This document shows positions 1 to 64,000 of a DNA stretch of 64,000 bases, piece by piece (the stretch's first letter is position 1; the number at the start of each line of letters is the position of its first letter). The position numbers and the translations under genes were made by a program. A model generated the notes under the pieces. It ran no database searches. It was not told where the DNA came from and saw nothing but the letters and a program-made list of their open reading frames with translations. The stretch is from a gamma proteobacterium symbiont of Taylorina sp. (GTDB taxonomy: Bacteria > Pseudomonadota > Gammaproteobacteria > GRL18). Location: assembly GCA_025655455.1 (NCBI GenBank), contig JAHXIV010000015.1:1-64000 (forward strand), written 5' to 3'.

Positions 1-306
1 AAAATACTGTGATTTTTTCAAATGTAAACTAAAATACCTGTCAAGTATTTTTTTCCATCTTTTTTAATTTTAATTACGCTGAACAGTTACCAACGATTTA
101 AAGAAATTCAATAAGCAGTAATTTTAAACTGAGTTTTATGCCAAATTGAAATTACTGCTTTTTATCTTAAATGTTTTTTTCAATAATACTGAATCGCTGG
201 TTTTGGACGACAGAGGATATTACTATTTCACGTACTGTCTAACCTATTTTGCCACTGTAATCTGTGTAGTCATTTAGATCAAAGTCTGAACTTGCTACAA
301 TAGGCC
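1..306. other. AT-rich leading intergenic region with a stem-loop
   Basis: No gene is seen in these bases. A perfect 12-bp inverted repeat (113-124 AAGCAGTAATTT with 149-160 AAATTACTGCTT) has a 24-base loop and is followed by TTTATCTT. It could end an upstream gene lying outside the window. The rest is AT-rich spacer upstream of the deacetylase gene at 307. Confidence 0.4.
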
Positions 307-1236
307 ATGAATAAAACCGCCTACATTACCCATTCAGCCTGTTTGAAACATGACACGGGTTCAGGTCATCCTGAATCACCACAACGGCTAATTGCTATCG
401 AAGAACAGTTAAAGGAGTCTGGTGTATTTAATAGCTTAAGTCACTATGAGGCTCCATTGGTAAGTAATAACCAGTTAGAGCAAGTCCACAGCCAGTCATA
501 CCTGGACTTCATTGAAAGTAATGCACCAGTATCTGGTGGTGATACCGTAAACCTTGATCCGGACACGCAAATGTCTTATCACTCACTGGAAGCAGCCAGA
601 AGAGCTGCTGGTGCTGTAGTATTAGCAACTGATTTAGTATTAGCAGGTGAAGTCAATAATGCTGTTTGTGCGGTAAGGCCACCTGGTCACCATGCAAAGA
701 AAGACAGAGCCATGGGCTTTTGTATCTATAATAATATTATGGTGGGAATTTATCACGCCTTAGAATATTATGGTCTGGAACGGGTTGCTCTACTGGACTT
801 TGATGTGCACCACGGCAACGGCAGTGAAAACATTATTGCTGATGATGACAGGATATTGTTTTGTTCCACTTACCAGCATCCCTATTATCCTTATGAGCCA
901 TGTCAGAACAATGAGCATAAGGTTTGTTCCCCTTTACCCGCAGGTGCTGGTAGTAAAGAATTTAAGGCTGAAGTAAGCAATAAATGGCTACCTGCACTGA
1001 AGCAGTTTCAACCTGAAATGATATTTATATCAGCTGGTTTTGATGCTCATGAAGATGATTATCTTGCCGGTCTGAATTTTACTGAAGATGATTATTACTG
1101 GGTAACAGAGAAGATTGTTAATCTTGCTGGTAAATATGCTGCTGGTCGTATTGTATCGAGTCTTGAAGGTGGTTATAACACCGGAGCATTAGCAAAGTCT
1201 GTTGAAGTACATTTATTAGCATTACTGGACAGTTAA
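307..1236 (+). CDS. Histone deacetylase family protein (class II-like amidohydrolase)
   Basis: The 309-residue protein is a zinc-dependent deacetylase of the arginase/deacetylase fold (HDAC/AcuC/acetylpolyamine amidohydrolase family), probably acting in the cytoplasm on acetyl-lysine or acetylpolyamine substrates. Visible signatures are RPPGHHA with the catalytic His pair near 128-129, the metal-binding LDFDVHHGNG (Asp164/166, His168), the SAGFDAHEDD loop with a second metal Asp near 246, and the LEGGY motif with catalytic Tyr near 290. Length is normal for bacterial members. The next gene begins 2 bases after the stop, so the two are probably co-transcribed. The real substrate cannot be told from sequence. 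Confidence 0.93.
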   Translation: MNKTAYITHSACLKHDTGSGHPESPQRLIAIEEQLKESGVFNSLSHYEAPLVSNNQLEQVHSQSYLDFIESNAPVSGGDTVNLDPDTQMSYHSLEAARRAAGAVVLATDLVLAGEVNNAVCAVRPPGHHAKKDRAMGFCIYNNIMVGIYHALEYYGLERVALLDFDVHHGNGSENIIADDDRILFCSTYQHPYYPYEPCQNNEHKVCSPLPAGAGSKEFKAEVSNKWLPALKQFQPEMIFISAGFDAHEDDYLAGLNFTEDDYYWVTEKIVNLAGKYAAGRIVSSLEGGYNTGALAKSVEVHLLALLDS

Positions 1237-1238
1237 GA

Positions 1239-1730
1239 ATGCAGATATTACTATCAAAGGCAGAGGCTAAGGTCTGGCTAATACTGTTGTCCATTACATC
1301 AGTGCTATTTATCATTGGTCTGTTTTTACCCATGATGACACTATCTAAGTTGGTCTTTTTTAAAAATACCATTTCTGTTGCTTCAGGTATTTATGAATTA
1401 TTAATAGGCGGTCATTATTTTCTATTCTTGTTAGTATCCGGTTTTAGCATTGTCCTGCCCTTATTAAAGCTGGGACTGCTGTATCAGGTATTAATCAATA
1501 ACCAGATTAAAACCCAAAAGCAGGAAAAGTTATTACATCTGATGCATGATTATGGACGCTGGAGTATGTTGGATGTCTTTGTTGTTGCCATCTTAATAGT
1601 GACCGTTAAACTGGATGCCATTGCAAATATTCAAATACATAGCGGTCTGTACATCTTTGGTCTGGCTGTATTAATGATAATGACCATTACTCACCGGCTG
1701 ATTAAACTCTATGAGCAAAAAATTAACTAA
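1239..1730 (+). CDS. Paraquat-inducible protein A (PqiA) family membrane protein
   Basis: The 163-residue protein has four hydrophobic stretches (about residues 12-32, 58-82, 105-125 and 132-152). It carries the PqiA-family signature GRWSMLDVFVVAIL near the third segment and a P-M-x-T loop after the first. PqiA proteins are inner-membrane partners of MCE lipid-transport systems. This is a single PqiA unit (half of E. coli PqiA), and no MCE (PqiB) gene sits beside it. It starts 2 bases after the deacetylase stop, which suggests translational coupling. Family assignment is firm; the function here is unknown. Confidence 0.85.
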   Translation: MQILLSKAEAKVWLILLSITSVLFIIGLFLPMMTLSKLVFFKNTISVASGIYELLIGGHYFLFLLVSGFSIVLPLLKLGLLYQVLINNQIKTQKQEKLLHLMHDYGRWSMLDVFVVAILIVTVKLDAIANIQIHSGLYIFGLAVLMIMTITHRLIKLYEQKIN

Positions 1731-1746
1731 ACTAAAGCAAGAAAAT

Positions 1747-1827
1747 ATGGAATTTTTTTACCGTTGGGAACAAGAAGCAGTACTGGTCGCAGTAGCAACT
1801 CAAAGTAGCGTTAAAAATATTTATTAA
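1747..1827 (+). pseudogene. Possible 5' remnant of a DUF167/YggU-family gene
   Basis: A 26-codon ORF just after the PqiA-like gene starts MEFFYRWEQEAVLVAVATQ. This resembles the N-terminus of DUF167 (YggU) proteins, which commonly begin with an FYRW stretch, a hydrophobic strand and a Q-x-x-A/S-S segment. The rest of the roughly 95-residue family is missing, so if the resemblance is real this is a truncated relic. The match is short and from memory of the family, so confidence is low. Confidence 0.25.
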
Positions 1828-1890
1828 AATCTGCTTATTATACCTGGTAATACTTGCACCAGAAAATACTATGCCACAGGACTATTAAAC

Positions 1891-2220
1891 TTAATGAACT
1901 GCAGTTTTAGAAAACACATGGATAATAACCACACCAGCAACTATTAATGTCATACCAATCATGGCGGGTAAATCAGGGATTTGCTTATATAAAACAGCAC
2001 CTGCTGCTGCCACTAATACTATTCCAACTCCAGACCATATTGCATAGGTGATTCCTACAGGTATACTTCTCAGTACCAGAGTTAATAAATAAAAAGCAAT
2101 GCCATAGCCTGCGACCACGACCAAACTGGGAACAAGTTTAGTAAACTCGGCGGATGCCTTTAAAGAGCTGGTTGCTATCACTTCTGCTATAATGGCAAGT
2201 GCCAAATAAATATAAGTCAT
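1891..2220 (-). CDS. Small multidrug resistance (SMR) family efflux protein, EmrE-like
   Basis: The 109-residue protein has the four transmembrane helices of the SMR family. The essential membrane-embedded glutamate is at residue 13 (IIAEVIATSSLK). The YAIWSGVGIVL motif lies in helix 3, and helix 4 is LIVAGVVIIHVFS. Length matches EmrE (110). Members exchange protons for cationic drugs or guanidinium across the inner membrane as antiparallel dimers. The sequence looks closer to the EmrE subgroup than the Gdx/SugE subgroup, judged from the helix-3 motif. It stands alone on the minus strand. Confidence 0.92.
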   Translation of the reverse strand: MTYIYLALAIIAEVIATSSLKASAEFTKLVPSLVVVAGYGIAFYLLTLVLRSIPVGITYAIWSGVGIVLVAAAGAVLYKQIPDLPAMIGMTLIVAGVVIIHVFSKTAVH

Positions 2221-2596
2221 ACTTTTACTCTCAGGTATTTTAGATTTTATTGTGTTACATCAGTATACAGAATGAGAAAAATAATTCATATCTATAAGTT
2301 TACCGTAAATGTCCTCAAATGGTATTTGTCAGACCCAGGTTTGAGGCTTATAAAAAAGTATCACGAAAAAGGTTAATTTATTAAAAATATGAGAGGAGAA
2401 AAAATATTTTTACTGATTAACCTTGACCGATGATACCCTCAAAGACACTAATAATATCAGCAGTAAATTACAATCTACTCTAAATATTTCAGAACCAGAA
2501 TATAAACACGCACTCAAGTAAGTTCAATTACAGATTGATGTGCCGTTCCGCACTAAGGGTCATTAAATATCATAATTTATTTAGGTTCAACCTGGG
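2221..2596. other. Intergenic stretch without a recognised gene
   Basis: It lies upstream of the SMR gene and downstream of the chemoreceptor gene. A plus-strand open stretch of 33 codons without a start (about 2420-2521) is visible, but I recognise nothing in it. No terminator or repeat is clear. Confidence 0.4.
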
Positions 2597-4099
2597 TTAA
2601 AACAAATCAACTTCATTTTGTTGACTGGATGTAGATTCAAAATGTTTATTTTCCTCAACCATTTCATCCACTAAAGCTAAAACATCATCGCTGCTGGCTT
2701 CTGTTAACTTAAAATAATCCAGCAACTGAGCTTGTAATTGTTTGTTACGCAGCCAGTTATCCTGTGCAACAATATCCAGAATCTGGTGTACATTATGATG
2801 TACACCATGGTGCGGGATCTGCATTTTAGAATAAGCAGGAAGATGACTATATTGAGAACCACCGGTCTTATCCACTAACCATTTGCCGAAACGACAATTT
2901 CCTTCATCAACTTCTACATCTCTGGCTTCCCGTGAACTTCGTCCGGTCTCCAGAGTTCGATAAGCTTTTTGTACATAAACAATGTGATCAACTTTTGCCA
3001 GAGTACTATAACTGACCAGGCGTGTTTGTCTGATCACCTGAAGTGTATTTTGAGATATTTCTGAAAAAAGAACAAAACTCTGTTCGAAATCATTCACTAC
3101 CTGATGTGATTCCTGAGACAGCTCACTCATTTTTTCTGTATCATTATAAATAGTGCTGCTGGAATCCACCAGTTGCTTAATGATACGGCTGATATTATCA
3201 GTGGCTTCTTTGGTATCAACAGCTAATTTTCTGACTTCATCTGCAACCACAGCAAAACCTCGCCCGGCTTCTCCGGCTCGTGCTGCCTCAATGGCAGCAT
3301 TGAGTGCCAGTAAATTGGTTTTATCCGCCACGCTGGCAATAAAAGTAGTCACTTCAGTAATTTCCTTACTGGCCTCATGGAGTGTTTGTGTTGAGCTTCG
3401 CATTGCTTTTATGGAAGTAATCAGCTGACTGATATTATCTAATACCTGCTTAACCGTTTGTTCACTTCTCTGTGCGGTATCTGCAGATTCTTGCGATGAA
3501 TTTTCAACCTTAGACATTTCATTGGCCATTGATAAGAGATCGGCCTGATTTTTCTTCAAATTTTCTAATAGTTTAATATTTCGTATTGAATCCAGTTGAA
3601 ATAATAATTCGTCTTTTTGTTTTTTCCAATAGTTTTCTTCCATTTGTTTAACTGTTGCATCAATTTCTTGTAAAATTGAAGAAAATACACCATGTAATCC
3701 CGTAGGAAAAGTACTGCGATAAAACTTGCCATCCCAAATATAACTAAATACAGTTGAGACCTCTCTGATAAATGTTTCCATTTGATCAAGTGTATCATTG
3801 ACTGATAAAGCGACTCCATTTAAGCGGGTTTTTACGGCCTTATTGAGGGGAAAAATTCTATCTTCCAGTTTACCCTCCACCATTTTTTGGGTGACTCTTT
3901 GCAGAGCCTCTTCAACATCTCTCTTATAACGGTTAATTTTAGCCTGTATAAAAAGCAAAATGCTGCTAATCAGCAATAATATAATAAATATTGGATCAGG
4001 CTCATAACGAATCAGTGCATAGACAGGGGAGATGAACAATACAATGGCTATAAACAGTCGGATGGTTTTGGCTTCAAATTGATAGAATAAACTGTTCAT
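2597..4099 (-). CDS. Methyl-accepting chemotaxis protein with C-terminal CZB zinc-binding domain
   Basis: The 500-residue protein is a membrane-bound chemoreceptor signalling unit. Two hydrophobic helices near the N-terminus anchor it, followed by a HAMP-like region and the MCP signalling tip ([20 protein letters not shown], then [15 protein letters not shown]). The C-terminus is a CZB domain with its expected His/Cys ligands: DHIVYVQ, the Cys in EGNCRFGKW, and [11 protein letters not shown] domains bind zinc and sense hypochlorous acid or zinc. There is no periplasmic domain. The start at 4099 is preferred over an upstream ATG at 4192 because AAGGAG lies just before it. It overlaps the end of the PAS gene by 26 bases, so the two probably work as a split Aer-like receptor. 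Confidence 0.9.
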
Positions 4100-4586
4100 A
4101 ATCAACTCCTTGTAATTTTTCTGATAATAATTGTGTTGCAGCATCAGTGGCATTTTTGGATCCTGCTGCTTTTTCTGCAGCCAACATTTCATTATAAATT
4201 GGTTTAATTACAGATAATGCCTGAGCTGAAGGTTTACGCCGAACTGAATAATAACCAATGATTTTATTATTGCTATCATAACTAGGTGTGACATTAGCAA
4301 AGACCCAATAGAATCCCCCGTCTTTGGACATATTTTTGACGCAGCCATTAAATTCATTACCTGATTTGAGTGTTTTCCATAACAGATCAAAAACTGTTCT
4401 GGGCATATCCGGATGACGAATAATATTATGCTGACTGTTCAGTAATTCATCCTGGCTATAACCTCCAAAGTCAATAAAAATTTTATTGGCATAGGTAATA
4501 CGACCTTTCAAATCTGTTTTTGAGACTATAAAGTCATTATCCCGCATAAGCCGTTCTTTTTGAGTGGCTTGAATTTTGTTTTTCAT
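4074..4586 (-). CDS. Aer-type PAS domain protein
   Basis: The 170-residue soluble protein consists mostly of one PAS domain (about residues 15-125) of the Aer type. It has [19 protein letters not shown], the diagnostic [18 protein letters not shown], and [12 protein letters not shown] followed by [12 protein letters not shown]. Aer PAS domains usually bind FAD and report redox state. In Aer the PAS, membrane anchor and signalling domain are one chain. Here the PAS part is a separate gene whose 3' end overlaps the start of the adjacent chemoreceptor gene, which itself lacks a sensor. Joint function as an energy or redox sensor is inferred from this arrangement. Confidence 0.88.
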
Positions 4587-4965
4587 AAAAATAATATCTC
4601 ATTGTTTGTGTCAGGGCGAAGTTATCAGCCAATTTTATGTTTGTTACAAATATTATCGGCAGCTAGAGAAAAAAATTTAAATATATTCTGGACATAACTC
4701 TTATCAAACATAAACAGCCATGAGCGTATAAAAAGTTCAGTGCTCACTAAAATTAATAAATTTCAAAAAAACATCCGCAAATTTAATGGTTTAAAAAACC
4801 ATTCATATTGAATAAATTCCTATAATAATTTTCTAATGAGATTAGATATTTTTTTGTTAATATAATTAATGCTATAATGCGCCAGCCTGGTAAATATAGA
4901 TGAGATAAACAGCAGAACTGTTTCTAAATAAGAGAATGCAGTATAAATAAGATAGAGAACAATTA
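4587..4965. promoter_or_regulatory. Divergent intergenic region between the PAS/MCP pair and gene 4966
   Basis: No gene is seen. A good -10 hexamer TATAAT at 4873-4878 faces the plus-strand gene at 4966, but no well-spaced -35 is apparent. The promoter of the minus-strand PAS/MCP pair should also lie here; it is not resolved. Confidence 0.35.
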
Positions 4966-5469
4966 ATGATAAAAGCTATATTGTTGATGTATTTGATATT
5001 ACTGTCTTCCGTTTCGCTCACAGCTCATGCTGAGTCGGATAAGGAAATAGAAAAATTACTGACAAAAACAGTTTATATTCAAGGGGGAGCTTATAATCAT
5101 TTTTCGGATGATGATGATTATAAGGGTGATCCACTCTTTATCAGCGCAGAAATCATTCAATCAAATCAATGGTTATATGGACTTGGCCTGTTTAATAATT
5201 CTTTTGACCAATTCTCACAATACTTATATGGAGGCTATATCTTTAAATTTGACGGCGCTTTGAAAAATATCCATGTCAAGTTAACTGCAGGAATTATACA
5301 TGGCTATAAAGATGAGTTTGAGGACAAGCTTCCGTATAATAGCAGCGGTTATGCACCGGCTATCATTCCGAGTGTTGGCTGGAAAAAAGATAAATTAGGT
5401 TTTGATGTTATTCTACTGGGTAATGCAGGACTATTATTCACCCTGGGTTATGATGTATTTGAATTTTAA
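4966..5469 (+). CDS. Exported beta-barrel-like protein of unknown function
   Basis: The 167-residue protein begins with a signal peptide (hydrophobic residues 3-20, cleavage likely after AHA at about 22). The mature part alternates polar and aromatic residues and includes YGLGLFNNSFDQFSQYLYGG and a closing stretch ending in an aromatic residue (Phe), as many outer-membrane barrels do. The length would fit a small 8-strand barrel, but I cannot assign a family with certainty. It stands alone, between divergent regulatory genes. Periplasmic or outer-membrane location is an inference from the signal peptide and terminal Phe. Confidence 0.7.
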   Translation: MIKAILLMYLILLSSVSLTAHAESDKEIEKLLTKTVYIQGGAYNHFSDDDDYKGDPLFISAEIIQSNQWLYGLGLFNNSFDQFSQYLYGGYIFKFDGALKNIHVKLTAGIIHGYKDEFEDKLPYNSSGYAPAIIPSVGWKKDKLGFDVILLGNAGLLFTLGYDVFEF

Positions 5470-5499
5470 GTTGAGAACAAATACTGCGATCTTATCAAT

Positions 5500-5637
5500 A
5501 TGTTGTTGTTCTTTTCTCTGTTGATGCTTGGCTGTACAACAGCTGGATATCACTATATAAAGATTAATCCTCCACCATTTGGCGCTTCATTAATCATTTT
5601 ATTTTCACCTGAAGCCTTTCTCAGTTCGTCAATATGA
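5500..5637 (+). CDS. Possible tiny lipoprotein
   Basis: A 45-codon ORF begins MLLFFSLLMLGC, which has a lipobox-like LMLGC directly after a short hydrophobic run. It has no positive charge before the hydrophobic core and no convincing ribosome binding site. Its 3' end overlaps the end of the opposite-strand response regulator by 17 bases. It may be a real peptide or a relic of a longer lipoprotein gene. Confidence 0.22.
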   Translation: MLLFFSLLMLGCTTAGYHYIKINPPPFGASLIILFSPEAFLSSSI

Positions 5638-6670
5638 CTGATGTTTTATTATTATCTCCCAATTCGTCTAGTAAGCTATTAATTTTTTTCTGGTATATTT
5701 CCAAGTAATCAGCAAGGCTATCTTCTTCTTCCAGTGATAGTGATGAGACCAGACCTAAGGATAAAAAAGTCTCCTTTAAAGTACCATTCATCTCGGTGAA
5801 AACATCCATTACTTTATCTTTGATAATGTCATTACTGCTTTTTAAAGAATTAACAGATTCTAATAATTCATTTTCAATATTGATAGCTTTAACAGTGGCA
5901 TCAACTCCATCCATTAAAACAGTCAAATTATCACTATTATCATGTATGTTTCTTACTAATAAAGTGGCATGCTGCCAGTTATAGATTGCTCTGCCTTCAC
6001 CAAATAAATGAACCCGATTAAAATTATCAGCAATATTTAAAATTTCATGTTCGATTTGATGAATGTTCCCGGTGTCTGATTGAATAAATGTTTCATTATT
6101 TCCCTGAATTTGCAGAACACAACTACTGCTGAATTTTGATGTGGTGTTAAAGAATAGCTTAAATAGTGAAGCGATATCATGACAAAAAAGATTAGCCTGC
6201 AGAAACTCTATAATAGACTGTGACATTGCAGCATTATTTTGCACATCCAGAACAGCAGAATAAGACTGGCTTAGTTGATATTCAAAGTCTTTAATGCGCT
6301 GATTAGAAATTAAAACCTGATCAATTTTATTTTTGAATTCAATGACATCAAAAGGTTTGACAATATAGTCTGTAGCTCCAACACCATAAGCTTTAAGTTT
6401 ATCCTGCAGATCTTTCTGTTCGGATAGAAAAATAACCGGTATGTTTTTGCTGCTTTCATTGTTTTTAATTTTTTCACAGATGCTATATCCATCAATATCT
6501 AACGAATCAATGGTCAATAATATTAATTCAGGCTTATAAGCGTTTATAAGTTCCAGTGCCTTTTCACCACTACCTGTAATTTCTATCTGGAAATCAGAAA
6601 AAAAGGCACTCATAAAGTACTGTGCTGATTTTTCATGCTCTATCACAAATATTTTTATATCATTTTGCAT
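5621..6670 (-). CDS. Response-regulator-like protein with degenerate receiver domain
   Basis: The 349-residue protein starts with a CheY-like receiver (about residues 5-122), recognisable from GYSICEKIKN, NIPVIFLSEQ and DYIVKPFDV with the conserved Lys. The residue aligned with the phospho-acceptor Asp is Thr53 (LILLTIDSLDIDGY), and the acidic pair reads E-H rather than D-D. Phosphorylation in the usual way is therefore unlikely. The remaining 220 residues show no DNA-binding or enzymatic motif and end in a helical, coiled-coil-prone region. It may bind partners constitutively or by another signal. No kinase gene is adjacent. Confidence 0.78.
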   Translation of the reverse strand: MQNDIKIFVIEHEKSAQYFMSAFFSDFQIEITGSGEKALELINAYKPELILLTIDSLDIDGYSICEKIKNNESSKNIPVIFLSEQKDLQDKLKAYGVGATDYIVKPFDVIEFKNKIDQVLISNQRIKDFEYQLSQSYSAVLDVQNNAAMSQSIIEFLQANLFCHDIASLFKLFFNTTSKFSSSCVLQIQGNNETFIQSDTGNIHQIEHEILNIADNFNRVHLFGEGRAIYNWQHATLLVRNIHDNSDNLTVLMDGVDATVKAINIENELLESVNSLKSSNDIIKDKVMDVFTEMNGTLKETFLSLGLVSSLSLEEEDSLADYLEIYQKKINSLLDELGDNNKTSVILTN

Positions 6671-6754
6671 CTGTTTTCCAATATTTCTAATTAATAAATT
6701 ATCCTGTCAAAGTGTCAATAATGATAATCTCTGACTGTTAGTTCAGGCTACTAC

Positions 6755-6895
6755 TTAGCTCATTGACAAAAAATCTTTAATATTTTTTACTACTTTTTGG
6801 GTGGGAAGCGGGGCAAAGTTTATGCTGGCCTTGTCATTTGCACTGACAACATGAGTAAAGACAAAACAGAAAATTATGAGATATCTTTTGATCAT
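6755..6895 (-). pseudogene. Truncated N-terminus of a possible phosphate/phosphonate-type substrate-binding protein
   Basis: The 46-residue ORF opens with a clean signal peptide (MIKRYLIIFCFVFTHVVSA). The next residues are NDKASINFAPLP, followed by a QKVVKNIKDFL helix. That pattern is like the start of PhnD-type periplasmic binding proteins, but the remaining 200 or more residues are absent. I read it as a truncated gene. The family guess rests on a short stretch only. Confidence 0.3.
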
Positions 6896-6985
6896 CTTAT
6901 ACTTTAAGTTACAAAATCTAAAAGTAGACTGTCGAAAGATAGCATTATTCATAAGATATAAATAGATACCATATGGGGTATGTGA

Positions 6986-7663
6986 TTATGTATCAGCCCA
7001 CATCTGCACCAGTTTTATGTAGCTCACATCGACACTTTGTGCTTCTTTGGATAGTGGATTTTCTTTGAGTAATTTCTCTCTTGCCTGCCATAATTCATAG
7101 AGTATTTCACGCTGATTAGAATCCTGAATCATACTTTGTGCCCATGTGACACAAACCAGACGTTCTCCGGCGGTCACTTCATCAACATAATGCCAGCTGG
7201 TTGAAGGATAGACTATCGCACTGCCTGCTTTTAAGCGGGCGCGATGCTCACCATACTGAGTGACAATGACTAAATCACCACCTTCATATTCATCAGGATT
7301 GTTCAGAAAAAGGGTGGTAGAAACATCGGTTCGGTATAAATTGGGCATCTGCCCCATAATGGGATTATCAATATGTCCGCCATAACCCATTCCTTTTCTA
7401 TATCTTGCAATAAAAGGTGCACCGATTTTTTTCATCATGATAGCAGCTTTATAAGTTTCATTATTTACCAGAGCACCCATTAAAATGTTGTTCAATGACT
7501 GCATCTGTGGTGAATTGTCCTGAATTAATTCCTCATTTTTCTTGACGTCCTGAGCAACATCACCGGCTGATATTTTTCCATCGACAAAATTTGCCTGTTT
7601 CAGAACCGACTGGATGGATTTAATTTGCTGTGGACTGATAACATCCGGTATTTGAATTAACAT
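6986..7663 (-). CDS. PKHD-type Fe(II)/2-oxoglutarate hydroxylase (YbiX/PiuC family)
   Basis: The 225-residue protein matches the YbiX/PiuC family of non-haem iron dioxygenases, often linked to iron uptake. The iron ligands are visible as the HxD pair in YGGHIDNP and the distal His in STSWHYVDEV. The 2-oxoglutarate-binding Arg follows in AGERLVCVTWAQSMI. The family start LIQIPDVISPQQIKSI supports the ATG at 7663 rather than an ATG 23 codons upstream. Length matches E. coli YbiX (225). It is transcribed alone. The substrate is unknown for most of the family. Confidence 0.9.
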   Translation of the reverse strand: MLIQIPDVISPQQIKSIQSVLKQANFVDGKISAGDVAQDVKKNEELIQDNSPQMQSLNNILMGALVNNETYKAAIMMKKIGAPFIARYRKGMGYGGHIDNPIMGQMPNLYRTDVSTTLFLNNPDEYEGGDLVIVTQYGEHRARLKAGSAIVYPSTSWHYVDEVTAGERLVCVTWAQSMIQDSNQREILYELWQAREKLLKENPLSKEAQSVDVSYIKLVQMWADT

Positions 7664-7829
7664 AATTGATACTCTGTAAATAATGACTCGTTGATAGATA
7701 ATTTGTGTTGTCTCTATTATTACGCAGGACACCTTAAATGTATGTATTTATTTGTGATAAGGTATAACTTGAAGTTTAGTGAATAAGCCCCATTTTCTAA
7801 GATAATATTTTGTCTTATTGGGGGTATTT

Positions 7830-8159
7830 ATGTTAAGAGTTTTAAATGTGGTTATTGATGGTCAGATGTATGCCATTAATGTTGAAGAAGATATGATTAT
7901 TTCAGGATCGCCTCTATTTAATAAAATGGATGAAGATATGAATAAAGGCTGGACACTGGGGAGAGACTTTGTTGAAGCGCCTAATGTGACTGAACGTTGT
8001 CAGATTGTGGGGGATAAATTACTGACTGCACTGGAAGACAATAATGAACAAATGAAAATGATGATGGCAGCCTATATTTTATCCAGAGTGCCCAATATCA
8101 TGACGATCCATATTGATAATACCGGTGAAATTCAGGAAACCGAGCTAGAATTGGCTTAA
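7830..8159 (+). CDS. Unrecognised small protein, first gene of a sulfur-type neighbourhood
   Basis: The 109-residue acidic protein has no recognised domain, signal peptide or membrane segment. The ATG at 7830 is chosen because GGGGG lies 5-10 bases upstream; a TTG 12 bases earlier is the alternative. It is followed 29 bases later by another unrecognised gene in the same direction and, further on, by Sel1, MoxR and VWA genes. It has a Met-rich helix (NNEQMKMMMAAYILSRV). A shared role with these neighbours is only suggested by position. Confidence 0.75.
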   Translation: MLRVLNVVIDGQMYAINVEEDMIISGSPLFNKMDEDMNKGWTLGRDFVEAPNVTERCQIVGDKLLTALEDNNEQMKMMMAAYILSRVPNIMTIHIDNTGEIQETELELA

Positions 8160-8188
8160 ACTTTTACTTTTAGTTAGGAAAGAAAACC

Positions 8189-8752
8189 ATGTTGAGAATG
8201 AAATCAAAATGGGGAAAAAATGGTAAGCAGCGTAGTATTGCTGATAATGCAAGTGCTGCAGCCTTTATTTCCTGGCGTATTGCTCAGGAAGCTCTTCTGG
8301 ATTTGGAAAATGAGGATTATCAGACGGATAGTCTCAGCCAAAGAATGAATGTTGTAGTTGAATTTGTAATATTTCTGGCTCATCTGGCTGATCGGCTTAC
8401 CTTTGCATCGATGTCGGAAAAGGAACGGGAAGAATTTATGGTGACTATGGTGAAACATCTGGCCAGAATGCACCAGTCCAGCATGGAAGATATTGCCGGG
8501 GTTAAGGATTATAAAGAAAATTTTATTAACCTGGTCAATGAACGTATGGCTGATTATTCAGAGATGCCCTTTGCAGAGGAAGAAGCGGATCCCAGTTTTG
8601 TGATGCGCCGTTATCTGGGCGCAAAAGTACAGGAGGTGATGGGTGAACGGCATAATAAGTGGATTGAAACTCAAGTGCTTGAAATTAATGCACCTGCTGC
8701 CATAAAACAGCTGAAAAAAGCACTGGATGATTTATATAAGCCGACTTTTTAA
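8189..8752 (+). CDS. Unrecognised helical cytoplasmic protein
   Basis: The 187-residue protein is charged and predicted mostly helical, with no signal peptide. The start has AGGAAAG about 10 bases upstream. It opens with a basic stretch (SKWGKNGKQRS) and then long amphipathic helices. It follows the 7830 gene by 29 bases and is probably in the same transcript, which ends at the terminator near 8816. I do not recognise the family. Confidence 0.75.
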   Translation: MLRMKSKWGKNGKQRSIADNASAAAFISWRIAQEALLDLENEDYQTDSLSQRMNVVVEFVIFLAHLADRLTFASMSEKEREEFMVTMVKHLARMHQSSMEDIAGVKDYKENFINLVNERMADYSEMPFAEEEADPSFVMRRYLGAKVQEVMGERHNKWIETQVLEINAPAAIKQLKKALDDLYKPTF

Positions 8753-8815
8753 ATTTTTATATAACAGGCAGTACTATCCTTGCGCATCTATGTGTAATAG
8801 TATAAGAGCATCCAT

Positions 8816-8843
8816 AAAAAAACCGGCAAATGCCGGTTTTTTT
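8816..8843. terminator. Bidirectional rho-independent terminator
   Basis: AACCGGC pairs with GCCGGTT around a four-base loop. Seven A residues precede the stem and seven T residues follow it, so it can end transcription in both directions. It lies between the convergent genes ending at 8752 and 8890. Confidence 0.9.
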
Positions 8844-8889
8844 GATTAGACTATTTAGTAGTCTATGGGATTTAATTTCCCGTCGATTT

Positions 8890-9081
8890 TTATTTCCAAT
8901 CGCCGTAACCATCGGTGTTTTTTTCCTGGCCATCTTCGTAGCCGGCACTATAGGCTTCAGTCACACGTTGTTCTTCGCGCTCAGGATTACATACATATCC
9001 ACCTTGCCAGCCCTGGATATATTCCGCATTAACGCCTTCAGATTCCATTTTTACAGTAAAATCATGATATTCTTGGTTCAT
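8890..9081 (-). CDS. Small acidic protein of unknown function
   Basis: The 63-residue soluble protein has a GWQGGYVCNPEREEQRVTEA segment followed by YSAGYEDGQ. This G-W/G-Y periodicity hints at a small compact helical protein, superficially like ribosome modulation factor, but the sequence is not a match to it. It is transcribed toward the shared terminator at 8816-8843. Its arrangement and codon use look genuine. Confidence 0.65.
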   Translation of the reverse strand: MNQEYHDFTVKMESEGVNAEYIQGWQGGYVCNPEREEQRVTEAYSAGYEDGQEKNTDGYGDWK

Positions 9082-9389
9082 TGGTTTGTTCCTTAATATA
9101 TTACTAATCGGTGAATGATTAAAGCCTGATATTAACTTATATTTATCAAATAATTTAACAAAGTAAGCTTAATAGTAGACTGATGTTAAATAATAATTTG
9201 CTTATATTAAACGATTTATTTCAAAAATTCTAGTTTTATATGGACAATTTACTGACCCATTATGGGTATATTTAATGACTTTTCTTCTTTTTAAATGTAT
9301 GTTTAAAAAATATTTTGTCAATAACACTAAAAAATAGTATGATAGTTTCAATAACCAAGTAAAACACTAAGGAATATAGAGGGGTTTAA
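9082..9389 (+). promoter_or_regulatory. Divergent promoter region with a sigma-70 promoter for the Sel1 gene
   Basis: Within this AT-rich stretch TTGTCA (9315-9320) and TATGAT (9338-9343) are separated by exactly 17 bases and point at the gene starting at 9390. That leaves about 40 bases of leader. The minus-strand promoter for the small gene ending at 8890 is not resolved. Confidence 0.6.
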
Positions 9390-9821
9390 ATGAATTTAAC
9401 AGAATCAGAAGTCATGGATTTAAATAGTGGTTTGAAAGCTCTGGAAGATAAACACTTTACCAGAGCAGTGCAGCTGCTGTCAGTGCTGGCAGAAAAAGGT
9501 GAACCTGAGGCTCAGCATCGTATGGCAGTGATGTATCAGAATGGCCTGGGTGTTCATCGCAATGAGACGGCTGCAGCCTTATGGATGAAGATGTCAGCCG
9601 ATCAGGGTTATGAACTGGCCTGGCATGGTATGGGATTTATGTATATGGAAGGTGAGGGTGTAGAAAAAAATGCGCAGGAAGCCATCAAATGGTTTTCAAA
9701 AGGTGTGGAGGCAGGTTTAATCGGTTCTATGACAACGCTTGCTATGATGTATAAAGAAGGTAATGGGATAGAAAAAAATTCTGAAGAGGCTGATCGCTTG
9801 TTAAAATTAGCTGGGTTTTAA
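9390..9821 (+). CDS. Sel1-repeat (TPR-like) protein
   Basis: The 143-residue cytoplasmic protein is built of Sel1-like repeats of about 36 residues, each with the A-x-x-x-M/L-Y-x-x-G-x-G-V pattern. Examples are AVMYQNGLGVHRNETAAALW, MGFMYMEGEGVEKNAQEAIK and LAMMYKEGNGIEKNSEEADR. Such repeats form helical scaffolds for protein binding. There is no signal peptide. It has its own sigma-70-like promoter and is followed at once by an inverted-repeat element, then by the MoxR gene. A second Sel1 protein, exported, is encoded at 15776. Confidence 0.9.
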   Translation: MNLTESEVMDLNSGLKALEDKHFTRAVQLLSVLAEKGEPEAQHRMAVMYQNGLGVHRNETAAALWMKMSADQGYELAWHGMGFMYMEGEGVEKNAQEAIKWFSKGVEAGLIGSMTTLAMMYKEGNGIEKNSEEADRLLKLAGF

Positions 9822-9930
9822 GAAGGTATAATCCGTACTCTGAAGTATGGTTCATTTTTATGAGGATGCCGTAGATACATCCATGTAGGCTTCGATTTAC
9901 CCTCCTAACAGCAGCACGGATTATACCTTC
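9822..9930. repeat. Small inverted-repeat element (MITE/REP-like)
   Basis: A perfect 15-bp inverted repeat (9822-9836 GAAGGTATAATCCGT and 9916-9930) bounds a 109-bp element. It begins directly after the Sel1 stop codon. An inner palindrome TACAT-CC-ATGTA (9876-9887) shares its layout with GTGCAT-CC-ATGCAC at 24920-24933. It codes for nothing. Confidence 0.65.
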
Positions 9931-9966
9931 CATAATTGTTTTAAATATACCAATGGTAAAATTTTA

Positions 9967-11010
9967 ATGAGAGCTTCACAATTATTTGTAGTTTTAGATC
10001 AAGAATTTAAAGGTGCCCAAACGGGGCATCATACTCCCGTGATGATCTGGGGGCCACCTGGGGTGGGTAAGTCTCAGTTAGTCAGTCAGGTGGCGAAAAA
10101 ACATAATAGGGCATTGATTGATATTCGTTTGTCACAAATGGAACCCAGTGATTTGCGGGGTATTCCTTTTAAAGACGGTGATAAGGTGGAATGGGCAGTG
10201 CCCTCTATGTTGCCGAATACTGAAAAGCATGGCGCGCAGGGTATTTTATTTCTGGATGAAATCACCTCTGCACCTCCCAGTGTGTCAGCGGCTGCTTATC
10301 AGTTGATTCTGGATCGTCGTTTGGGTGATTATCAGATTCCTGATGGCTGGGCTATCTTTGCAGCGGGCAATCGTCAGGGTGATCGAGGGGTTACTTATAG
10401 TATGCCTGCTCCTTTGGCTAATCGTTTTTCTCATTATGAAATTGATATTAATCTGGATGACTGGGTTGCCTGGGCTTACAAAAATAATATTGATGAAAGG
10501 ATTATAGCCTTTTTGCGTTTTCGTCCTGATTTGTTATTTGATTTTGATCCGACTCATAATCCTGTGGCCTTTCCATCACCGCGAACCTGGGAATTTGTTC
10601 ATAACGCCTTGAATAAATTTATGGATCATCCAGAACTGTTTTTAGGTGCCTTACAATCCTGTGTTGGACCGGCAGCTGGTATTGAACTAAATGCTTTTAT
10701 TGCTAATCTGGATCAAATGCCGGATCTGGATGCGATTGTAAATGGTGAGAATGTGCCGACACCATCTGAAATTGATCTGCAGTATGCCGTTGCCTCTGCT
10801 TTAGTCGGGCGGGCTATTCGAGCCAAAGGTTCGCATGATGCAGATAAAACCTATACTAATATTCTTAAATATGCCGCCGGTTTCCGTCAAAAAGAAATGG
10901 GCGTAATGCTGGTGTCTGATATGCATCGTGCTATTGGTGAAGAATTATTTGCTGTAGAAGAATTTGCTAACTGGGCTGATGCTATCGCTGACATTATGCT
11001 CTATGGATGA
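9967..11010 (+). CDS. MoxR-family AAA+ ATPase
   Basis: The 347-residue ATPase shows Walker A (GPPGVGKSQ, residues 29-37), Walker B (ILFLDEI, about 93-99) and sensor-1 (AAGNRQGD), with the lid region after residue 200. MoxR ATPases act as chaperones that activate or insert cofactors into partner complexes, usually with a von Willebrand factor A protein encoded next door. The next gene overlaps it by 8 bases and is exactly such a partner, so the two almost surely form a complex. In this neighbourhood the client might be a sulfur-metabolism enzyme, but that is inference. Confidence 0.92.
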   Translation: MRASQLFVVLDQEFKGAQTGHHTPVMIWGPPGVGKSQLVSQVAKKHNRALIDIRLSQMEPSDLRGIPFKDGDKVEWAVPSMLPNTEKHGAQGILFLDEITSAPPSVSAAAYQLILDRRLGDYQIPDGWAIFAAGNRQGDRGVTYSMPAPLANRFSHYEIDINLDDWVAWAYKNNIDERIIAFLRFRPDLLFDFDPTHNPVAFPSPRTWEFVHNALNKFMDHPELFLGALQSCVGPAAGIELNAFIANLDQMPDLDAIVNGENVPTPSEIDLQYAVASALVGRAIRAKGSHDADKTYTNILKYAAGFRQKEMGVMLVSDMHRAIGEELFAVEEFANWADAIADIMLYG

Positions 11011-12271
11011 AGCAATAATAAATAAACTCGGTGCAGCTCGAACAAAACTTATTTTAGATAAGCCTTTTCTGGGAGCATTAGTACTTCGCTTACCTATAGT
11101 TGAAGCAGATCCTTCGTGGTGTAAAACAACGGCCACAGATATGAAGACACTGTACGTGAATACAGAATATATTCAGCAATTAAGCAGTGAAGAAACACAA
11201 TTTGTGCTGGCACATGAAGCCCTGCATTGTGCCTTATCACATTTTTCACGTCGTCAGCATCGTGTCAAGCTACGTTGGGATATGGCCTGTGACTATGCTA
11301 TCAATCCTATATTAATTGAAGATGGCTTGAAGCCTCCACCACATATTTTTTATCTGCGTGAATATAATGGTATGTCTGCGGAAGAAATTTATCCTACCCT
11401 GATTGATAATGAAAATAATGCAGATAATGAATTAGGACAAAATCAGCAACAGGGTGATGATAATCAGGGTGAATCATCTGATCAGGGAGAAGCCAGTTCA
11501 ACTGAAAACCAACAGCTCAATAGCGAACAACAACAGGATGGTGAGCGGGGTAAGGGACAGACCGGTGAAGGCAAAGAATCAGAGCAGGCTTCAGGTGATA
11601 GTGCTCAGAAAGAACCACCTCCTATACCCAATAATGATGAAATACAAACGCTGACAGCACAATGGCAGCAACGTCTGGCAGGTGCAGCACAACAGGCGCT
11701 TCAGGCAGGAAAGCTGAGTCAGTCGATGGCCAGACTGGTGGATCATCTACTGCAGCCGCAGCTTCCATGGCGTATGTTATTAGCACGTTATATGAGTGCC
11801 ACGTCAAGAGAAGATTATAGCTATACCCGACCCTCCAGTCGTCGTGGTGAGCCGGCGATTTATCCTCGTCTACGCAGCCATAAAGTGGATATTGTTGTGG
11901 CATTGGATATCAGTGGATCGATTGCCACGAAAGAAATTCGTGAATTTCTTTCCGAAGTTGATCACATTAAAGCTCAGGTAAGGGCGCATATTGTATTACA
12001 TGCCTGTGATACGCAAGTGACTGATGAAGGTCCATGGGAATTTGAGCCATGGGAAGAGTTGGCATTGCCCATACAATTTAAAGGTGGCGGTGGAACTCGT
12101 TTCACCCCGGTTTTTGAATGGGTTGAAAAACAGCATATGCAGCCCGATCTTTTGATCTATTTCACAGATGCAGAAGGTGAATTCCCGCAACAAACTCCTC
12201 AATATCCAGTGATCTGGCTGGTAAAAGGTAAAGAACCCGTTCCCTGGGGACAAAGAATACAATTGAACTAG
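11003..12271 (+). CDS. VWA-like protein with N-terminal metallopeptidase-like domain (DUF2201)
   Basis: The 422-residue protein pairs with the upstream MoxR ATPase. The N-terminal part (about residues 1-130) is the DUF2201 metallopeptidase-like domain with a zincin-type HEALHCALSH motif. A low-complexity Q/E/G/S linker (about 150-210) follows. The C-terminal VWA-like domain has the MIDAS-type DISGS motif (VVALDISGSIATKEIREFL) and GGGGTRFTP. The start at 11003 overlaps the upstream stop and fits the family start; an in-frame ATG 13 codons earlier would give a deeper overlap. It is cytoplasmic, with no signal peptide. It could be a chaperone adaptor or a protease. Confidence 0.88.
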   Translation: MDEAIINKLGAARTKLILDKPFLGALVLRLPIVEADPSWCKTTATDMKTLYVNTEYIQQLSSEETQFVLAHEALHCALSHFSRRQHRVKLRWDMACDYAINPILIEDGLKPPPHIFYLREYNGMSAEEIYPTLIDNENNADNELGQNQQQGDDNQGESSDQGEASSTENQQLNSEQQQDGERGKGQTGEGKESEQASGDSAQKEPPPIPNNDEIQTLTAQWQQRLAGAAQQALQAGKLSQSMARLVDHLLQPQLPWRMLLARYMSATSREDYSYTRPSSRRGEPAIYPRLRSHKVDIVVALDISGSIATKEIREFLSEVDHIKAQVRAHIVLHACDTQVTDEGPWEFEPWEELALPIQFKGGGGTRFTPVFEWVEKQHMQPDLLIYFTDAEGEFPQQTPQYPVIWLVKGKEPVPWGQRIQLN

Positions 12272-12272
12272 G

Positions 12273-12373
12273 AGCTGTTGATCTTTCAGATATTAGACTG
12301 ATTTTTAGAAAATTATAGTAAAAAGTAACGCAAGCAGTGCTAAAATTGGGCAATATATGAAAGATCAACAGCC
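12273..12373. repeat. Inverted-repeat element downstream of the VWA gene
   Basis: AGCTGTTGATCTTTCA (12273-12288) is the inverse of TGAAAGATCAACAGCC (12358-12373), with one mismatch at the outer edge. The enclosed 69 bases are AT-rich and have no coding potential. It may be a small mobile repeat or a long-stem terminator for the MoxR-VWA operon. Confidence 0.5.
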
Positions 12374-12387
12374 CCTAATATTAATAT

Positions 12388-12423
12388 GGGGTCAGGAGTC
12401 AAACGCCATTTGACTCTGACCCC
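12388..12423. repeat. GGGGTCAGAGTCAAA-type palindromic repeat, copy 1
   Basis: GGGGTCAGGAGTCAAA faces TTTGACTCTGACCCC across a 5-base loop, with one extra G in the left arm. The same arms recur at 30930-31004 between ruvC and ruvA. This is typical of REP-like elements mobilised by Y1 (REP-associated) transposases; no such transposase is in the window. Confidence 0.7.
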
Positions 12424-12445
12424 TGTTGCAGGTCGAAGCTAAATT

Positions 12446-13615
12446 ATGCCCCTATCCAATGAAGACAGTTTAAGATTAAATGTATTACTGGCACAAAAAG
12501 TCAGTGCAATCCGTATTGATGAAGGAAAACTTATTATTTACGGCTTGACGCAAAAGGGTGAGGCTAAAATTCAGCTGAATCCGACTACAAGAAATGATAA
12601 GTACATCCAGGAAGTCAAAGATTTTCTCTCAACCAGAGCCTTAGGTGTTGCCGGTGGTTTTCCCATGTATATTTCCAGTTGGAACCGTATGGGTGACCTG
12701 CGCAATAGTAATCTGGACAAGCTTTTGCTGCTGGGAGAAGAGGAAGCTGTTTCTGCTGTGGTGAATAATAAAGAAATTACTCCGGAAATAGCAAAAAATG
12801 CCTGGTGGACGGTTCAATCAGCTGATAATGCTCGTAGTATGTTGGGCAATAAAGCCATTGTTCAGGCCGATATCGGCAAAGAACTGGCTTCTTTTCTGGT
12901 GGAATTTCTACCCTTTGAAGAAGATCCAATGAGTATGCTGATTAGTGTAAGACTGGTCTTACAAGCAGGACTCATTGCAGAAGCTGAGGTACTTAAACTA
13001 TGGAAAAAAGCCAAAAGTAAAAATACACTCTATGTGGGTTTCCTGAATATCCGCTCAAATAGCCTACCGGAACAAGTAGCTGAACACATTGGCTATCAAC
13101 AATTAACAGATAAGTTATCAATATTGCTGGAAGAAAAAAATCCCTATGCCTTGATGATTTGTAAACTATTCAGTGCCGCAGGACAGACCTTTTTAAAAAC
13201 GGCAGAGTCTGCTTTTAAACGCCCGCCAAACTATGACGTGGTTGGTGCTTTGATTGAATCAATCAGACATTATATTTTTGTTGCATGTCCTGAAGCAGGT
13301 CAGAGCAGACAAGCCTATGAACTAGGTCTAACGCTTAGTGGTACAGCTCAAACTGATATCAATGATATTATCAGCCTGGTGAGCAGAATATATCGGGAAG
13401 AAGGACAACTAGACTGTAGTAAGGAATTAAAAGCAGTTCAGCTTGTTATTCCTGAATTCTCAGAGCAGCTACAGGCAATTATGTGTTTGTCGAGAATATC
13501 ACAAACTGTACTGGCTCCCACTATTGCAAAAAGCAATGCAGTTGGTACTTTAATGAGAAAAAAACTGAAGCCCGTCTTTGATCCAATATTAGCGAATTTA
13601 AAATCTCTTTTATGA
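12446..13615 (+). CDS. dsrS: DsrS-like sulfur metabolism protein
   Basis: The 389-residue soluble protein resembles DsrS, the last product of the dsr cluster in purple sulfur bacteria. The start fits my recollection of the family: LRLNVLLAQKVSAIRIDEGK, then IYGLTQKGEAKIQLNP, GGFPMYISSWNRMG and LLLLGEEEAVSAVV. DsrS is a cytoplasmic protein of unclear biochemical role, linked to oxidation of stored sulfur. No signal peptide or membrane helix is present. Glutaredoxin and siroheme synthase genes follow, and siroheme is the prosthetic group of DsrAB, which supports the call. The remaining dsr genes are not in this window. Confidence 0.62.
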   Translation: MPLSNEDSLRLNVLLAQKVSAIRIDEGKLIIYGLTQKGEAKIQLNPTTRNDKYIQEVKDFLSTRALGVAGGFPMYISSWNRMGDLRNSNLDKLLLLGEEEAVSAVVNNKEITPEIAKNAWWTVQSADNARSMLGNKAIVQADIGKELASFLVEFLPFEEDPMSMLISVRLVLQAGLIAEAEVLKLWKKAKSKNTLYVGFLNIRSNSLPEQVAEHIGYQQLTDKLSILLEEKNPYALMICKLFSAAGQTFLKTAESAFKRPPNYDVVGALIESIRHYIFVACPEAGQSRQAYELGLTLSGTAQTDINDIISLVSRIYREEGQLDCSKELKAVQLVIPEFSEQLQAIMCLSRISQTVLAPTIAKSNAVGTLMRKKLKPVFDPILANLKSLL

Positions 13616-13670
13616 TTTAGCAGATATGATATAATTATCGATTAATATTCTGATATCGGCAGGTGGATTC

Positions 13671-13925
13671 ATGGCTCATGTAAAAATGTATTGCAGCGAC
13701 AGCTGTCCTTTTTGTAATAATGCAGAAAAGCTTTTGCTGTCAAAAGGGGTTGATATTGAAAAAATTAATATTGAAGAAGAGCCGGAACAATTTGCAAAAA
13801 TAGTTGCAGAGATAGGTCAGGACAGTGTGCCTCAGATATTTATTGATGGCCGGTATGTCGGTGGTTTTGATGATATTTCTGAATTAGATATGGATGATGA
13901 ATTAGAGCCCATGCTGGGACTTTAA
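13671..13925 (+). CDS. grxC: Glutaredoxin 3 (GrxC)
   Basis: The 84-residue protein is a classic dithiol glutaredoxin with active site CPFC (SDSCPFCNNAEKLL), the cis-proline loop SVPQIFIDGRYVGG, and the glutathione-binding GGFDD. It reduces disulfides and mixed glutathione disulfides in the cytoplasm. It sits 55 bases after the DsrS-like gene and 39 before cysG, in the same direction. Confidence 0.95.
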   Translation: MAHVKMYCSDSCPFCNNAEKLLLSKGVDIEKINIEEEPEQFAKIVAEIGQDSVPQIFIDGRYVGGFDDISELDMDDELEPMLGL

Positions 13926-13964
13926 TTCTTCCAGATTAAAAATAATTATACAGGTAGGTAATGA

Positions 13965-15407
13965 GTGGATTTTTTCCCGATTTTCATGGACATTAAAGGC
14001 CGTCAGTGTTTAGTCATTGGTGGTGGTAAGGTGGCTGCACGAAAAATTGCTTTGCTGCTTAAAGCAGGAGCTCTGGTTCAGGTTGTTGCACCTGAATTAT
14101 GCCGTGAGGTTAGAGAAATGGCTGGAACTGGTGAAATCAAACATATTGAACGCCGCTTTGAAGAACTTGATATCTGTGATAGTAATGCCTGTGACAGTGT
14201 TTTGGTGATTGCTGCCACCAGCAGTAAACAAACCAATGAAAATATTTCCCAATTAGCCAAAGCACGCTCTATGCCTGTTAATGTAGTTGACCAGCCGCAT
14301 TTATGTAGTTTTATTATGCCCTCTATCGTCGATCGTTCACCGATTCAGATTGCAATCTCCACCGGCGGCACCTCACCTGTTCTGGCTCGTTTATTACGTA
14401 CCCGCATAGAGAGTTTTATTCCTGCGGCTTATGGTAAGCTGGCACAATTAGTGAGTGGTTTTCGCAGTCAGGTGATTGAAAAATTTCCTAAAGCTGAACA
14501 GCGTCGCTATTTCTGGGAAGTAATTCTGGAAGGGCAAGTTACAGAATTATTGTTCCAGGGAAATGAACCCGCTGCCAGGCATGCACTGCAATGTGCTATT
14601 GATGAGGATTTTTCAGAAGAAGTAGGTGAGGTTTATCTTGTGGGGGCTGGTCCCGGAGATCCAGACTTACTGACTTTCAAGGCACTAAGATTGATGCAGC
14701 GTGCTGATGTGGTAGTTTATGACCGTCTGGTTTCTCAGGGGATACTTGATCTGGTACGCCGTGATGCAGAACTGGTTTATGTTGGAAAAGAACGCAACAA
14801 CCATGCTGTGCCTCAGGAAAATATTAATCAATGTCTGGTGCGTTATGCTCAGGAAGGTAAAAGAGTGTTGCGCTTAAAAGGTGGAGATCCTTTTATTTTT
14901 GGACGTGGTGGTGAAGAAATTGAGACCCTTAAAGAAAATAATGTCATCTTTCAGGTGGTTCCGGGTATTACAGCAGCTGCAGGTTGCTCCAGTTATGCAG
15001 GTATCCCTTTAACACATCGAGATTATTCTCAGTCCTGTGTTTTTGTAACCGGGCATCTAAAGGATGGAACAGTTAATTTAAACTGGAAAGCTCTGGCTCA
15101 TCAAAATCAGACCATCGTTTTTTATATGGGATTGCAGGCCGTTAAGGTCATACATAGAGAGCTGGTTGCCCATGGCTTAAGTGATGATACACCGGCAGCA
15201 TTAGTGGAACAGGGTACGACTGAGAATCAAAGAGTTCATATTGGTACTCTGGCCAATCTTTCAGAAATTATTGAACGTGAGAAAGTAAAAGCTCCCACAT
15301 TAATTATTGTGGGTCATGTTGTGACTCTGCATGATAAACTGAAGTGGTTTAATCCCAGTAGTGAACGTACCACCGCTTTTCAGAGTGCCCGTGGACGACG
15401 AATTTAA
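13965..15407 (+). CDS. cysG: Siroheme synthase CysG (trifunctional)
   Basis: The 480-residue fusion makes siroheme from uroporphyrinogen III. Residues 1-150 form the NAD-dependent precorrin-2 dehydrogenase/ferrochelatase (VIGGGKVAARKIALLLKAGA, then SFIMPSIVDRSP and STGGTSPVLARLLR). A dimerisation part follows. Residues about 220-465 form the SAM-dependent uroporphyrinogen methyltransferase (VGAGPGDPDLLT, VYDRLVS, RLKGGDPFIFGRGGEE, VVPGITAAAG). The GTG at 13965 is chosen because DFFPIF aligns with the family start; an ATG four bases upstream is out of frame. Siroheme serves assimilatory or dissimilatory sulfite reductases, which fits the DsrS neighbour. Confidence 0.96.
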   Translation: MDFFPIFMDIKGRQCLVIGGGKVAARKIALLLKAGALVQVVAPELCREVREMAGTGEIKHIERRFEELDICDSNACDSVLVIAATSSKQTNENISQLAKARSMPVNVVDQPHLCSFIMPSIVDRSPIQIAISTGGTSPVLARLLRTRIESFIPAAYGKLAQLVSGFRSQVIEKFPKAEQRRYFWEVILEGQVTELLFQGNEPAARHALQCAIDEDFSEEVGEVYLVGAGPGDPDLLTFKALRLMQRADVVVYDRLVSQGILDLVRRDAELVYVGKERNNHAVPQENINQCLVRYAQEGKRVLRLKGGDPFIFGRGGEEIETLKENNVIFQVVPGITAAAGCSSYAGIPLTHRDYSQSCVFVTGHLKDGTVNLNWKALAHQNQTIVFYMGLQAVKVIHRELVAHGLSDDTPAALVEQGTTENQRVHIGTLANLSEIIEREKVKAPTLIIVGHVVTLHDKLKWFNPSSERTTAFQSARGRRI

Positions 15408-15448
15408 ACCTTTCAGCAATATATTTGGATAATTAACAGGAAAATAGA

Positions 15449-15718
15449 ATGGACTTTGCTTCACTATCAAAAGATCAGCAAATTATGGTTGCTATGCGTA
15501 AGACTCTGGCTAATGTGGTGAAAGAAACCACGCCTGAACCCGGTATGATACATCCTCTGTCCAAGGATACGGTGGATGATATTAAAGCCTGTTTTTCTCT
15601 GATCGCAGCAAGAGAAAGAGAACTAATGGAAGAAATGGGCATAGAAAATAAAGCACGTCCACATTTTACTGATGAGAACAAAACGGCAGATGTGATTAAG
15701 TTTCATAAACCTGAGTAA
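15449..15718 (+). CDS. Conserved small protein downstream of cysG
   Basis: The 89-residue cytoplasmic protein starts 41 bases after cysG with ACAGGAAA before the ATG. It has no recognised catalytic motif. A patterned core (IMVAMRKTLANVVKET, PGMIHPLS, DIKACFSLIAARERELMEEM) resembles short proteins that I recall beside cysG in other sulfur oxidisers, sometimes loosely labelled segregation/condensation proteins. That label is not supported by any motif here. Confidence 0.72.
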   Translation: MDFASLSKDQQIMVAMRKTLANVVKETTPEPGMIHPLSKDTVDDIKACFSLIAARERELMEEMGIENKARPHFTDENKTADVIKFHKPE

Positions 15719-15775
15719 ATGTCTGTTCTCAAAAAGGTATCTGAAGACCTGGTTTTTCGCATTAAGGGATATATA

Positions 15776-17044
15776 ATGATAGATAGAAATTGCAGAATCT
15801 ACTTATTATTACTTCTTTTTCCCTGCGCCTTGTTTGCTAATGATGAATTATTGTCAAATGATTTTAAATCCATTGATCCGACTGAACTATATGAACTGGC
15901 CATGGTGTATGAAAATGGCGGTCAGTGGCACGGTAGAAATATAAATAAAGATCCGCTTAAATCTCTCAACTATATCACCACTTCTGCTCAAAAAGGCTAT
16001 TTTAAAGCACAATATAAGTTAGCCATGATCTATTCCCATGCTGAGAGTGTAAATAAAAATTATGCCATTACTCGAATCTATTTAACTCGTTCAGCTGAGC
16101 AGCATTATCCTCAGGCTCAATACATGATGGGTGTGATGTATGCTCAGGGAAGAGTCTTTAAGAAAAATGAAAAGTTGGCAATTGAATGGCTGACAAAAGC
16201 TTCTGACAATGACAATGCTGCTGCTCAGCATTATCTTGCACGTTATTATCTCAATCAAAAAAACTTTGAATTAGCATTTTTCTGGCTGGAAAAGGCCATT
16301 AAACAGAATTACCAGCCTGCAATGGTGGATATGGGTTATCTTTATTATAACGGCAACGGGATAAAAAAGGATTTTTCTAAAGCAATTGAATTATTACAGG
16401 CTGCGGCAGAGAAAAAAATAATGCTTGCTCAATATCTTATGGGTAAAATTTATTATAGTGGCGGCTATGGTATTGATAAAGATTTGTCTAAGGCAAAAAA
16501 ATGGTTTCAGGAAGCAGTTAAATCAGGTAGTTTTGATGCAAAAAAATATTTGATGAGTATTGCTGTTTTAAAAAATAAGCTAGTGAGTCAAAGTAAAATA
16601 AATTCTGAGAATGAGGAAGTAGTAGCAGAAAAATATGAAACAACAGGTGATAAAAATGAGCCTATAGCGGAAAAGCCTGAAGTAATGCCTGAAAAAAATA
16701 AAGCGATGGTAAAAAAAATAAAAAAAGTGCCTTCTGTTAATTCATTGCCTCTGGATAATAATAGTTTTGAAAAATTTAATGATGATGACTACGTGATACA
16801 AATTATACAAGCCAAAATACCCGCGAGTATTCAAAAGTTTATTGAACAGCGTGAACATCAGGCATTATCTATTTGTCAAATAAAACAGAATAATCAAACT
16901 TTTTATGTTGTTACTTATGGCCACTTCAGTGGTTATTCGGATGCTAAAAAAGCGCTCAATGAATTATCTGAACGTCAATTATTTATAAATCTTGATCTTT
17001 GGATCAGATCGGCGAGTCAGATCAAATCATTATTGGTGTTTTAA
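15776..17044 (+). CDS. Exported Sel1-repeat protein with C-terminal SPOR domain
   Basis: The 422-residue protein has a signal peptide (MIDRNCRIYLLLLLFPCALFA). Sel1 repeats span about residues 45-260, for example AMIYSHAESVNKNYAITRIY, MMGVMYAQGRVFKKNEKLAI and MVDMGYLYYNGNGIKKDFSK. A low-complexity Glu/Lys/Pro linker follows. The C-terminal SPOR-like domain starts near DDDYVIQIIQA. SPOR domains bind denuded peptidoglycan glycans, often at division sites, so a periplasmic scaffold at the cell wall is likely. The ATG at 15776 is chosen for the signal peptide and the AAGGGA before it; an in-frame start 57 bases upstream abuts the previous stop. Confidence 0.85.
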   Translation: MIDRNCRIYLLLLLFPCALFANDELLSNDFKSIDPTELYELAMVYENGGQWHGRNINKDPLKSLNYITTSAQKGYFKAQYKLAMIYSHAESVNKNYAITRIYLTRSAEQHYPQAQYMMGVMYAQGRVFKKNEKLAIEWLTKASDNDNAAAQHYLARYYLNQKNFELAFFWLEKAIKQNYQPAMVDMGYLYYNGNGIKKDFSKAIELLQAAAEKKIMLAQYLMGKIYYSGGYGIDKDLSKAKKWFQEAVKSGSFDAKKYLMSIAVLKNKLVSQSKINSENEEVVAEKYETTGDKNEPIAEKPEVMPEKNKAMVKKIKKVPSVNSLPLDNNSFEKFNDDDYVIQIIQAKIPASIQKFIEQREHQALSICQIKQNNQTFYVVTYGHFSGYSDAKKALNELSERQLFINLDLWIRSASQIKSLLVF

Positions 17045-17090
17045 GGATTTGAATTTAGGAAGTGGAGGATAATAATCCTGCTCAGACAAT

Positions 17091-17609
17091 TTATTTTTTC
17101 CTGCTCTTACGTTTTCGTTCCGGTAGTTTAAAATTAATAATTGATTTAACGATTTCATTATAGGGAATGGTAGTTAAATTCTGGTACTTTTCCAGAGCCT
17201 GATTGACGGTGGCACAGACATTTTTAATGGGGGCATGCTGTAGCGACTGCTCACCAAATTTAGCGTCATCATCAGTTAATATCTCTGTTTGAACCAGGCT
17301 TTTATTATCGAGTAATTGCTGCAGGCCAAATAAACCGCCAGCCTGTACTTTAATTTCTTTTGCATGAGGTAGTTGTCCGTCAGCCCGGGTGATTTGTAAA
17401 GCAAAGCGGGCGTTGCTCCTGAGTTGTTCTAATAGCTCCAGACATAAGGATTGCTGGTGTTTAGATTGGCAGGCATAGGCTTCCCGTTCGGCCAGAAATA
17501 ATTTTTCCGCCTGTTCACACTGACCATAGCGAAGTAATAATAACTTTTCAAAGTAGCACCGGTTTGGATTCATCTCTTTATAAATTGAACGGTATTGATC
17601 TTCATCCAT
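17091..17609 (-). CDS. Unrecognised cytoplasmic protein
   Basis: The 172-residue protein has a basic C-terminus (LPERKRKSRKK) and several cysteines (MNPNRCYFEK, YGQCEQAEK, YACQSK, SLCLEL). The N-terminal half looks like a pair of helical repeats. It shares a minus-strand transcript with the 85-residue gene 12 bases upstream. I cannot name a family. The cysteines may be structural or metal-binding. Confidence 0.75.
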   Translation of the reverse strand: MDEDQYRSIYKEMNPNRCYFEKLLLLRYGQCEQAEKLFLAEREAYACQSKHQQSLCLELLEQLRSNARFALQITRADGQLPHAKEIKVQAGGLFGLQQLLDNKSLVQTEILTDDDAKFGEQSLQHAPIKNVCATVNQALEKYQNLTTIPYNEIVKSIINFKLPERKRKSRKK

Positions 17610-17621
17610 AATATCAGGTCT

Positions 17622-17879
17622 TTATTTTTCCCACTCTTTTAAAATAGGTTGTTCGCGAACTTCTGAGAGTTTTTCTTCCGCATCTAAGGGGTTATCAGCA
17701 AAAATCACTTTAAAGATGTCAGTGGATTCCTGAGCTGGATTTTTATCCTGTTCTTTGATACGGTACTCTCTGGCAAAATTGCGGGCTTGCTTATAATTTT
17801 CAAATTCATTGAGCAGTTCCATTGGCTTTACTAATTTGGCAATAGTGGGTGAAATTCTGTAAACGTAGTAGGCGGCCAT
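17622..17879 (-). CDS. Unrecognised small protein
   Basis: The 85-residue charged protein starts MAAYYVYRISPTIAKLVKPM. It contains two segments resembling a small alpha/beta fold, with FENYKQARNFAREYR as a helix. It is the first gene of a two-gene minus-strand unit with the 17091 gene. Their common orientation away from cysG and the divergent DUF2461 gene sets their promoter between 17880 and 17928. Confidence 0.75.
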   Translation of the reverse strand: MAAYYVYRISPTIAKLVKPMELLNEFENYKQARNFAREYRIKEQDKNPAQESTDIFKVIFADNPLDAEEKLSEVREQPILKEWEK

Positions 17880-17928
17880 TTAAAGTATCCTGTTATGTTA
17901 AGTTCTTTCAATGTTATATGGTGCCCAA

Positions 17929-18660
17929 ATGTCAGTATTTAAAGGTTTTAGTCAGGATGTAATACATTTTTTACAGAAAATTAAGCATAATAATAATAAA
18001 TTATGGTTTGACCAGCATTATGATTTTTACCAAAGAGAAATCTTAGAGGTCTCCAGAGATCTGGTTGAGGCTCTGGGAGAATCATTATACGATATTGCTC
18101 CCGGGATTAATGTTGTTCCAAAAGTTAATGGTTCCATTTATCGCTTTTCCAGAGATGCACGGTTTAGTAAAGATAAAACACCCTATAAAACACATTTATC
18201 CTATTTATTCTGGCAGGGAGCACTAAAACGAACCCGCTGCCCGGGATTTTATCTGGCTATTCGCCCGCAATATATTCAAATTGGAGTGGGTATTAATCAT
18301 TTTACCCCTGAGTATCTCACTGCCTGGAGAGAACAATGTGCCCGTCCTGAAAAAGAAAAGAAACTAAGGAAAATTATTAATCAATTGGCTAAATCCGGTG
18401 TGTTATTCCAGGGTGAGCAGTTAAAGCGGATGCCCCGGGGATTTTCTGAAACACTTTTAAATCAGGAATTAATCCGTTATAAGGGTTTTAAGTGTTACTT
18501 TCAACTCCCCTTGCCGGAAGATGTTTATAGTGAAAATCTGGTGTGCTATTGCTTACATTATTACCAGCAATTATTACCTCTATTTGAATGGATGGTGATG
18601 ATTTTAAGTCAATTTTCTATACAGGAAGCAGATTATTCAAAAGCTTTATATATTGAATAA
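17929..18660 (+). CDS. DUF2461 domain protein
   Basis: The 243-residue protein matches the DUF2461 (TIGR02453) family. Features are FSQDVIHFLQKIKHNNNKLW near the start, then the typical YRFSRDARFSKDKTPYKTHL and FYLAIRPQYIQIGVG. The function of the family is unknown. The ATG at 17929 is preferred because family members start just before the F-x-x-F motif; an in-frame ATG 18 bases upstream is possible and neither has a strong ribosome binding site. It is cytoplasmic, with no signal peptide. Confidence 0.88.
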   Translation: MSVFKGFSQDVIHFLQKIKHNNNKLWFDQHYDFYQREILEVSRDLVEALGESLYDIAPGINVVPKVNGSIYRFSRDARFSKDKTPYKTHLSYLFWQGALKRTRCPGFYLAIRPQYIQIGVGINHFTPEYLTAWREQCARPEKEKKLRKIINQLAKSGVLFQGEQLKRMPRGFSETLLNQELIRYKGFKCYFQLPLPEDVYSENLVCYCLHYYQQLLPLFEWMVMILSQFSIQEADYSKALYIE

Positions 18661-18672
18661 ATGAGGAACTAA

Positions 18673-18795
18673 TATGTCACAAATTATGGTTTTTATGACA
18701 GCAATAGAGAGCTGGTTGAGGAAATATGGGATGAACTCAGGATAATGAGAGAAAGCGGTGCATTAAAAACAATATCTGAAAAATACTGGAATTGA
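18673..18795 (+). pseudogene. 3' remnant of an amino-acid-type ABC solute-binding protein gene
   Basis: A 40-codon open stretch without a start codon ends in DELRIMRESGALKTISEKYWN. This is the usual C-terminal helix of SBP_bac_3 periplasmic binding proteins (pattern G-x-L-x-x-I-x-x-K-Y/W). It is directly preceded by a stop, so only the tail of the gene remains. An intact-looking terminator follows at 18813. Confidence 0.45.
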
Positions 18796-18812
18796 GGTTC
18801 TTCAAATTAATG

Positions 18813-18837
18813 CGTACTTTTATAAGTACGTATTTTT
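18813..18837 (+). terminator. Rho-independent terminator
   Basis: CGTACTT pairs with AAGTACG across a TTAT loop, followed by TATTTTTG. It probably served the solute-binding protein gene whose remnant lies just upstream. Confidence 0.65.
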
Positions 18838-18918
18838 GTGATGCACCGGAATTGATTCTTAATTAAAACGTAACCGCTGGGATAAAGGTTTCCAAGGAAT
18901 AAATCTCTTATAATCAAT

Positions 18919-21864
18919 ATGAAATATAAACATAAACTTTTTATTAACTTTGTATTATTTATTAGTTTTGTTGAATTGCTGGCAACTTCATTTAATGCCT
19001 ATATTTCTTATCAGGATCGACTGACATTTCTCTCTGAACGTGCCGAAATTTTAGTAGATAGTCAGGCTACTGCTCTAAAAACACCGCTTTGGAACTATGA
19101 TAAACAGACTATCAATAACATTCTCGAAAGTTTATTAAGCGTTCCCAGTTTCATTCAATCAGAGGTATCTCATCTTAATAATACTGAAGAAGATCCAATC
19201 AGGCTTAAAAGAAAGACAAACAATACTGCACATATTCTGGTTCATGCTGATATTCTCTCTCCCAGAGATAATAGTACTATTATCGGGAAGCTGTCATTAA
19301 GCTTCTCTTCTATCCGTCTGGATCAGTATATAGTACAGCGCTTTATGGATGATTTTATCGTTATTTTTATACTGCTTTGTTTAAATGTTCTGCTGGTTTA
19401 TTTTGTGCTCAAATGGGCAATCAAGCCGATTGAAGAATTATCTGATACACTGCATCGTCTCTCAGAACAGGATTTTCAAATAGAAATTCCTTTATTGGAA
19501 CGGGATGATGAACTTGGTGATATTGCACGAGCGGCTAATATTTTCAAAAACAATGGTGTTGAACTCAATACTATTCAGGATTCAATACAACAAAAGGTTT
19601 ATGATCAAACCAAAGCTCTGGCTCGGGAGAAGAAAAAAGCTGAACGAGAGAATCGCATTAAAAGTAAATTTCTTGCTAATATGAGCCATGAAATTCGTAC
19701 GCCGCTTAACTCTATTCTTGGCTATGGTCAACTGGCAAAAAGCTCAGCAGAAAATGAAAAACAAAAAGATTATCTGGATCATATCTATAATTCCGCTCTC
19801 TCTTTATTAGGGATCGTTAATGATATTTTAGATTTTTCTAAAATCAAGGCTAATAAGCTGGATATTGAGAAAACAGAATTTAATTTAAAAGTTATCACTA
19901 ATCAGATTCTGGAACAGCTTATTGGCAAGAGCGGTCAAAGTAAGTTCGAACTATTGGGCATGATTCCAGAGACAATCCCTTCGGTTCTATTAGGTGATCC
20001 GCTTAGACTGACTCAGGTGTTAAATAATTTATTAACCAATGCCATCAAGTTTACTAAAGAAGGTGAAGTGGTCTTGTTAGTTGAATCAATCTATCAGGAT
20101 AAAGAAAAAGTACGTCTGAGTTTTACTATTCGGGATACAGGCATTGGCATTGAACATTCAAAAATAAATAAATTATTTAAAGCCTTTGAGCAGGCGGATA
20201 TTTCTACAACCAGAGAATATGGTGGAACAGGCCTGGGGCTGTCTATTAGCCATCAACTGGTAAAATTGATGGGAGGGGAAATTCATGTTGAAAGTCAATT
20301 GGGACAGGGTTCAACATTTTCATTTATATTACCCTTTGAAATTGCTGAAACAAACTTTTTAGGGGAGATAAGAAATACCCGTGTGTTATCTCGTTTAAAA
20401 ATTTTGATTCTCAGTAAAAACAAGCAGGCGGGCTTTATTTATAAAGAATATCTGAGAGAACTCTCTATCCAGAGTGATTGCCTTTATTCTGCCGAAGATG
20501 CCATTAAACAATTCAAGCAGAACTCGCCGTCAAAACCTGTATATGACTATGTGTTTATCAACGATTTTTTTTGGCAAGAGGATATTTTTGAGCTTGTTAA
20601 ACAAATCCGTTCTGCTGTACAGATAAAAAATTTAAAAATTATTTTAATTACTTCTCCTCATAATTATAAGCAAACTCAGGGACTGGTGATAAAAAATAAT
20701 ATTCAGCTGGATTACATCTTACTCAAGCCGGTTAATACAGAAAAACTCCTCAGTAGCTTGCAAGTTATGCCAGATGAATTGTCTCAGACTGCACAAACAG
20801 AGGATAAACACTGGAAGCCTACAGCTGAACAAATAGAAAAAATTTCAGGTGCTGAAATACTCCTGGTTGAGGATATTGATATCAACCGGGCACTGGCCTG
20901 TGAAATTCTGCATGGCTGGGGAGTAAAAGTGAGTACGGCCGATAATGGTATAGAAGCGCTGAGCTGTATAAATAAATCCCAATATGATCTGGTCTTAATG
21001 GATATTCAAATGCCGGAAATGGATGGCTTTGAAGCAACACAGATTATCCGCGAAGAACTGCAGTTGAGTAAACTGCCAATCATTGCCATGACAGCTCTGG
21101 CCATGATTGGTGATAAAGATAAACTACTCGCCTCCGGTATGAATGATTATATCAGCAAACCAATTAACATAAGACAATTGTTTTATACCTTAATTAAGTG
21201 GATAGATACCAGGCAGGCTGTCGGCATAGAAAGTCCTCATGTTGAAGTTATTGCAGATACTCCTGAACAGATGGATATGGTATTACCTGAATTTAGCTCT
21301 ATTGATACACATAAAGGTCTCAGCAATACTATTGGAAACAGCATACTCTATAGAGATCTATTATTAAAATTTAAAGAACGACTGGATAATGAAGTACCCA
21401 GACTTCTGTCAAATATTGAGAGGGAAAATTTTGAGCCTGTTAAGCAAATACTACATAATATAAAAGGTATTTCAGGTAATCTGGGTGCTTCTAAACTGGC
21501 TGAAATGGCTGTGTTATTGGAAGGACGTACCACAGAACACTTGCTTGAAACTGAATTAGATCTATTTGTACAGGAATGCCGTTTTGTCAGTGGAGAACTT
21601 TCAGCAATTGAACCCCCGGCTCTGCATGAGAAAACGAACAAAAAGATAGATATTATTCAGATTACAGAATTAATTGAAAATATAAATAAACTGATAGCAA
21701 AAAATAGTTTTAAGATTGATGATACAATACCGCTGTTACATAAAGCATTAAACGGGCATTGTCAGGCAGTATTTGATTTATTAAATGAAGCGATTGAACA
21801 ATATGATTTTAATCATGCAAAAATTATAATGAAACAGTTGCTATCCTGTATCAATAAAGATTAA
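18919..21864 (+). CDS. Hybrid sensor histidine kinase (HAMP-HisKA-HATPase-REC-REC-Hpt)
   Basis: The 981-residue inner-membrane kinase has two transmembrane helices (about 7-30 and 145-168) around a periplasmic sensor of about 115 residues, and a HAMP linker to about 215. HisKA has the phospho-His near 257 ([18 protein letters not shown]). The HATPase carries N, G1 ([11 protein letters not shown]) and G2 (GGTGLGLSI) boxes. A first receiver (about 490-600) looks degenerate: its acceptor position reads N in DYVFIND. A second, canonical receiver has [14 protein letters not shown] (Asp near 695). A C-terminal Hpt domain has [14 protein letters not shown]. The LuxR-type regulator 46 bases downstream is its likely target. 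Confidence 0.93.
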
Positions 21865-21910
21865 GAAAAATGCTACTCATTGTTATTAAAGGTGTGGGTA
21901 ATATATCCCT

Positions 21911-22951
21911 ATGGAAAAAATAACTAAAAATAAACTGCTGCTTGTGGATGATGAACCAATTAATATACGTCAAATTGGTCATTTACTTGAATCTGATTAC
22001 GACATTGTTGTGGCAACCAGCGGTCAGCAGGCAATAGATATTGCTAGTATAGAACCACAGCCTGATCTTATTTTACTGGATGTTTTGATGCCGGAAATGG
22101 ATGGCTATGAGGTTTGTCAGCACCTTAAAGGACAAGCTAAAACCCTTCATATTCCCATTATTTTTCTCACTGCCAATCATAAAGAAGAAGATGAATCCAG
22201 AGGGCTGGAACTGGGTGCTGTTGATTATATTATTAAACCCTTTCGTCCGCTGGTTGATTTAAAACGAATAAAAACACATATTAATCTGCATAAAGATAAA
22301 AAATATCTGTTAAAACAATTTGTTGATACGCTGCCCTTTGCCACTTTTGTGGTGGGAGACGATCTCTCTATAAAGTCATATAATCATTTATCACAACAAC
22401 TTTTGGATGAAGCACATAGTGATTTTTCTCTGGTTAAAAATAAACTGATTTATGCCCGGCAAGCTTCTCTGCTTCCAGACTTAATTGAAAATTTGCATCA
22501 CCTGGATGATACAGCTTCACTTAATAATGCAGATAATATTCGCATACTTAAAAGTCCGCGACAAAGTTACCGTATTTTTGTCACACCGTTAAGTGAACAA
22601 ATTAATTGCCAGGCCAATAATCAAGACATTCATCAAGACAAGCATCAGGAACAAGATGAAGAAGATCTTTCTAATAATGCTGTGCGTCAATATGTTATTT
22701 ATATTAATAAATATAATGATTTTCTTCACATAGAGACGCAATTAAAAGAAATCTATGATTTGACTACAGCAGAGGCTAGTCTGGCCAATGGTGTTGTTAA
22801 TGGACTAACATTAGAAGAGATTGCTGGACAGGGTGACTTAAAATATAGTACATTGAAAAGTTATTTAAAAATTATTTTTCAAAAAACCGGAACCAGGAAA
22901 CAACATGAGCTGGTTTCCGCTATTTTGAGAAATTTTACCTGCACATTATGA
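21911..22951 (+). CDS. Two-component response regulator with LuxR-type DNA-binding domain
   Basis: The 346-residue protein starts with a canonical receiver (acidic pair Asp13-Asp14, phospho-acceptor Asp57 in LILLDVLMPEMDGYEV, Lys in DYIIKPFRP). A PAS-like middle region (FVDTLPFATFVVGDDLSIKS) and a Gln/Asp/His-rich linker (about 235-258) follow. It ends in a LuxR-type HTH (YDLTTAEASLANGVVNGLTL, then KYSTLKSYLKIIFQKTG). It is encoded 46 bases after the hybrid kinase and is likely phosphorylated through that kinase's Hpt domain. The outer-membrane protein gene downstream could be a target, which is a guess. Confidence 0.9.
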   Translation: MEKITKNKLLLVDDEPINIRQIGHLLESDYDIVVATSGQQAIDIASIEPQPDLILLDVLMPEMDGYEVCQHLKGQAKTLHIPIIFLTANHKEEDESRGLELGAVDYIIKPFRPLVDLKRIKTHINLHKDKKYLLKQFVDTLPFATFVVGDDLSIKSYNHLSQQLLDEAHSDFSLVKNKLIYARQASLLPDLIENLHHLDDTASLNNADNIRILKSPRQSYRIFVTPLSEQINCQANNQDIHQDKHQEQDEEDLSNNAVRQYVIYINKYNDFLHIETQLKEIYDLTTAEASLANGVVNGLTLEEIAGQGDLKYSTLKSYLKIIFQKTGTRKQHELVSAILRNFTCTL

Positions 22952-23000
22952 TTTTTCAGGATTATAATTGCTTTTTTATTAATGAATATGAAAAAAAATA

Positions 23001-23780
23001 ATGCAACTTTATAAACTTGTTATTATAGCTATGCTGTTGATGCCGTTAAACTCTTATGCTCAAGATGTGAGTTTTATTCCTAGAACATGGCTGGGAATCT
23101 CAGACTATCAATTTATACAAGCCCCGCGTAAAGGAGCATTAGCTGACGGCAGCGACTTTCCCGAGGTTAAATTTGAGGCCACATTTCTAATGGCTGGAAT
23201 TGGACTCACCAGTATTTATGATCGTTATTATATTGATTTTTCATATCAGGATTCTTCTAATGAAAAAGACAGTTTTTCCAGTGCAGATTTTTATGAAGAA
23301 TTTAACGGTGAACGCAAAGACTTTTCAGCCGCTCTGGGAATGAAAGTACTGGATAATCAGGCTAATGTATACATTGGCTATAAAAAAGGCAAAACCTCCG
23401 GAAAGGGTGATTTAGGCACGGATTTAAGTTTTAAAGAAAGTGGTTTCTTTATTGGCGCAAGCTATGGCTGGATCATTGCAGATACGGGCTTTTTGGCTAT
23501 TAATGCTGCCTATGCTGATCTGGATGGTCATTTAAAAGAAGTGCCGGGATCCGTTTATCCCCCGGGGTTGAATATGGATGCAGATAGTAATACCGCAGGA
23601 CTGAGTTATGGTCTGTCATGGACGGGTATTATTTCAAAGCAATGGGGATACTCGATTGCATTGGATGTCAATGATTATAAATTTGATGATTTAACCGATA
23701 ACTCTAGCAATATCCCTCTACCTGATAATATTGAAGAAATTTTATATACAGCAAAAATCTCAATATCACATCGTTTTTAA
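23001..23780 (+). CDS. Outer-membrane beta-barrel protein of unknown function
   Basis: The 259-residue protein has a signal peptide (MQLYKLVIIAMLLMPLNSYA). The mature chain alternates short polar turns with amphipathic aromatic strands (YDRYYIDFSYQDSS, NVYIGYKKGKTSG, GFFIGASYGWI, TAGLSYGLSWTG) and ends in HRF, the classical C-terminal Phe for BAM recognition. About 10 to 12 strands would fit. It follows the LuxR-type regulator by 49 bases in the same direction. The substrate or role is unknown. Confidence 0.8.
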   Translation: MQLYKLVIIAMLLMPLNSYAQDVSFIPRTWLGISDYQFIQAPRKGALADGSDFPEVKFEATFLMAGIGLTSIYDRYYIDFSYQDSSNEKDSFSSADFYEEFNGERKDFSAALGMKVLDNQANVYIGYKKGKTSGKGDLGTDLSFKESGFFIGASYGWIIADTGFLAINAAYADLDGHLKEVPGSVYPPGLNMDADSNTAGLSYGLSWTGIISKQWGYSIALDVNDYKFDDLTDNSSNIPLPDNIEEILYTAKISISHRF

Positions 23781-23817
23781 AACTTTCTCATAGATTTCCA
23801 TAGAAATATTAGGGATA

Positions 23818-23839
23818 ACCCCCATATGGGGGTATTTTC
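23818..23839 (+). terminator. GC-rich hairpin downstream of the barrel gene
   Basis: ACCCCC pairs with GGGGGT across an ATAT loop, followed by ATTTTCT. The T run is short, so it may be a weak terminator. Confidence 0.5.
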
Positions 23840-24008
23840 TAATCATTATACTCATTAAAATACACTACATATTAGAAAATAGTAATATTCGAACTATTGA
23901 TACTTTCCTCGGAGTTCAGGATAGTCGTTTAAAAATATTATTATCACCTTTAATCAGTAGAATAAATAATGGGACAACATGATTTAATAGTCATCGTTGT
24001 AGAAAATA

Positions 24009-24779
24009 ATGAAAATTATCTTAACAATTTATATTCTAACGAGCTTACTTTTTTCATCAGGCATTGTACTTGGCCAGAATAGATTAGAAGGCATGTTAAA
24101 GCTGGATAAAGATGGTATTAAAGTTTTTGTATATGAGAAAACTGACTCGGATATTTCAGCTTTTAGAGCGGTGACTTATATCAAGTCAACACTTGATAGT
24201 ATCCTGGCAGTGATGTTTGATAACAAATCCTGTACAGAATGGATTCATGCCTGTGATGAATCCATTGTGCTTGAAGATGTGAGCTTTAATGAACGTTATC
24301 ATTATCAAATTTGTGATATCCCTTTTCCTTTTAAAGATCGTGACTTTATTTTTCATTCAATTATGAGACAGAATCCGGTCACTAAGGCTGTTGATATTAC
24401 CATCTCTTCAGAACCTAATTATTGCAATGATAAACAAAGTGAAGAATGTTTGAAGGTCAAGCAGTCTGATCTGGTCAGAGTCAGCAAGTCTCTTGGAGTG
24501 TATAGATTAGAACCTGATGGTGAAGGTACAAAAGTGACGTGGATACAGCACACAGATCCCAGCGGACAATTACCCAGTTGGATTGTCAATCAATTTATTA
24601 AAGATACTCCCTATTTAACACTGAAAAAACTTGCAGATAAAGTAAAAGAAGACAAGTATCATTATGCTAAACTGGTTTATGATCTTGACGGTATTGCAAT
24701 TGCCCTTAATTCACCCACTCAGCAACAAATCAATACATTAAAAACAAGAGAAAATCTTGTTATTTATCCCAGCTTTTAG
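24009..24779 (+). CDS. Exported START-domain lipid-binding-like protein
   Basis: The 256-residue protein carries a signal peptide (KIILTIYILTSLLFSSGIVLG) and a START-like domain over most of its length. Family cues are AFRAVTYIKSTLDSILAVMF, CTEWIHACDESIVLE, the IPFPFKDRDFIFHS stretch and the DPSGQLPSWIVNQFIKDTPY helix that caps the ligand cavity. Bacterial START proteins probably bind lipids or other hydrophobic ligands in the periplasm. It is transcribed alone. Paired cysteines in the mature part may form disulfides, consistent with export. Confidence 0.82.
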   Translation: MKIILTIYILTSLLFSSGIVLGQNRLEGMLKLDKDGIKVFVYEKTDSDISAFRAVTYIKSTLDSILAVMFDNKSCTEWIHACDESIVLEDVSFNERYHYQICDIPFPFKDRDFIFHSIMRQNPVTKAVDITISSEPNYCNDKQSEECLKVKQSDLVRVSKSLGVYRLEPDGEGTKVTWIQHTDPSGQLPSWIVNQFIKDTPYLTLKKLADKVKEDKYHYAKLVYDLDGIAIALNSPTQQQINTLKTRENLVIYPSF

Positions 24780-24810
24780 GGATTCTTAGAAATTTATTCC
24801 TTAGAAAACG

Positions 24811-24950
24811 ATTGCACAGAGTACTGCTTCGCCTGTCTGGAGACGCTTCAAGGGTATCCATGCCCCATCCCCCTAGTGAAATATATCCTCGACAACTGCT
24901 CCTGCATTGTTCTACTTACGTGCATCCATGCACTAAATATTTCTACATAC
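24811..24950. repeat. Small palindrome-rich repeat element
   Basis: This non-coding spacer between convergent genes holds several nested palindromes, most clearly GTGCAT-CC-ATGCAC (24920-24933), and a GGGTATCCATGCCCC motif. The same ATCCATG-centred layout occurs in the element at 9822-9930. I read both as members of one dispersed repeat family. Confidence 0.4.
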
Positions 24951-24962
24951 TCAGCTTATGGC

Positions 24963-27900
24963 TTATAACGGATCAGCCCCCAGGGTGCCTTCCAGATCTT
25001 TTAGATAGCTTGTATCTGAAACCTGTTCTAGTTTCTTTTTAGCAATCTTAAGCTGTTTGGAAATTTTTAAACGTCGGGCTTCATCAGAATGGCTTTCAAG
25101 ATCAAGGAAGTTAGAAAGATAGTCAATATGACGTTCCCATAAAGTGATATCCCGCTGCTGTTTAACTTCCAGACGATTTTTGTACCAGTCTGATTTGAGC
25201 AAGGCTTTACGGGTAAACAAGGCACGAATTTCAGGATGATGCACATCCTTACCTTCGTATTCACCATAGGCCATAATTGTTATCAGAGCTTTAAGCGGAG
25301 GACAGGCCTGTTCAATAGATCCATCATTAATATAGTTCTGCGCTACTTTTTCCTGAGCCTCAACAATGTTATTAATTCCATCTACAAAATCAGCCATATT
25401 CTGGGTTTCAGGGCGTAATATTCTGTCATCAAATACAGCAGAAGGATTATCAAAAATCTTACCAAAAAATCCATGTACAAAAAGATTGGTGATACGATAA
25501 CCTAAACGACTGGCCAGAACCATTTTTCCTTCATGTTCAAAATCTTCCAGTTTTTCTAATTGTCCTTTGCTAACAAGGTAGTCAGGGCGTCTTTTTTCTG
25601 GTTTGAGTTGTGCCCAAATTTCAGGAATAATTAAACTGATGTCATGATTGACTTTGATATGCGGCCCTACATAGCCTGCAGCACTACTGAAACCGGAATA
25701 ATCGGTCAGTATATAGGAAACCAGAGCATTATTAATGTCTGCTGTGGGAAACAGAGCATTAAAGGGTCCCTTGGTTAGTGCGCCTTCTGAACCTGCTCCG
25801 GTGGTGGAAGGGGATTTTCCTGTCAGGCTACAGATAAACTCCATAAATAGCTCAGGTAGTTCCTGATAATGTATGGGATTATAAACTGCTAATGAACGAA
25901 TACCGGCTTTTTTATCGGGTGGATTATTTCTGCGTCCGGTTAGAACTGAATCTACCGGAAAACAAATGGGTTCAGACAGCGGCGCACGACGGTGCATACG
26001 AGCCCCCATGACTGATACATATTTTTTCAATGGATTGGATAAGTCGGTGCGTAATTGCAAATAGCGTGGATTTTTACTCGGAGCACCATTGACCATTAAA
26101 GGATGAGCAGATGAAACGGCAGTTTTTCCCTGTTCCAGACTATCTAATAGAAAACGACGCATAGGCGAGGTGTATTTATCAAACTCGACCTGATCTTCAC
26201 TCAAGTCACTGAGATCTTCTGGTGTTAGTGGTTGATAATTGGCTACAAAATTATCCGGCAAAGCCATTTCTAATTCTGTTTGTTTATCAAAGCCCTTGAT
26301 AATGGCATCATCAGGACGCTGGAATAGACGGTATTCACAATTTTTAACCAGCTTAACGCATTCATGCTTATTATTTTCAGGTAGATTCACCAGTCTTCTC
26401 GCCGGAATGACGACAGAAGCGGTAATATCATCTTCCATTTGAACTTTCTCAGTGACGACATAATCCTGACGCATTTTATAAATCCGCCAGGCTTCACCAT
26501 CATCAAATCCAACCCGCAGGTAAGACATGATCAATTGTCTGTCCTGATATTTTAATTCATGACCCTGTACACCATCAATGAGATCAACACTAAAATACTT
26601 TTTCCAGTCATTGCCCCAGGACGGGCGATAGAAACGTTTAATCAGAAAGGCTAATGCTTTGATGGAGCCTGAAATAGTTTCCAGCCATTCATTATATTCA
26701 ACTGTAAATTTCTCATCCGAAGGGGTGAGCATTTTAATCATAGAACCCAGACTTCTATTTTCACTCAGCGGTGAACGAGGTGCTTCGCCGGTATAATCCG
26801 GAGCAAATTTAACTTTATATCGATTGGAATAATCATAGGAAAAAATTTCATCAATTTTTTCCATTGATTTTTCAAGATTATTAACAAACAAGGGGCCATA
26901 GATAATGGCATCATCAATAGCCTTGGATATTTCAGATTTGCCACCGCCGGAGACTGTGCTGGGCTTATGACAGAAGGTGCCTTCTGCATCCGTACCAACA
27001 ATACGCCAGGAAGGGGCTTTAAGGTGTTTTTCCATAGCGATTTTGTAACCGCTGGGATGCATATAAATATTGCCGGGTTTTAATTTAATAGTTTGAGCTT
27101 TACCTTTTATATGCCAACTGATGGTTTGCTCATTGAGATCCATGCGTAATTTTTCTGCAGGCACATAGATAACTTCAGGGAAATTTTTATCGATTGCATG
27201 GCCTTCTTCCTGGAGTTCCATGATATCGCCATATTTTTTTAACACCTCAGTAAATTTATAATCCATGTTTTTGGTACGGGTATCTTTACCAAATTCTTCA
27301 CCATGATTATGGCGTGGGAAGGCCAGTGCTCCACCAGCATGTTCTTCTTCTGCCAGACCAAATAAATTAGCTGAATAACTGATTTGAGTTTTGACTTCTT
27401 TTTTACAATAACCAAAATAGTTATCAGCAACAATCGTGACAATGACGCCTTTTTTATCTCGTGCAGTGAGTTTAAAGGGCTGTCCGTTATTATAGAGATC
27501 GTCCTTATGCTTCCAGCACATCTCATCTGCTTTCTGACGATCAGTGGCATTATCAAACGAGGGTAAGCCCATATCTTTTTTCTTCATTCTCACCAGATGT
27601 GGTGCCAGAATGACACAGCCTGTATGCCCGACCCAGTGTTGAATATCCAGACCGGCATCATTTTCAGACAGGCTGGGATTGCCGGCATTACCAAAAATAC
27701 TTTCTACAAAATCCAGGTTACTGGTGAGTGTACCCGGAGCAATAAAACGTATTTCCATTGATTTCTCAGCTTCAGCTTTATCCGCATTTTTATCCGGTAT
27801 TTCCGGACAGATGGTGGGACGTAGCAAAATTGAGACAAAGCTGGAAGCCTTGCTTTTCTGTTTTGATGTAAATGGGAGAAGAAGTAATTCCTTGGGTGGA

Positions 27901-28445
27901 TTTAGTGCTTCGTGTAATAAATTGGCATAGGCAATTTTGGGCACTGCCTTTTTATCCCAGGGAATGGGTAAACCACCTTCTGCGATATGGAATGAACCGG
28001 CTGTAGTACGTCTATCACGCGATGTATTATGTAAAACCCCCTGACTGACCCGGTAGCTTTTAACAAATTCTGATTCAAAATAGTTGCCGTCAACAGGTAA
28101 AGATAATTCACGTGACACACCATGCTGATCTAATATGAGTGTGTCTGAAGGTAAAACAGGTCTGTTATCACTGCCGCTGTCTTCCAGATAGACATCCAGA
28201 AAGTCCTGAATACGTTGGTCAGCAGGGCAGAGATGCTGTGATAATAAGCGTGACTTTTCACGATAGCTTTGTAATAGATCATCTGCAATAGAAAAGAAAT
28301 CATTGTCGCAATCAACAGATTTGCAGGCAGGAAGTCCTGAAGAGTGCAGCTTCAGGTTAATATAGAGTTGTATGCGTTTTCTTTCCTCTGCTGCTTCAAG
28401 TTGGTTACTGCTGGTTTGTAAGCCTAATGATTTAGTTAAGTCCAT
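24963..28445 (-). CDS. Probable PPi-dependent phosphoenolpyruvate carboxykinase
   Basis: The 1160-residue cytoplasmic protein has no signal peptide or membrane helix. Its size and several blocks (HWVGHTGCVILAPHLVRMKK, HAGGALAFPRHNHGEEFG, FCHKPSTVSGGGKSEISK) agree with what I remember of PPi-type PEP carboxykinase, the large enzyme first described from Propionibacterium and Entamoeba. That enzyme interconverts PEP, CO2 and phosphate with oxaloacetate and pyrophosphate. The STVSGGGKSE loop would be the phosphate-binding element. It stands alone with its own upstream region. The assignment rests on recall of a divergent family and should be treated as probable; the alternative is an unnamed conserved giant protein. 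Confidence 0.58.
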   Translation of the reverse strand: MDLTKSLGLQTSSNQLEAAEERKRIQLYINLKLHSSGLPACKSVDCDNDFFSIADDLLQSYREKSRLLSQHLCPADQRIQDFLDVYLEDSGSDNRPVLPSDTLILDQHGVSRELSLPVDGNYFESEFVKSYRVSQGVLHNTSRDRRTTAGSFHIAEGGLPIPWDKKAVPKIAYANLLHEALNPPKELLLLPFTSKQKSKASSFVSILLRPTICPEIPDKNADKAEAEKSMEIRFIAPGTLTSNLDFVESIFGNAGNPSLSENDAGLDIQHWVGHTGCVILAPHLVRMKKKDMGLPSFDNATDRQKADEMCWKHKDDLYNNGQPFKLTARDKKGVIVTIVADNYFGYCKKEVKTQISYSANLFGLAEEEHAGGALAFPRHNHGEEFGKDTRTKNMDYKFTEVLKKYGDIMELQEEGHAIDKNFPEVIYVPAEKLRMDLNEQTISWHIKGKAQTIKLKPGNIYMHPSGYKIAMEKHLKAPSWRIVGTDAEGTFCHKPSTVSGGGKSEISKAIDDAIIYGPLFVNNLEKSMEKIDEIFSYDYSNRYKVKFAPDYTGEAPRSPLSENRSLGSMIKMLTPSDEKFTVEYNEWLETISGSIKALAFLIKRFYRPSWGNDWKKYFSVDLIDGVQGHELKYQDRQLIMSYLRVGFDDGEAWRIYKMRQDYVVTEKVQMEDDITASVVIPARRLVNLPENNKHECVKLVKNCEYRLFQRPDDAIIKGFDKQTELEMALPDNFVANYQPLTPEDLSDLSEDQVEFDKYTSPMRRFLLDSLEQGKTAVSSAHPLMVNGAPSKNPRYLQLRTDLSNPLKKYVSVMGARMHRRAPLSEPICFPVDSVLTGRRNNPPDKKAGIRSLAVYNPIHYQELPELFMEFICSLTGKSPSTTGAGSEGALTKGPFNALFPTADINNALVSYILTDYSGFSSAAGYVGPHIKVNHDISLIIPEIWAQLKPEKRRPDYLVSKGQLEKLEDFEHEGKMVLASRLGYRITNLFVHGFFGKIFDNPSAVFDDRILRPETQNMADFVDGINNIVEAQEKVAQNYINDGSIEQACPPLKALITIMAYGEYEGKDVHHPEIRALFTRKALLKSDWYKNRLEVKQQRDITLWERHIDYLSNFLDLESHSDEARRLKISKQLKIAKKKLEQVSDTSYLKDLEGTLGADPL

Positions 28446-28823
28446 ATGTTCTAAAGTACCTTCATATTGTTATTCAAATCGTTATTCAAATATTACCCAA
28501 ATTATTACTTTAATCAGGGATATTTAATATCATTATCCAAGAATTATGGATTCACAAAGTGGGTGATCATAGCAGATTTTTGGTTTTTTTTAAATATAAT
28601 GCTTTTTATTTTAACTTGCAATTATGTAACTAATTGATTTTACAGTTATAAGTAAATTAGCCCGAAATGTTTTTTCAGAAAGATCTCATCATTTTACTCA
28701 ACGTAGAAACTGCCGAGAGGAGGTATTTGTTGCTTGACAAAGTAACCCTAATAGGCGTCCCCTTTGGCTGTAAAGAAGACTCTATTTACATGTCTTTATT
28801 TATAGATCGGATAACTCACTAAC
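28446..28823. other. Intergenic region upstream of the large PEPCK-like gene
   Basis: It should hold the minus-strand promoter of the gene starting at 28445. A plus-strand 30-codon ORF with TTG start (28730-28822) has a strong GAGAGGAGG just upstream but no recognisable product. Nothing else is seen. Confidence 0.35.
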
Positions 28824-29943
28824 TTAAGCTGTAATATACTTTGCCCGTTTTTCCCACAATAAATCTAATTGTTCAGGCTCTTTGCTAAAATCAGGAAGTT
28901 GATAAATATTATTGACAGGGTAATTTTCCTCAATTTGGTTCAATAATGAAATAAGGCTTTTTCCCATTGCTGTTGCTAAATTAACCGGTACGGCATTACC
29001 AATTTGTTTATATTGATTGGTGCTTGAACCAATAAATTCCCAGTTATCAGGGAATGTTTGTATACGTGCATATTCACGAACAGTTAAAGGACGAGTTTCA
29101 TCAGGGTGGCATCTCTCTGTTTGTTTTTGTGCCGGAGCACAGGTAAGAGTCAGACTGGGTTCATCCCATGATAAGCGTCTTGCCATACCGGTTTTTCCAC
29201 CCCCCAGGAAATAGCTTTTTTTCATATATTCCTGCTGTATGTCATCAGGCAAGTCACGCCAATAGCCTCCAGGAGGTACAAGAGATAAAATTTCTTTTTT
29301 TCTTTCAGGGTATTTTTGCCCATCAGATAGAGGTACATCAGAATCAAATAAATCACCTTTTTTTAATGCATCTTTCAGAGTCATTACTCGATGGTATTTT
29401 GATGGCCATATAAATTTTAAATTTTTTGCTAAATCATTTCTGACCCCAACCAGAAATAATCGCTCTCTTTTCTGAGGGACTTTATAGTAAATGGCTTTTA
29501 AAACATTATAATCAATCAGGGTGTAACCAATTTCCTTAATCTTATGTTTGATTGTTTCAATGGTGCGTCCATTATCATGGTTTAATAAACCTCGTACATT
29601 TTCTGCGAGAAAAACTCTGGGTTGCACCGGCAAACTTATCTATTTCATTTAATAAAGCAACTTCAAAACCTGATTTTTCCAGGCCTAAGGCCAAACCACC
29701 AGCGCCAGCAAATAATTCTATTGAACTATATGCCCGGTGCGGTTTTATTTTATGTTCAAGTTTCCAGTTACTGTCTCTAAATTCCTGATAAACATTAAAA
29801 TGGATTAATTGATCGAATGTATAAAATAAAGTGTCATTATTTTTGTGTGGTACTAATTTACCTGTTTTCTCCCAGCCTGCAATAATTGATTTTGAAACCC
29901 CCAGGCTATTAGAAACTTCTGTGATGGAAAATTGTTTATTCAT
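28824..29943 (-). pseudogene. DNA (cytosine-5) methyltransferase, inactivated by internal deletion and frameshift
   Basis: The N-terminal part (29943 down to about 29625) has a MerR-like HTH start (ITEVSNSLGVSKSIIAGWEK) and methyltransferase motif I (ELFAGAGGLALGLEKSGFE). The remainder, in another frame, resumes at QPRVFLAENVRGLLNHDNG (motif VI) and continues through VPQKRERLFLVG (motif VIII) to the C-terminal motifs RPLTVREYARIQTFPD and QIGNAVPV. The section between them, which should carry the catalytic Pro-Cys of motif IV, is missing. The junction lies near 29622-29632. No full-length product is possible. No cognate restriction gene is recognised. Confidence 0.85.
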
Positions 29944-30122
29944 TTTATGCTCAAACTTGCGAAGCCTTCATGTTTTTCAAAAGAAAGAAGATAAAGACTT
30001 TTCATTTCAACATAAATTTTATCAACTTCGTTGATGACATCATATCCCTGATAAAGGTTAAGCCATATTTTTTTGTCATGGTTTTTTATGCTGATAAAAT
30101 AAATTGAGTTAATTTTAACAGC
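29940..30122 (-). pseudogene. 3' fragment of an unidentified gene coupled to the methyltransferase
   Basis: A 60-residue open stretch without a start codon ends in FEKHEGFASLSIK. Its TGA stop overlaps the methyltransferase ATG (ATGA), the usual sign of translational coupling in an operon. It may be what is left of a restriction-system partner, but the sequence is too short to identify. Confidence 0.25.
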
Positions 30123-30341
30123 TTAATGTTAAACGATACAATATAAACCTATGAATAATGTTTGATATTTTTAATACGGCTGACCATGTATATATTGGGA
30201 ATTTTTTTAAGGTCATTTAAGATTTGTGGAGAATTATACCAGGGACATAAAATATAGTTTGAATTCCCCCATGGTCGTTTTATAATAACTCTATTTTTTA
30301 ACTGATTTTTCCAGAATCTAAGGAATCAGCTTATTACTTTG

Positions 30342-30911
30342 ATGTCTTCTAAAAAAATTATTTTAGGTATTGATCCCGGTTCATTGAAAACCGGTTATGG
30401 TCTTATTGAATCCTCTGGAAACAAACTGCGTTTTTTAGAATGTGGTACTATCAGGACGGGTGGCGGCTCCTTTCCTCCCAGATTAAAGATAATTTTCAAT
30501 GATATTCGCACTATTGTTCAACAGTGGTCTCCTGATGAGATGGCGATTGAAAATGTTTTTCTGGCACGAAACCCTGATTCTGCGTTAAAATTAGGGCAGG
30601 CGAGAGGGGCGGCTATCTGTGCAGTGATGGCTGATGATATACCCGTTGCGGAATATACGGCGAATCAGGTTAAACAGGCCATTGTGGGGAAAGGTCATGC
30701 AGATAAAAGCCAGGTTCAGCATATGGTTAAAATACTGCTCAACCTGAATGAAAAACCACAGGAAGATGCAGCGGATGCACTGGCTATTGCACTGTGTCAT
30801 GCCAATACAAGAAAGACAATGGTGGAATTAGAAACTAAAGCCACGCAAAGATATCCGGCAGAGGTATTATCTGCGATTCGTGGTAGAAGAAAAAAGCGTT
30901 TTACCTTATAG
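30342..30911 (+). CDS. ruvC: Holliday junction endodeoxyribonuclease RuvC
   Basis: The 189-residue nuclease cuts Holliday junctions released by RuvAB branch migration. Active-site acidic residues are visible in ILGIDPGSLKTGYG, MAIENVFLARN, and ADALAIALCHA; the DNA-binding KGHADKSQVQHMV is present. The ATG at 30342 is chosen over an in-frame TTG one codon earlier. It heads the ruvCAB run. The yebC gene often found upstream in this class is absent, replaced by the methyltransferase relic. A REP-like palindrome separates it from ruvA. Confidence 0.97.
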   Translation: MSSKKIILGIDPGSLKTGYGLIESSGNKLRFLECGTIRTGGGSFPPRLKIIFNDIRTIVQQWSPDEMAIENVFLARNPDSALKLGQARGAAICAVMADDIPVAEYTANQVKQAIVGKGHADKSQVQHMVKILLNLNEKPQEDAADALAIALCHANTRKTMVELETKATQRYPAEVLSAIRGRRKKRFTL

Positions 30912-30929
30912 ATAGCTGTAATCTATGAA

Positions 30930-31004
30930 GGGGTCAGAGTCAAATGGTGCAAATACTGACATTTAATAAACACTGAATGATCTATACCATTTGACTCCGA
31001 CCCC
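30930..31004. repeat. GGGGTCAGAGTCAAA-type palindromic repeat, copy 2
   Basis: GGGGTCAGAGTCAAATGGT (30930-30948) and its inverse (30986-31004) match at 18 of 19 positions and enclose 37 bases. The arms match those of the copy at 12388-12423. It sits between ruvC and ruvA without breaking either gene. Confidence 0.8.
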
Positions 31005-31022
31005 AAAAATATAGGAAATTTA

Positions 31023-31640
31023 ATGATAGGACGATTGTCTGGTATTCTGATTCAGAAGCAACCCCCGCAATTAATGATTGATATTCACGGGGTCGGTTAT
31101 GAAGTACAGGCGCCTATGAGTACCTTTTATCAGTTACCTGAGCTGGATCAGCCTGTTGTTTTATTAATTCACATGGTCGTACGTGAAGATGCGCAATTAT
31201 TGTATGGATTTTATAGTGAGTCAGAACGTCTACTCTTCGAAAGCCTGATTAAAGTGAATGGTGTGGGTCCCAAACTTGCCTTAACTATTTTATCCGGCAT
31301 CAGTGCTGATGAATTTGTTAAAGTGATAAGAAATAATGATGAAAGCGGATTGATTCGCTTGCCGGGTATCGGTAAAAAAACAGCACAGCGATTGATTGTT
31401 GAAATGAAAGACCGATTTGATGATTGGAAGGGTGATACCGATAATACGGGAAGTTATGCAACTGAATCCGGGAGCTTATCCAATGAACAGGATATTATTA
31501 AAGAATCTGTAAGTGCGTTGATTGCATTGGGATATAAGCCGGTAGAAGCCTCTAAAATGATAAGTCAACTGGATACGCAGGATCAAAGCAGTGAAATGTT
31601 AATTAAACAAGCCTTACAAAATACCGTAAAAAAATATTAG
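31023..31640 (+). CDS. ruvA: Holliday junction branch migration protein RuvA
   Basis: The 205-residue subunit binds four-way junctions and loads RuvB. The N-terminal OB fold ([20 protein letters not shown], then VGYEVQAP) is followed by helix-hairpin-helix motifs ([18 protein letters not shown] and [19 protein letters not shown]) and a C-terminal RuvB-contact domain ([20 protein letters not shown]). Length is standard. ruvB follows after 4 bases. Confidence 0.98.
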
Positions 31641-31644
31641 TATT

Positions 31645-32652
31645 ATGTTAGATAATGAACGCATTATTTCCGGGCTGGAAAGCCCTCAAGAAGATAAGTT
31701 TGATCGAGCTATTCGTCCCAAGACCCTAAGAGATTATGTGGGGCAGCCGGCTGTGTGTGATCAGATGGAAATTTTTATTCCAGCAGCAAAAAATCGCAAT
31801 GAAGCTCTGGATCATGTTTTGATCTTCGGTCCTCCTGGTTTAGGTAAAACGACATTATCTCATATCATAGCCAATGAAATGGGCGTCAATCTGCGTCAGA
31901 CCTCGGGTCCTGTGCTGGAACGTCCGGGTGACTTAGCGGCACTGCTCACTAATCTGGAAGAAGGGGACGTATTATTCATTGATGAAATTCATCGCCTCAG
32001 TCCTATTGTTGAAGAAGTGCTTTACCCTGCCATGGAAGATAATCAACTGGATATTATGATTGGCGAAGGTCCGGCTGCTCGTTCTATTAAACTGGATTTA
32101 CCACCCTTTACTCTGATAGGTGCCACGACTCGTGCGGGTTTATTAACCTCACCACTGCGCGATCGTTTTGGCATTGTACAACGACTGGAATTCTATTCGG
32201 TTGCTGATCTCAGTCATATTGTGACTCGCTCATCGAGTATTATGGGGGTTGAGATGGAAGGACATGGAGCTAATGAAATTGCCAAACGTTCGAGAGGCAC
32301 ACCGCGTATTGCCAATCGTTTACTGAGACGGGTCAGGGATTATGCTGAAATCAAAGGCAATGGCATCATTGATGTCAATATGGCTGATAAGGCACTCAAT
32401 TTGCTGGAAGTAGATCCGATGGGATTTGATATGATGGATCGTAAACTACTGCTGAGTATTATCGATAAATTTGATGGCGGTCCGGTCGGTGTTGATAATT
32501 TAGCAGCCGCTATCAGCGAAGAGAAGGGCACGATTGAAGAGGTGTTAGAACCCTATCTTATTCAGCAGGGTTATATTATGAGAACCCCGCGGGGGCGCAT
32601 TGCGACTGACCTGGCTTATTTACACTTTGGTCTGCAAAAGAAGGGCTTATAA
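31645..32652 (+). CDS. ruvB: Holliday junction branch migration ATPase RuvB
   Basis: The 335-residue AAA+ helicase motor has Walker A ([11 protein letters not shown]), Walker B ([10 protein letters not shown]), sensor 1 ([10 protein letters not shown]), the arginine-finger region ([16 protein letters not shown]), and sensor 2 ([18 protein letters not shown]), ending in the winged-helix DNA-binding domain ([17 protein letters not shown]). It pumps DNA through the RuvA-junction complex. It sits 4 bases after ruvA, indicating one operon. Confidence 0.98.
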
Positions 32653-32691
32653 AAGAATGACTCACAAATTACAAATTAATCAATTAAAAAT

Positions 32692-33102
32692 ATGAGCAAT
32701 GAATTTATCTGGCCTGTCAGGGTGTATTATGAAGATACTGATAGTGGTGGTGTGGTTTATCATTCAAATTATCTGAATTTTATGGAACGAGCCAGAACTG
32801 AATGGCTGAGATCATTGCAATTAGAACAAGATGATATTATCCGCAAATATGATATTATGTTTGTGGTTCGATCACTATCCATAGATTACATTAAACCGGC
32901 ATTATTTAATGATGCCTTAATTGTAAAATCAACAATACAAAAACTGGGTAGAGCCAGTCTTACATTTGAACAATTCATTATGCGACACAATGATGAAGAG
33001 ATCTTAACTCGGGGCCTGGTGAAAGTCGCGAGTTTAAATGTGACAAAAAAAAGACCTGCTGCAATGCCCAAAGCGGTTTATAATCAATTTGTTTCATTAT
33101 AA
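32692..33102 (+). CDS. ybgC: Tol-Pal system acyl-CoA thioesterase YbgC
   Basis: The 136-residue hot-dog fold thioesterase has the family signature VYYEDTDSGGVVYHSNYLNF with the catalytic Asp, and ends with LNVTKKRPAAMPKAV. YbgC hydrolyses acyl-CoA esters and is encoded ahead of tolQ in most gammaproteobacteria, where it is linked to phospholipid metabolism at the envelope. That gene order is conserved here. Confidence 0.95.
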   Translation: MSNEFIWPVRVYYEDTDSGGVVYHSNYLNFMERARTEWLRSLQLEQDDIIRKYDIMFVVRSLSIDYIKPALFNDALIVKSTIQKLGRASLTFEQFIMRHNDEEILTRGLVKVASLNVTKKRPAAMPKAVYNQFVSL

Positions 33103-33157
33103 GGCTCTGTTGTCAGCAGCTTTTTATAAAGGTTAATCTGGAGTTAATAATTCAATA

Positions 33158-33829
33158 ATGCATAATGATATGTCAATCCTTTCCCTTGTTACACAAGCCA
33201 GTTTTATGGTTCAGCTGGTGATGTTTGGCTTACTGGTTGTTTCTATTATTAGCTGGACCATGATTTTTCAGAAATGGAAAATATTAAAGCATGCAAAAGA
33301 GGAAGCTAACCTGTTTGAACGTCGTTTCTGGTCAGGTGCTGACCTGGTGGATTTATATAAGGCTCTTGCCCAGCGTAAAAATGCGCAGGGTATGGCGAGT
33401 ATTTTTGAAGCAGGTTTTCGTGAATATGCAAAACTGCATAAACAGCCCGGTATGGAAAGTGAAGCAGTGTTGGAAGGCGCACAGCGAGCCATGCGGGTTA
33501 CATTGAGCCGTGAAGTTGAACGGGTTGAGTCAGGCCTGCCATTTTTGGCAACAGTAGGATCAACCAGCCCCTATGTGGGCTTATTTGGTACTGTGTGGGG
33601 TATTATGAATTCGTTTCGTGCATTGGGACAGGTTGAACAGGCCACCATGGCCATGGTGGCACCGGGGATTGCAGAAGCCCTGATTGCAACGGCGATGGGC
33701 TTATTTGCAGCTATTCCAGCAGTGATTGCATTCAACCGCTTTTCTTATAGTGTGGAACGTCTGGAAAGTCGCTATGATGGCTTTATGGAAGAATTTTCTA
33801 ACTTGCTCAATCGTCAGGTACATAGCTAA
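33158..33829 (+). CDS. tolQ: Tol-Pal proton channel subunit TolQ
   Basis: The 223-residue inner-membrane protein has three transmembrane helices (about 14-36, 128-150, 165-190), the middle and last forming the proton path with TolR (ATVGSTSPYVGLFGTVWGIM, then PGIAEALIATAMGLFAAIPA). It energises TolA to keep the outer membrane invaginating at division. An in-frame ATG four codons in (MSILSLV) is an alternative start. tolR starts at its final base. Confidence 0.97.
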   Translation: MHNDMSILSLVTQASFMVQLVMFGLLVVSIISWTMIFQKWKILKHAKEEANLFERRFWSGADLVDLYKALAQRKNAQGMASIFEAGFREYAKLHKQPGMESEAVLEGAQRAMRVTLSREVERVESGLPFLATVGSTSPYVGLFGTVWGIMNSFRALGQVEQATMAMVAPGIAEALIATAMGLFAAIPAVIAFNRFSYSVERLESRYDGFMEEFSNLLNRQVHS

Positions 33830-34266
33830 TGGCCAGAAAACGGCGTAAGCCTATGGCTGAAATCAATGTGGTTCCTTATATTGATGTTATGATGGTATTG
33901 CTGGTGATTTTTATGATTTCAACACCATTATTGACTCAGGGTGTTAAAGTAGAATTACCTCAGGCCTCTACTGAATCACTGGATATTAAACCTGTTGAAA
34001 CAGTGATAGTCAAAGTGGATGTTCAGGGACAATATTATCTGACGATTGGTACAGGAAAAGAAAACCCGGTCAGTCGTGAAGAACTGGTGGTACAAATCAA
34101 AAATAGATTACTGGAACAAGCTAAAATTTCTGTACTGCTTGCAGGAGATAAAGAAGTTCGCTATATTTTTATTATGGATGCCCTGGCTCTTTTGAGTAAC
34201 GCCGGAATTCCAAATGTGGGATTAATGACAAAATCCCTTGAACAGCAGCCTTCACAGCAGAAATAA
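33829..34266 (+). CDS. tolR: Tol-Pal subunit TolR
   Basis: The 145-residue protein has one N-terminal transmembrane helix containing the proton-carrying Asp (AEINVVPYIDVMMVLLVIFM) and a periplasmic domain of ExbD/TolR type. It overlaps tolQ by one base (TAATG), showing coupling. Length and motifs are standard. Confidence 0.97.
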   Translation: MARKRRKPMAEINVVPYIDVMMVLLVIFMISTPLLTQGVKVELPQASTESLDIKPVETVIVKVDVQGQYYLTIGTGKENPVSREELVVQIKNRLLEQAKISVLLAGDKEVRYIFIMDALALLSNAGIPNVGLMTKSLEQQPSQQK

Positions 34267-34278
34267 TGGATTGGTTAA

Positions 34279-35157
34279 ATGCTTGAATGGATAAAAGCGA
34301 ATAGTAAAGGTTTTGGTGTTGCTGTACTATTACATCTGATTTTTTTTGGTGCCCTGTTCTTTAACTGGGAGATGGATAAGCCAAAGGCGATTGTTCTGGA
34401 GCAGGGTGATGTTATTCAGGTGACTTCTGTTGATGCGAATAGCTATGAGGCGGAAATTCGTAAAATTGAAGAAAAAAAACGCTCGGATGAGCGTAAAAAA
34501 CAGCAGCGAATTAAGCAAAAGAAAGCAGACGAAAAACGTAAAAAGCAGGAAAGAGTAAAGAAAAAACAACAAGAGAAAAAACGTAAGGCTGAAGCAAAAA
34601 AGAAAGAACAACAGCGAAAAGCCGCTCTGCTGAAAGAAAAAAAATTAAAAGAAGATCAGTTGTTAAAAGAGAAACAGCGTATAGAAGCTGAACAAAAAAG
34701 TAAAAAAGCAGCTGCAGCCAGAAAAAAAGAAGAAGCGGAAAAGAAAGCCGCACAGGACAAAAAACGCCAGGAAGCTGAGCAAAAACGACTGGCTGAGGAA
34801 GATAAGAAACGTCAGGCAGAGTTAAAACGCCAGCAAGAAAGAGACAGGGCTGAATGGAAGCGCAAAAGTAAGGGGATTATTAATCGTCATGCGGCTTTAA
34901 TTCAAAGGAAAATAGAGCAAAACTGGCGTCAGCCTCTGGATGTTACATCTAATCTGAAATGCAGGATTAATATTATATTACAGCCGACAGGAAAGGTTGT
35001 CTCTGTGCGTATCCTGGATGGCAGTGGCAGTCAGGCTTTTGATCGTTCTGTTGAAACAGCTGTGAGAAAGGCTTCACCTTTACCTGTTCCGGAGAATAGG
35101 GAAATTTTTGAACAATTTAGAAATCTGACTCTAAGTTTTGAACCAGGAAGTTATTAA
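34279..35157 (+). CDS. tolA: Cell envelope integrity protein TolA
   Basis: The 292-residue protein has an N-terminal transmembrane anchor (about 12-32). A long Lys/Glu/Gln/Arg-rich coiled helix (about 58-200) spans the periplasm, and the C-terminal domain (about 205-290) has the TonB-like IILQPTGKVVSVRILDGSGS and a closing strand. TolA links the TolQR motor to Pal and TolB. It starts 12 bases after tolR. The A-rich codons of the helical region produce long opposite-strand open frames that are not genes. Confidence 0.95.
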   Translation: MLEWIKANSKGFGVAVLLHLIFFGALFFNWEMDKPKAIVLEQGDVIQVTSVDANSYEAEIRKIEEKKRSDERKKQQRIKQKKADEKRKKQERVKKKQQEKKRKAEAKKKEQQRKAALLKEKKLKEDQLLKEKQRIEAEQKSKKAAAARKKEEAEKKAAQDKKRQEAEQKRLAEEDKKRQAELKRQQERDRAEWKRKSKGIINRHAALIQRKIEQNWRQPLDVTSNLKCRINIILQPTGKVVSVRILDGSGSQAFDRSVETAVRKASPLPVPENREIFEQFRNLTLSFEPGSY

Positions 35158-35234
35158 TAATATGCAGCAATTGCCAGTATTTGTCTCTTATAAAAATATA
35201 TCTAAAATTGAAAATAAGACAGGGGTATAATTTT

Positions 35235-36551
35235 ATGTTTGATAAGAGAATTTTTTTATCTGTATTTTTGTCATTGTTTTTTTTGAGCACTGCCTATGCC
35301 CTGGAAATAGAAATAAAAGGGGGCTATCAACGTGCCAATCCTATTGCTATTGTCCCATTCTCATGGGATCAGTCCAATCAGGTACCGGTTGATATCGCTA
35401 AAGTTATTCGTTCAGATTTATCACGTAGTGGTTTGTTTTCCCCTCTGAAACTGAATCAACTGCCGGAACGCCCGGCACATAGTGAAGAGGTTGACTTTTC
35501 ACGTTGGAAAAACACTAATGCGGAACAACTTGTTATTGGTGTAATCACATCTGTAGGGCAGAAGAAATATGCAGTTGTCTTCCAGCTGCTGGATATTTTT
35601 AGCGGTCAGGAAATTATTGCTTATCGTTATACCGTAGAGGAAAAGAACTTACGCCGTCTTGCCCATCAGATTAGTGATAAGATCTACGAAGAATTAATCC
35701 ATTCACGGGGTGCTTTTGATACTCTGATTGCTTATGTCGTGGTCAATAATAACATTGATCCAAAGAAACGAGTTTATACTCTGGCGATTGCAGATTCTGA
35801 TGGCTTTGGTGAAAAGATTATTCTGAAGTCAAAAAAACCAATTATGTCTCCGGCATGGTCACCTAACGGGAAAAGACTGGCTTATGTGTCATTTGAAAAA
35901 AACCGTTCTGTGATTTATGTTCAGGAGTTAAAGACTGGGCAACGTAAGGCTATTGCACAATTTAAAGGTATCAACAGTGCGCCACGCTGGTCACCGGATG
36001 GTCGACGTTTGGCCATGACCTTGTCAAAAGACGGCAATTCAGAAATCTATGTGATGTATCTTGCCAGTGGTGTTCTACAACGTATTACCAATCACTATGG
36101 TATTGATACAGAGCCTGCCTGGGCACCTGACGGGCAAGCATTGGTTTTTACCTCAGATCGAGCCGGCAAGCCGCAAATCTATCAGGTAGGTATCAATCAA
36201 CATGGACGAGTCGGACATCCTGAACGTTTAACATATAAAGGGGATTATAACTCCCGAGCCAGTTTTTCACCGGATGGGCTGCAATTGGTCTTTGTTAGCC
36301 GGCAAGCTGGTCATTACAGAGTTGCTGTTATCGATCTGGAAACACGTCAGATACAAGTTTTAACTCGTTCAAAGCTTGATGAATCACCTTCTTTTGCGCC
36401 TAATGGCAAAATTGTTTTATATGCGACTGAACTCCGTGGTCGGGGCATATTAGAAGCCGTTGTTGTTGACGGCAGTCATTCACCACAGCGATTACGTGTG
36501 CTGAGCGGAGATGTGAGAGAGCCAGCCTGGTCACCGTATCGTAGTCAATAA
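35235..36551 (+). CDS. tolB: Tol-Pal periplasmic beta-propeller TolB
   Basis: The 438-residue protein has a signal peptide (MFDKRIFLSVFLSLFFLSTA, cleaved before LEIEIKGG), an N-terminal alpha/beta domain, and a six-bladed propeller with repeated W-S-P-D-G-x-x-L/I-A motifs (WSPNGKRLAYVS, WSPDGRRLAMTL, WAPDGQALVFTS, FSPDGLQLVFVS, FAPNGKIVLYAT). It binds Pal and TolA. The ATG at 35235 is chosen for AGGGG just upstream and the signal peptide; an in-frame start 54 bases earlier has neither. Confidence 0.96.
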   Translation: MFDKRIFLSVFLSLFFLSTAYALEIEIKGGYQRANPIAIVPFSWDQSNQVPVDIAKVIRSDLSRSGLFSPLKLNQLPERPAHSEEVDFSRWKNTNAEQLVIGVITSVGQKKYAVVFQLLDIFSGQEIIAYRYTVEEKNLRRLAHQISDKIYEELIHSRGAFDTLIAYVVVNNNIDPKKRVYTLAIADSDGFGEKIILKSKKPIMSPAWSPNGKRLAYVSFEKNRSVIYVQELKTGQRKAIAQFKGINSAPRWSPDGRRLAMTLSKDGNSEIYVMYLASGVLQRITNHYGIDTEPAWAPDGQALVFTSDRAGKPQIYQVGINQHGRVGHPERLTYKGDYNSRASFSPDGLQLVFVSRQAGHYRVAVIDLETRQIQVLTRSKLDESPSFAPNGKIVLYATELRGRGILEAVVVDGSHSPQRLRVLSGDVREPAWSPYRSQ

Positions 36552-36565
36552 AATAGGAATTAATT

Positions 36566-37159
36566 ATGAAAAAGACAACTAGTTTTAATTTGTACTCTGC
36601 ATTGTTAAAGTGCACGGGTATCTTGTTCATTGCTGCACCATTGTTTTTACTGGGAGGCTGTAGTTCAATGAGTGGAGATGACACAGCTTCTGCTGATGCC
36701 AATGTTGAAGACCGGTCTGCCAACGATGGAGAAAATGCTGGAAATTATGAAGGCCAAACCGGTGGTTATGATGGTTCAGGTATGGCAGATGGTTCCAGCA
36801 TGAGTGCACAGTTATCTGATCCTAACAGCCCGCTTTCTATTCGTACCATTTATTTTGAACATGATAGCTCTCAAATTAATTCACAGGGGCAGTCAACGCT
36901 CAATGCTCACGCAGAATTTTTGTCTTTAAACCCTAATCAGCAGGTTGTAATTGAAGGCCATACTGATGAAACAGGAACACGTGATTATAACCTGTCACTG
37001 GGTGAGCAACGGGGTAATTCGGTCGTTGATTTTTTATCAGCCTCAGGCGTCCCAAATCAGCAAATGGAAGTCAGGAGTTTTGGCGAAGAAAATCCAGTGT
37101 CATTGGATCAAAGTGAATCAGCCAGACAACTTAATCGTCGCGTTGAACTGATTTATTAA
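36566..37159 (+). CDS. pal: Peptidoglycan-associated lipoprotein Pal
   Basis: The 197-residue outer-membrane lipoprotein has a lipobox (FLLGGC, lipidated Cys32). A Gly/Asp/Ser-rich linker of about 50 residues follows. The OmpA-like peptidoglycan-binding domain has IYFEHDSSQI, VVIEGHTDETGTRDYNLSLG, and a terminal ARQLNRRVELIY. The linker is longer than in E. coli Pal (173 residues). It follows tolB by 14 bases. Confidence 0.96.
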   Translation: MKKTTSFNLYSALLKCTGILFIAAPLFLLGGCSSMSGDDTASADANVEDRSANDGENAGNYEGQTGGYDGSGMADGSSMSAQLSDPNSPLSIRTIYFEHDSSQINSQGQSTLNAHAEFLSLNPNQQVVIEGHTDETGTRDYNLSLGEQRGNSVVDFLSASGVPNQQMEVRSFGEENPVSLDQSESARQLNRRVELIY

Positions 37160-37240
37160 ATTCTTGTTAAACACAAAAATTATACCACTGTCTTATTTGC
37201 TGAAAGTTCTTTGTGAGCTATTATTTCTGAGGTACTATTG

Positions 37241-38089
37241 ATGGGTCCTTACCTTATCAAAAGACTGCTATTGGTCTTTTTTGTCATGGGATTGTGTGCT
37301 CAATTATATGCAGAGCAAGCGAGTAATAGTGGTTCTCTGGAAGATCGTATCTCTCATCTTGAGCGCTTAATGAATTCACAAAAGCAACTGGAGCTGCTTT
37401 TTCGTGTCAAACAAATCAAGCAGGAAAATCAGCAACTGAGAAGTCTGGTAGAAGAACAGAGCAATGAAATACATTTGCTTAAACAGCGCCAGAAAGATCG
37501 TTATACTGATTTGAACAAGCGTATAGAAATATTGGAAAAGGGGAGGGATGTTGCTCTTGATTCTAAAACCAAAACAATTGAAGTGATTGATAAATCTGTG
37601 CCTATTATCAAAAATACACCGAAAAAGAGTAGCAAGTCAAAGGTCGTTGATGCAGCAGCACCTGCTGTTGAGAAGAAAAGTGTTAAGAAGAAAAAAACAA
37701 TTTCCGACACAGATCATCAGGCCGAACAAAAAGCATATCAAAAGGCATATAACGAACTGATTGCACATCGATATAATAAGGCAAGAGATTCTTTTGTCCG
37801 TTTTATTCAACACTATCCCGGTCGCCGTTATGCTCACATTGCACAGTATTGGATAGCGGAAGCCAGTTATGCTCAACGTAATTATGAGCAGGCAATTATT
37901 GACTATCAGCTATTATTAGATCGCTATTCATTTAGCCCGAAAAAAGCAGAAGCCGAGTTGAAAAAAGCCTATAGTTATTATGAGCTGGCCGATAAAGATA
38001 AAGCCCGTGAAATACTGCACAGCTTAATCAAAAATTACCCTGACACAACAGAATCAGGTCAGGCAAAACATTTATTAAAAAAACTATAA
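37241..38089 (+). CDS. cpoB: Cell division coordinator CpoB (YbgF)
   Basis: The 282-residue periplasmic protein has a signal peptide (residues 1-25, ending LYAEQ), an N-terminal coiled coil that trimerises (HLERLMNSQKQLELLFRVKQ), a Lys/Val-rich linker, and C-terminal TPR repeats (YQKAYNELIAHRYNKARDSF onward). It coordinates peptidoglycan synthesis by PBP1B with Tol-Pal constriction. ATG at 37241 is preferred over an in-frame TTG one codon earlier. It ends the tol operon. Confidence 0.92.
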   Translation: MGPYLIKRLLLVFFVMGLCAQLYAEQASNSGSLEDRISHLERLMNSQKQLELLFRVKQIKQENQQLRSLVEEQSNEIHLLKQRQKDRYTDLNKRIEILEKGRDVALDSKTKTIEVIDKSVPIIKNTPKKSSKSKVVDAAAPAVEKKSVKKKKTISDTDHQAEQKAYQKAYNELIAHRYNKARDSFVRFIQHYPGRRYAHIAQYWIAEASYAQRNYEQAIIDYQLLLDRYSFSPKKAEAELKKAYSYYELADKDKAREILHSLIKNYPDTTESGQAKHLLKKL

Positions 38090-38095
38090 AAAAGC

Positions 38096-38123
38096 TTGCC
38101 ATAAATAATAAAAAAGGTAGAAT
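38096..38123 (+). promoter_or_regulatory. Sigma-70 promoter of tRNA-Lys
   Basis: TTGCCA (38096-38101) and TAGAAT (38118-38123) are 16 bases apart. The region after the -10 (ATGCGCATC) is richer in GC, as in stringently controlled stable-RNA promoters. The tRNA starts about 72 bases downstream. Confidence 0.6.
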
Positions 38124-38195
38124 ATGCGCATCTTGAAAAGACGGTTATGGCTTCAACCTGATATGCCTGTTTAATTTCGTTTCTTCTTAGATAAT

Positions 38196-38271
38196 GGGGC
38201 GTTAGCTCAGTCGGTAGAGCAGTGGACTTTTAATCCATTGGTCGAGAGTTCGAGTCTCTCACGCCCCACCA
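38196..38271 (+). tRNA. tRNA-Lys (anticodon UUU)
   Basis: The 76-base gene folds into a standard cloverleaf. The acceptor stem is GGGGCGT with ACGCCCC, the D arm is GCTCAGTCGGTAGAGC, the anticodon loop is CTTTTAA, and the T loop is TTCGAGT. CCA is encoded. It lies downstream of cpoB, and an accessory region begins after it, so its 3' end is a candidate integration site. Confidence 0.97.
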
Positions 38272-38276
38272 TATTT

Positions 38277-38313
38277 AAACCCTTGTATATCAATTGATTA
38301 CGAGGGTTTTTTA
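38277..38313 (+). terminator. Terminator downstream of tRNA-Lys
   Basis: AAACCCTTGT pairs with ACGAGGGTTT (one bulge or mismatch) across an AT-rich loop and runs into TTTTTTATT. Confidence 0.7.
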
Positions 38314-38554
38314 TTTACTAGATTCTTTGCAATATATAAGTGCTTTGAGTTTTACACCATATTTACACCTTTTGTATTAATTTCGGTGCTTTTTCTGTGT
38401 TGTAATTCACCTCTTTTTTATAGTAAAAAATAAGTACTTTTTCTGTTTTTTTCATTTTGAGATAATTAAACATAAATTAAATAGATAGATATTTTCTGAA
38501 ACTGTAATCCATAAGTGAAAAATAAGTTAAAGCCTCCCCTATAAAAGATATGAT

Positions 38555-38779
38555 ATGAACAAGCAAAAAGATAATTTAAAAGATATTGAAGATCTGACAA
38601 TAAAGCTGAATAAAGCACTACAGAATATTGATGCACCAACCAGAACACAGTTAGAAGATCATAACCTGCAAATTAATGGTATCAGCATGGCATTAATGAG
38701 AGTTCAAATTGGTATCGATAATACTTTGCAGGATATGCAGGGGAAACCTAAAAAGCCTGTAATTAGTAGGGTAGGGTAA
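38555..38779 (+). CDS. Small coiled protein of unknown function
   Basis: The 74-residue charged, helical protein has no signal peptide. Its C-terminus (IGIDNTLQDMQGK, then VISRVG) recurs almost exactly in a short remnant at 58588-58671, so the gene has or had a paralogue in the genome. It lies between tRNA-Lys and the Abi gene. I do not recognise a family. Confidence 0.6.
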   Translation: MNKQKDNLKDIEDLTIKLNKALQNIDAPTRTQLEDHNLQINGISMALMRVQIGIDNTLQDMQGKPKKPVISRVG

Positions 38780-38922
38780 CTTTTTCAGATTCTGTCTGTT
38801 GTTTTAAATTTCTCTCTCTAATCCATTCCTACCAAAATAAAACTTAGTCACCAATGCGCTATACAGATTAGCTGGTTCGTCACAGTGAGTTATAAATATG
38901 TTCCATTCTTGCCAGGTGGAGC

Positions 38923-39879
38923 TTATTCTTTCCATATTGGTAGTTGTTCCCAATCAGTTGGAAATCCCATCATTCTTGTATCAATATTATGCTTGAGTAA
39001 TAACTCTTTTAATCTGGGTCGAAAGTGATGCTCCATACAAATAATATCCATCAGGTAAGCAAGCATAACCAGTGTGTTATATAGTTTCCTTTGTGAACCT
39101 GCATCTAAATTAAAGTTAGTTATCAATTTGCTTAAATGGTTACTGCGTGGAATCTGCATTGTTTTAGTCATCCGCCTATTCCATAACCTACTATGATGAG
39201 CACATATGTTTCGAATATAAGCCAAATGTTCAACAAAACTGGTTAATACATTAACAGGTAAATTGTATGTTCTTGCAATAGCAGTTCTTGTTTGTGCAGG
39301 ATTTAAACTTTTATACCATCTGGATAACAACCCAAGAGACATGACTTCACAGACTGACCACACTGGTGGTATTTTGGCTGGGTTAGTATAAGTATTATTG
39401 TAATGATGAACAAAAACTTCATCAGAGCGAGTCAATTCTTTTTTTAATGATGCCAGATTTCTTTCATGCCAATTATTATTTACGCTTAGATTAGCATTAA
39501 GGTGAGAATGGGCACCATGTTTATGTGCCATGTGATATGCCCATTGAGTACGTATAGATACTTCTATCCGTTCGATAGCATCCAGCACGAGTAAACGTAA
39601 TTCTCTGTCAAATATATAGAGATCAAGAACATCTTTGAATGTAACCCCTGATTTAAACTTGTGGTTACTATGATCTACTTCAAAAGGAAGCCAGTAGGCA
39701 CCAAGGCGAGAATAGTTGAGATGGCTAAGATAATATTCTGCTTCTTCTTCATCTTGAACATTCATTCCACGATCAATAAGAATGTTAACCTGCTCTTTAA
39801 AAGTAGTAGCTGGCTTATTAAATTTCAATTTTCTTAGCCCTAGAAATAAGTAACCCGTCGGTTTGAGGGTAAATTGCAC
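38923..39879 (-). CDS. Abi family protein (AbiD/AbiF, Abi_2; HEPN-type)
   Basis: The 318-residue cytoplasmic protein matches the Abi_2 family of abortive-infection proteins. Cues are TFKEQVNILIDRGM, YYLSHLNYSRLGAYWLPF, LYIFDRELRLLVLDAIERIE and the HEPN-like RNICAHHSRLWNR. That R-x4-H arrangement is the RNase active site in HEPN toxins. Members stop phage growth, probably by cleaving RNA when triggered. It sits just inside the accessory region after tRNA-Lys, with no evident antitoxin gene beside it. Family call is firm; its trigger and target are unknown. Confidence 0.88.
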   Translation of the reverse strand: MQFTLKPTGYLFLGLRKLKFNKPATTFKEQVNILIDRGMNVQDEEEAEYYLSHLNYSRLGAYWLPFEVDHSNHKFKSGVTFKDVLDLYIFDRELRLLVLDAIERIEVSIRTQWAYHMAHKHGAHSHLNANLSVNNNWHERNLASLKKELTRSDEVFVHHYNNTYTNPAKIPPVWSVCEVMSLGLLSRWYKSLNPAQTRTAIARTYNLPVNVLTSFVEHLAYIRNICAHHSRLWNRRMTKTMQIPRSNHLSKLITNFNLDAGSQRKLYNTLVMLAYLMDIICMEHHFRPRLKELLLKHNIDTRMMGFPTDWEQLPIWKE

Positions 39880-40051
39880 AAAGTGTAATTCATAGCCTTG
39901 ACGGGTTTTGTTGCTATTAATTATATATCCTATTGATAATTAATCAATATCCATAATGGATGATTTTTATTAGTGCATGATTTATAAGAAGTTTTATTTT
40001 TACATAATTTTAATCGCTGGTGTAATAACATCAGTCGGGGATTGGGTTGGT

Positions 40052-40702
40052 TTATGATGCGTAATATTCTATAATTTTCTTTAACTTTGCTTTTCCTATC
40101 CCTTTCATATCAAGCCAAAAATTATCAGATTTATCATTTAGTTCATTCGAATTTCTAAATCCCATATCAAACAGCACTTGTGGGCTTACCCCAGGGATAT
40201 TAATTAAGGTTCCATAAACATACTTCATGTAAAAATAATCACCTCTTTCATTATGCTTTAACCAAAAGTCACAAAACTCAGGAAGGTCTTTCATTTTTAA
40301 AAATAACTTCAGTTTTTCATCACCAGTTTTCTCTGATTCAACAATTTTTCTAAAATGAATTAAGAATGGTAGGTATTTTGATGGTTCAACAGAGCCAACA
40401 TCTGAAGAACAAGTAGAGCCTTTTTCCAGTATTGTAAATCTATCATCTAAATTAGGCATCCAAATACCTTGAGACATATCACCATATTTAGGTGCTTCAC
40501 TTGGCAATCCATTAAATACTTCACCATGATGCTCAAGAACTTTTAGTGGCACTTGCAATTGAAGTGTTGCTGAAAACCTCATGCCTTCGACAATATCATT
40601 ATTAGCATGATAAAACTCATCATTATCTTTAGGTGAATTAGATCCAGAAAAGCTCACTGTTTTAGACTTCTTCTTGCCAAACAGAAAATCAAGCAGCCCC
40701 AT
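40052..40702 (-). CDS. Unrecognised protein with C-terminal helix-hairpin-helix-like motif
   Basis: The 216-residue cytoplasmic protein opens MGLLDFLFGKKKSK, a start typical of small accessory proteins. Its last 25 residues (LDMKGIGKAKLKKIIEYY) look like a helix-hairpin-helix that could bind nucleic acid. A similar G-V-S-P-Q-V-L helix precedes it (NIPGVSPQVLFDMGF). The middle is unlike anything I recognise. It is one of three minus-strand genes in the tRNA-Lys accessory block. Confidence 0.7.
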   Translation of the reverse strand: MGLLDFLFGKKKSKTVSFSGSNSPKDNDEFYHANNDIVEGMRFSATLQLQVPLKVLEHHGEVFNGLPSEAPKYGDMSQGIWMPNLDDRFTILEKGSTCSSDVGSVEPSKYLPFLIHFRKIVESEKTGDEKLKLFLKMKDLPEFCDFWLKHNERGDYFYMKYVYGTLINIPGVSPQVLFDMGFRNSNELNDKSDNFWLDMKGIGKAKLKKIIEYYAS

Positions 40703-40780
40703 AAAAATCTCCTTTTCTACAAATATACCACCTTATTCACATTTATTAAAATAGTTGATTTGAAGTCGTACCCTTGTTGA

Positions 40781-41395
40781 TTAACTAAAATCTAACCCAC
40801 CTATCAATTTTCTAACCGCTTTTAAAAACTTCTTAAATCCTTTGGGGTAATAATTAGAACCATCAGAAATAATTTTTTTATTGCCATCATAAATTATGAT
40901 TACTTCCCATTGAGTAGCATCGAGAACATCAGGATCATAATATTTTCGTTCCCATCCCCATACTTTTAACTTATCCAGTTTTTGCCAGAACTTATTCCAT
41001 CGCTTTTCTGTTGGAATAGGTCTTTCCTCGCCATTATAATCAAAGGGAACAACCCCATCATCATTAAACTTTAATGAGTAATTAGATCCACCATAGCCAC
41101 CTATTGATATAGATATTTTCTTGGGCAGGTAGCTGGCATTATTTATTGCTGTTTTCATTAATTCCTCAGAAGCAGCAATTTTACCATCTATTATATCTTG
41201 GTAAATTTCTTCTGTGCCTTCTTCACTGGAAATAAATGAAGTGATAAATGCACCACCTCTTTTTTGCATTTTAATGTTAGCTTTGTCAATTAATCTATCA
41301 AAATCAGCTTCATTGATATCATCAGGAATACTAATACCGTAATCTTCTGTAAATACCCTGGCATCTTCTATATCTTGTTTGCTTACTTTTTTCAT
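40781..41395 (-). CDS. Unrecognised protein with a truncated duplicate nearby
   Basis: The 204-residue protein has an acidic N-terminal helix region and a mixed C-terminal part (WEVIIIYDGNKKIISDGSN, then GFKKFLKAVRKLIGGL). No signal peptide or known motif is seen. The final 38 codons are repeated with few changes at 46848-46973, marking a past duplication within this block. The function is unknown; a role in defence or toxin-immunity would be guesswork. Confidence 0.7.
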   Translation of the reverse strand: MKKVSKQDIEDARVFTEDYGISIPDDINEADFDRLIDKANIKMQKRGGAFITSFISSEEGTEEIYQDIIDGKIAASEELMKTAINNASYLPKKISISIGGYGGSNYSLKFNDDGVVPFDYNGEERPIPTEKRWNKFWQKLDKLKVWGWERKYYDPDVLDATQWEVIIIYDGNKKIISDGSNYYPKGFKKFLKAVRKLIGGLDFS

Positions 41396-41496
41396 ATTCT
41401 CAGTACCTATAGGCTTTAGATTCTATCCTATATGATAATTATTAACAAAACTGTTAAAAAAGGTGAGGAGAACTCTGCCCACCTCTAATCTAATAG

Positions 41497-41754
41497 CTAC
41501 TTCCTCCCTGCTTTCATTATCAATCCTGCCTGAAATAACAGTGTTTCAATCATGTGGCTGCACTGATCAATAACATAAGTATCTTCAAAGGCAATCTCAC
41601 TGCCACTAGACAGGTTTGTAACAATGGTATTTAAAAAATTTATCTGATCCATCAGAATAGAATGAGCATCATAATCAATCTCTTCACATGGTGGAACAGT
41701 AAAGTATTTCTCTGGCAATCCCTCAAGGTTGACAGGTTCAGTCAATGAAAGCAC
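41497..41754 (-). CDS. Small unrecognised protein, probably 5'-truncated
   Basis: The 85-residue ORF starts at a GTG and overlaps the first bases of the opposite-strand C13-protease relic. Homology of that relic begins right at this overlap, so the same junction probably removed the original 5' ends of both genes. The remaining sequence (MDQINFLNTIVTNLSSGSEI, MIETLLFQAGLIMKAGRK) looks like a genuine helical coding region but is unknown to me. Confidence 0.45.
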   Translation of the reverse strand: MLSLTEPVNLEGLPEKYFTVPPCEEIDYDAHSILMDQINFLNTIVTNLSSGSEIAFEDTYVIDQCSHMIETLLFQAGLIMKAGRK

Positions 41755-43691
41755 ACCAGTTTTGGTCTATTTGATTGACCATGGAGGTAGTAATCATTTC
41801 TACTTATACAAACCCGCTAATGGTTATGCTGAAGTTGTAACAGCAGATGAAGTTTCAAGTTGGTTAAATATGCTCCAAGGCAAGTCCAAAGCACGTGTGA
41901 CTTTAGTCTATGATGCCTGTCATTCAGGCAGCTTTATGGATGAGTTAAAACAATCATCCTCTCAGGACTTTGACAGAAGTCTGCTGTTCAGTTCAACCCC
42001 TGAACAGTTGGCCTATTTTGGTGCCAAAGGTGCTTTGTCCTATTCTCATTTTTTCTGGAATAATATCAGTCAGGGGATGGATTTGCGTACTGCTCACCGC
42101 TCAGCCACCGTTGCGGTGCGTGCAGTGACCCAGAATGATGGCAGGAGTTATCAAACCACAGTGATAGATGATAATGGTGACGGTGAAGATAATTACGTGG
42201 ATGGTTCACTAGCCAGGGATACTTATTTAGGCATTGATATCAATAAAACCGTAACTTATCCTCAGATAGTCAAACATCAGGGTAGTAGTACCACCATCGA
42301 TATCAGCCAAAACGGCAAGCTGGATTTATTTGCTCGTGTGGATTTAGTTAAAGATAAAATTGAACGAGTCTGGGTCATTGTCATCCCTCCCGATAGCAAG
42401 ACTACTGGTAGTGAAGCAATAACAGAGCTACCTGTGATTGAATTGGATAAGTATGATGCTATTAGTGGAGAATATAGAGCAACTTCTGATATCTTCAGGC
42501 AAAGTGGCAAATATACGGTGTCGTACTATGCTAAAACTAAGACTGGAGTTAACTCACGCTTTCCTCTTGTCAGCCTAATCATGGTCACTGACTCAGGCTA
42601 TCAGGCGCTGGAACAAAAGGATTTACATGCTGTTATTGTGGTGGGAGAAGATGCCATAAACCACTTACACAAAGCGGCCACTAATAATGCCAATCTGGCT
42701 TATCAAACTCTGAGAAACAGGGGCGTAAACCGGGATAATATCTATTATCTTAATAATGTACCTCAAGATGCCGATGGTGATGGACAAATCGATACCCAAT
42801 CTAAAACAGTGAATTCCAGTGCCATTAATAGCGCTATTAAGCAATGGGCTCAATCTAAAGTCAATAGCACCACACCCTTACTGATTTATCTAACTGGTAA
42901 TGGTGGTGATGAAGAATTTATTGTCAGTGCGAGTGATACACTCTCTGCCAGCACTCTGGCGAATTCTGATAAAGAATATGAACGCATTAACCTGTTTTCT
43001 ACCCAGGCAGAGCAAGGTGCCTATTATGGTGCAGATGGACAATTATCCTTTTCCTACTTTTTCTGGAGCAATACGGCACGAGGATTAGATGTCCGTCGTG
43101 CTTTTTTAAATACCCGAAGAACCTTATCAACGGCTACCCGAAGTCTGCGTAGTTATCAACAGGCTCTAATGGATGATAATGGGGAGCCGATTCAACTGCT
43201 GAATTTACCACTAAGTATAGGCAAAGTGGTTCCAATGGTACTCTAACAGTTAATGTTGCTTCCGGTACTGTTGAAGTCACTGATAAAATGATATCACTTA
43301 TACTCTAAACGCAGGACAGGAAAAAATCATTCCATATAAAGTACCACGTGCAGACTGGGTATTGCCTGTTGATAATGACATACTCAGTGGTGGTGAAAAC
43401 AATCTGCTTGTTTGGAAGGAATATCCAGGTGCCAGCAGTTATCAAATGGAGTTTAATCTTCCTACTCCGGTATTTTCTGAAGAAAATGCCAGTCGTCCAC
43501 AGTATCAAAAACAGGTCATTCCATTGCCATCAGGTTCTTATGCTAAGGTCGATGGTGATTTAATAGCCTTTAATCTGCCACTACCAAAAGGGGCTGATGG
43601 ACTGGTTTTAGAGTTGAGAATATTTGCTTTAGATGCTGCCGGCAATATTATTAGTGAAAGCATTTCCAGTGACAGTAATCAGAGACTGTGA
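41729..43691 (+). pseudogene. Broken C13/caspase-like protease gene with tandem protease-like domains
   Basis: The first unit keeps a catalytic His (YLIDHGG) and Cys (LVYDACHSGSF) typical of C13 (legumain/caspase-clan) peptidases, but its N-terminal half is gone. A second unit (HAVIVVGEDAINHLHKAATN onward) repeats the fold. There the His position reads TGNGG and the Cys segment is deleted, so it is inactive. The reading frame breaks near 43225, again near 43290, and resumes as GQEKIIPYKVPRADW into a beta-sandwich-like tail ending at 43691. Full-length relatives are secreted. This copy cannot make a whole protein. Confidence 0.78.
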
Positions 43692-43721
43692 CAGATTAGA
43701 ATTCATATAAGGAAGTAATTT

Positions 43722-44135
43722 ATGTTAAAACAATTTATTCTCACGATGTTTATGGTTGCACAATCAACAATGGTTTTTGCAGCTGTGCCTGATATTTCTG
43801 GTACTTATTCTGGTACAAAGAATACAAGTGAAATTTGTACAGATGTAGATGGCAATGAGTTTGATAGCAGTAGGAAGGACTCTATTTCTAATTTTAAAAT
43901 AAGTCAAACAGGTTCAACTTTCTTTGTTTTATTTGATGATGATGATGGAATCTCATATACAATCTCTATTTCAGGATCTATTGATAGCTTTAGTAATATC
44001 AGTGGTATCATATCAACTGAATGGTCTGATAATTACCATAGTGATGATTATGGTTCAGGTGAAGGGGTAATAGATGGTAAATTTATTGTAGACAATAACC
44101 AAATGGTAGATGTCAACGTAAAGCAGACAAGTTGA
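43722..44135 (+). CDS. Exported protein of unknown function
   Basis: The 137-residue protein has a clear signal peptide (LKQFILTMFMVAQSTMVFA) and a compact Ser/Asp-rich beta-type mature domain (DISGTYSGTKNTSEICTD, FKISQTGSTFFVLF, SISGSIDSFSNISG). The pattern suggests a lipocalin-like or beta-sandwich domain, but no family is recognised. It follows the protease relic by 30 bases, with AAGGAAG before the start. Confidence 0.6.
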   Translation: MLKQFILTMFMVAQSTMVFAAVPDISGTYSGTKNTSEICTDVDGNEFDSSRKDSISNFKISQTGSTFFVLFDDDDGISYTISISGSIDSFSNISGIISTEWSDNYHSDDYGSGEGVIDGKFIVDNNQMVDVNVKQTS

Positions 44136-44255
44136 CTAAAAACAATATATGTATCGGTTGAGGACTAAGCAGTCAAATCATAATTCTTGAAACTTATAAA
44201 TTTGGATAGTGAATTAGAATTTTGTGAATAACTACAGAAAAATGATAATATAAAC

Positions 44256-44486
44256 TTATTGCAAATCGAGTCTGCTTTTGCTGTTGAACTTATTGCTTTT
44301 TTCCTGCAAGTTACCAAAAAATAAAGGCAAACTCAGGGATAAAAATGGATCATGGTGGTATTTGTAACAAAAATCCCAATAACAACGAAGCCACTTTGTG
44401 AAAAAATATTGATATTGCTTTGGTAATTTACTATCCCTGAGGATTTGAGTGAAATTTTGATTTAAATTCTCGGGTAACTTTTGCAT
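44256..44486 (-). pseudogene. N-terminal fragment of a tyrosine-recombinase (integron-integrase-like)
   Basis: The 76-residue ORF carries the SAM-like core-binding start typical of these integrases (LPKQYQYFFTKWLRCYWDFC, then YKYHHDPFLS and LFFGNLQEK). It stops before the catalytic R-H-x-x-R-Y domain. It is one of two integrase fragments in the block after tRNA-Lys. Confidence 0.6.
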
Positions 44487-44621
44487 AAGATCTATCCATA
44501 AACTTTTTAATATGCCAAATTGTGTGTTATCCAGAAGGGATTACAAGCTATTGAGATTATTCTTGAGAAATATACAAAATTGGGATATAACTAAACAGAA
44601 CTAGTCAACAACTTATTATGC

Positions 44622-44708
44622 TCACCAGACCGTATTAAGTAACTCAATTGCTCTAAGATTTTGATCTGCAGTTACAAGTTGAGAAGATTCTAAAGCAGGA
44701 GTTACCAT
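44622..44708 (-). pseudogene. Possible C-terminal relic of a PIN-domain (VapC-like) toxin
   Basis: A 28-codon stretch contains SSQLVTADQNLRAIELL, which resembles the closing strand and helix of PIN nucleases (pattern L-V-T-A-D-x-x-L). The rest of the domain is missing. The match is short. Confidence 0.25.
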
Positions 44709-44761
44709 GTTTTGGTAAAAAAAGTTAATGGTAACAGTGCTAAAGGGGAGACAGAAGAAAA

Positions 44762-45481
44762 ATGAGTTTTATTCAACGTATAAAAGAATGGATTAGTCCA
44801 GAATCAAAGAAAGAAAAGTCTATTTTTAATCTAGCGGATATAGGTGATATTACCGTTGAAGATGAAAATGGAAGGGAATGGAGATTACATTATAAGAGGG
44901 AAGGTGAGTTGAGGAATGGGTATAACGAAAATGGTTACTGGACCCATGCTATGCGTGATGATGGTCACGAGATTTGGTTTTGGGGTGATAGCGATGAGAC
45001 AAAACGCTACAGTCATAATCCAAAAAGTGGTGGAAGACGGTGGTATAACTCGTCAGGTAACCGAGAAAAGCTTTTAGATAATTATGCCGACAATCTTTTT
45101 ATTCTAACTTATCGTTTATCAGATGGTATTTGGCGTAATAAAATAGTTGACATTAGCATGGAAGAACTCAGTCCAAAACTAACCTACAGCAAAAATAGCG
45201 ATGGTAATAAAGAAGGACGTGATGAGAATGGTAATAGAATACATTTCAAACAAAGTGATGGTTTTGAGGTATGGTGTGCGTTCGATAGTGACAATGAAAT
45301 TTACCAAATGGCAGGATATATTAATAACGAAGGTAATTTCATATTTGAATATGAAAAATGGTTTGACCATGACGGGAATGTAATTCGATATAAAAAACAT
45401 AAAGGATTCCAGAAATGGTTTGACAGTAATGGCAATCTAGTCCGTCAAGAAGATGCTGATGGAAATGATGTGCCTGTTTGA
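44762..45481 (+). CDS. Unrecognised repeat-containing protein
   Basis: The 239-residue protein has no signal peptide. It is built of recurring short units of the form D-x-N/D-G-N-x, followed by a hydrophobic/aromatic strand, for example GRDENGNRIHFKQSDGFEVW, KWFDHDGNVIRYKKHKGFQK and WFDSNGNLVRQEDADGND. The pattern is reminiscent of MORN- or YD-like beta-hairpin repeats. Such repeats occur in toxin/immunity and defence islands, but no role can be assigned. GGGGAGA precedes the start. Confidence 0.68.
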   Translation: MSFIQRIKEWISPESKKEKSIFNLADIGDITVEDENGREWRLHYKREGELRNGYNENGYWTHAMRDDGHEIWFWGDSDETKRYSHNPKSGGRRWYNSSGNREKLLDNYADNLFILTYRLSDGIWRNKIVDISMEELSPKLTYSKNSDGNKEGRDENGNRIHFKQSDGFEVWCAFDSDNEIYQMAGYINNEGNFIFEYEKWFDHDGNVIRYKKHKGFQKWFDSNGNLVRQEDADGNDVPV

Positions 45482-45778
45482 GGGATAGGAAATTCAATAG
45501 CGTTTTTCAATCTATAAACCGATAATTATGATGATTATAGTTTTATTAATGTTTTGGAATCTTGTGATTAGTGATAGAGAATTCAAAAAAATGATTCGAA
45601 AATCCATACCCTCAGTTTTTGATGTGGATCTCCAGATAATGACCTTTATGTGTAGTTGGCGAACAACAATACCTACCAGGCACCATTTCATTGTCTTTTT
45701 GCCCCATATATAAATATTTAACTTAACATAATTTTACTGATATTCTGAATGGATGTTGCACTAATTCAGGAGATCAAT

Positions 45779-46333
45779 ATGAATTCTTATGACCAATCAA
45801 CCGCATGGTTGCATAATAGTCCGTTAGCTCCTTATATAGACGCTTATAAACAACATTTTATTCAGGAGTCCTATTCACCAAAAACCAGTAAAGCCTACTT
45901 TCATTATGTAGCCCATTTTGCTTATTGGATGACACAAACTAATCTTAATATTCATCATGTAAATGAGACCACAATCCAAGAATTTATCAATGGATGTCAG
46001 TCAAACTGTGCAAGTATATCTTATACTGAGAAATGTATGCATGCAGCATTGATTCATCTTATTAATATTCTTGTTGAAGAAGGAGTATCAATTTATCCCG
46101 ATAAAAAACCGACTCTAGTAGATGAAGAGTTACAAGCTTTTGACGACTACATGAATCATGTTAAAGGGCTTGCCCCTAAAACACGGCATCAATACCTTTA
46201 TATAACTGAGCGATTACTCTGTGAAAAATTTTCTACAGGAGCTGTTGTGATTTCAGAAATTATGCCAGAAGATGTTCGTCAATTCATAAACCATCAGAAA
46301 GAACTTTATACGACTTTTTATTGCGGAGTTTAA
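45779..46333 (+). pseudogene. Truncated tyrosine-recombinase (XerC/D-like), N-terminal domain only
   Basis: The 184-residue product keeps the SAM-like DNA-binding domains of phage-type integrases (YIDAYKQHFIQESYSPKTSK, HFAYWMTQTNLNIHHVNETT, FDDYMNHVKGLAPKTRHQYL). It ends at LYTTFYCGV, before the catalytic domain with its Arg-His-Arg-Tyr residues. ATG 45779 has AGGAG upstream; an in-frame ATG 30 bases earlier does not. It is the second integrase relic of the region. Confidence 0.75.
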
Positions 46334-46464
46334 TTCTTCAATGAAAAATTGATAATGCTAAAATTTTATTCACTGTTTTTCATTTAAGGCGTATAATGTT
46401 TATGTAGAAGTAAATAACTTAACTGGTATAATTCACCAGGTACTCAGGAACATTTATTCTAGCA

Positions 46465-46833
46465 ATGAATATTAACAGTTTAGATTTAGCTAACAATTAT
46501 CTAACCAGTACTCAGAACAGAAAAATAGAAGATGCCAAAAATGCTTCTATACCACAACTGAAAAGTACTGGCCGATTTGATGCTGATAAAAATAATGGCT
46601 TAGGTAATAAAATTGAAAATAACCGCCTATCTACCATAGATGAAACTACTGCTGAAAATATAGAATTATACGGTCCAAAAACTCTGATGGACACATTAAG
46701 CTCATCACCCACTCATGATTTGAGTATCGATAAAAATAATCAAAAAAACTCTATATTAGAACAAGCATACAGAACTGTAGAGTTAGAGAACAATAGTAGC
46801 GAAAAGACCACTATAATTGACCAATATGTTTAA
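46465..46833 (+). CDS. Unrecognised small soluble protein
   Basis: The 122-residue protein is hydrophilic, Asn/Ser/Thr-rich and probably largely disordered, without signal peptide or known motif. It begins MNINSLDLANNYL. The ribosome binding site is weak (AGGAACA further upstream). It ends just before the duplicated tail at 46848. It may be a real accessory gene or chance. Confidence 0.45.
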   Translation: MNINSLDLANNYLTSTQNRKIEDAKNASIPQLKSTGRFDADKNNGLGNKIENNRLSTIDETTAENIELYGPKTLMDTLSSSPTHDLSIDKNNQKNSILEQAYRTVELENNSSEKTTIIDQYV

Positions 46834-47392
46834 AACTCTCTTACTGATTAACTAAAACCCAACCCATCAATTAATTTCCTAACCGCTTTTAAAAACATCT
46901 TAAATCCTCTGGGGTAATCATTAGAACCATCAGAAATAATTTTTTTATTGCTATCATAAATTATAATTAACCTGAGATCTGGATAAGGAATCTCTAATAT
47001 ACAATTAAATAGTTAATGGAAGAAAACACACATGGGAGAATAATAAATATCCAGTATAAGCTATACTGAAATTAAAAGATAAACTGGACTGGTTATATGA
47101 GTAGGAGCCTGACGCTTCAAAAAGAAACATCAGGCTTGGTCAGTATATCCAGCGGTGAATGGGATGGTACGAAAGTGTGATAAATCAACAACCCTGCAGT
47201 TTGTTTGTTGTTATTGAAATTTTTCACCATCTTTATCATTATGACGTATTACTCCTTCATGATTAATATAGTGAGCATATACACTCGTGGTACTTGGAAA
47301 TGCAGCGATGATTTTCTTCTTTTTGATGACTGAATGTACAGGTAGTACCTGATTGAGGCAAAAATAAAAAGTAACGAAGCCTGCATTGATCC
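46834..47392. other. Non-coding stretch holding a duplicated gene tail
   Basis: It contains the 126-base relic described separately (46848-46973) and a hairpin AGCCTGA/TCAGGCT (47107-47136) without a T run. A minus-strand open stretch (about 47213-47390) follows the collagen-like gene stop without a convincing start. No intact gene is seen. Confidence 0.5.
46848..46973 (-). pseudogene. Duplicated 3' end of the gene at 40781-41395
   Basis: On the minus strand this reads IIIYDSNKKIISDGSN, then a close copy of the rest of the last 40 residues and the stop codon of the 40781 gene, with only a handful of changes. Homology stops abruptly near 46973. It marks a partial duplication about 6 kb apart. 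Confidence 0.85.
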
Positions 47393-48655
47393 CTATTTTC
47401 TATTTTCGACATGACCATCTATATACAGATGAATATCATCATCACCTCCAAGCTGTCCATCCGGGCCATGGGATGTCATTAAAATCGTTGACGACGCTGC
47501 TGTATTATCGTCTCTATATCCAGGATAATAAATATAATCCTCCCCCCAGGGATCTGGTTCTACAGGATCACAAAATGAACAATAACCTCCGTCAGCCATT
47601 TTTTGCAATGATGCTGGAAAATATCCGCTATTATCACCTGAATACATAAGAAGGGTCAGTCCAAATTGTTTTAACATTGACATTGCCTTTATTATTTTCA
47701 TACGACCTATTCCACATGACTTACAATAGGTGGGTATTGCCACTTCGGATAAAATTTCTAAAATAGCGACTTGAAGAGAGTGTTCAATTAATGTAAAACG
47801 TTTTTGAGGTATTTTAAACATTGTCTTACCTGACCGGGTTTGAACCGTGTTTTCCAAAGCAGTGATCCAGTCATTCACCTTAGTCCTGAAATCATCGGGA
47901 CAGCTATCAAAGCAGATCTGATTCATTTGTGCAAAAGACTCGCCAAAAGTCACCAGATCGGTATTGTGGGTATTCTGATACTCCTGATAAATGGAAGTAA
48001 ACAATGTACATGCCTGCTGAATATTAAAACCAGAGGCAGGTTCTCCTTTTAAATCCACCAGTGCTCCCCAGTTGCCATCAGGTTTAATAAATTGCAACCG
48101 GGTTCCATCCCATTGATGTTGTGCAACCGGTCCCGTCGGGCCGTCAACACCTTGTGACCCCTCTACACCCTGTGGTCCATCAGAACCTTTTGAACCCTGT
48201 TCACCTTGTATTCCTTGTTTACCTTGTTCACCTTGCATTCCTTGTATGCCCTGTACACCTTGAAAACCTTCAGGTCCTTGAGATCCTTGAGGTCCTACTG
48301 CACCGATGGTTAAATCATAAATAGCCGTTTTATCCTGTTTAAACTTGCTGTCAGTGCTGACAGCCACCATATAATCCCCATCAGACATCATAGCTGTTAA
48401 TACTATCTGTATATCTGAAAGATAGTCTTCATCAAGATCATAATGGATACTATCACCAATAAAAATATAAGGAGCATCACCTTTAGACATAAAGTTAATA
48501 CCTGTAATTGTCAAGGTCACTTCAGGCCATGTACCATAAGCAGTATGTATTTCCGCAATGATGGGATACTTATTATCTGCGGCAATAAGCAAATTGTTGA
48601 AAAACAAAGCTGTAATAAGCATCAGAAGTTTTATACTGGATTTGAATGATTTCAT
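47393..48655 (-). CDS. Secreted collagen-like protein with pseudopilin-like C-terminal domain
   Basis: The 420-residue protein has a signal peptide (about 1-26), an IPT/TIG-like beta-sandwich (about 28-117), and a collagen-like tract of about 19 G-x-y triplets (121-177, GPQGSQGPEGFQGVQGIQGM onward). A segment of unknown fold follows. The C-terminus resembles type II pseudopilins: LKQFGLTLLMYSGDNSGYFP, PDPWGEDYIYYPG, SHGPDGQLGGDDDIH and a final DGHVE. It lacks a prepilin signal itself. It is a tandem paralogue of the gene 43 bases upstream. Surface exposure and adhesion or host contact are inferred. Confidence 0.8.
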   Translation of the reverse strand: MKSFKSSIKLLMLITALFFNNLLIAADNKYPIIAEIHTAYGTWPEVTLTITGINFMSKGDAPYIFIGDSIHYDLDEDYLSDIQIVLTAMMSDGDYMVAVSTDSKFKQDKTAIYDLTIGAVGPQGSQGPEGFQGVQGIQGMQGEQGKQGIQGEQGSKGSDGPQGVEGSQGVDGPTGPVAQHQWDGTRLQFIKPDGNWGALVDLKGEPASGFNIQQACTLFTSIYQEYQNTHNTDLVTFGESFAQMNQICFDSCPDDFRTKVNDWITALENTVQTRSGKTMFKIPQKRFTLIEHSLQVAILEILSEVAIPTYCKSCGIGRMKIIKAMSMLKQFGLTLLMYSGDNSGYFPASLQKMADGGYCSFCDPVEPDPWGEDYIYYPGYRDDNTAASSTILMTSHGPDGQLGGDDDIHLYIDGHVENRK

Positions 48656-48698
48656 GACAATATCCCCATTTTTATTTGTATTTCACAAGCCGGTAAAT

Positions 48699-50417
48699 CT
48701 ATTTAATACATTTTTCAGATGAACTACACTCAAAGTAATCCGACACAGAACCTAACAGGTCAAAATCTGAAGGCACCCTGTCTATACCTGGAGCTGACAA
48801 AGTATAAGTATTTTCAGAAGCATTATAGACATAGTTAATTATCAACATCCAGGCATCTGTAGGCAGTTCGTCAATCAGATTGTTGTCGATTAATGCGTTA
48901 AGAGTTTCAGGATATTTTCCATTGCCAATGTTTTTGGCAAAGTTTTCCAGGGTATCCTGAATGGTGCCCAATGCATAAGTCGTATCAAGAATATAATTAA
49001 GAATCTCATTATTTTTCAGATCATTTGAGCGGAGAGGATTATAACCATATAAACTGTCATAACGTAAATCATCCCCTGTTCCCTCAATGCCATCCGCCCC
49101 TTTTGAAGTAATGGAATAGGGCGTATCAGCCAAACCACTATAATAATAAATAAATTTTTGTCCCCAGCCATCATAAAAATTGCTGTCATCATATTGATAG
49201 GGCCAGGCTATGCTGCTTCCATAGGCGTAAAGGGTATAGGGTATTATTTCCAGTAAATCCTCCAGAAATCGGGGAAAGGTTTGAGTAGGAGCACCACCCG
49301 AACTAACCCAATTAACATATTGCTGAGAACCACCCCATTGAAAACTTTCCAGATAAGTATAAGGGAGATGTGAATTATCAGGGCCTTCAATGGCTTTGAC
49401 CAGAGAATACATGTGGCTTTGTGTTGTCACTTTATTGGTTTTTAATACATCTGGAGCATCCAATAAGTCAATTTTTGCATTCCAGAAACTATCTACCAGG
49501 CTTTTACAATATAAAGGTGAATCACTTTCTTTCAGACTGTTAATAATGGAGAGCAAATTGATTCTGGTGCTTGAACCCGGTGTGGTCTGGCTTGTATACA
49601 GCAAACTATTATTCGCCTGGTGTATAAAGTTATTAAAACTGACCGGGCAGCTATGCAGGCAAATTCGCCTGATTTCATCAATCGGAACCTTTAAACTAAA
49701 ATCGTTTGCCGGAACCCCTTGTTTAAGTGATTTTAAATATTGATAGGTAGACAGCAGGCATAATTGTGATATGTCCAGACCCGTTTGTGCTGCTTTAAGC
49801 TCAACAGGAATGTCCCAAACTCCCCATTGACTCGCTGGATCCACATTAATCTGCAATTTTGTTCCCTCCCATCGAAAACCTGGTGCCAGTCCGCTTTCAC
49901 CTTGGTCACCACCCTGTTCACCTTGTTCACCAAGTATGCCCTGTTCACCCTGTATACCTTGTTCACCTGGCATACCTTGTTTACCTTGTTCACCTTGCAT
50001 ACCTTGTTCACCCTGAGTCCCTTGAGTCCCTTGAGTCCCTTGAGAACCCACAGCACCAACTGCACCGATGGTTAACTCAAAAGCAGCTGTTTTATCTTTT
50101 TTAAACTGACTATCGATGCTCACCAACATCAGGTAATCTCCTTCAGTCAAATTGGCACTGAGAATGAGTTGATTATCTGATACGGTTTCTTCATCCAATT
50201 CATAACCAACACCATAACCAAGAGAAATATAAGGCAGGGTATTTTTATTCAGGAAGTTAAATCCTGTAATGGTTATGCTAACCTCATCAGTGTCGTTAAA
50301 TTCAGTAAGTATCTCAGTAATGAAGGGGGTTTTACCATTCTCGGCAAATATCATGCTGCTGTAGAATATTATGACAAGGGTAAAAATAAGTGGCAGTTTG
50401 GATTTAATCAGATTCAT
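48699..50417 (-). CDS. Secreted collagen-like protein with GspG-like C-terminal domains (paralogue)
   Basis: The 572-residue protein has a signal peptide (about 1-25), the same IPT/TIG-like domain as its neighbour ([11 protein letters not shown] near 111-120), and a collagen tract (about 118-178) interrupted once at GGDQGESG. A long middle part follows, then two stretches like GspG C-terminal domains ([15 protein letters not shown] with [17 protein letters not shown], and [19 protein letters not shown] with [11 protein letters not shown]). The first 120 residues and the collagen start match the downstream paralogue. It is probably the first gene of the pair, with the promoter beyond 50417. 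Confidence 0.8.
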
Positions 50418-51066
50418 AGCTAAGCACCTTTTTCAGAGAACAATAATCCCGTAGTCGTTGGTCTTTGTGTAGAAACTATCACCGAAAATATATGAAAAAA
50501 AGAACTATAACGTTTGTGAAAAAGCATTATATTCCTCCTTAGCAATCTAAGTTGAATGAATTATTTTTATGAAAGTCTATCAGAAATAATATTCTAAATT
50601 TTATGATGCACACAAGCAGATGTATTGTGGCATTACCTGGGTTAAATTAAATTTGGAATACTTAATCTGAGCAAGTCTCCTGAAATATAAAAACATCATC
50701 ATATTATTGATAAATGAAATTCAGGCAACTCAGCTGTCTCAGTGGTGAGGTCTTTAGCTTTCCGTTTTCTCTTTAAAAGAGGATTAGGCTTTTTCTGAAA
50801 TTACACTATTAACTTTATACCTATAATTTATAATATCTATTGTACTTTAGTATTAGTTTTAAGGCTAAGTTGATAATACTTGATAAATATCAATTTATAT
50901 AAGTCTACTGTTTATTTATGAATAGAGAGACTTTAAAGGTTGTTATTACTGAACACCTGCTGATATGGTCAATCAATTTAGCTGAAAAAACTTGATATTT
51001 CTTTCTAAATTCTAAATGTTGGATATTTTATTGATTTTATAATTGCCACTTTATGATATTAAATTA
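50418..51066. other. Long intergenic stretch upstream of the collagen-like genes
   Basis: AT-rich and without recognisable genes or repeats. It should contain the minus-strand promoter of the collagen-like pair. Confidence 0.45.
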
Positions 51067-51297
51067 TTATTCGTGAATAAAAGTCAATAACTGGTTAGGG
51101 ACGAAAGCATAATGAGTTGTAAAATGTAAAACACTCAGCCTAATCAAATATTTTTTCTTCTTCCTGTCATAAACAGCAACCATTGAAGCCGTTTTGTGAC
51201 CACCGGCATCCTGTTTGTTGCCGTCAAAATCACTGATCCCTTGAGTAATTTCTTCTCTATTATCATAAAAATAAAGAGCCACAATCGGTGTTCGCAT
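51067..51297 (-). CDS. Small unrecognised ORF, probably a gene fragment
   Basis: The 76-residue ORF reads coherently (MRTPIVALYFYDNREEITQG, then KTASMVAVYDRKKKKYL). The open frame extends 13 codons further upstream (VFPQGSYDNGTA) with no start codon before a stop, so the original N-terminus is probably lost. I cannot identify the family. Confidence 0.38.
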   Translation of the reverse strand: MRTPIVALYFYDNREEITQGISDFDGNKQDAGGHKTASMVAVYDRKKKKYLIRLSVLHFTTHYAFVPNQLLTFIHE

Positions 51298-51455
51298 GGC
51301 TGTGCCATTATCATACGAACCTTGAGGAAATACTGATCAATCATTTTTAATTGCCATGATTGTTAGAGTAATAAAATTATCTATGATATTAAGTGTTATA
51401 ATAATACAATGAAAAATTTAAGAAGTCACAAGTGAGTTTTCAAGGTTAAGATAAA

Positions 51456-51566
51456 ATGGCAAAAAAGAAAAGTGCCGGGATTATCCCTTATACACATGAC
51501 GAAAGACTTGACGGATACAAAATCGGCTGTCGAGTTTACTCACTGGAAACAGAATTCAGGAGATAA
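51456..51566 (+). CDS. Tiny ORF abutting the discoidin-like gene
   Basis: A 36-residue basic peptide (MAKKKSAGIIPYTHDERLDG, then YKIGCRVYS) ends 3 bases before the next gene's ATG. Its close spacing suggests either a real leader gene or a truncated relic. No strong ribosome binding site is visible. Confidence 0.25.
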   Translation: MAKKKSAGIIPYTHDERLDGYKIGCRVYSLETEFRR

Positions 51567-51569
51567 GTG

Positions 51570-52043
51570 ATGCGTAAAAAAATAATTACCCCGATTCTAC
51601 ATGAGACGGCTATTTCAGGTCAGGAATGGTTGAATATCGATACGCTTGCGAAAGTCGAAATGACATCGGAAGATTCCTCTTTTCCGATTGAATCAGCTTT
51701 ATTGCCTGGTCGGGATTTGGGCTGGCGTGCCGCGACACCCGGAGAGCAGACGATCCGACTGCATTTTGAAGAGCCTCTATCGATTAAACGAATCTGGCTC
51801 AATTTTGTAGAAAGCGATATTGAGCGAACACAGGAATATGTTTTGCGATGGTCAGCGGATGGCGGAAAATCCTGGCATGAAATAGTGCGTCAGCAATGGA
51901 ACTTTAGCCCCTCTGGAGCAACCCGGGAAACGCAGGATTTACAGGTCGGGCTTGAACAGATGAATCTGCTTGAACTCATTATCATCCCGGATATCAGTGG
52001 CGGAAATGCATTGGCATCACTGGCGCAATTGCATCTAGCCTAG
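51570..52043 (+). CDS. F5/8 type C (discoidin)-like carbohydrate-binding domain protein
   Basis: The 157-residue soluble protein resembles a family common in pseudomonads that is labelled carbohydrate-binding. Cues are WLNIDTLAKVEMTSEDSSFP, PGRDLGWRAATPGEQTIRL, YVLRWSADGGKSWHEIVRQQ and PDISGGNALASLAQL. The fold is a galactose-binding-like beta sandwich. There is no signal peptide, so it probably acts in the cytoplasm. The ligand is unknown. ATG 51570 has AGGAG 8 bases upstream. Confidence 0.75.
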   Translation: MRKKIITPILHETAISGQEWLNIDTLAKVEMTSEDSSFPIESALLPGRDLGWRAATPGEQTIRLHFEEPLSIKRIWLNFVESDIERTQEYVLRWSADGGKSWHEIVRQQWNFSPSGATRETQDLQVGLEQMNLLELIIIPDISGGNALASLAQLHLA

Positions 52044-52075
52044 ATTATAGAAGAGTTGAATGACATTTTATCACT

Positions 52076-52870
52076 ATGATTGCAGATAGCGTAAAAAAAG
52101 AAATATTAAAAAGAATTAGAAATGCTGAAATTGAGCATAATGTTAAAGTTTTATATGCAATTGAATCAGGTAGCCGAGCTTGGGGATTTGAATCGCCAAA
52201 TAGTGATTATGATGTCAGGTTTATTTACACTCACCCAAAGGATTGGTATGTTTCGGTTGATCTGGAAGAAAAACGTGATGTCATAGAATATGATATCATT
52301 GATGAAATTGATATAAATGGATGGGATGTAAGAAAAGCTCTAAGACTTTTCTGGAAATCAAATCCTTCATTTGTTGAATGGCTACAATCCCCGATTGTTT
52401 ATGTGGATGATAATCACTTTGCCCCTCAAGCAAGAAATTTACTGGACAGCATTTACTCTGTTGAAAAAGGCATTTATCACTATCGAAGTATGGCCAGGAC
52501 AAATTATAGAGGCTACTTAAAAAGCTCATTGGTTCCAATAAAGAAATATTTTTATGTGCTTCGACCACTCCTATCAATCATGTGGCTTGAGAAATATGAT
52601 CAGCCAGCACCAATAGTGTTTGATCAACTTAGAGGATTAGTTTTTGAAAACCAGGAACTTGATGAAGAAATATCAAAACTATTACAACGAAAAAAGACAA
52701 GTAAAGAAAAAGAGATTGCACCAGCAATTCCTATTATCAATAAATTTATTGATAATGAGCTCAATCGACTAGAAAAATACGGTGAAAAAACAAAAGGTCA
52801 AGTTTCATCAATAAGCTCTCTTAATGATTTATTTCATGAAGTCTTGGCTCAAACAGATTCAAATTGTTGA
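52076..52870 (+). CDS. Nucleotidyltransferase of the COG3541 (YcgL/RlaP-like) family
   Basis: The 264-residue protein has the polymerase-beta-type signature YAIESGSRAWGFESPNSDYD VR with G-S and the two catalytic Asp, followed by FIYTHPKDWY and the third acidic residue in VIEYDIIDEI. The helical C-terminal part (YRGYLKSSLVPIKKYFYVLR) is family-typical. Members are predicted nucleotidyltransferases associated with nucleic-acid repair or phage-linked genes. It sits in the accessory stretch with no obvious partner. Confidence 0.88.
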   Translation: MIADSVKKEILKRIRNAEIEHNVKVLYAIESGSRAWGFESPNSDYDVRFIYTHPKDWYVSVDLEEKRDVIEYDIIDEIDINGWDVRKALRLFWKSNPSFVEWLQSPIVYVDDNHFAPQARNLLDSIYSVEKGIYHYRSMARTNYRGYLKSSLVPIKKYFYVLRPLLSIMWLEKYDQPAPIVFDQLRGLVFENQELDEEISKLLQRKKTSKEKEIAPAIPIINKFIDNELNRLEKYGEKTKGQVSSISSLNDLFHEVLAQTDSNC

Positions 52871-53030
52871 ATATAAGAGCCATCAGCCAAACTTGAATTC
52901 GGCTACCGTCATGTGTGGCACAGGATAAGATAGAGTAAGAAACAACAACTCTATCTAATAACATAAATTTCTACATAATGATGGTGGAAAAATTGAAGCT
53001 ATTTAGAGTATAAAAATCAGAGGTGAATAA

Positions 53031-53288
53031 TTGCAAACACTAGTTAAAAAATGGTTTCAAGACAAGGGCTACGGTTTTCTTGAAAATGGGACAGGTCCAG
53101 ATATTATGGTACGAAAAGCAGAACTTATTAAATGTTCTTATTTAAAGGTTCGTTCAATCGTAGAATTTGAGTGCCATATTGATGACCAGAGGTTAATTGC
53201 CAAAAAGGTCAGTCTTTTACCTAAAAAAAGTAAAATACAGAATAAACAACGTGGTTCCAGAACACATCCTTTTGGTGTGATGACATAA
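53031..53288 (+). CDS. Cold-shock-domain-like protein, divergent
   Basis: The 85-residue protein begins with a TTG (GAGGTG upstream) and has the opening of a cold-shock domain (VKKWFQDKGYGFLENG), with the RNP1-like K-G-Y-G-F intact. The RNP2-like VFAH is replaced by IMVRKAEL. The second half (VEFECHIDDQRLIAKKVSLL) fits the remaining strands, followed by a basic tail (KKSKIQNKQRGSR). It probably binds single-stranded nucleic acid more weakly than CspA. Confidence 0.68.
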   Translation: MQTLVKKWFQDKGYGFLENGTGPDIMVRKAELIKCSYLKVRSIVEFECHIDDQRLIAKKVSLLPKKSKIQNKQRGSRTHPFGVMT

Positions 53289-53291
53289 GGA

Positions 53292-54076
53292 TTGGGCAAC
53301 GGGGAAGTGCTTAATCGCATAAACAATCTGCTGGAGGTGCGTGCACTTTATAATGAACGTAAAGACATGGCTGATGTTATGGAGCAAAAATTTCTTCATC
53401 GCACCCGGGAGCTCCATGATACACGACTGATGATTATCCAGCGACTTGGCCGTGCGGGTGAGTACCGTGATAATGAAACCGGTATGCATGTCATTCGCAT
53501 GAGTAAAAGCAGTCAAAGGTTGGCACTGGCTGCGGGTTTAGGTGAATCCTATGCTGAATTGATTCTCAATGCCAGTCCGATGCATGATGTCGGTAAGATT
53601 GGTATTTCTGATAGCATTTTACTCAAACCTGGCAAGCTTGACAGAGATGAATTTGATACGATAAAAACTCATGCCCAGATTGGTGCCCCTCTTTAACAGG
53701 AAATGACAACATAGACAAAGAGCATAAAATTCTTTTTGAACTCATCAATAGTATTCATGATGCGATTATTGATGGTGACATCAAATTGTGTGAAAACCTT
53801 TTTATCACTTTTCAGGAACAAACTGCCCGCCATTTTAAAACAGAAGAATTGATCCTTGCCGAGTCAAATTATCCTGAGATTGAAGAACATCGTATTTATC
53901 ATAAAAAATTACTGCTTATGGCCAGAGAAACTTCAGAAAAGTGTCAAAATATGATTGATAAAGTGAATCTGTTAAAGTGTTTTGATGAGTTAATTCAGTT
54001 TTTTATTGATGATGTTGTTAGTGGAGATTTGGCTTACAAGTATCATCTTCAGAATACGGGCTTTGCGAGCCGCTAA
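53292..54076 (+). pseudogene. Relic of an HD-GYP/hemerythrin protein
   Basis: The first part (53292-53696) keeps the HD-GYP N-half (NLLEVRALYNERKDMADVME, EYRDNETGMHVIRMS, SPMHDVGKIGISD) but not its receiver. A frameshift near 53690 leads into LTGNDN, still HD-GYP sequence, which then jumps directly to a hemerythrin domain (IDKEHKILFELINSIHDAII, HFKTEELILAESNYPEIEEH, HRIYHKKLL). The GYP-containing half is deleted at the fusion point near 53715. The hemerythrin residues His, Glu and HxxxH-type are present, but no intact start exists. The parent was probably a c-di-GMP phosphodiesterase with an oxygen-binding module. Confidence 0.78.
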
Positions 54077-54269
54077 TGATGATTTATTTAGGATTATAGT
54101 AATCGGGCTTGCTCTGGTGGGGCTGTCCATCCATTGCCAGTTTCTTTTTTTTGCTCTATGATTGTGGCATTGCATATTTGTTAAACGATTGTTGAAGTGT
54201 ATTAAATGATTACAGAAAAAAGGATAAAGACTTATAATGGCAATTTATAAGGTTGAAAAGTAAATAATT

Positions 54270-54500
54270 ATGAATAACAGTATATTTGCCCAAGAAATTG
54301 AAGCCATACTCGATACATGCATTATGGCTATTAATGAACTATGTGCTGAAGGCCATAGTCAGGATGAAGCTGTCTTAGAAGTACTCTCCAATTTTGAAAA
54401 CACAATGGAAGAACATGGTGTTAGACCTGATGAACGTCAGATGATGCTGTTGGATTTATCAGCAGAATTACGTAATTATTATCATGGTAATAAGCAGTAG
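54270..54500 (+). CDS. Small acidic protein of unknown function
   Basis: The 76-residue helical protein (EIEAILDTCIMAINELCAEG, QDEAVLEVLSNFENTMEEHG) has no signal peptide. It has a coherent acidic composition and good length for a small regulator. It stands alone between the HD-GYP relic and a lipoprotein gene. No family is recognised. Confidence 0.55.
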   Translation: MNNSIFAQEIEAILDTCIMAINELCAEGHSQDEAVLEVLSNFENTMEEHGVRPDERQMMLLDLSAELRNYYHGNKQ

Positions 54501-54583
54501 CAATAGAATTACCCTTTGGTTACTAAATCTAATATGATGAGGTGTTGTATTCAAACCATAAACCTTCAAGTTAAAGGATAATA

Positions 54584-54679
54584 ATGAATAAACTGATATT
54601 GCCTTTATTTATTGTGATCTTAATTGCTGGTTGTTGCACTCCTGACCTACCAGGACCAATTGGCATACCTGGCGTATAA
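54584..54679 (+). CDS. Tiny lipoprotein with a collagen-like motif
   Basis: The 31-residue product has a textbook type II signal peptide (NKLILPLFIVILIAGC). The very short mature part is CCTPDLPGPIGIPGV, with G-P-I-G-I-P-G collagen-like spacing. AAAGGA lies 8 bases before the ATG. It precedes a two-helix membrane protein. Its size is unusual but the signal and start are convincing. It may be a real surface peptide or the remains of a longer collagen-like lipoprotein. Confidence 0.5.
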   Translation: MNKLILPLFIVILIAGCCTPDLPGPIGIPGV

Positions 54680-54692
54680 TGGGCTAGCAATC

Positions 54693-54905
54693 ATGGGAAC
54701 AACAGTTGGTGAAATTATGGCTTTTGTCGGCTTTGTATTTTTGGGTATAGGTACATGGCTTATAAAAAAATTTGATAATAAAGCGGGTTACTGTGGTATC
54801 GGCAATCCATACCCGTACAGCGGAATCTTTACCACTCTAGGTCTTTTAGCTGCGATACTTGGTGGTTTCTTAGTCGTGTTCGGTATTGGGATGATAATTA
54901 TTTAA
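54693..54905 (+). CDS. Small two-helix membrane protein
   Basis: The 70-residue protein has two transmembrane helices (about 8-23 and 45-68) joined by a loop with a Gly/Tyr-rich turn (GYCGIGNPYPYSG). The ATG at 54693 is preferred because the frame upstream overlaps the lipoprotein gene. The function is unknown. Confidence 0.55.
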   Translation: MGTTVGEIMAFVGFVFLGIGTWLIKKFDNKAGYCGIGNPYPYSGIFTTLGLLAAILGGFLVVFGIGMIII

Positions 54906-54937
54906 TTTCATCTGCAAAATCATCACTGAATTAACAA

Positions 54938-54968
54938 AAAAAGGCAAACCCGGAAAGGTTTACCTTTT
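54938..54968. terminator. Bidirectional terminator-like hairpin
   Basis: AAAGGCAAACC pairs with GGTTTACCTTT (one mismatch) around CGGAAA-type bases, flanked by A and T runs. It lies between the convergent genes ending at 54905 and 55012. Confidence 0.7.
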
Positions 54969-55011
54969 AATTTAAAACACAGATAAATGCTGTTTTCTTA
55001 TTACCGTATGT

Positions 55012-55221
55012 TTAAATAGCTGTAATATTCTCAGCTTGAAGACCTTTTGGTCCCTGAGTTATTATAAACTCAACTTGTTGTCCTTCTGCTAAGGTTTTGA
55101 AGCCTTCACTAGCAATCTGATTATAGTGAGCGAATACGTCTTCACCAGACTCCTGCTCGATAAAACCAAAACCTTTAGATTCATTGAACCATTTTACGGT
55201 TCCTTTTACTTTATTAGACAT
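55012..55221 (-). CDS. Cold-shock protein (CspA family)
   Basis: The 69-residue protein is a standard cold-shock domain with RNP1 (KGFGFIE) and RNP2 (DVFAHY), and KGLQAENI at the end. It binds single-stranded RNA and DNA, melting secondary structure at low temperature. ATG 55221 is the family start ([14 protein letters not shown]); an in-frame ATG 18 codons upstream is unlikely. It has a long leader with a conserved element (see the promoter entry). Confidence 0.95.
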
Positions 55222-55402
55222 AATAATATCCTGAAAATTTAATATAAGTGTGCCTTCAAGAGGCGTGGATAGCAAAAAATTGAGCTGGTACTTAGAAACT
55301 ACAGAACGAGGAATTACGAATAAAACAACGAAACGGAGGATTTAAACAAAAAACTTTATTTCTAGCTAAGGCACATAATATAGTATTTATTGTAGATGTC
55401 AA
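55222..55402 (-). promoter_or_regulatory. cspA-type promoter and long 5' leader
   Basis: On the minus strand TTGACA (55402-55397) and TATTAT (55380-55375) are 16 bases apart, giving a leader of about 147 bases. Shortly before the start codon lies GGCACACTTA (55254-55245), the same block seen ahead of the Shine-Dalgarno in E. coli cspA mRNA. The leader is therefore probably a thermosensitive, structured cold-shock leader. Confidence 0.65.
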
Positions 55403-55733
55403 TGATTACTTGTGTATTTACACATAATGGTAACCACAAAACAAAAGATTACAAATATAATGATTGCAACTGGAATTAAAATGGCAGGTTTTGGAAGTAA
55501 AATTAAGAAGCAATGTAAATCTTCAATTATTGAGAAAGGTCATTTGTGAATTGACAATAACTTGAATAGCTGTATCTGTTGCTATTTTTTTCATGAAAAA
55601 CAGCCGTATGATAAAATCTGCTATAATATGCTGACTGCATTAGCATGAAGGCGGATCTTTCTACAGGTAACAAGCTCAGGAATTTTTACCTATCCTTGTA
55701 TGTGGTTATAGTTACTATATAACGGATAAACAA
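55276..55733. other. Divergent intergenic region between csp and copA
   Basis: It holds the csp promoter and leader. Upstream of copA there is a TATAAT at 55622-55627 without a clear -35, and no obvious CueR-type operator is seen. Confidence 0.45.
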
Positions 55734-58499
55734 ATGAAAAATTCATATCAAATTAAGATTTCAGGTATATCCTGTGAGCACTGTGTTGCTAAAATAAAAA
55801 AAACAGCCTTATCTGTCAATCAGGTAAAATCGATAGATATTGATCTTGAAAAAGGAGAAGCAACCGTTTCTGGTGGTTTGCCTCATGAGCTTATTAAAGT
55901 CATTACTGAATTAGGTTATCCCAGTGAACCCATAGCCAATATTCCTGAAAGTTGTACTGTCAATAACAATGAAACAAGTCATGATGAAACTAAAATCACT
56001 CTGAATCATATGCTTGTAAATAAAGAGGCTATAGAGAAAAATAGCTATATTATCAGTATTGAGGATATGACCTGCTCCAGCTGTGTGTCAAGGGTAGAAA
56101 AATCAATTTTAGCTGTAGCAGGAGTGATTGAAGCTTCTGTTAATTTATTGGAAAAAACAGCACTGGTTTTAGGTGGTGAACCGCAACAGGTGGTTGATGC
56201 TATTATTGATCAGGGATATAAGGCACGTTTGTTAGAAAAACAAAGTCAAAGTAACCATTATCAACTGAATATTACTGGATCGACTAAACAACAGATTAGC
56301 GATGTTTTATCAGCCGCTGAAGCGATTGAGGAGCTGAGTTTTATAGAAACTTCGGCTGAAAATCAAATACAGCTGCAATTAACCACATCCTTACATCCTG
56401 CACAACTATTAGTGTTATTAAAACAAGCCGATATTCAAGCCGACATTAACGAACAATATGAAGATCCTTATGCAGATCAAGCACGTCAAAGTAAAATTGA
56501 AATAAGACAATCCTGGATTCGAGCTATTTTTGCAGGTGTCGTTGGTGCAGGTTTAATGATTTCTGAACGCATGGATATTTTACCAAAATTAAATGCAACG
56601 GCTGAAATTTCTGGTATAAATACACAACTCTTTTGGTTTGTTATTGCCCTGGTCTGTTTATTTACCATGTGGTTTAGTGGACGTAATTATTATATTACCG
56701 CTATTAAACAGGCCAGACATCGTTCTGCTAATATGGATACTCTGGTGGCTTTAGGCACTTCTGCCGCCTGGTTGTCTTCAATGTTGATTATTATTGATCC
56801 TGAATTTATTCCTGGTGGTGGACATCTGTATTTAGATGCAGGGGTTATTATTCTGGCCTTTTTACAATTTGGACATGCACTTGAGATTCAGGCAAAACGT
56901 ACTACCAGTGAATCCATTGCCAGTATTATTGAGTTAGCACCTAAAACTGCCCGGGTAGTTTATGATAATACCGAGGTACAACTCCCTGTTTCATTATTAC
57001 AATTGGGAGATATTATCCGAGTTAAACCTGGTGAACGAATCCCTGTTGATGGAATACTAGTCAGTGGTACATCGAATGTGGATGAATCAATGTTAACAGG
57101 TGAACCATTGCCTGTTAGTAAAAAGGCAGGAGATGATGTCACGGGAGCCACCATTAATAAAATGGGTAGTTTTAGTTTTAAAGTTAAAAAACTGGGGGAT
57201 GATACAACACTATCTCATATTATTAATATGGTGAAACAGGCACAAATGACCAAACCTGAAATTGGTCGTATTGTGGACAAAATTGCCTCACTATTTGTGC
57301 CTATTGTTATTAGTATTGCTATTGTTACTTTTTTTATCTGGTTTTTTGTCGGTCCACAACCTCAACTCGCCTATGCCTTAACCGCAGGAATTGCTGTATT
57401 GGTGATCGCTTGTCCCTGTGCTTTAGGTTTGGCAACACCTATTGCTATCATGATGGGTACCAGCAAGGCGGCACAATTGAATATATTGATAAAAAACAGT
57501 GATGCTCTGCAAACAGCCAGTCAATTAAGCCATGTAGTTGTTGATAAAACAGGAACGCTTACGCAAGGCAAACCGACGGTGACCGATATTATCGTCAATA
57601 CTGAACTTAATCCAACATTAAATGTCAATCAGCAAAGTATTTTACAACTGGCTGCTTCGCTTGAACAAAACTCTGAACATCCTCTGGCACAAGCTATATT
57701 ACATGCTGCTAAAGAAACCACTCTGCTGGAAGTAAAACAGTTTTTGGCCATAGAGGCTCGTGGTGTTCAGGCAGCAATTATGGAGCAACCGGTGTTGTTA
57801 GGTAATATACAATTTATGATGGAAAATAAAATTGTGATTAATGCTGATATGAAAAGACAGGCAGAGCAATTAGCTGAATCTGCTGCTACTCCGATCTGGC
57901 TTGCCAGAAATGGAGAGTTATGGGGCTTGATGGGCTTAAAAGATCCTCTTCGAAATGATACGATGAAATCAATTAAAGCTTTGCAAAACCAAAATATTAG
58001 CGTGGTTATGTGTTCAGGAGATACTAAAAAAACTGCACAGGCAGTAGCAACAGAACTGGGTATTGTAAATGTGCATAGTGAAGTAACACCTGAAGACAAA
58101 CTTGGTGTAATAAAAGAATTACAGGCACAAGGTTATAAAGTGGGTATGGTGGGTGACGGGGTAAATGATGCACCTGCATTAGCCCAGGCAGATACGGGCT
58201 TTGCCATTGGTAGTGGTACGGATGTAGCCATTGAAAATGCCGATATAACCCTTGCTGGTAATTCATTGATGAATGTCAGTACAGCGATTGCCATATCAAC
58301 TGAGACCATTAAAAATATCAAACAAAACCTGTTTGGTGCCTTTATTTATAATGTGATTGGTATTCCACTGGCAGCAGGTGTATTTTATCCGCTGACAGGT
58401 TGGTTGCTTGCTCCTGCTTTTGCCAGTGCAGCCATGGCAATGTCATCAGTCACTGTGGTTGCCAATGCTAATCGCTTACGTTTTTTTAAAGCACCATAA
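55734..58499 (+). CDS. copA: Copper-translocating P1B-type ATPase (CopA)
   Basis: The 921-residue inner-membrane ATPase exports Cu(I). Two N-terminal heavy-metal-associated domains have C-x-x-C ([10 protein letters not shown] near 13-16, [10 protein letters not shown] near 115-119), and a third degenerate unit follows (about 175-240) without its cysteines. Then come the transmembrane helices with the CPC ion site ([13 protein letters not shown]), the phosphorylation motif [10 protein letters not shown], the HP motif [10 protein letters not shown], and the hinge [14 protein letters not shown]. Length is slightly above the usual 800. It stands alone. Confidence 0.96.
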
Positions 58500-59826
<1,327 letters not shown>

Positions 59827-59851
59827 TGTTTTTTATAGTTAAAAGAACTAC

Positions 59852-61006
59852 ATGATCCCATACGCCAGACAATCTATCTCAGAAAATGACATTGATGCAG
59901 TTGTAAAAGTTTTACGCTCCGATTTTATTACCCAGGGGCCTGTTGTTACACAATTTGAAAGAGCGGTGTCACATTATTGCTCCAGCCAATATTCTATTGC
60001 GGTCAGTAATGGAACTGCAGCATTACATCTGGCCTGTCTGGCATTAGGTGTTTCATCAGATGATATTGTCTGGACCTCCCCGAATACCTTTGCTGCATCG
60101 GCCAACTGTGCTTTGTACTGTGGTGCAGAGATAGATTTTGTTGATATCGATCCCGATACTTATAATATCAGTGTTGCAGCATTGAAGATTAAACTTCAAT
60201 GGGCTGAAAAAAATACATGCTTGCCCAAAGTTCTTATTGCTGTTCACTTTGCAGGCCAATGCTGTGAAATGAAAGAGATTAAAGCTTTATCTGAGCGGTA
60301 TGGCTTTAAGATTATTGAGGATGCAGCCCATGCTCTGGGTGGGGATTATCTGGATCAAAAGATTGGATCCTGTCGCTATTCTGATATTACAATTTTCAGC
60401 TTCCACCCGGCAAAGATGATTACCAGCGGCGAAGGCGGGATGCTTTTAACCAACGTTGCTGATTTGGCAGCTTCTATAGAACTATTAGCTACCCATGGTA
60501 TTACCAAAGACTCAGAACTCATGACTTTGGCAAGCCATGGAGACTGGTATTATCAGCAATTAAAACTGGGTTTTAATTATCGTATCACTGACTTTCAGGC
60601 AGCATTAGGATTATCACAATTACAACGTCTGGATGAATTTGTGAAGAAACGCCGTCAATTGGTTCAATACTACAATGATAAATTGGCAGAGCTGCCGCTA
60701 ACAACACCCTGGCAGCATCCGGATAGTCAATCTTGTTGGCATCTTTATGTGATTCGTTTGGATTTAGATAGGATAGGCAAAACCAGAAAAGAAGTGTTTG
60801 ATCAACTTCGCTTATCAGATATTGGTGTTCATGTTCACTATATCCCGGTTCATACTCAACCGTATTATCAGCAGCTTGGTTTTAAATGGGGAGACTTCCC
60901 TGAAAGTGAAAATTATTATAAAGAGGTATTAACGCTGCCTCTCTATGTTGATTTAACAGAATCAAATATCGACTATATCATACAAAAAATAAGAGAGGTA
61001 ATATGA
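59852..61006 (+). CDS. pseC: UDP-4-amino-4,6-dideoxy-L-AltNAc transaminase PseC
   Basis: The 384-residue PLP enzyme of the DegT/DnrJ/EryC1 class aminates the PseB product. Visible are the substrate loop SNGTAALHLACLALG, DAAHALGGDY, and the Schiff-base Lys in TIFSFHPAKMITSGEGGML, with HGITKDSELM and GFNYRITDFQAALGLSQL. It follows pseB by 25 bases and overlaps pseF by 4 bases. Confidence 0.95.
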   Translation: MIPYARQSISENDIDAVVKVLRSDFITQGPVVTQFERAVSHYCSSQYSIAVSNGTAALHLACLALGVSSDDIVWTSPNTFAASANCALYCGAEIDFVDIDPDTYNISVAALKIKLQWAEKNTCLPKVLIAVHFAGQCCEMKEIKALSERYGFKIIEDAAHALGGDYLDQKIGSCRYSDITIFSFHPAKMITSGEGGMLLTNVADLAASIELLATHGITKDSELMTLASHGDWYYQQLKLGFNYRITDFQAALGLSQLQRLDEFVKKRRQLVQYYNDKLAELPLTTPWQHPDSQSCWHLYVIRLDLDRIGKTRKEVFDQLRLSDIGVHVHYIPVHTQPYYQQLGFKWGDFPESENYYKEVLTLPLYVDLTESNIDYIIQKIREVI

Positions 61007-61692
61007 ACTTAGCTGTCATTCCTGCCCGGGGCGGGAGTAAGCGTATCCCTAAAAAAAATATTAAAAACTTCATGGGTAAACCCATTATGGCTTACTCAAT
61101 AGAAGCGGCCTTAAACAGTCAATTATTTGATGAGGTGATTGTTTCCACTGATGATGAAGAAATTGCTGAAGTTGCAAAGCAATATGGCGCTGATGTACCT
61201 TTTATGCGTCCTGAGGAATTAGCCGATGATTTTACGGGGACGACACCAGTTGTTCAGCAGGCTGCTCACTGGTTTACACATAATGGGAAAAAGCCCGATT
61301 ATATTTGTTGTATTTATTCAACGTCACCATTTATACAAATTAACTATCTTCAGGCAGGTCTGGAAAAATTAAAAACAATCGATCAAGGTAGTGTTGCTTC
61401 ATTTACTAGTTTTCCTTTTCCGATACAACGTGCACAAAAAATAAATGAAAAGGGCAATATGACCCCCTTTTATCCTGAATTTATGCCCTGTCGTTCACAG
61501 GATCTGGAAGAAGCTTATCATGATGCTGGTCAATTCTATTGGTGGACCGAGCAATCTCTCAGTCAGGGTGCTAAGGAAAATGCAGCGATTATATTACCGC
61601 GCTATCTTGTTCAGGATATTGATACGTTGGAAGATTGGAAACGTGCAGAGCTTATGTATCAGGCAATGACTTTGTCAGAAAATAATGAATAA
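61003..61692 (+). CDS. pseF: Pseudaminic acid cytidylyltransferase PseF
   Basis: The 229-residue enzyme activates pseudaminic acid as CMP-Pse. The N-terminal NLAVIPARGGSKRIPKKNIK is the CTP-binding signature, with STDDEEIAEVAKQYGADVPF, and the family-specific YHDAGQFYWW. It starts within the last codons of pseC (ATGA overlap). Confidence 0.95.
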   Translation: MNLAVIPARGGSKRIPKKNIKNFMGKPIMAYSIEAALNSQLFDEVIVSTDDEEIAEVAKQYGADVPFMRPEELADDFTGTTPVVQQAAHWFTHNGKKPDYICCIYSTSPFIQINYLQAGLEKLKTIDQGSVASFTSFPFPIQRAQKINEKGNMTPFYPEFMPCRSQDLEEAYHDAGQFYWWTEQSLSQGAKENAAIILPRYLVQDIDTLEDWKRAELMYQAMTLSENNE

Positions 61693-61748
61693 AATTGATA
61701 AAACATGGAATTTTTTATTGTTTTAAAATTTATTAAGAAGATAAGAGA

Positions 61749-62810
61749 ATGACTGGAAAACAAATCATTAATATTGCCGGAACTGAAATTGGAGAACATC
61801 GCAAGCCTTTTATAGTAGCAGAGCTTTCAGGTAATCATCAGCAGGATTTTTCTCTGGCTGAAAAAATGATTGAAAAAGCGGCTGGAGCAGGAGCTGATGC
61901 TGTCAAACTGCAAACCTATACCCCTGACACCATGACGTTTAATCTGCAAAATGATGATTTTGTGATTGCTGAAACAGATAGTCTATGGCATGGTCAGAAT
62001 CTCTATGATTTATACGCTAAGGCAGCCACTCCCTGGGAATGGCATGAATCTTTGTTCCAAAAAGCCCGTTCACTGGGAATGATAGCCTTTAGTTCTCCCT
62101 TTGATGAATCAGCAGTAGATTTTCTTGAATCTCTGAATGTGCCCTGTTATAAAATTGCTTCATTTGAAAATAATGATATTCCCCTGATAAAAAAAGTCGC
62201 TATGACGGGTAAACCGGTGATTGTTTCGACCGGCATGGCGAGTTTATCAGAAATTGATGCATTACTTGGAACCATATATGAGACAGGCAATGATCAGGTG
62301 ATACTGCTAAAGTGTACCAGTAATTACCCTGCAGATGCATCGGATAGTAATCTGGCTACTATTGTTCATATGAAACAAACCTTTGACTGCCCGGTTGGCT
62401 TATCCGATCATTCAACCGGTATTGGTGTTTCTTTGGCTGGCGTTGCTTTGGGTGCTTGCCTTATTGAAAAGCACTTTGTTCTTGATCGCAGCAAAGGCGG
62501 TGTTGACAGTGATTTTTCTATTGAACCGGAAGAGTTAAAGTTATTAGTCAGTGAAACTAAAAAGATTCCTCCTGCAATTGGTCGTATTTGCTATGGGGGA
62601 ACAAAAAATGAGCAACAGTCCAAAAATTACCGACGTTCAATTTATGCCAGTGAAGACATCAGCAAGGGAGAACTATTTAATCAGCATAATATCCGTATAA
62701 TAAGACCAGGCTTTGGTCTACAGCCCAAATATTATGAAGATGTTGTAGGGAGAAAAGCCAGTAAAGCAATCGCAAAAGGAACCCCGCTGGACTGGAACCT
62801 TATTGAATGA
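61749..62810 (+). CDS. pseI: Pseudaminic acid synthase PseI
   Basis: The 353-residue enzyme condenses the altrose derivative with PEP to form pseudaminic acid. A NeuB-type TIM barrel (FIVAELSGNHQQDFSLAEKM, then AVKLQTYTPDTM and LLKCTSNYPA, LSDHSTGIGVSLAGVALGAC, IEKHFVLDRS) is followed by an SAF/antifreeze-like domain (YRRSIYASEDISKGELFNQH). The AELSGNH signature fits PseI. It lies 56 bases after pseF. Confidence 0.95.
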   Translation: MTGKQIINIAGTEIGEHRKPFIVAELSGNHQQDFSLAEKMIEKAAGAGADAVKLQTYTPDTMTFNLQNDDFVIAETDSLWHGQNLYDLYAKAATPWEWHESLFQKARSLGMIAFSSPFDESAVDFLESLNVPCYKIASFENNDIPLIKKVAMTGKPVIVSTGMASLSEIDALLGTIYETGNDQVILLKCTSNYPADASDSNLATIVHMKQTFDCPVGLSDHSTGIGVSLAGVALGACLIEKHFVLDRSKGGVDSDFSIEPEELKLLVSETKKIPPAIGRICYGGTKNEQQSKNYRRSIYASEDISKGELFNQHNIRIIRPGFGLQPKYYEDVVGRKASKAIAKGTPLDWNLIE

Positions 62811-62820
62811 GAAAAGTTGC

Positions 62821-63807
62821 ATGAAGCGAATCCTGTTCAGACTGGATTCCGGGAGTCGAATGGGGCTGGGGCATTTAATGCGTTCAAAAACATTGGCGGA
62901 TGCGTTTGATTTTGAACAAATACAATGTCACTTTGCAGTCAAAGAGATACATTCATCCACGGCACTTGAACCGCATGTTGTACATTATCTGGAAAATGAA
63001 GAAAGTTTTCTCAGCCTGATTGAAGCAGGGGACTATCAGACAGTTATTGTTGATCATTATGATTACACTTCAGATATGCTGCAGCAGATTAAATCTCTGA
63101 CAAAGGTCTTAATTATCCTTGATGATGAATGTAATCGAGGAAATTTATATGCAGATATTATTATCAATTCTGTTACATTGGCTACACAATTACCTTATCA
63201 GAAATATGCTGCGGAGGCTGAATTATTATTAGGTTCAAATTATGTACTGCTGCGTAATGAATTCGTGAATTGTCGTTTAGTAGACTATGTGGACAGAAAA
63301 AAAATAGTGATCACCTTTGGTGGCTCAGATATGAAAAATCTGACTCTTCCCCTATTAAAAAAACTGCCTGATACAGAGCTGATAAAACAAGCAATTGTTG
63401 TTGTAACCGGGGCAGGTTGTCAAAGGATAAATGAAATCAATAGCTTCTGTAAGCAATATTCAATAGAACATCGGCATAACGAAGCACAGATGGAAAAACT
63501 CTTCTCACAGGCAAAAATGGCCATCTCTGCAGCGGGTTCCACGGTGTTTGAATTAGCACGATGTGGTGTGCCTGCTGTATTTTCAGTGATTGCAGATAAT
63601 CAGTTATTGTCAATGTCTGAACATGAACAGCAAGGATGGTGTGTTAAAGTGGATTGCAGAAAACATAATAATGTGGCTGAGATTATTGATAAAGCCTGTA
63701 AAATGCTGAACGACCCTGGACTTGGAGCCATGAGTGCCCATGCAAGATTGCTGGTGGATGGTAATGGAGCACAAAATGTTGCAAAACATATTGAAAGGAA
63801 AATATAA
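62821..63807 (+). CDS. pseG: UDP-2,4-diacetamido-2,4,6-trideoxy-altropyranose hydrolase PseG
   Basis: The 328-residue hydrolase removes UDP to free the sugar for PseI. GT-B-type features are RLDSGSRMGLGHLMRSKTLA at the start, VDHYDYTSDML, VITFGGSDMKN, and SAAGSTVFELARCGVPAVF for the nucleotide-binding half. ATG 62821 is chosen; an in-frame TTG at 62803 would overlap pseI by 8 bases. Confidence 0.92.
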   Translation: MKRILFRLDSGSRMGLGHLMRSKTLADAFDFEQIQCHFAVKEIHSSTALEPHVVHYLENEESFLSLIEAGDYQTVIVDHYDYTSDMLQQIKSLTKVLIILDDECNRGNLYADIIINSVTLATQLPYQKYAAEAELLLGSNYVLLRNEFVNCRLVDYVDRKKIVITFGGSDMKNLTLPLLKKLPDTELIKQAIVVVTGAGCQRINEINSFCKQYSIEHRHNEAQMEKLFSQAKMAISAAGSTVFELARCGVPAVFSVIADNQLLSMSEHEQQGWCVKVDCRKHNNVAEIIDKACKMLNDPGLGAMSAHARLLVDGNGAQNVAKHIERKI

Positions 63808-63887
63808 CTATCATTTGTTTTAATTATTGATGAATCCGTGAGGGTTTATAACTGAGTGATAACATTAAATTTGTATCCTGAGGTATC

Positions 63888-64000
63888 ATGAGAAATTATA
63901 TTGTTGCAACATTAAAAAGCTGGAATATTGAACAATATCAGCATTTGATTCAAAAAATGCCGGGCAACTGGTATTTGATGGATTCTCCCGAACAACTGAG
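63888..64000 (+). CDS. Formyltransferase-like protein (partial, runs off the window)
   Basis: Only the first 37 codons are visible (MRNYIVATLKSWNIEQYQHL, then KMPGNWYLMDSPEQL). This start resembles the methionyl-tRNA-formyltransferase-like enzymes encoded in pseudaminic and legionaminic gene clusters, which may N-formylate a sugar. TGAGG precedes the ATG. The acetyltransferase PseH is not seen and may lie further on. The call is tentative. Confidence 0.5.
   Translation, partial: MRNYIVATLKSWNIEQYQHLIQKMPGNWYLMDSPEQL

Follow-up and report, generated by a model that had tools for sequence, protein, structure and literature searches.

Tandem collagen-like proteins with GspG-like C-terminal domains in a gammaproteobacterial symbiont of Taylorina sp.

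Results

Two adjacent collagen-like genes share one module order

The analysed DNA, called the window here, is a stretch of 64,000 nucleotides (contig JAHXIV010000015.1 of assembly GCA_025655455.1, positions 1 to 64,000 of the forward strand) from a gamma proteobacterium symbiont of Taylorina sp. On its minus strand, it carries two intact tandem open reading frames, and all modules described for them below are on this strand. These are P0001 (47393..48655, 420 aa) and its paralogue P0002 (48699..50417, 572 aa), both with the TAG stop codon included. P0002 lies upstream, and since only 43 bp separate it from P0001, the two genes are probably located on one transcript. Both proteins show the same order of modules: a signal peptide, an IPT/TIG-like beta-rich domain, a collagen Gly-X-Y tract, a phage-fibre linker, a cysteine-containing helical segment and a GspG-like tail. 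The N-terminal 118 residues are 43% identical, and the aligned part of the tails shows about 27-32% identity. As judged by their sequences, P0001 and P0002 are old paralogues, in agreement with an initial annotation that had proposed a tandem pair at these coordinates. In a crude test, third codon positions were the most divergent ones between the two genes in every module. Together with the intact reading frames, this is as expected if selection acts on both proteins at the protein level. Two plus-strand genes were observed elsewhere in the window. The first (41729-43246) encodes a protein similar to Peptidase_C13; its second half is also similar and contains a DADGDGQID calcium-type repeat. 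The other (45749-46333) encodes a 194-aa protein resembling tyrosine recombinases, which contains only the N-terminal SAM-like domains and is apparently a truncated integrase.

By inspection, a Sec-type signal peptide was assigned to residues 1-26 of P0001 (48578..48655) and a signal peptide to residues 1-25 of P0002 (50343..50417). The beta-rich domain of about 90 residues that follows (P0001 residues 27-117, 48305..48577; P0002 residues 26-117, 50067..50342) resembles IPT/TIG, a similarity that is suggestive but not established. With PF01833, P0001 and P0002 each scored 12.8 bits and a further paralogue, L005, scored 15 bits, all below the cut-off of 20.9; the three alignments all start at profile position 1. 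A PDB search with the N-terminal profile matched Drosophila Egalitarian (E 0.0014); this match was rejected as spurious, the profile consisting of four sequences and the 53 aligned positions including part of the signal peptide. The collagen-like tract described in the initial annotation was confirmed. P0001 carries 20 uninterrupted Gly-X-Y triplets (residues 118-177, 48125..48304; PF01391 38.2 bits) and P0002 carries 18, followed by an interruption (residues 118-171, 49905..50066; 32.1 bits), both above the PF01391 cut-off.

A phage-fibre linker and a cysteine segment follow the collagen tract

The initial annotation did not list the next module, a linker found after the collagen tract in both proteins; the decayed prepilin N-terminus of P0001, the second T2SSG-like copy of P0002 and the paralogues with other ends, all described below, are likewise absent from it. 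In P0001, the linker HQWDGTRLQFIKPDGNWGALVDLKGEP comprises residues 180-206 (48038..48118), and the aligned stretch of P0002 comprises residues 182-208 (49794..49874). No Pfam match was obtained for it in either protein. Fibre proteins encoded on viral contigs contain a motif, placed behind a collagen tract or between two of them, to which the P0001 linker is up to 63-76% identical; the same motif is present in Vibrio phage tail fibres. The pattern WDGTxLxFxxPDGxWGxxVDLxG recurs at such positions in three fibre-like viral contig proteins (L049, L055 and L057), several times between collagen runs in L049. Possibly, the motif sets the register of the triple helix or serves as a trimerisation module. 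It is followed by a predicted-helical segment (P0001 residues 207-280, 47816..48037) whose cysteines Cys216, Cys248 and Cys252 are conserved in P0002, where the aligned segment (residues 209-306, 49500..49793) contains Cys220, Cys253, Cys257 and Cys304. No further relative of this segment was found elsewhere in the same genome.

The occurrence of the WDGT...PDG.WG..VDL linker beside collagen in viral fibre proteins, as well as the truncated integrase at 45749-46333, might indicate that P0001 and P0002 belong to the tail fibres of a phage or prophage and not to the cell surface. However, both proteins carry an N-terminal signal peptide, the neighbours that could be named by Pfam are not virion genes, and no relative of the N-terminal domain was found in viral contigs. 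We therefore consider a role as tail-fibre components very improbable.

The C-terminal tail of P0001 is homologous to GspG

Residues 281-420 of P0001 matched TIGR01710 (GspG) with an E-value of 2.4e-7 and 30.8 bits over profile positions 2-125 of 134, a score far under the equivalog cut-off of 88.85. The globular heads scanned alone scored above the PF08334 (T2SSG) cut-off of 21, with 22 bits for P0001 (residues 313-420, 47396..47719) and 23.4 bits for P0002 (first core, residues 405-455, 49053..49205), and a genome-wide search flagged both proteins above this cut-off. Scanned as whole proteins, they scored just under it (16.8 and 19.6 bits, respectively). Using a lineage profile, built from 15 GspG sequences of the family to which the organism belongs, we obtained 38.9 bits for P0001 and 27.6 bits for P0002, and the best of 2000 composition-preserving shuffles per head reached 6.8 and 9.5 bits, respectively. 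P0001 also keeps the DPWG...Y.Y core of GspG. The initial annotation had described these tails as resembling either type II secretion pseudopilins or H-X9-DG-type domains. The family matches uphold the first part of this description. The second part was dropped, as no H-X9-DG or DUF1559 prepilin-like family appeared among the NCBIfam and Pfam matches at E<=10.

The match is not confined to the low-complexity Gly/Asp loop, a possibility that had been raised along with the initial annotation. Residues 271-392 of P0001, which exclude this loop, scored 33.2 bits, and none of 5000 shuffles reached this value (maximum 8.7). The loop alone scored 6.5 bits on the lineage profile. Residues 313-392 alone still gave 13.5 bits, again reached by none of 5000 shuffles. 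Searches with the P0001 tail retrieved reading frames of pseudopilin size (125-206 aa in most cases) from 31 further genomes of the class, and the matches on plasmids were annotated gspG genes. Across class, phylum and plasmids, the matches were either of pseudopilin size or annotated gspG and were nearly full length; most of those in the class start at residue 3-6 of the query, corresponding to the prepilin motif. Our sequence comparisons thus indicate that the GspG homology of the P0001 tail is real and not an artefact of the Gly/Asp loop. Pseudopilin ancestry is less well supported for P0002 considered by itself, where the match at the first site spans only about 45 residues. A second, weaker T2SSG-like domain (residues about 485-550, 48768..48965) is sub-threshold at 15.8 bits and lacks the calcium loop; on the lineage profile it scored 12.2 bits, reached by none of 5000 shuffles.

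Both heads keep a calcium-type loop

In the pseudopilin structure 3G20, calcium is coordinated by the side chains of two Asp residues, which occupy positions 3 and 11 in the motif G-x-D-G-x(5)-D-D (PMC3396595). Both proteins carry a loop of this type, GPDGQLGGDDD at residues 397-407 of P0001 (47435..47467) and its counterpart at residues 440-450 of P0002 (49068..49100), with Asp at both coordinating positions (D399 and D407 in P0001, D442 and D450 in P0002). The strict PERCAL motif (PMC3396595) is matched exactly by P0002, and P0001 fits the looser form. At the level of sequence, this bears out the suggestion of a calcium module in the initial annotation. Since both coordinating aspartates are kept and P0002 fits the strict motif, calcium binding by the heads is likely.

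PERCAL is also known from unrelated proteins (PMC3396595), so that the tails might share only a generic calcium loop with pseudopilins. The exact motif and the short GspG match of P0002 would fit such an explanation, and it is more tenable for P0002 alone. PERCAL is a motif rather than a domain, however, and the homology of P0001 to GspG reaches far beyond it. The score retained without the loop, the low score of the loop by itself and the nearly full-length matches to pseudopilin-sized proteins all argue against a loop-only similarity, which is very unlikely for the pair.

The prepilin N-terminus of P0001 is decayed

The GspG match of P0001 opens with MFKIPQKR/FTLIEHSLQVAILEILSEVAIPTY, where the slash marks the cut, and thereby shows the layout of a complete prepilin with leader, cleavage site, Phe1 and Glu5. 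Residues 271-313 alone scored 14.9 bits on the GspG profile, a value that none of 5000 shuffles reached. In this N-terminus (MFKIPQKR/FTLIEHSLQVAILEILSEVAIPTYC, residues 278-312, 47720..47824), the Gly at position -1 is replaced by Arg and polar residues break up the helix. The mean hydropathy (GRAVY) of the helix is 1.2, versus 2.64-2.83 in 15 real GspG proteins. A prepilin peptidase site, that is, Gly at -1 and a hydrophobic helix, is not present in P0001 as a consequence and is absent in P0002, where the stretch matching the prepilin part is shortened and unrecognisable. With Arg at -1 and a polar helix, neither cleavage by prepilin peptidase nor membrane insertion is expected for P0001. 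Because the cleavage Gly has been replaced and the helix is too weakly hydrophobic to span a membrane, P0001 and P0002 are not pseudopilins. They are also not stand-alone genes in a gsp operon. The same genome has its own gspD-gspG-gspH-gspI cluster, and the true gspG is located on contig C3. An origin of the tails from this gspG was not supported: it scores below the GspG of other species (25.0 bits, versus 34.6 bits for the best class matches to the P0001 tail), and no significant similarity was found at the DNA level.

As the heads are of the major-pseudopilin type and the genome has gsp genes of its own, they could dock on or cap the cell's type II secretion system or type IV (pseudo)pilus, with the stalk exported by or attached to the filament. 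However, a protein with Arg in place of the cleavage Gly and a helix that is not membrane-like cannot assemble as a normal subunit. Moreover, the two genes lie outside the gsp cluster, and the scores given above reveal no special closeness to the cell's own pseudopilus. Such docking is unlikely, and none of the results favours it. A bolder form, in which the head mimics the cell's own major pseudopilin and loads stalks onto the T2SS or type IV filament to give collagen-decorated (pseudo)pili, appears slightly less probable still.

AlphaFold models were calculated from a two-sequence alignment of the window proteins and gave a mean pLDDT of 47.5 for the P0001 head and of 32 for full-length P0002. 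In regions below pLDDT 50, the P0001 model has two helices, the second one short, followed by three strands, which is the GspG order, with the calcium loop placed between strands two and three. At these confidence values, the models are too uncertain to speak for or against a GspG fold. In a Foldseek search, this low-confidence head model had only chance matches, none at E<=0.001.

The fusion is confined to one genome in the sets searched

The N-terminal module of P0001 and P0002 is present in four genes of the same genome and was absent from 24 other genomes of the family and from an even draw of 369 genomes of the class. Three further genes of the same genome (L004, L006 and L007) carry a related second scaffold, which was likewise absent from the class draw. 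The ends of these paralogues differ: they are pseudopilin-like, Lcl_C-like at a sub-threshold level (L003) or short without assignment (L004-L007). No other copy of the collagen and GspG-like fusion was found in the 24 family, 369 class and 398 phylum genomes, which are overlapping sets, and plasmids yielded no relative of whole P0001. Scans of a genome collection with P0001 and the N-terminal alignment, which use short peptide patterns and miss distant relatives, also returned none. Four unusually long frames (566, 551, 270 and 261 aa) from class and phylum genomes were rejected as fusions because each proved to be a normal gspG gene with gspF and gspH as neighbours. Among openly licensed papers that mention both collagen-like proteins and pseudopilins, none describes, judging by title and abstract, a fusion of the two. 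The view of the initial annotation that no system of this architecture has been described is in line with these searches.

Further collagen-like loci were noted. At L003/L077 (G000:C2, about 208,700-210,900), the collagen-like paralogue L003 with its weak Lcl_C-like end has a resolvase gene upstream and, 27 bp beyond it, a gene in convergent orientation for a reverse transcriptase (RVT_1, 75 bits). A diversity-generating retroelement was rejected for this locus, as no template/variable repeat pair of at least 45 nt was found within 11 kb. L037 (G000:C7, about 111,700-112,700, minus strand) encodes a secreted protein of 334 aa that consists almost entirely of GMSGMNG-type repeats. It scores 86 bits with PF01391 but resembles a collagen less than a structural protein rich in Gly and Met, and is perhaps sulfur-globule-like. 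Another combination of scaffolds is found in L040 (G000:C23, about 30,000-31,100), a secreted protein in which collagen is preceded by TSP3-like calcium repeats and a PKD domain.

The degenerate prepilin part and the lack of a relative of the fusion in the genomes searched would also be compatible with decaying relics of a collagen gene and a gspG gene that became joined by chance and have no function. On the other hand, two diverged copies retain open frames, stay in Gly-X-Y phase and keep both the calcium aspartates and conserved cysteines, and third codon positions differ most, albeit in a crude test. These features make a relic rather improbable.

Discussion

We propose, with a probability of roughly 0.55, that P0001 and P0002 are exported trimeric collagen-stalk proteins with a calcium-stabilised, pseudopilin-derived head, and that they arose by fusion with a gspG-like gene and subsequent duplication. 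A gspG-like gene, leader included, would have been joined to the end of a gene for a secreted collagen-like protein. Later, the fused gene would have been duplicated, and the P0002 copy would have lost the prepilin part. The N-terminal signal peptide is predicted to export both proteins, which might then cross the outer membrane via the T2SS of the same genome. Trimerisation would be driven by the collagen tract and assisted by the phage-fibre linker. The pseudopilin-derived domain would form a calcium-stabilised globular head at the tip of a short stalk, while the former transmembrane helix may have become a soluble helix that joins stalk and head. By analogy with the Lcl_C head of Legionella Lcl, the head most likely binds a ligand, matrix or neighbouring molecules outside the cell. 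The low confidence of the models, the sub-threshold TIG scores, the lack of homologues with the fusion in the genomes searched and the GspG match of P0002, which covers about 45 residues and lacks the prepilin part, weigh against this explanation.

If this proposal is correct, a secretion-machine subunit now serves outside the cell as the head of a stalk protein, and its old membrane helix has been caught in the middle of decay. The occurrence of collagen stalks with several unrelated ends in one genome suggests that the stalks act as general platforms for display, with interchangeable heads. The kept calcium site provides a directly testable handle.

Besides the PERCAL motif discussed above, three known systems are closest to these proteins. 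With GspG (TIGR01710/PF08334), P0001 has in common the whole-length homology, the calcium loop including its two aspartates and the DPWG...Y.Y core. P0001 differs from it by the Arg in place of the cleavage Gly, by the helix that is not membrane-like and by its location outside any gsp operon; moreover, its GspG-like domain forms the end of a collagen protein of 280 residues that carries a Sec signal of its own. The EPcl proteins of E. coli, prophage collagen-like fibre proteins with trimeric stalks and globular ends (PMC3368898), likewise link collagen tracts to phage-fibre modules. However, they are prophage tail-fibre-like, carry PfN/PfC domains and lack a pseudopilin domain, whereas P0001 and P0002 have signal peptides. 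The Legionella collagen-like adhesin Lcl (lpg2644) is found on the cell surface as a lollipop-shaped trimer (PMC11162425). Like P0001 and P0002, it is secreted, with a Gly-X-Y stalk set between an N-terminal region and a globular domain at the C-terminus. P0001 and P0002 possess neither the Lcl_C (DUF1566) domain nor the N-terminal amphipathic helix of Lcl. Their head is instead derived from GspG, and they have an IPT/TIG-like domain as well as a phage-fibre linker. By this analogy, they are most likely trimeric, lollipop-like surface proteins with exchangeable heads, and their architecture is a variation on bacterial collagen-like proteins for which no counterpart was found in the genomes and papers searched.
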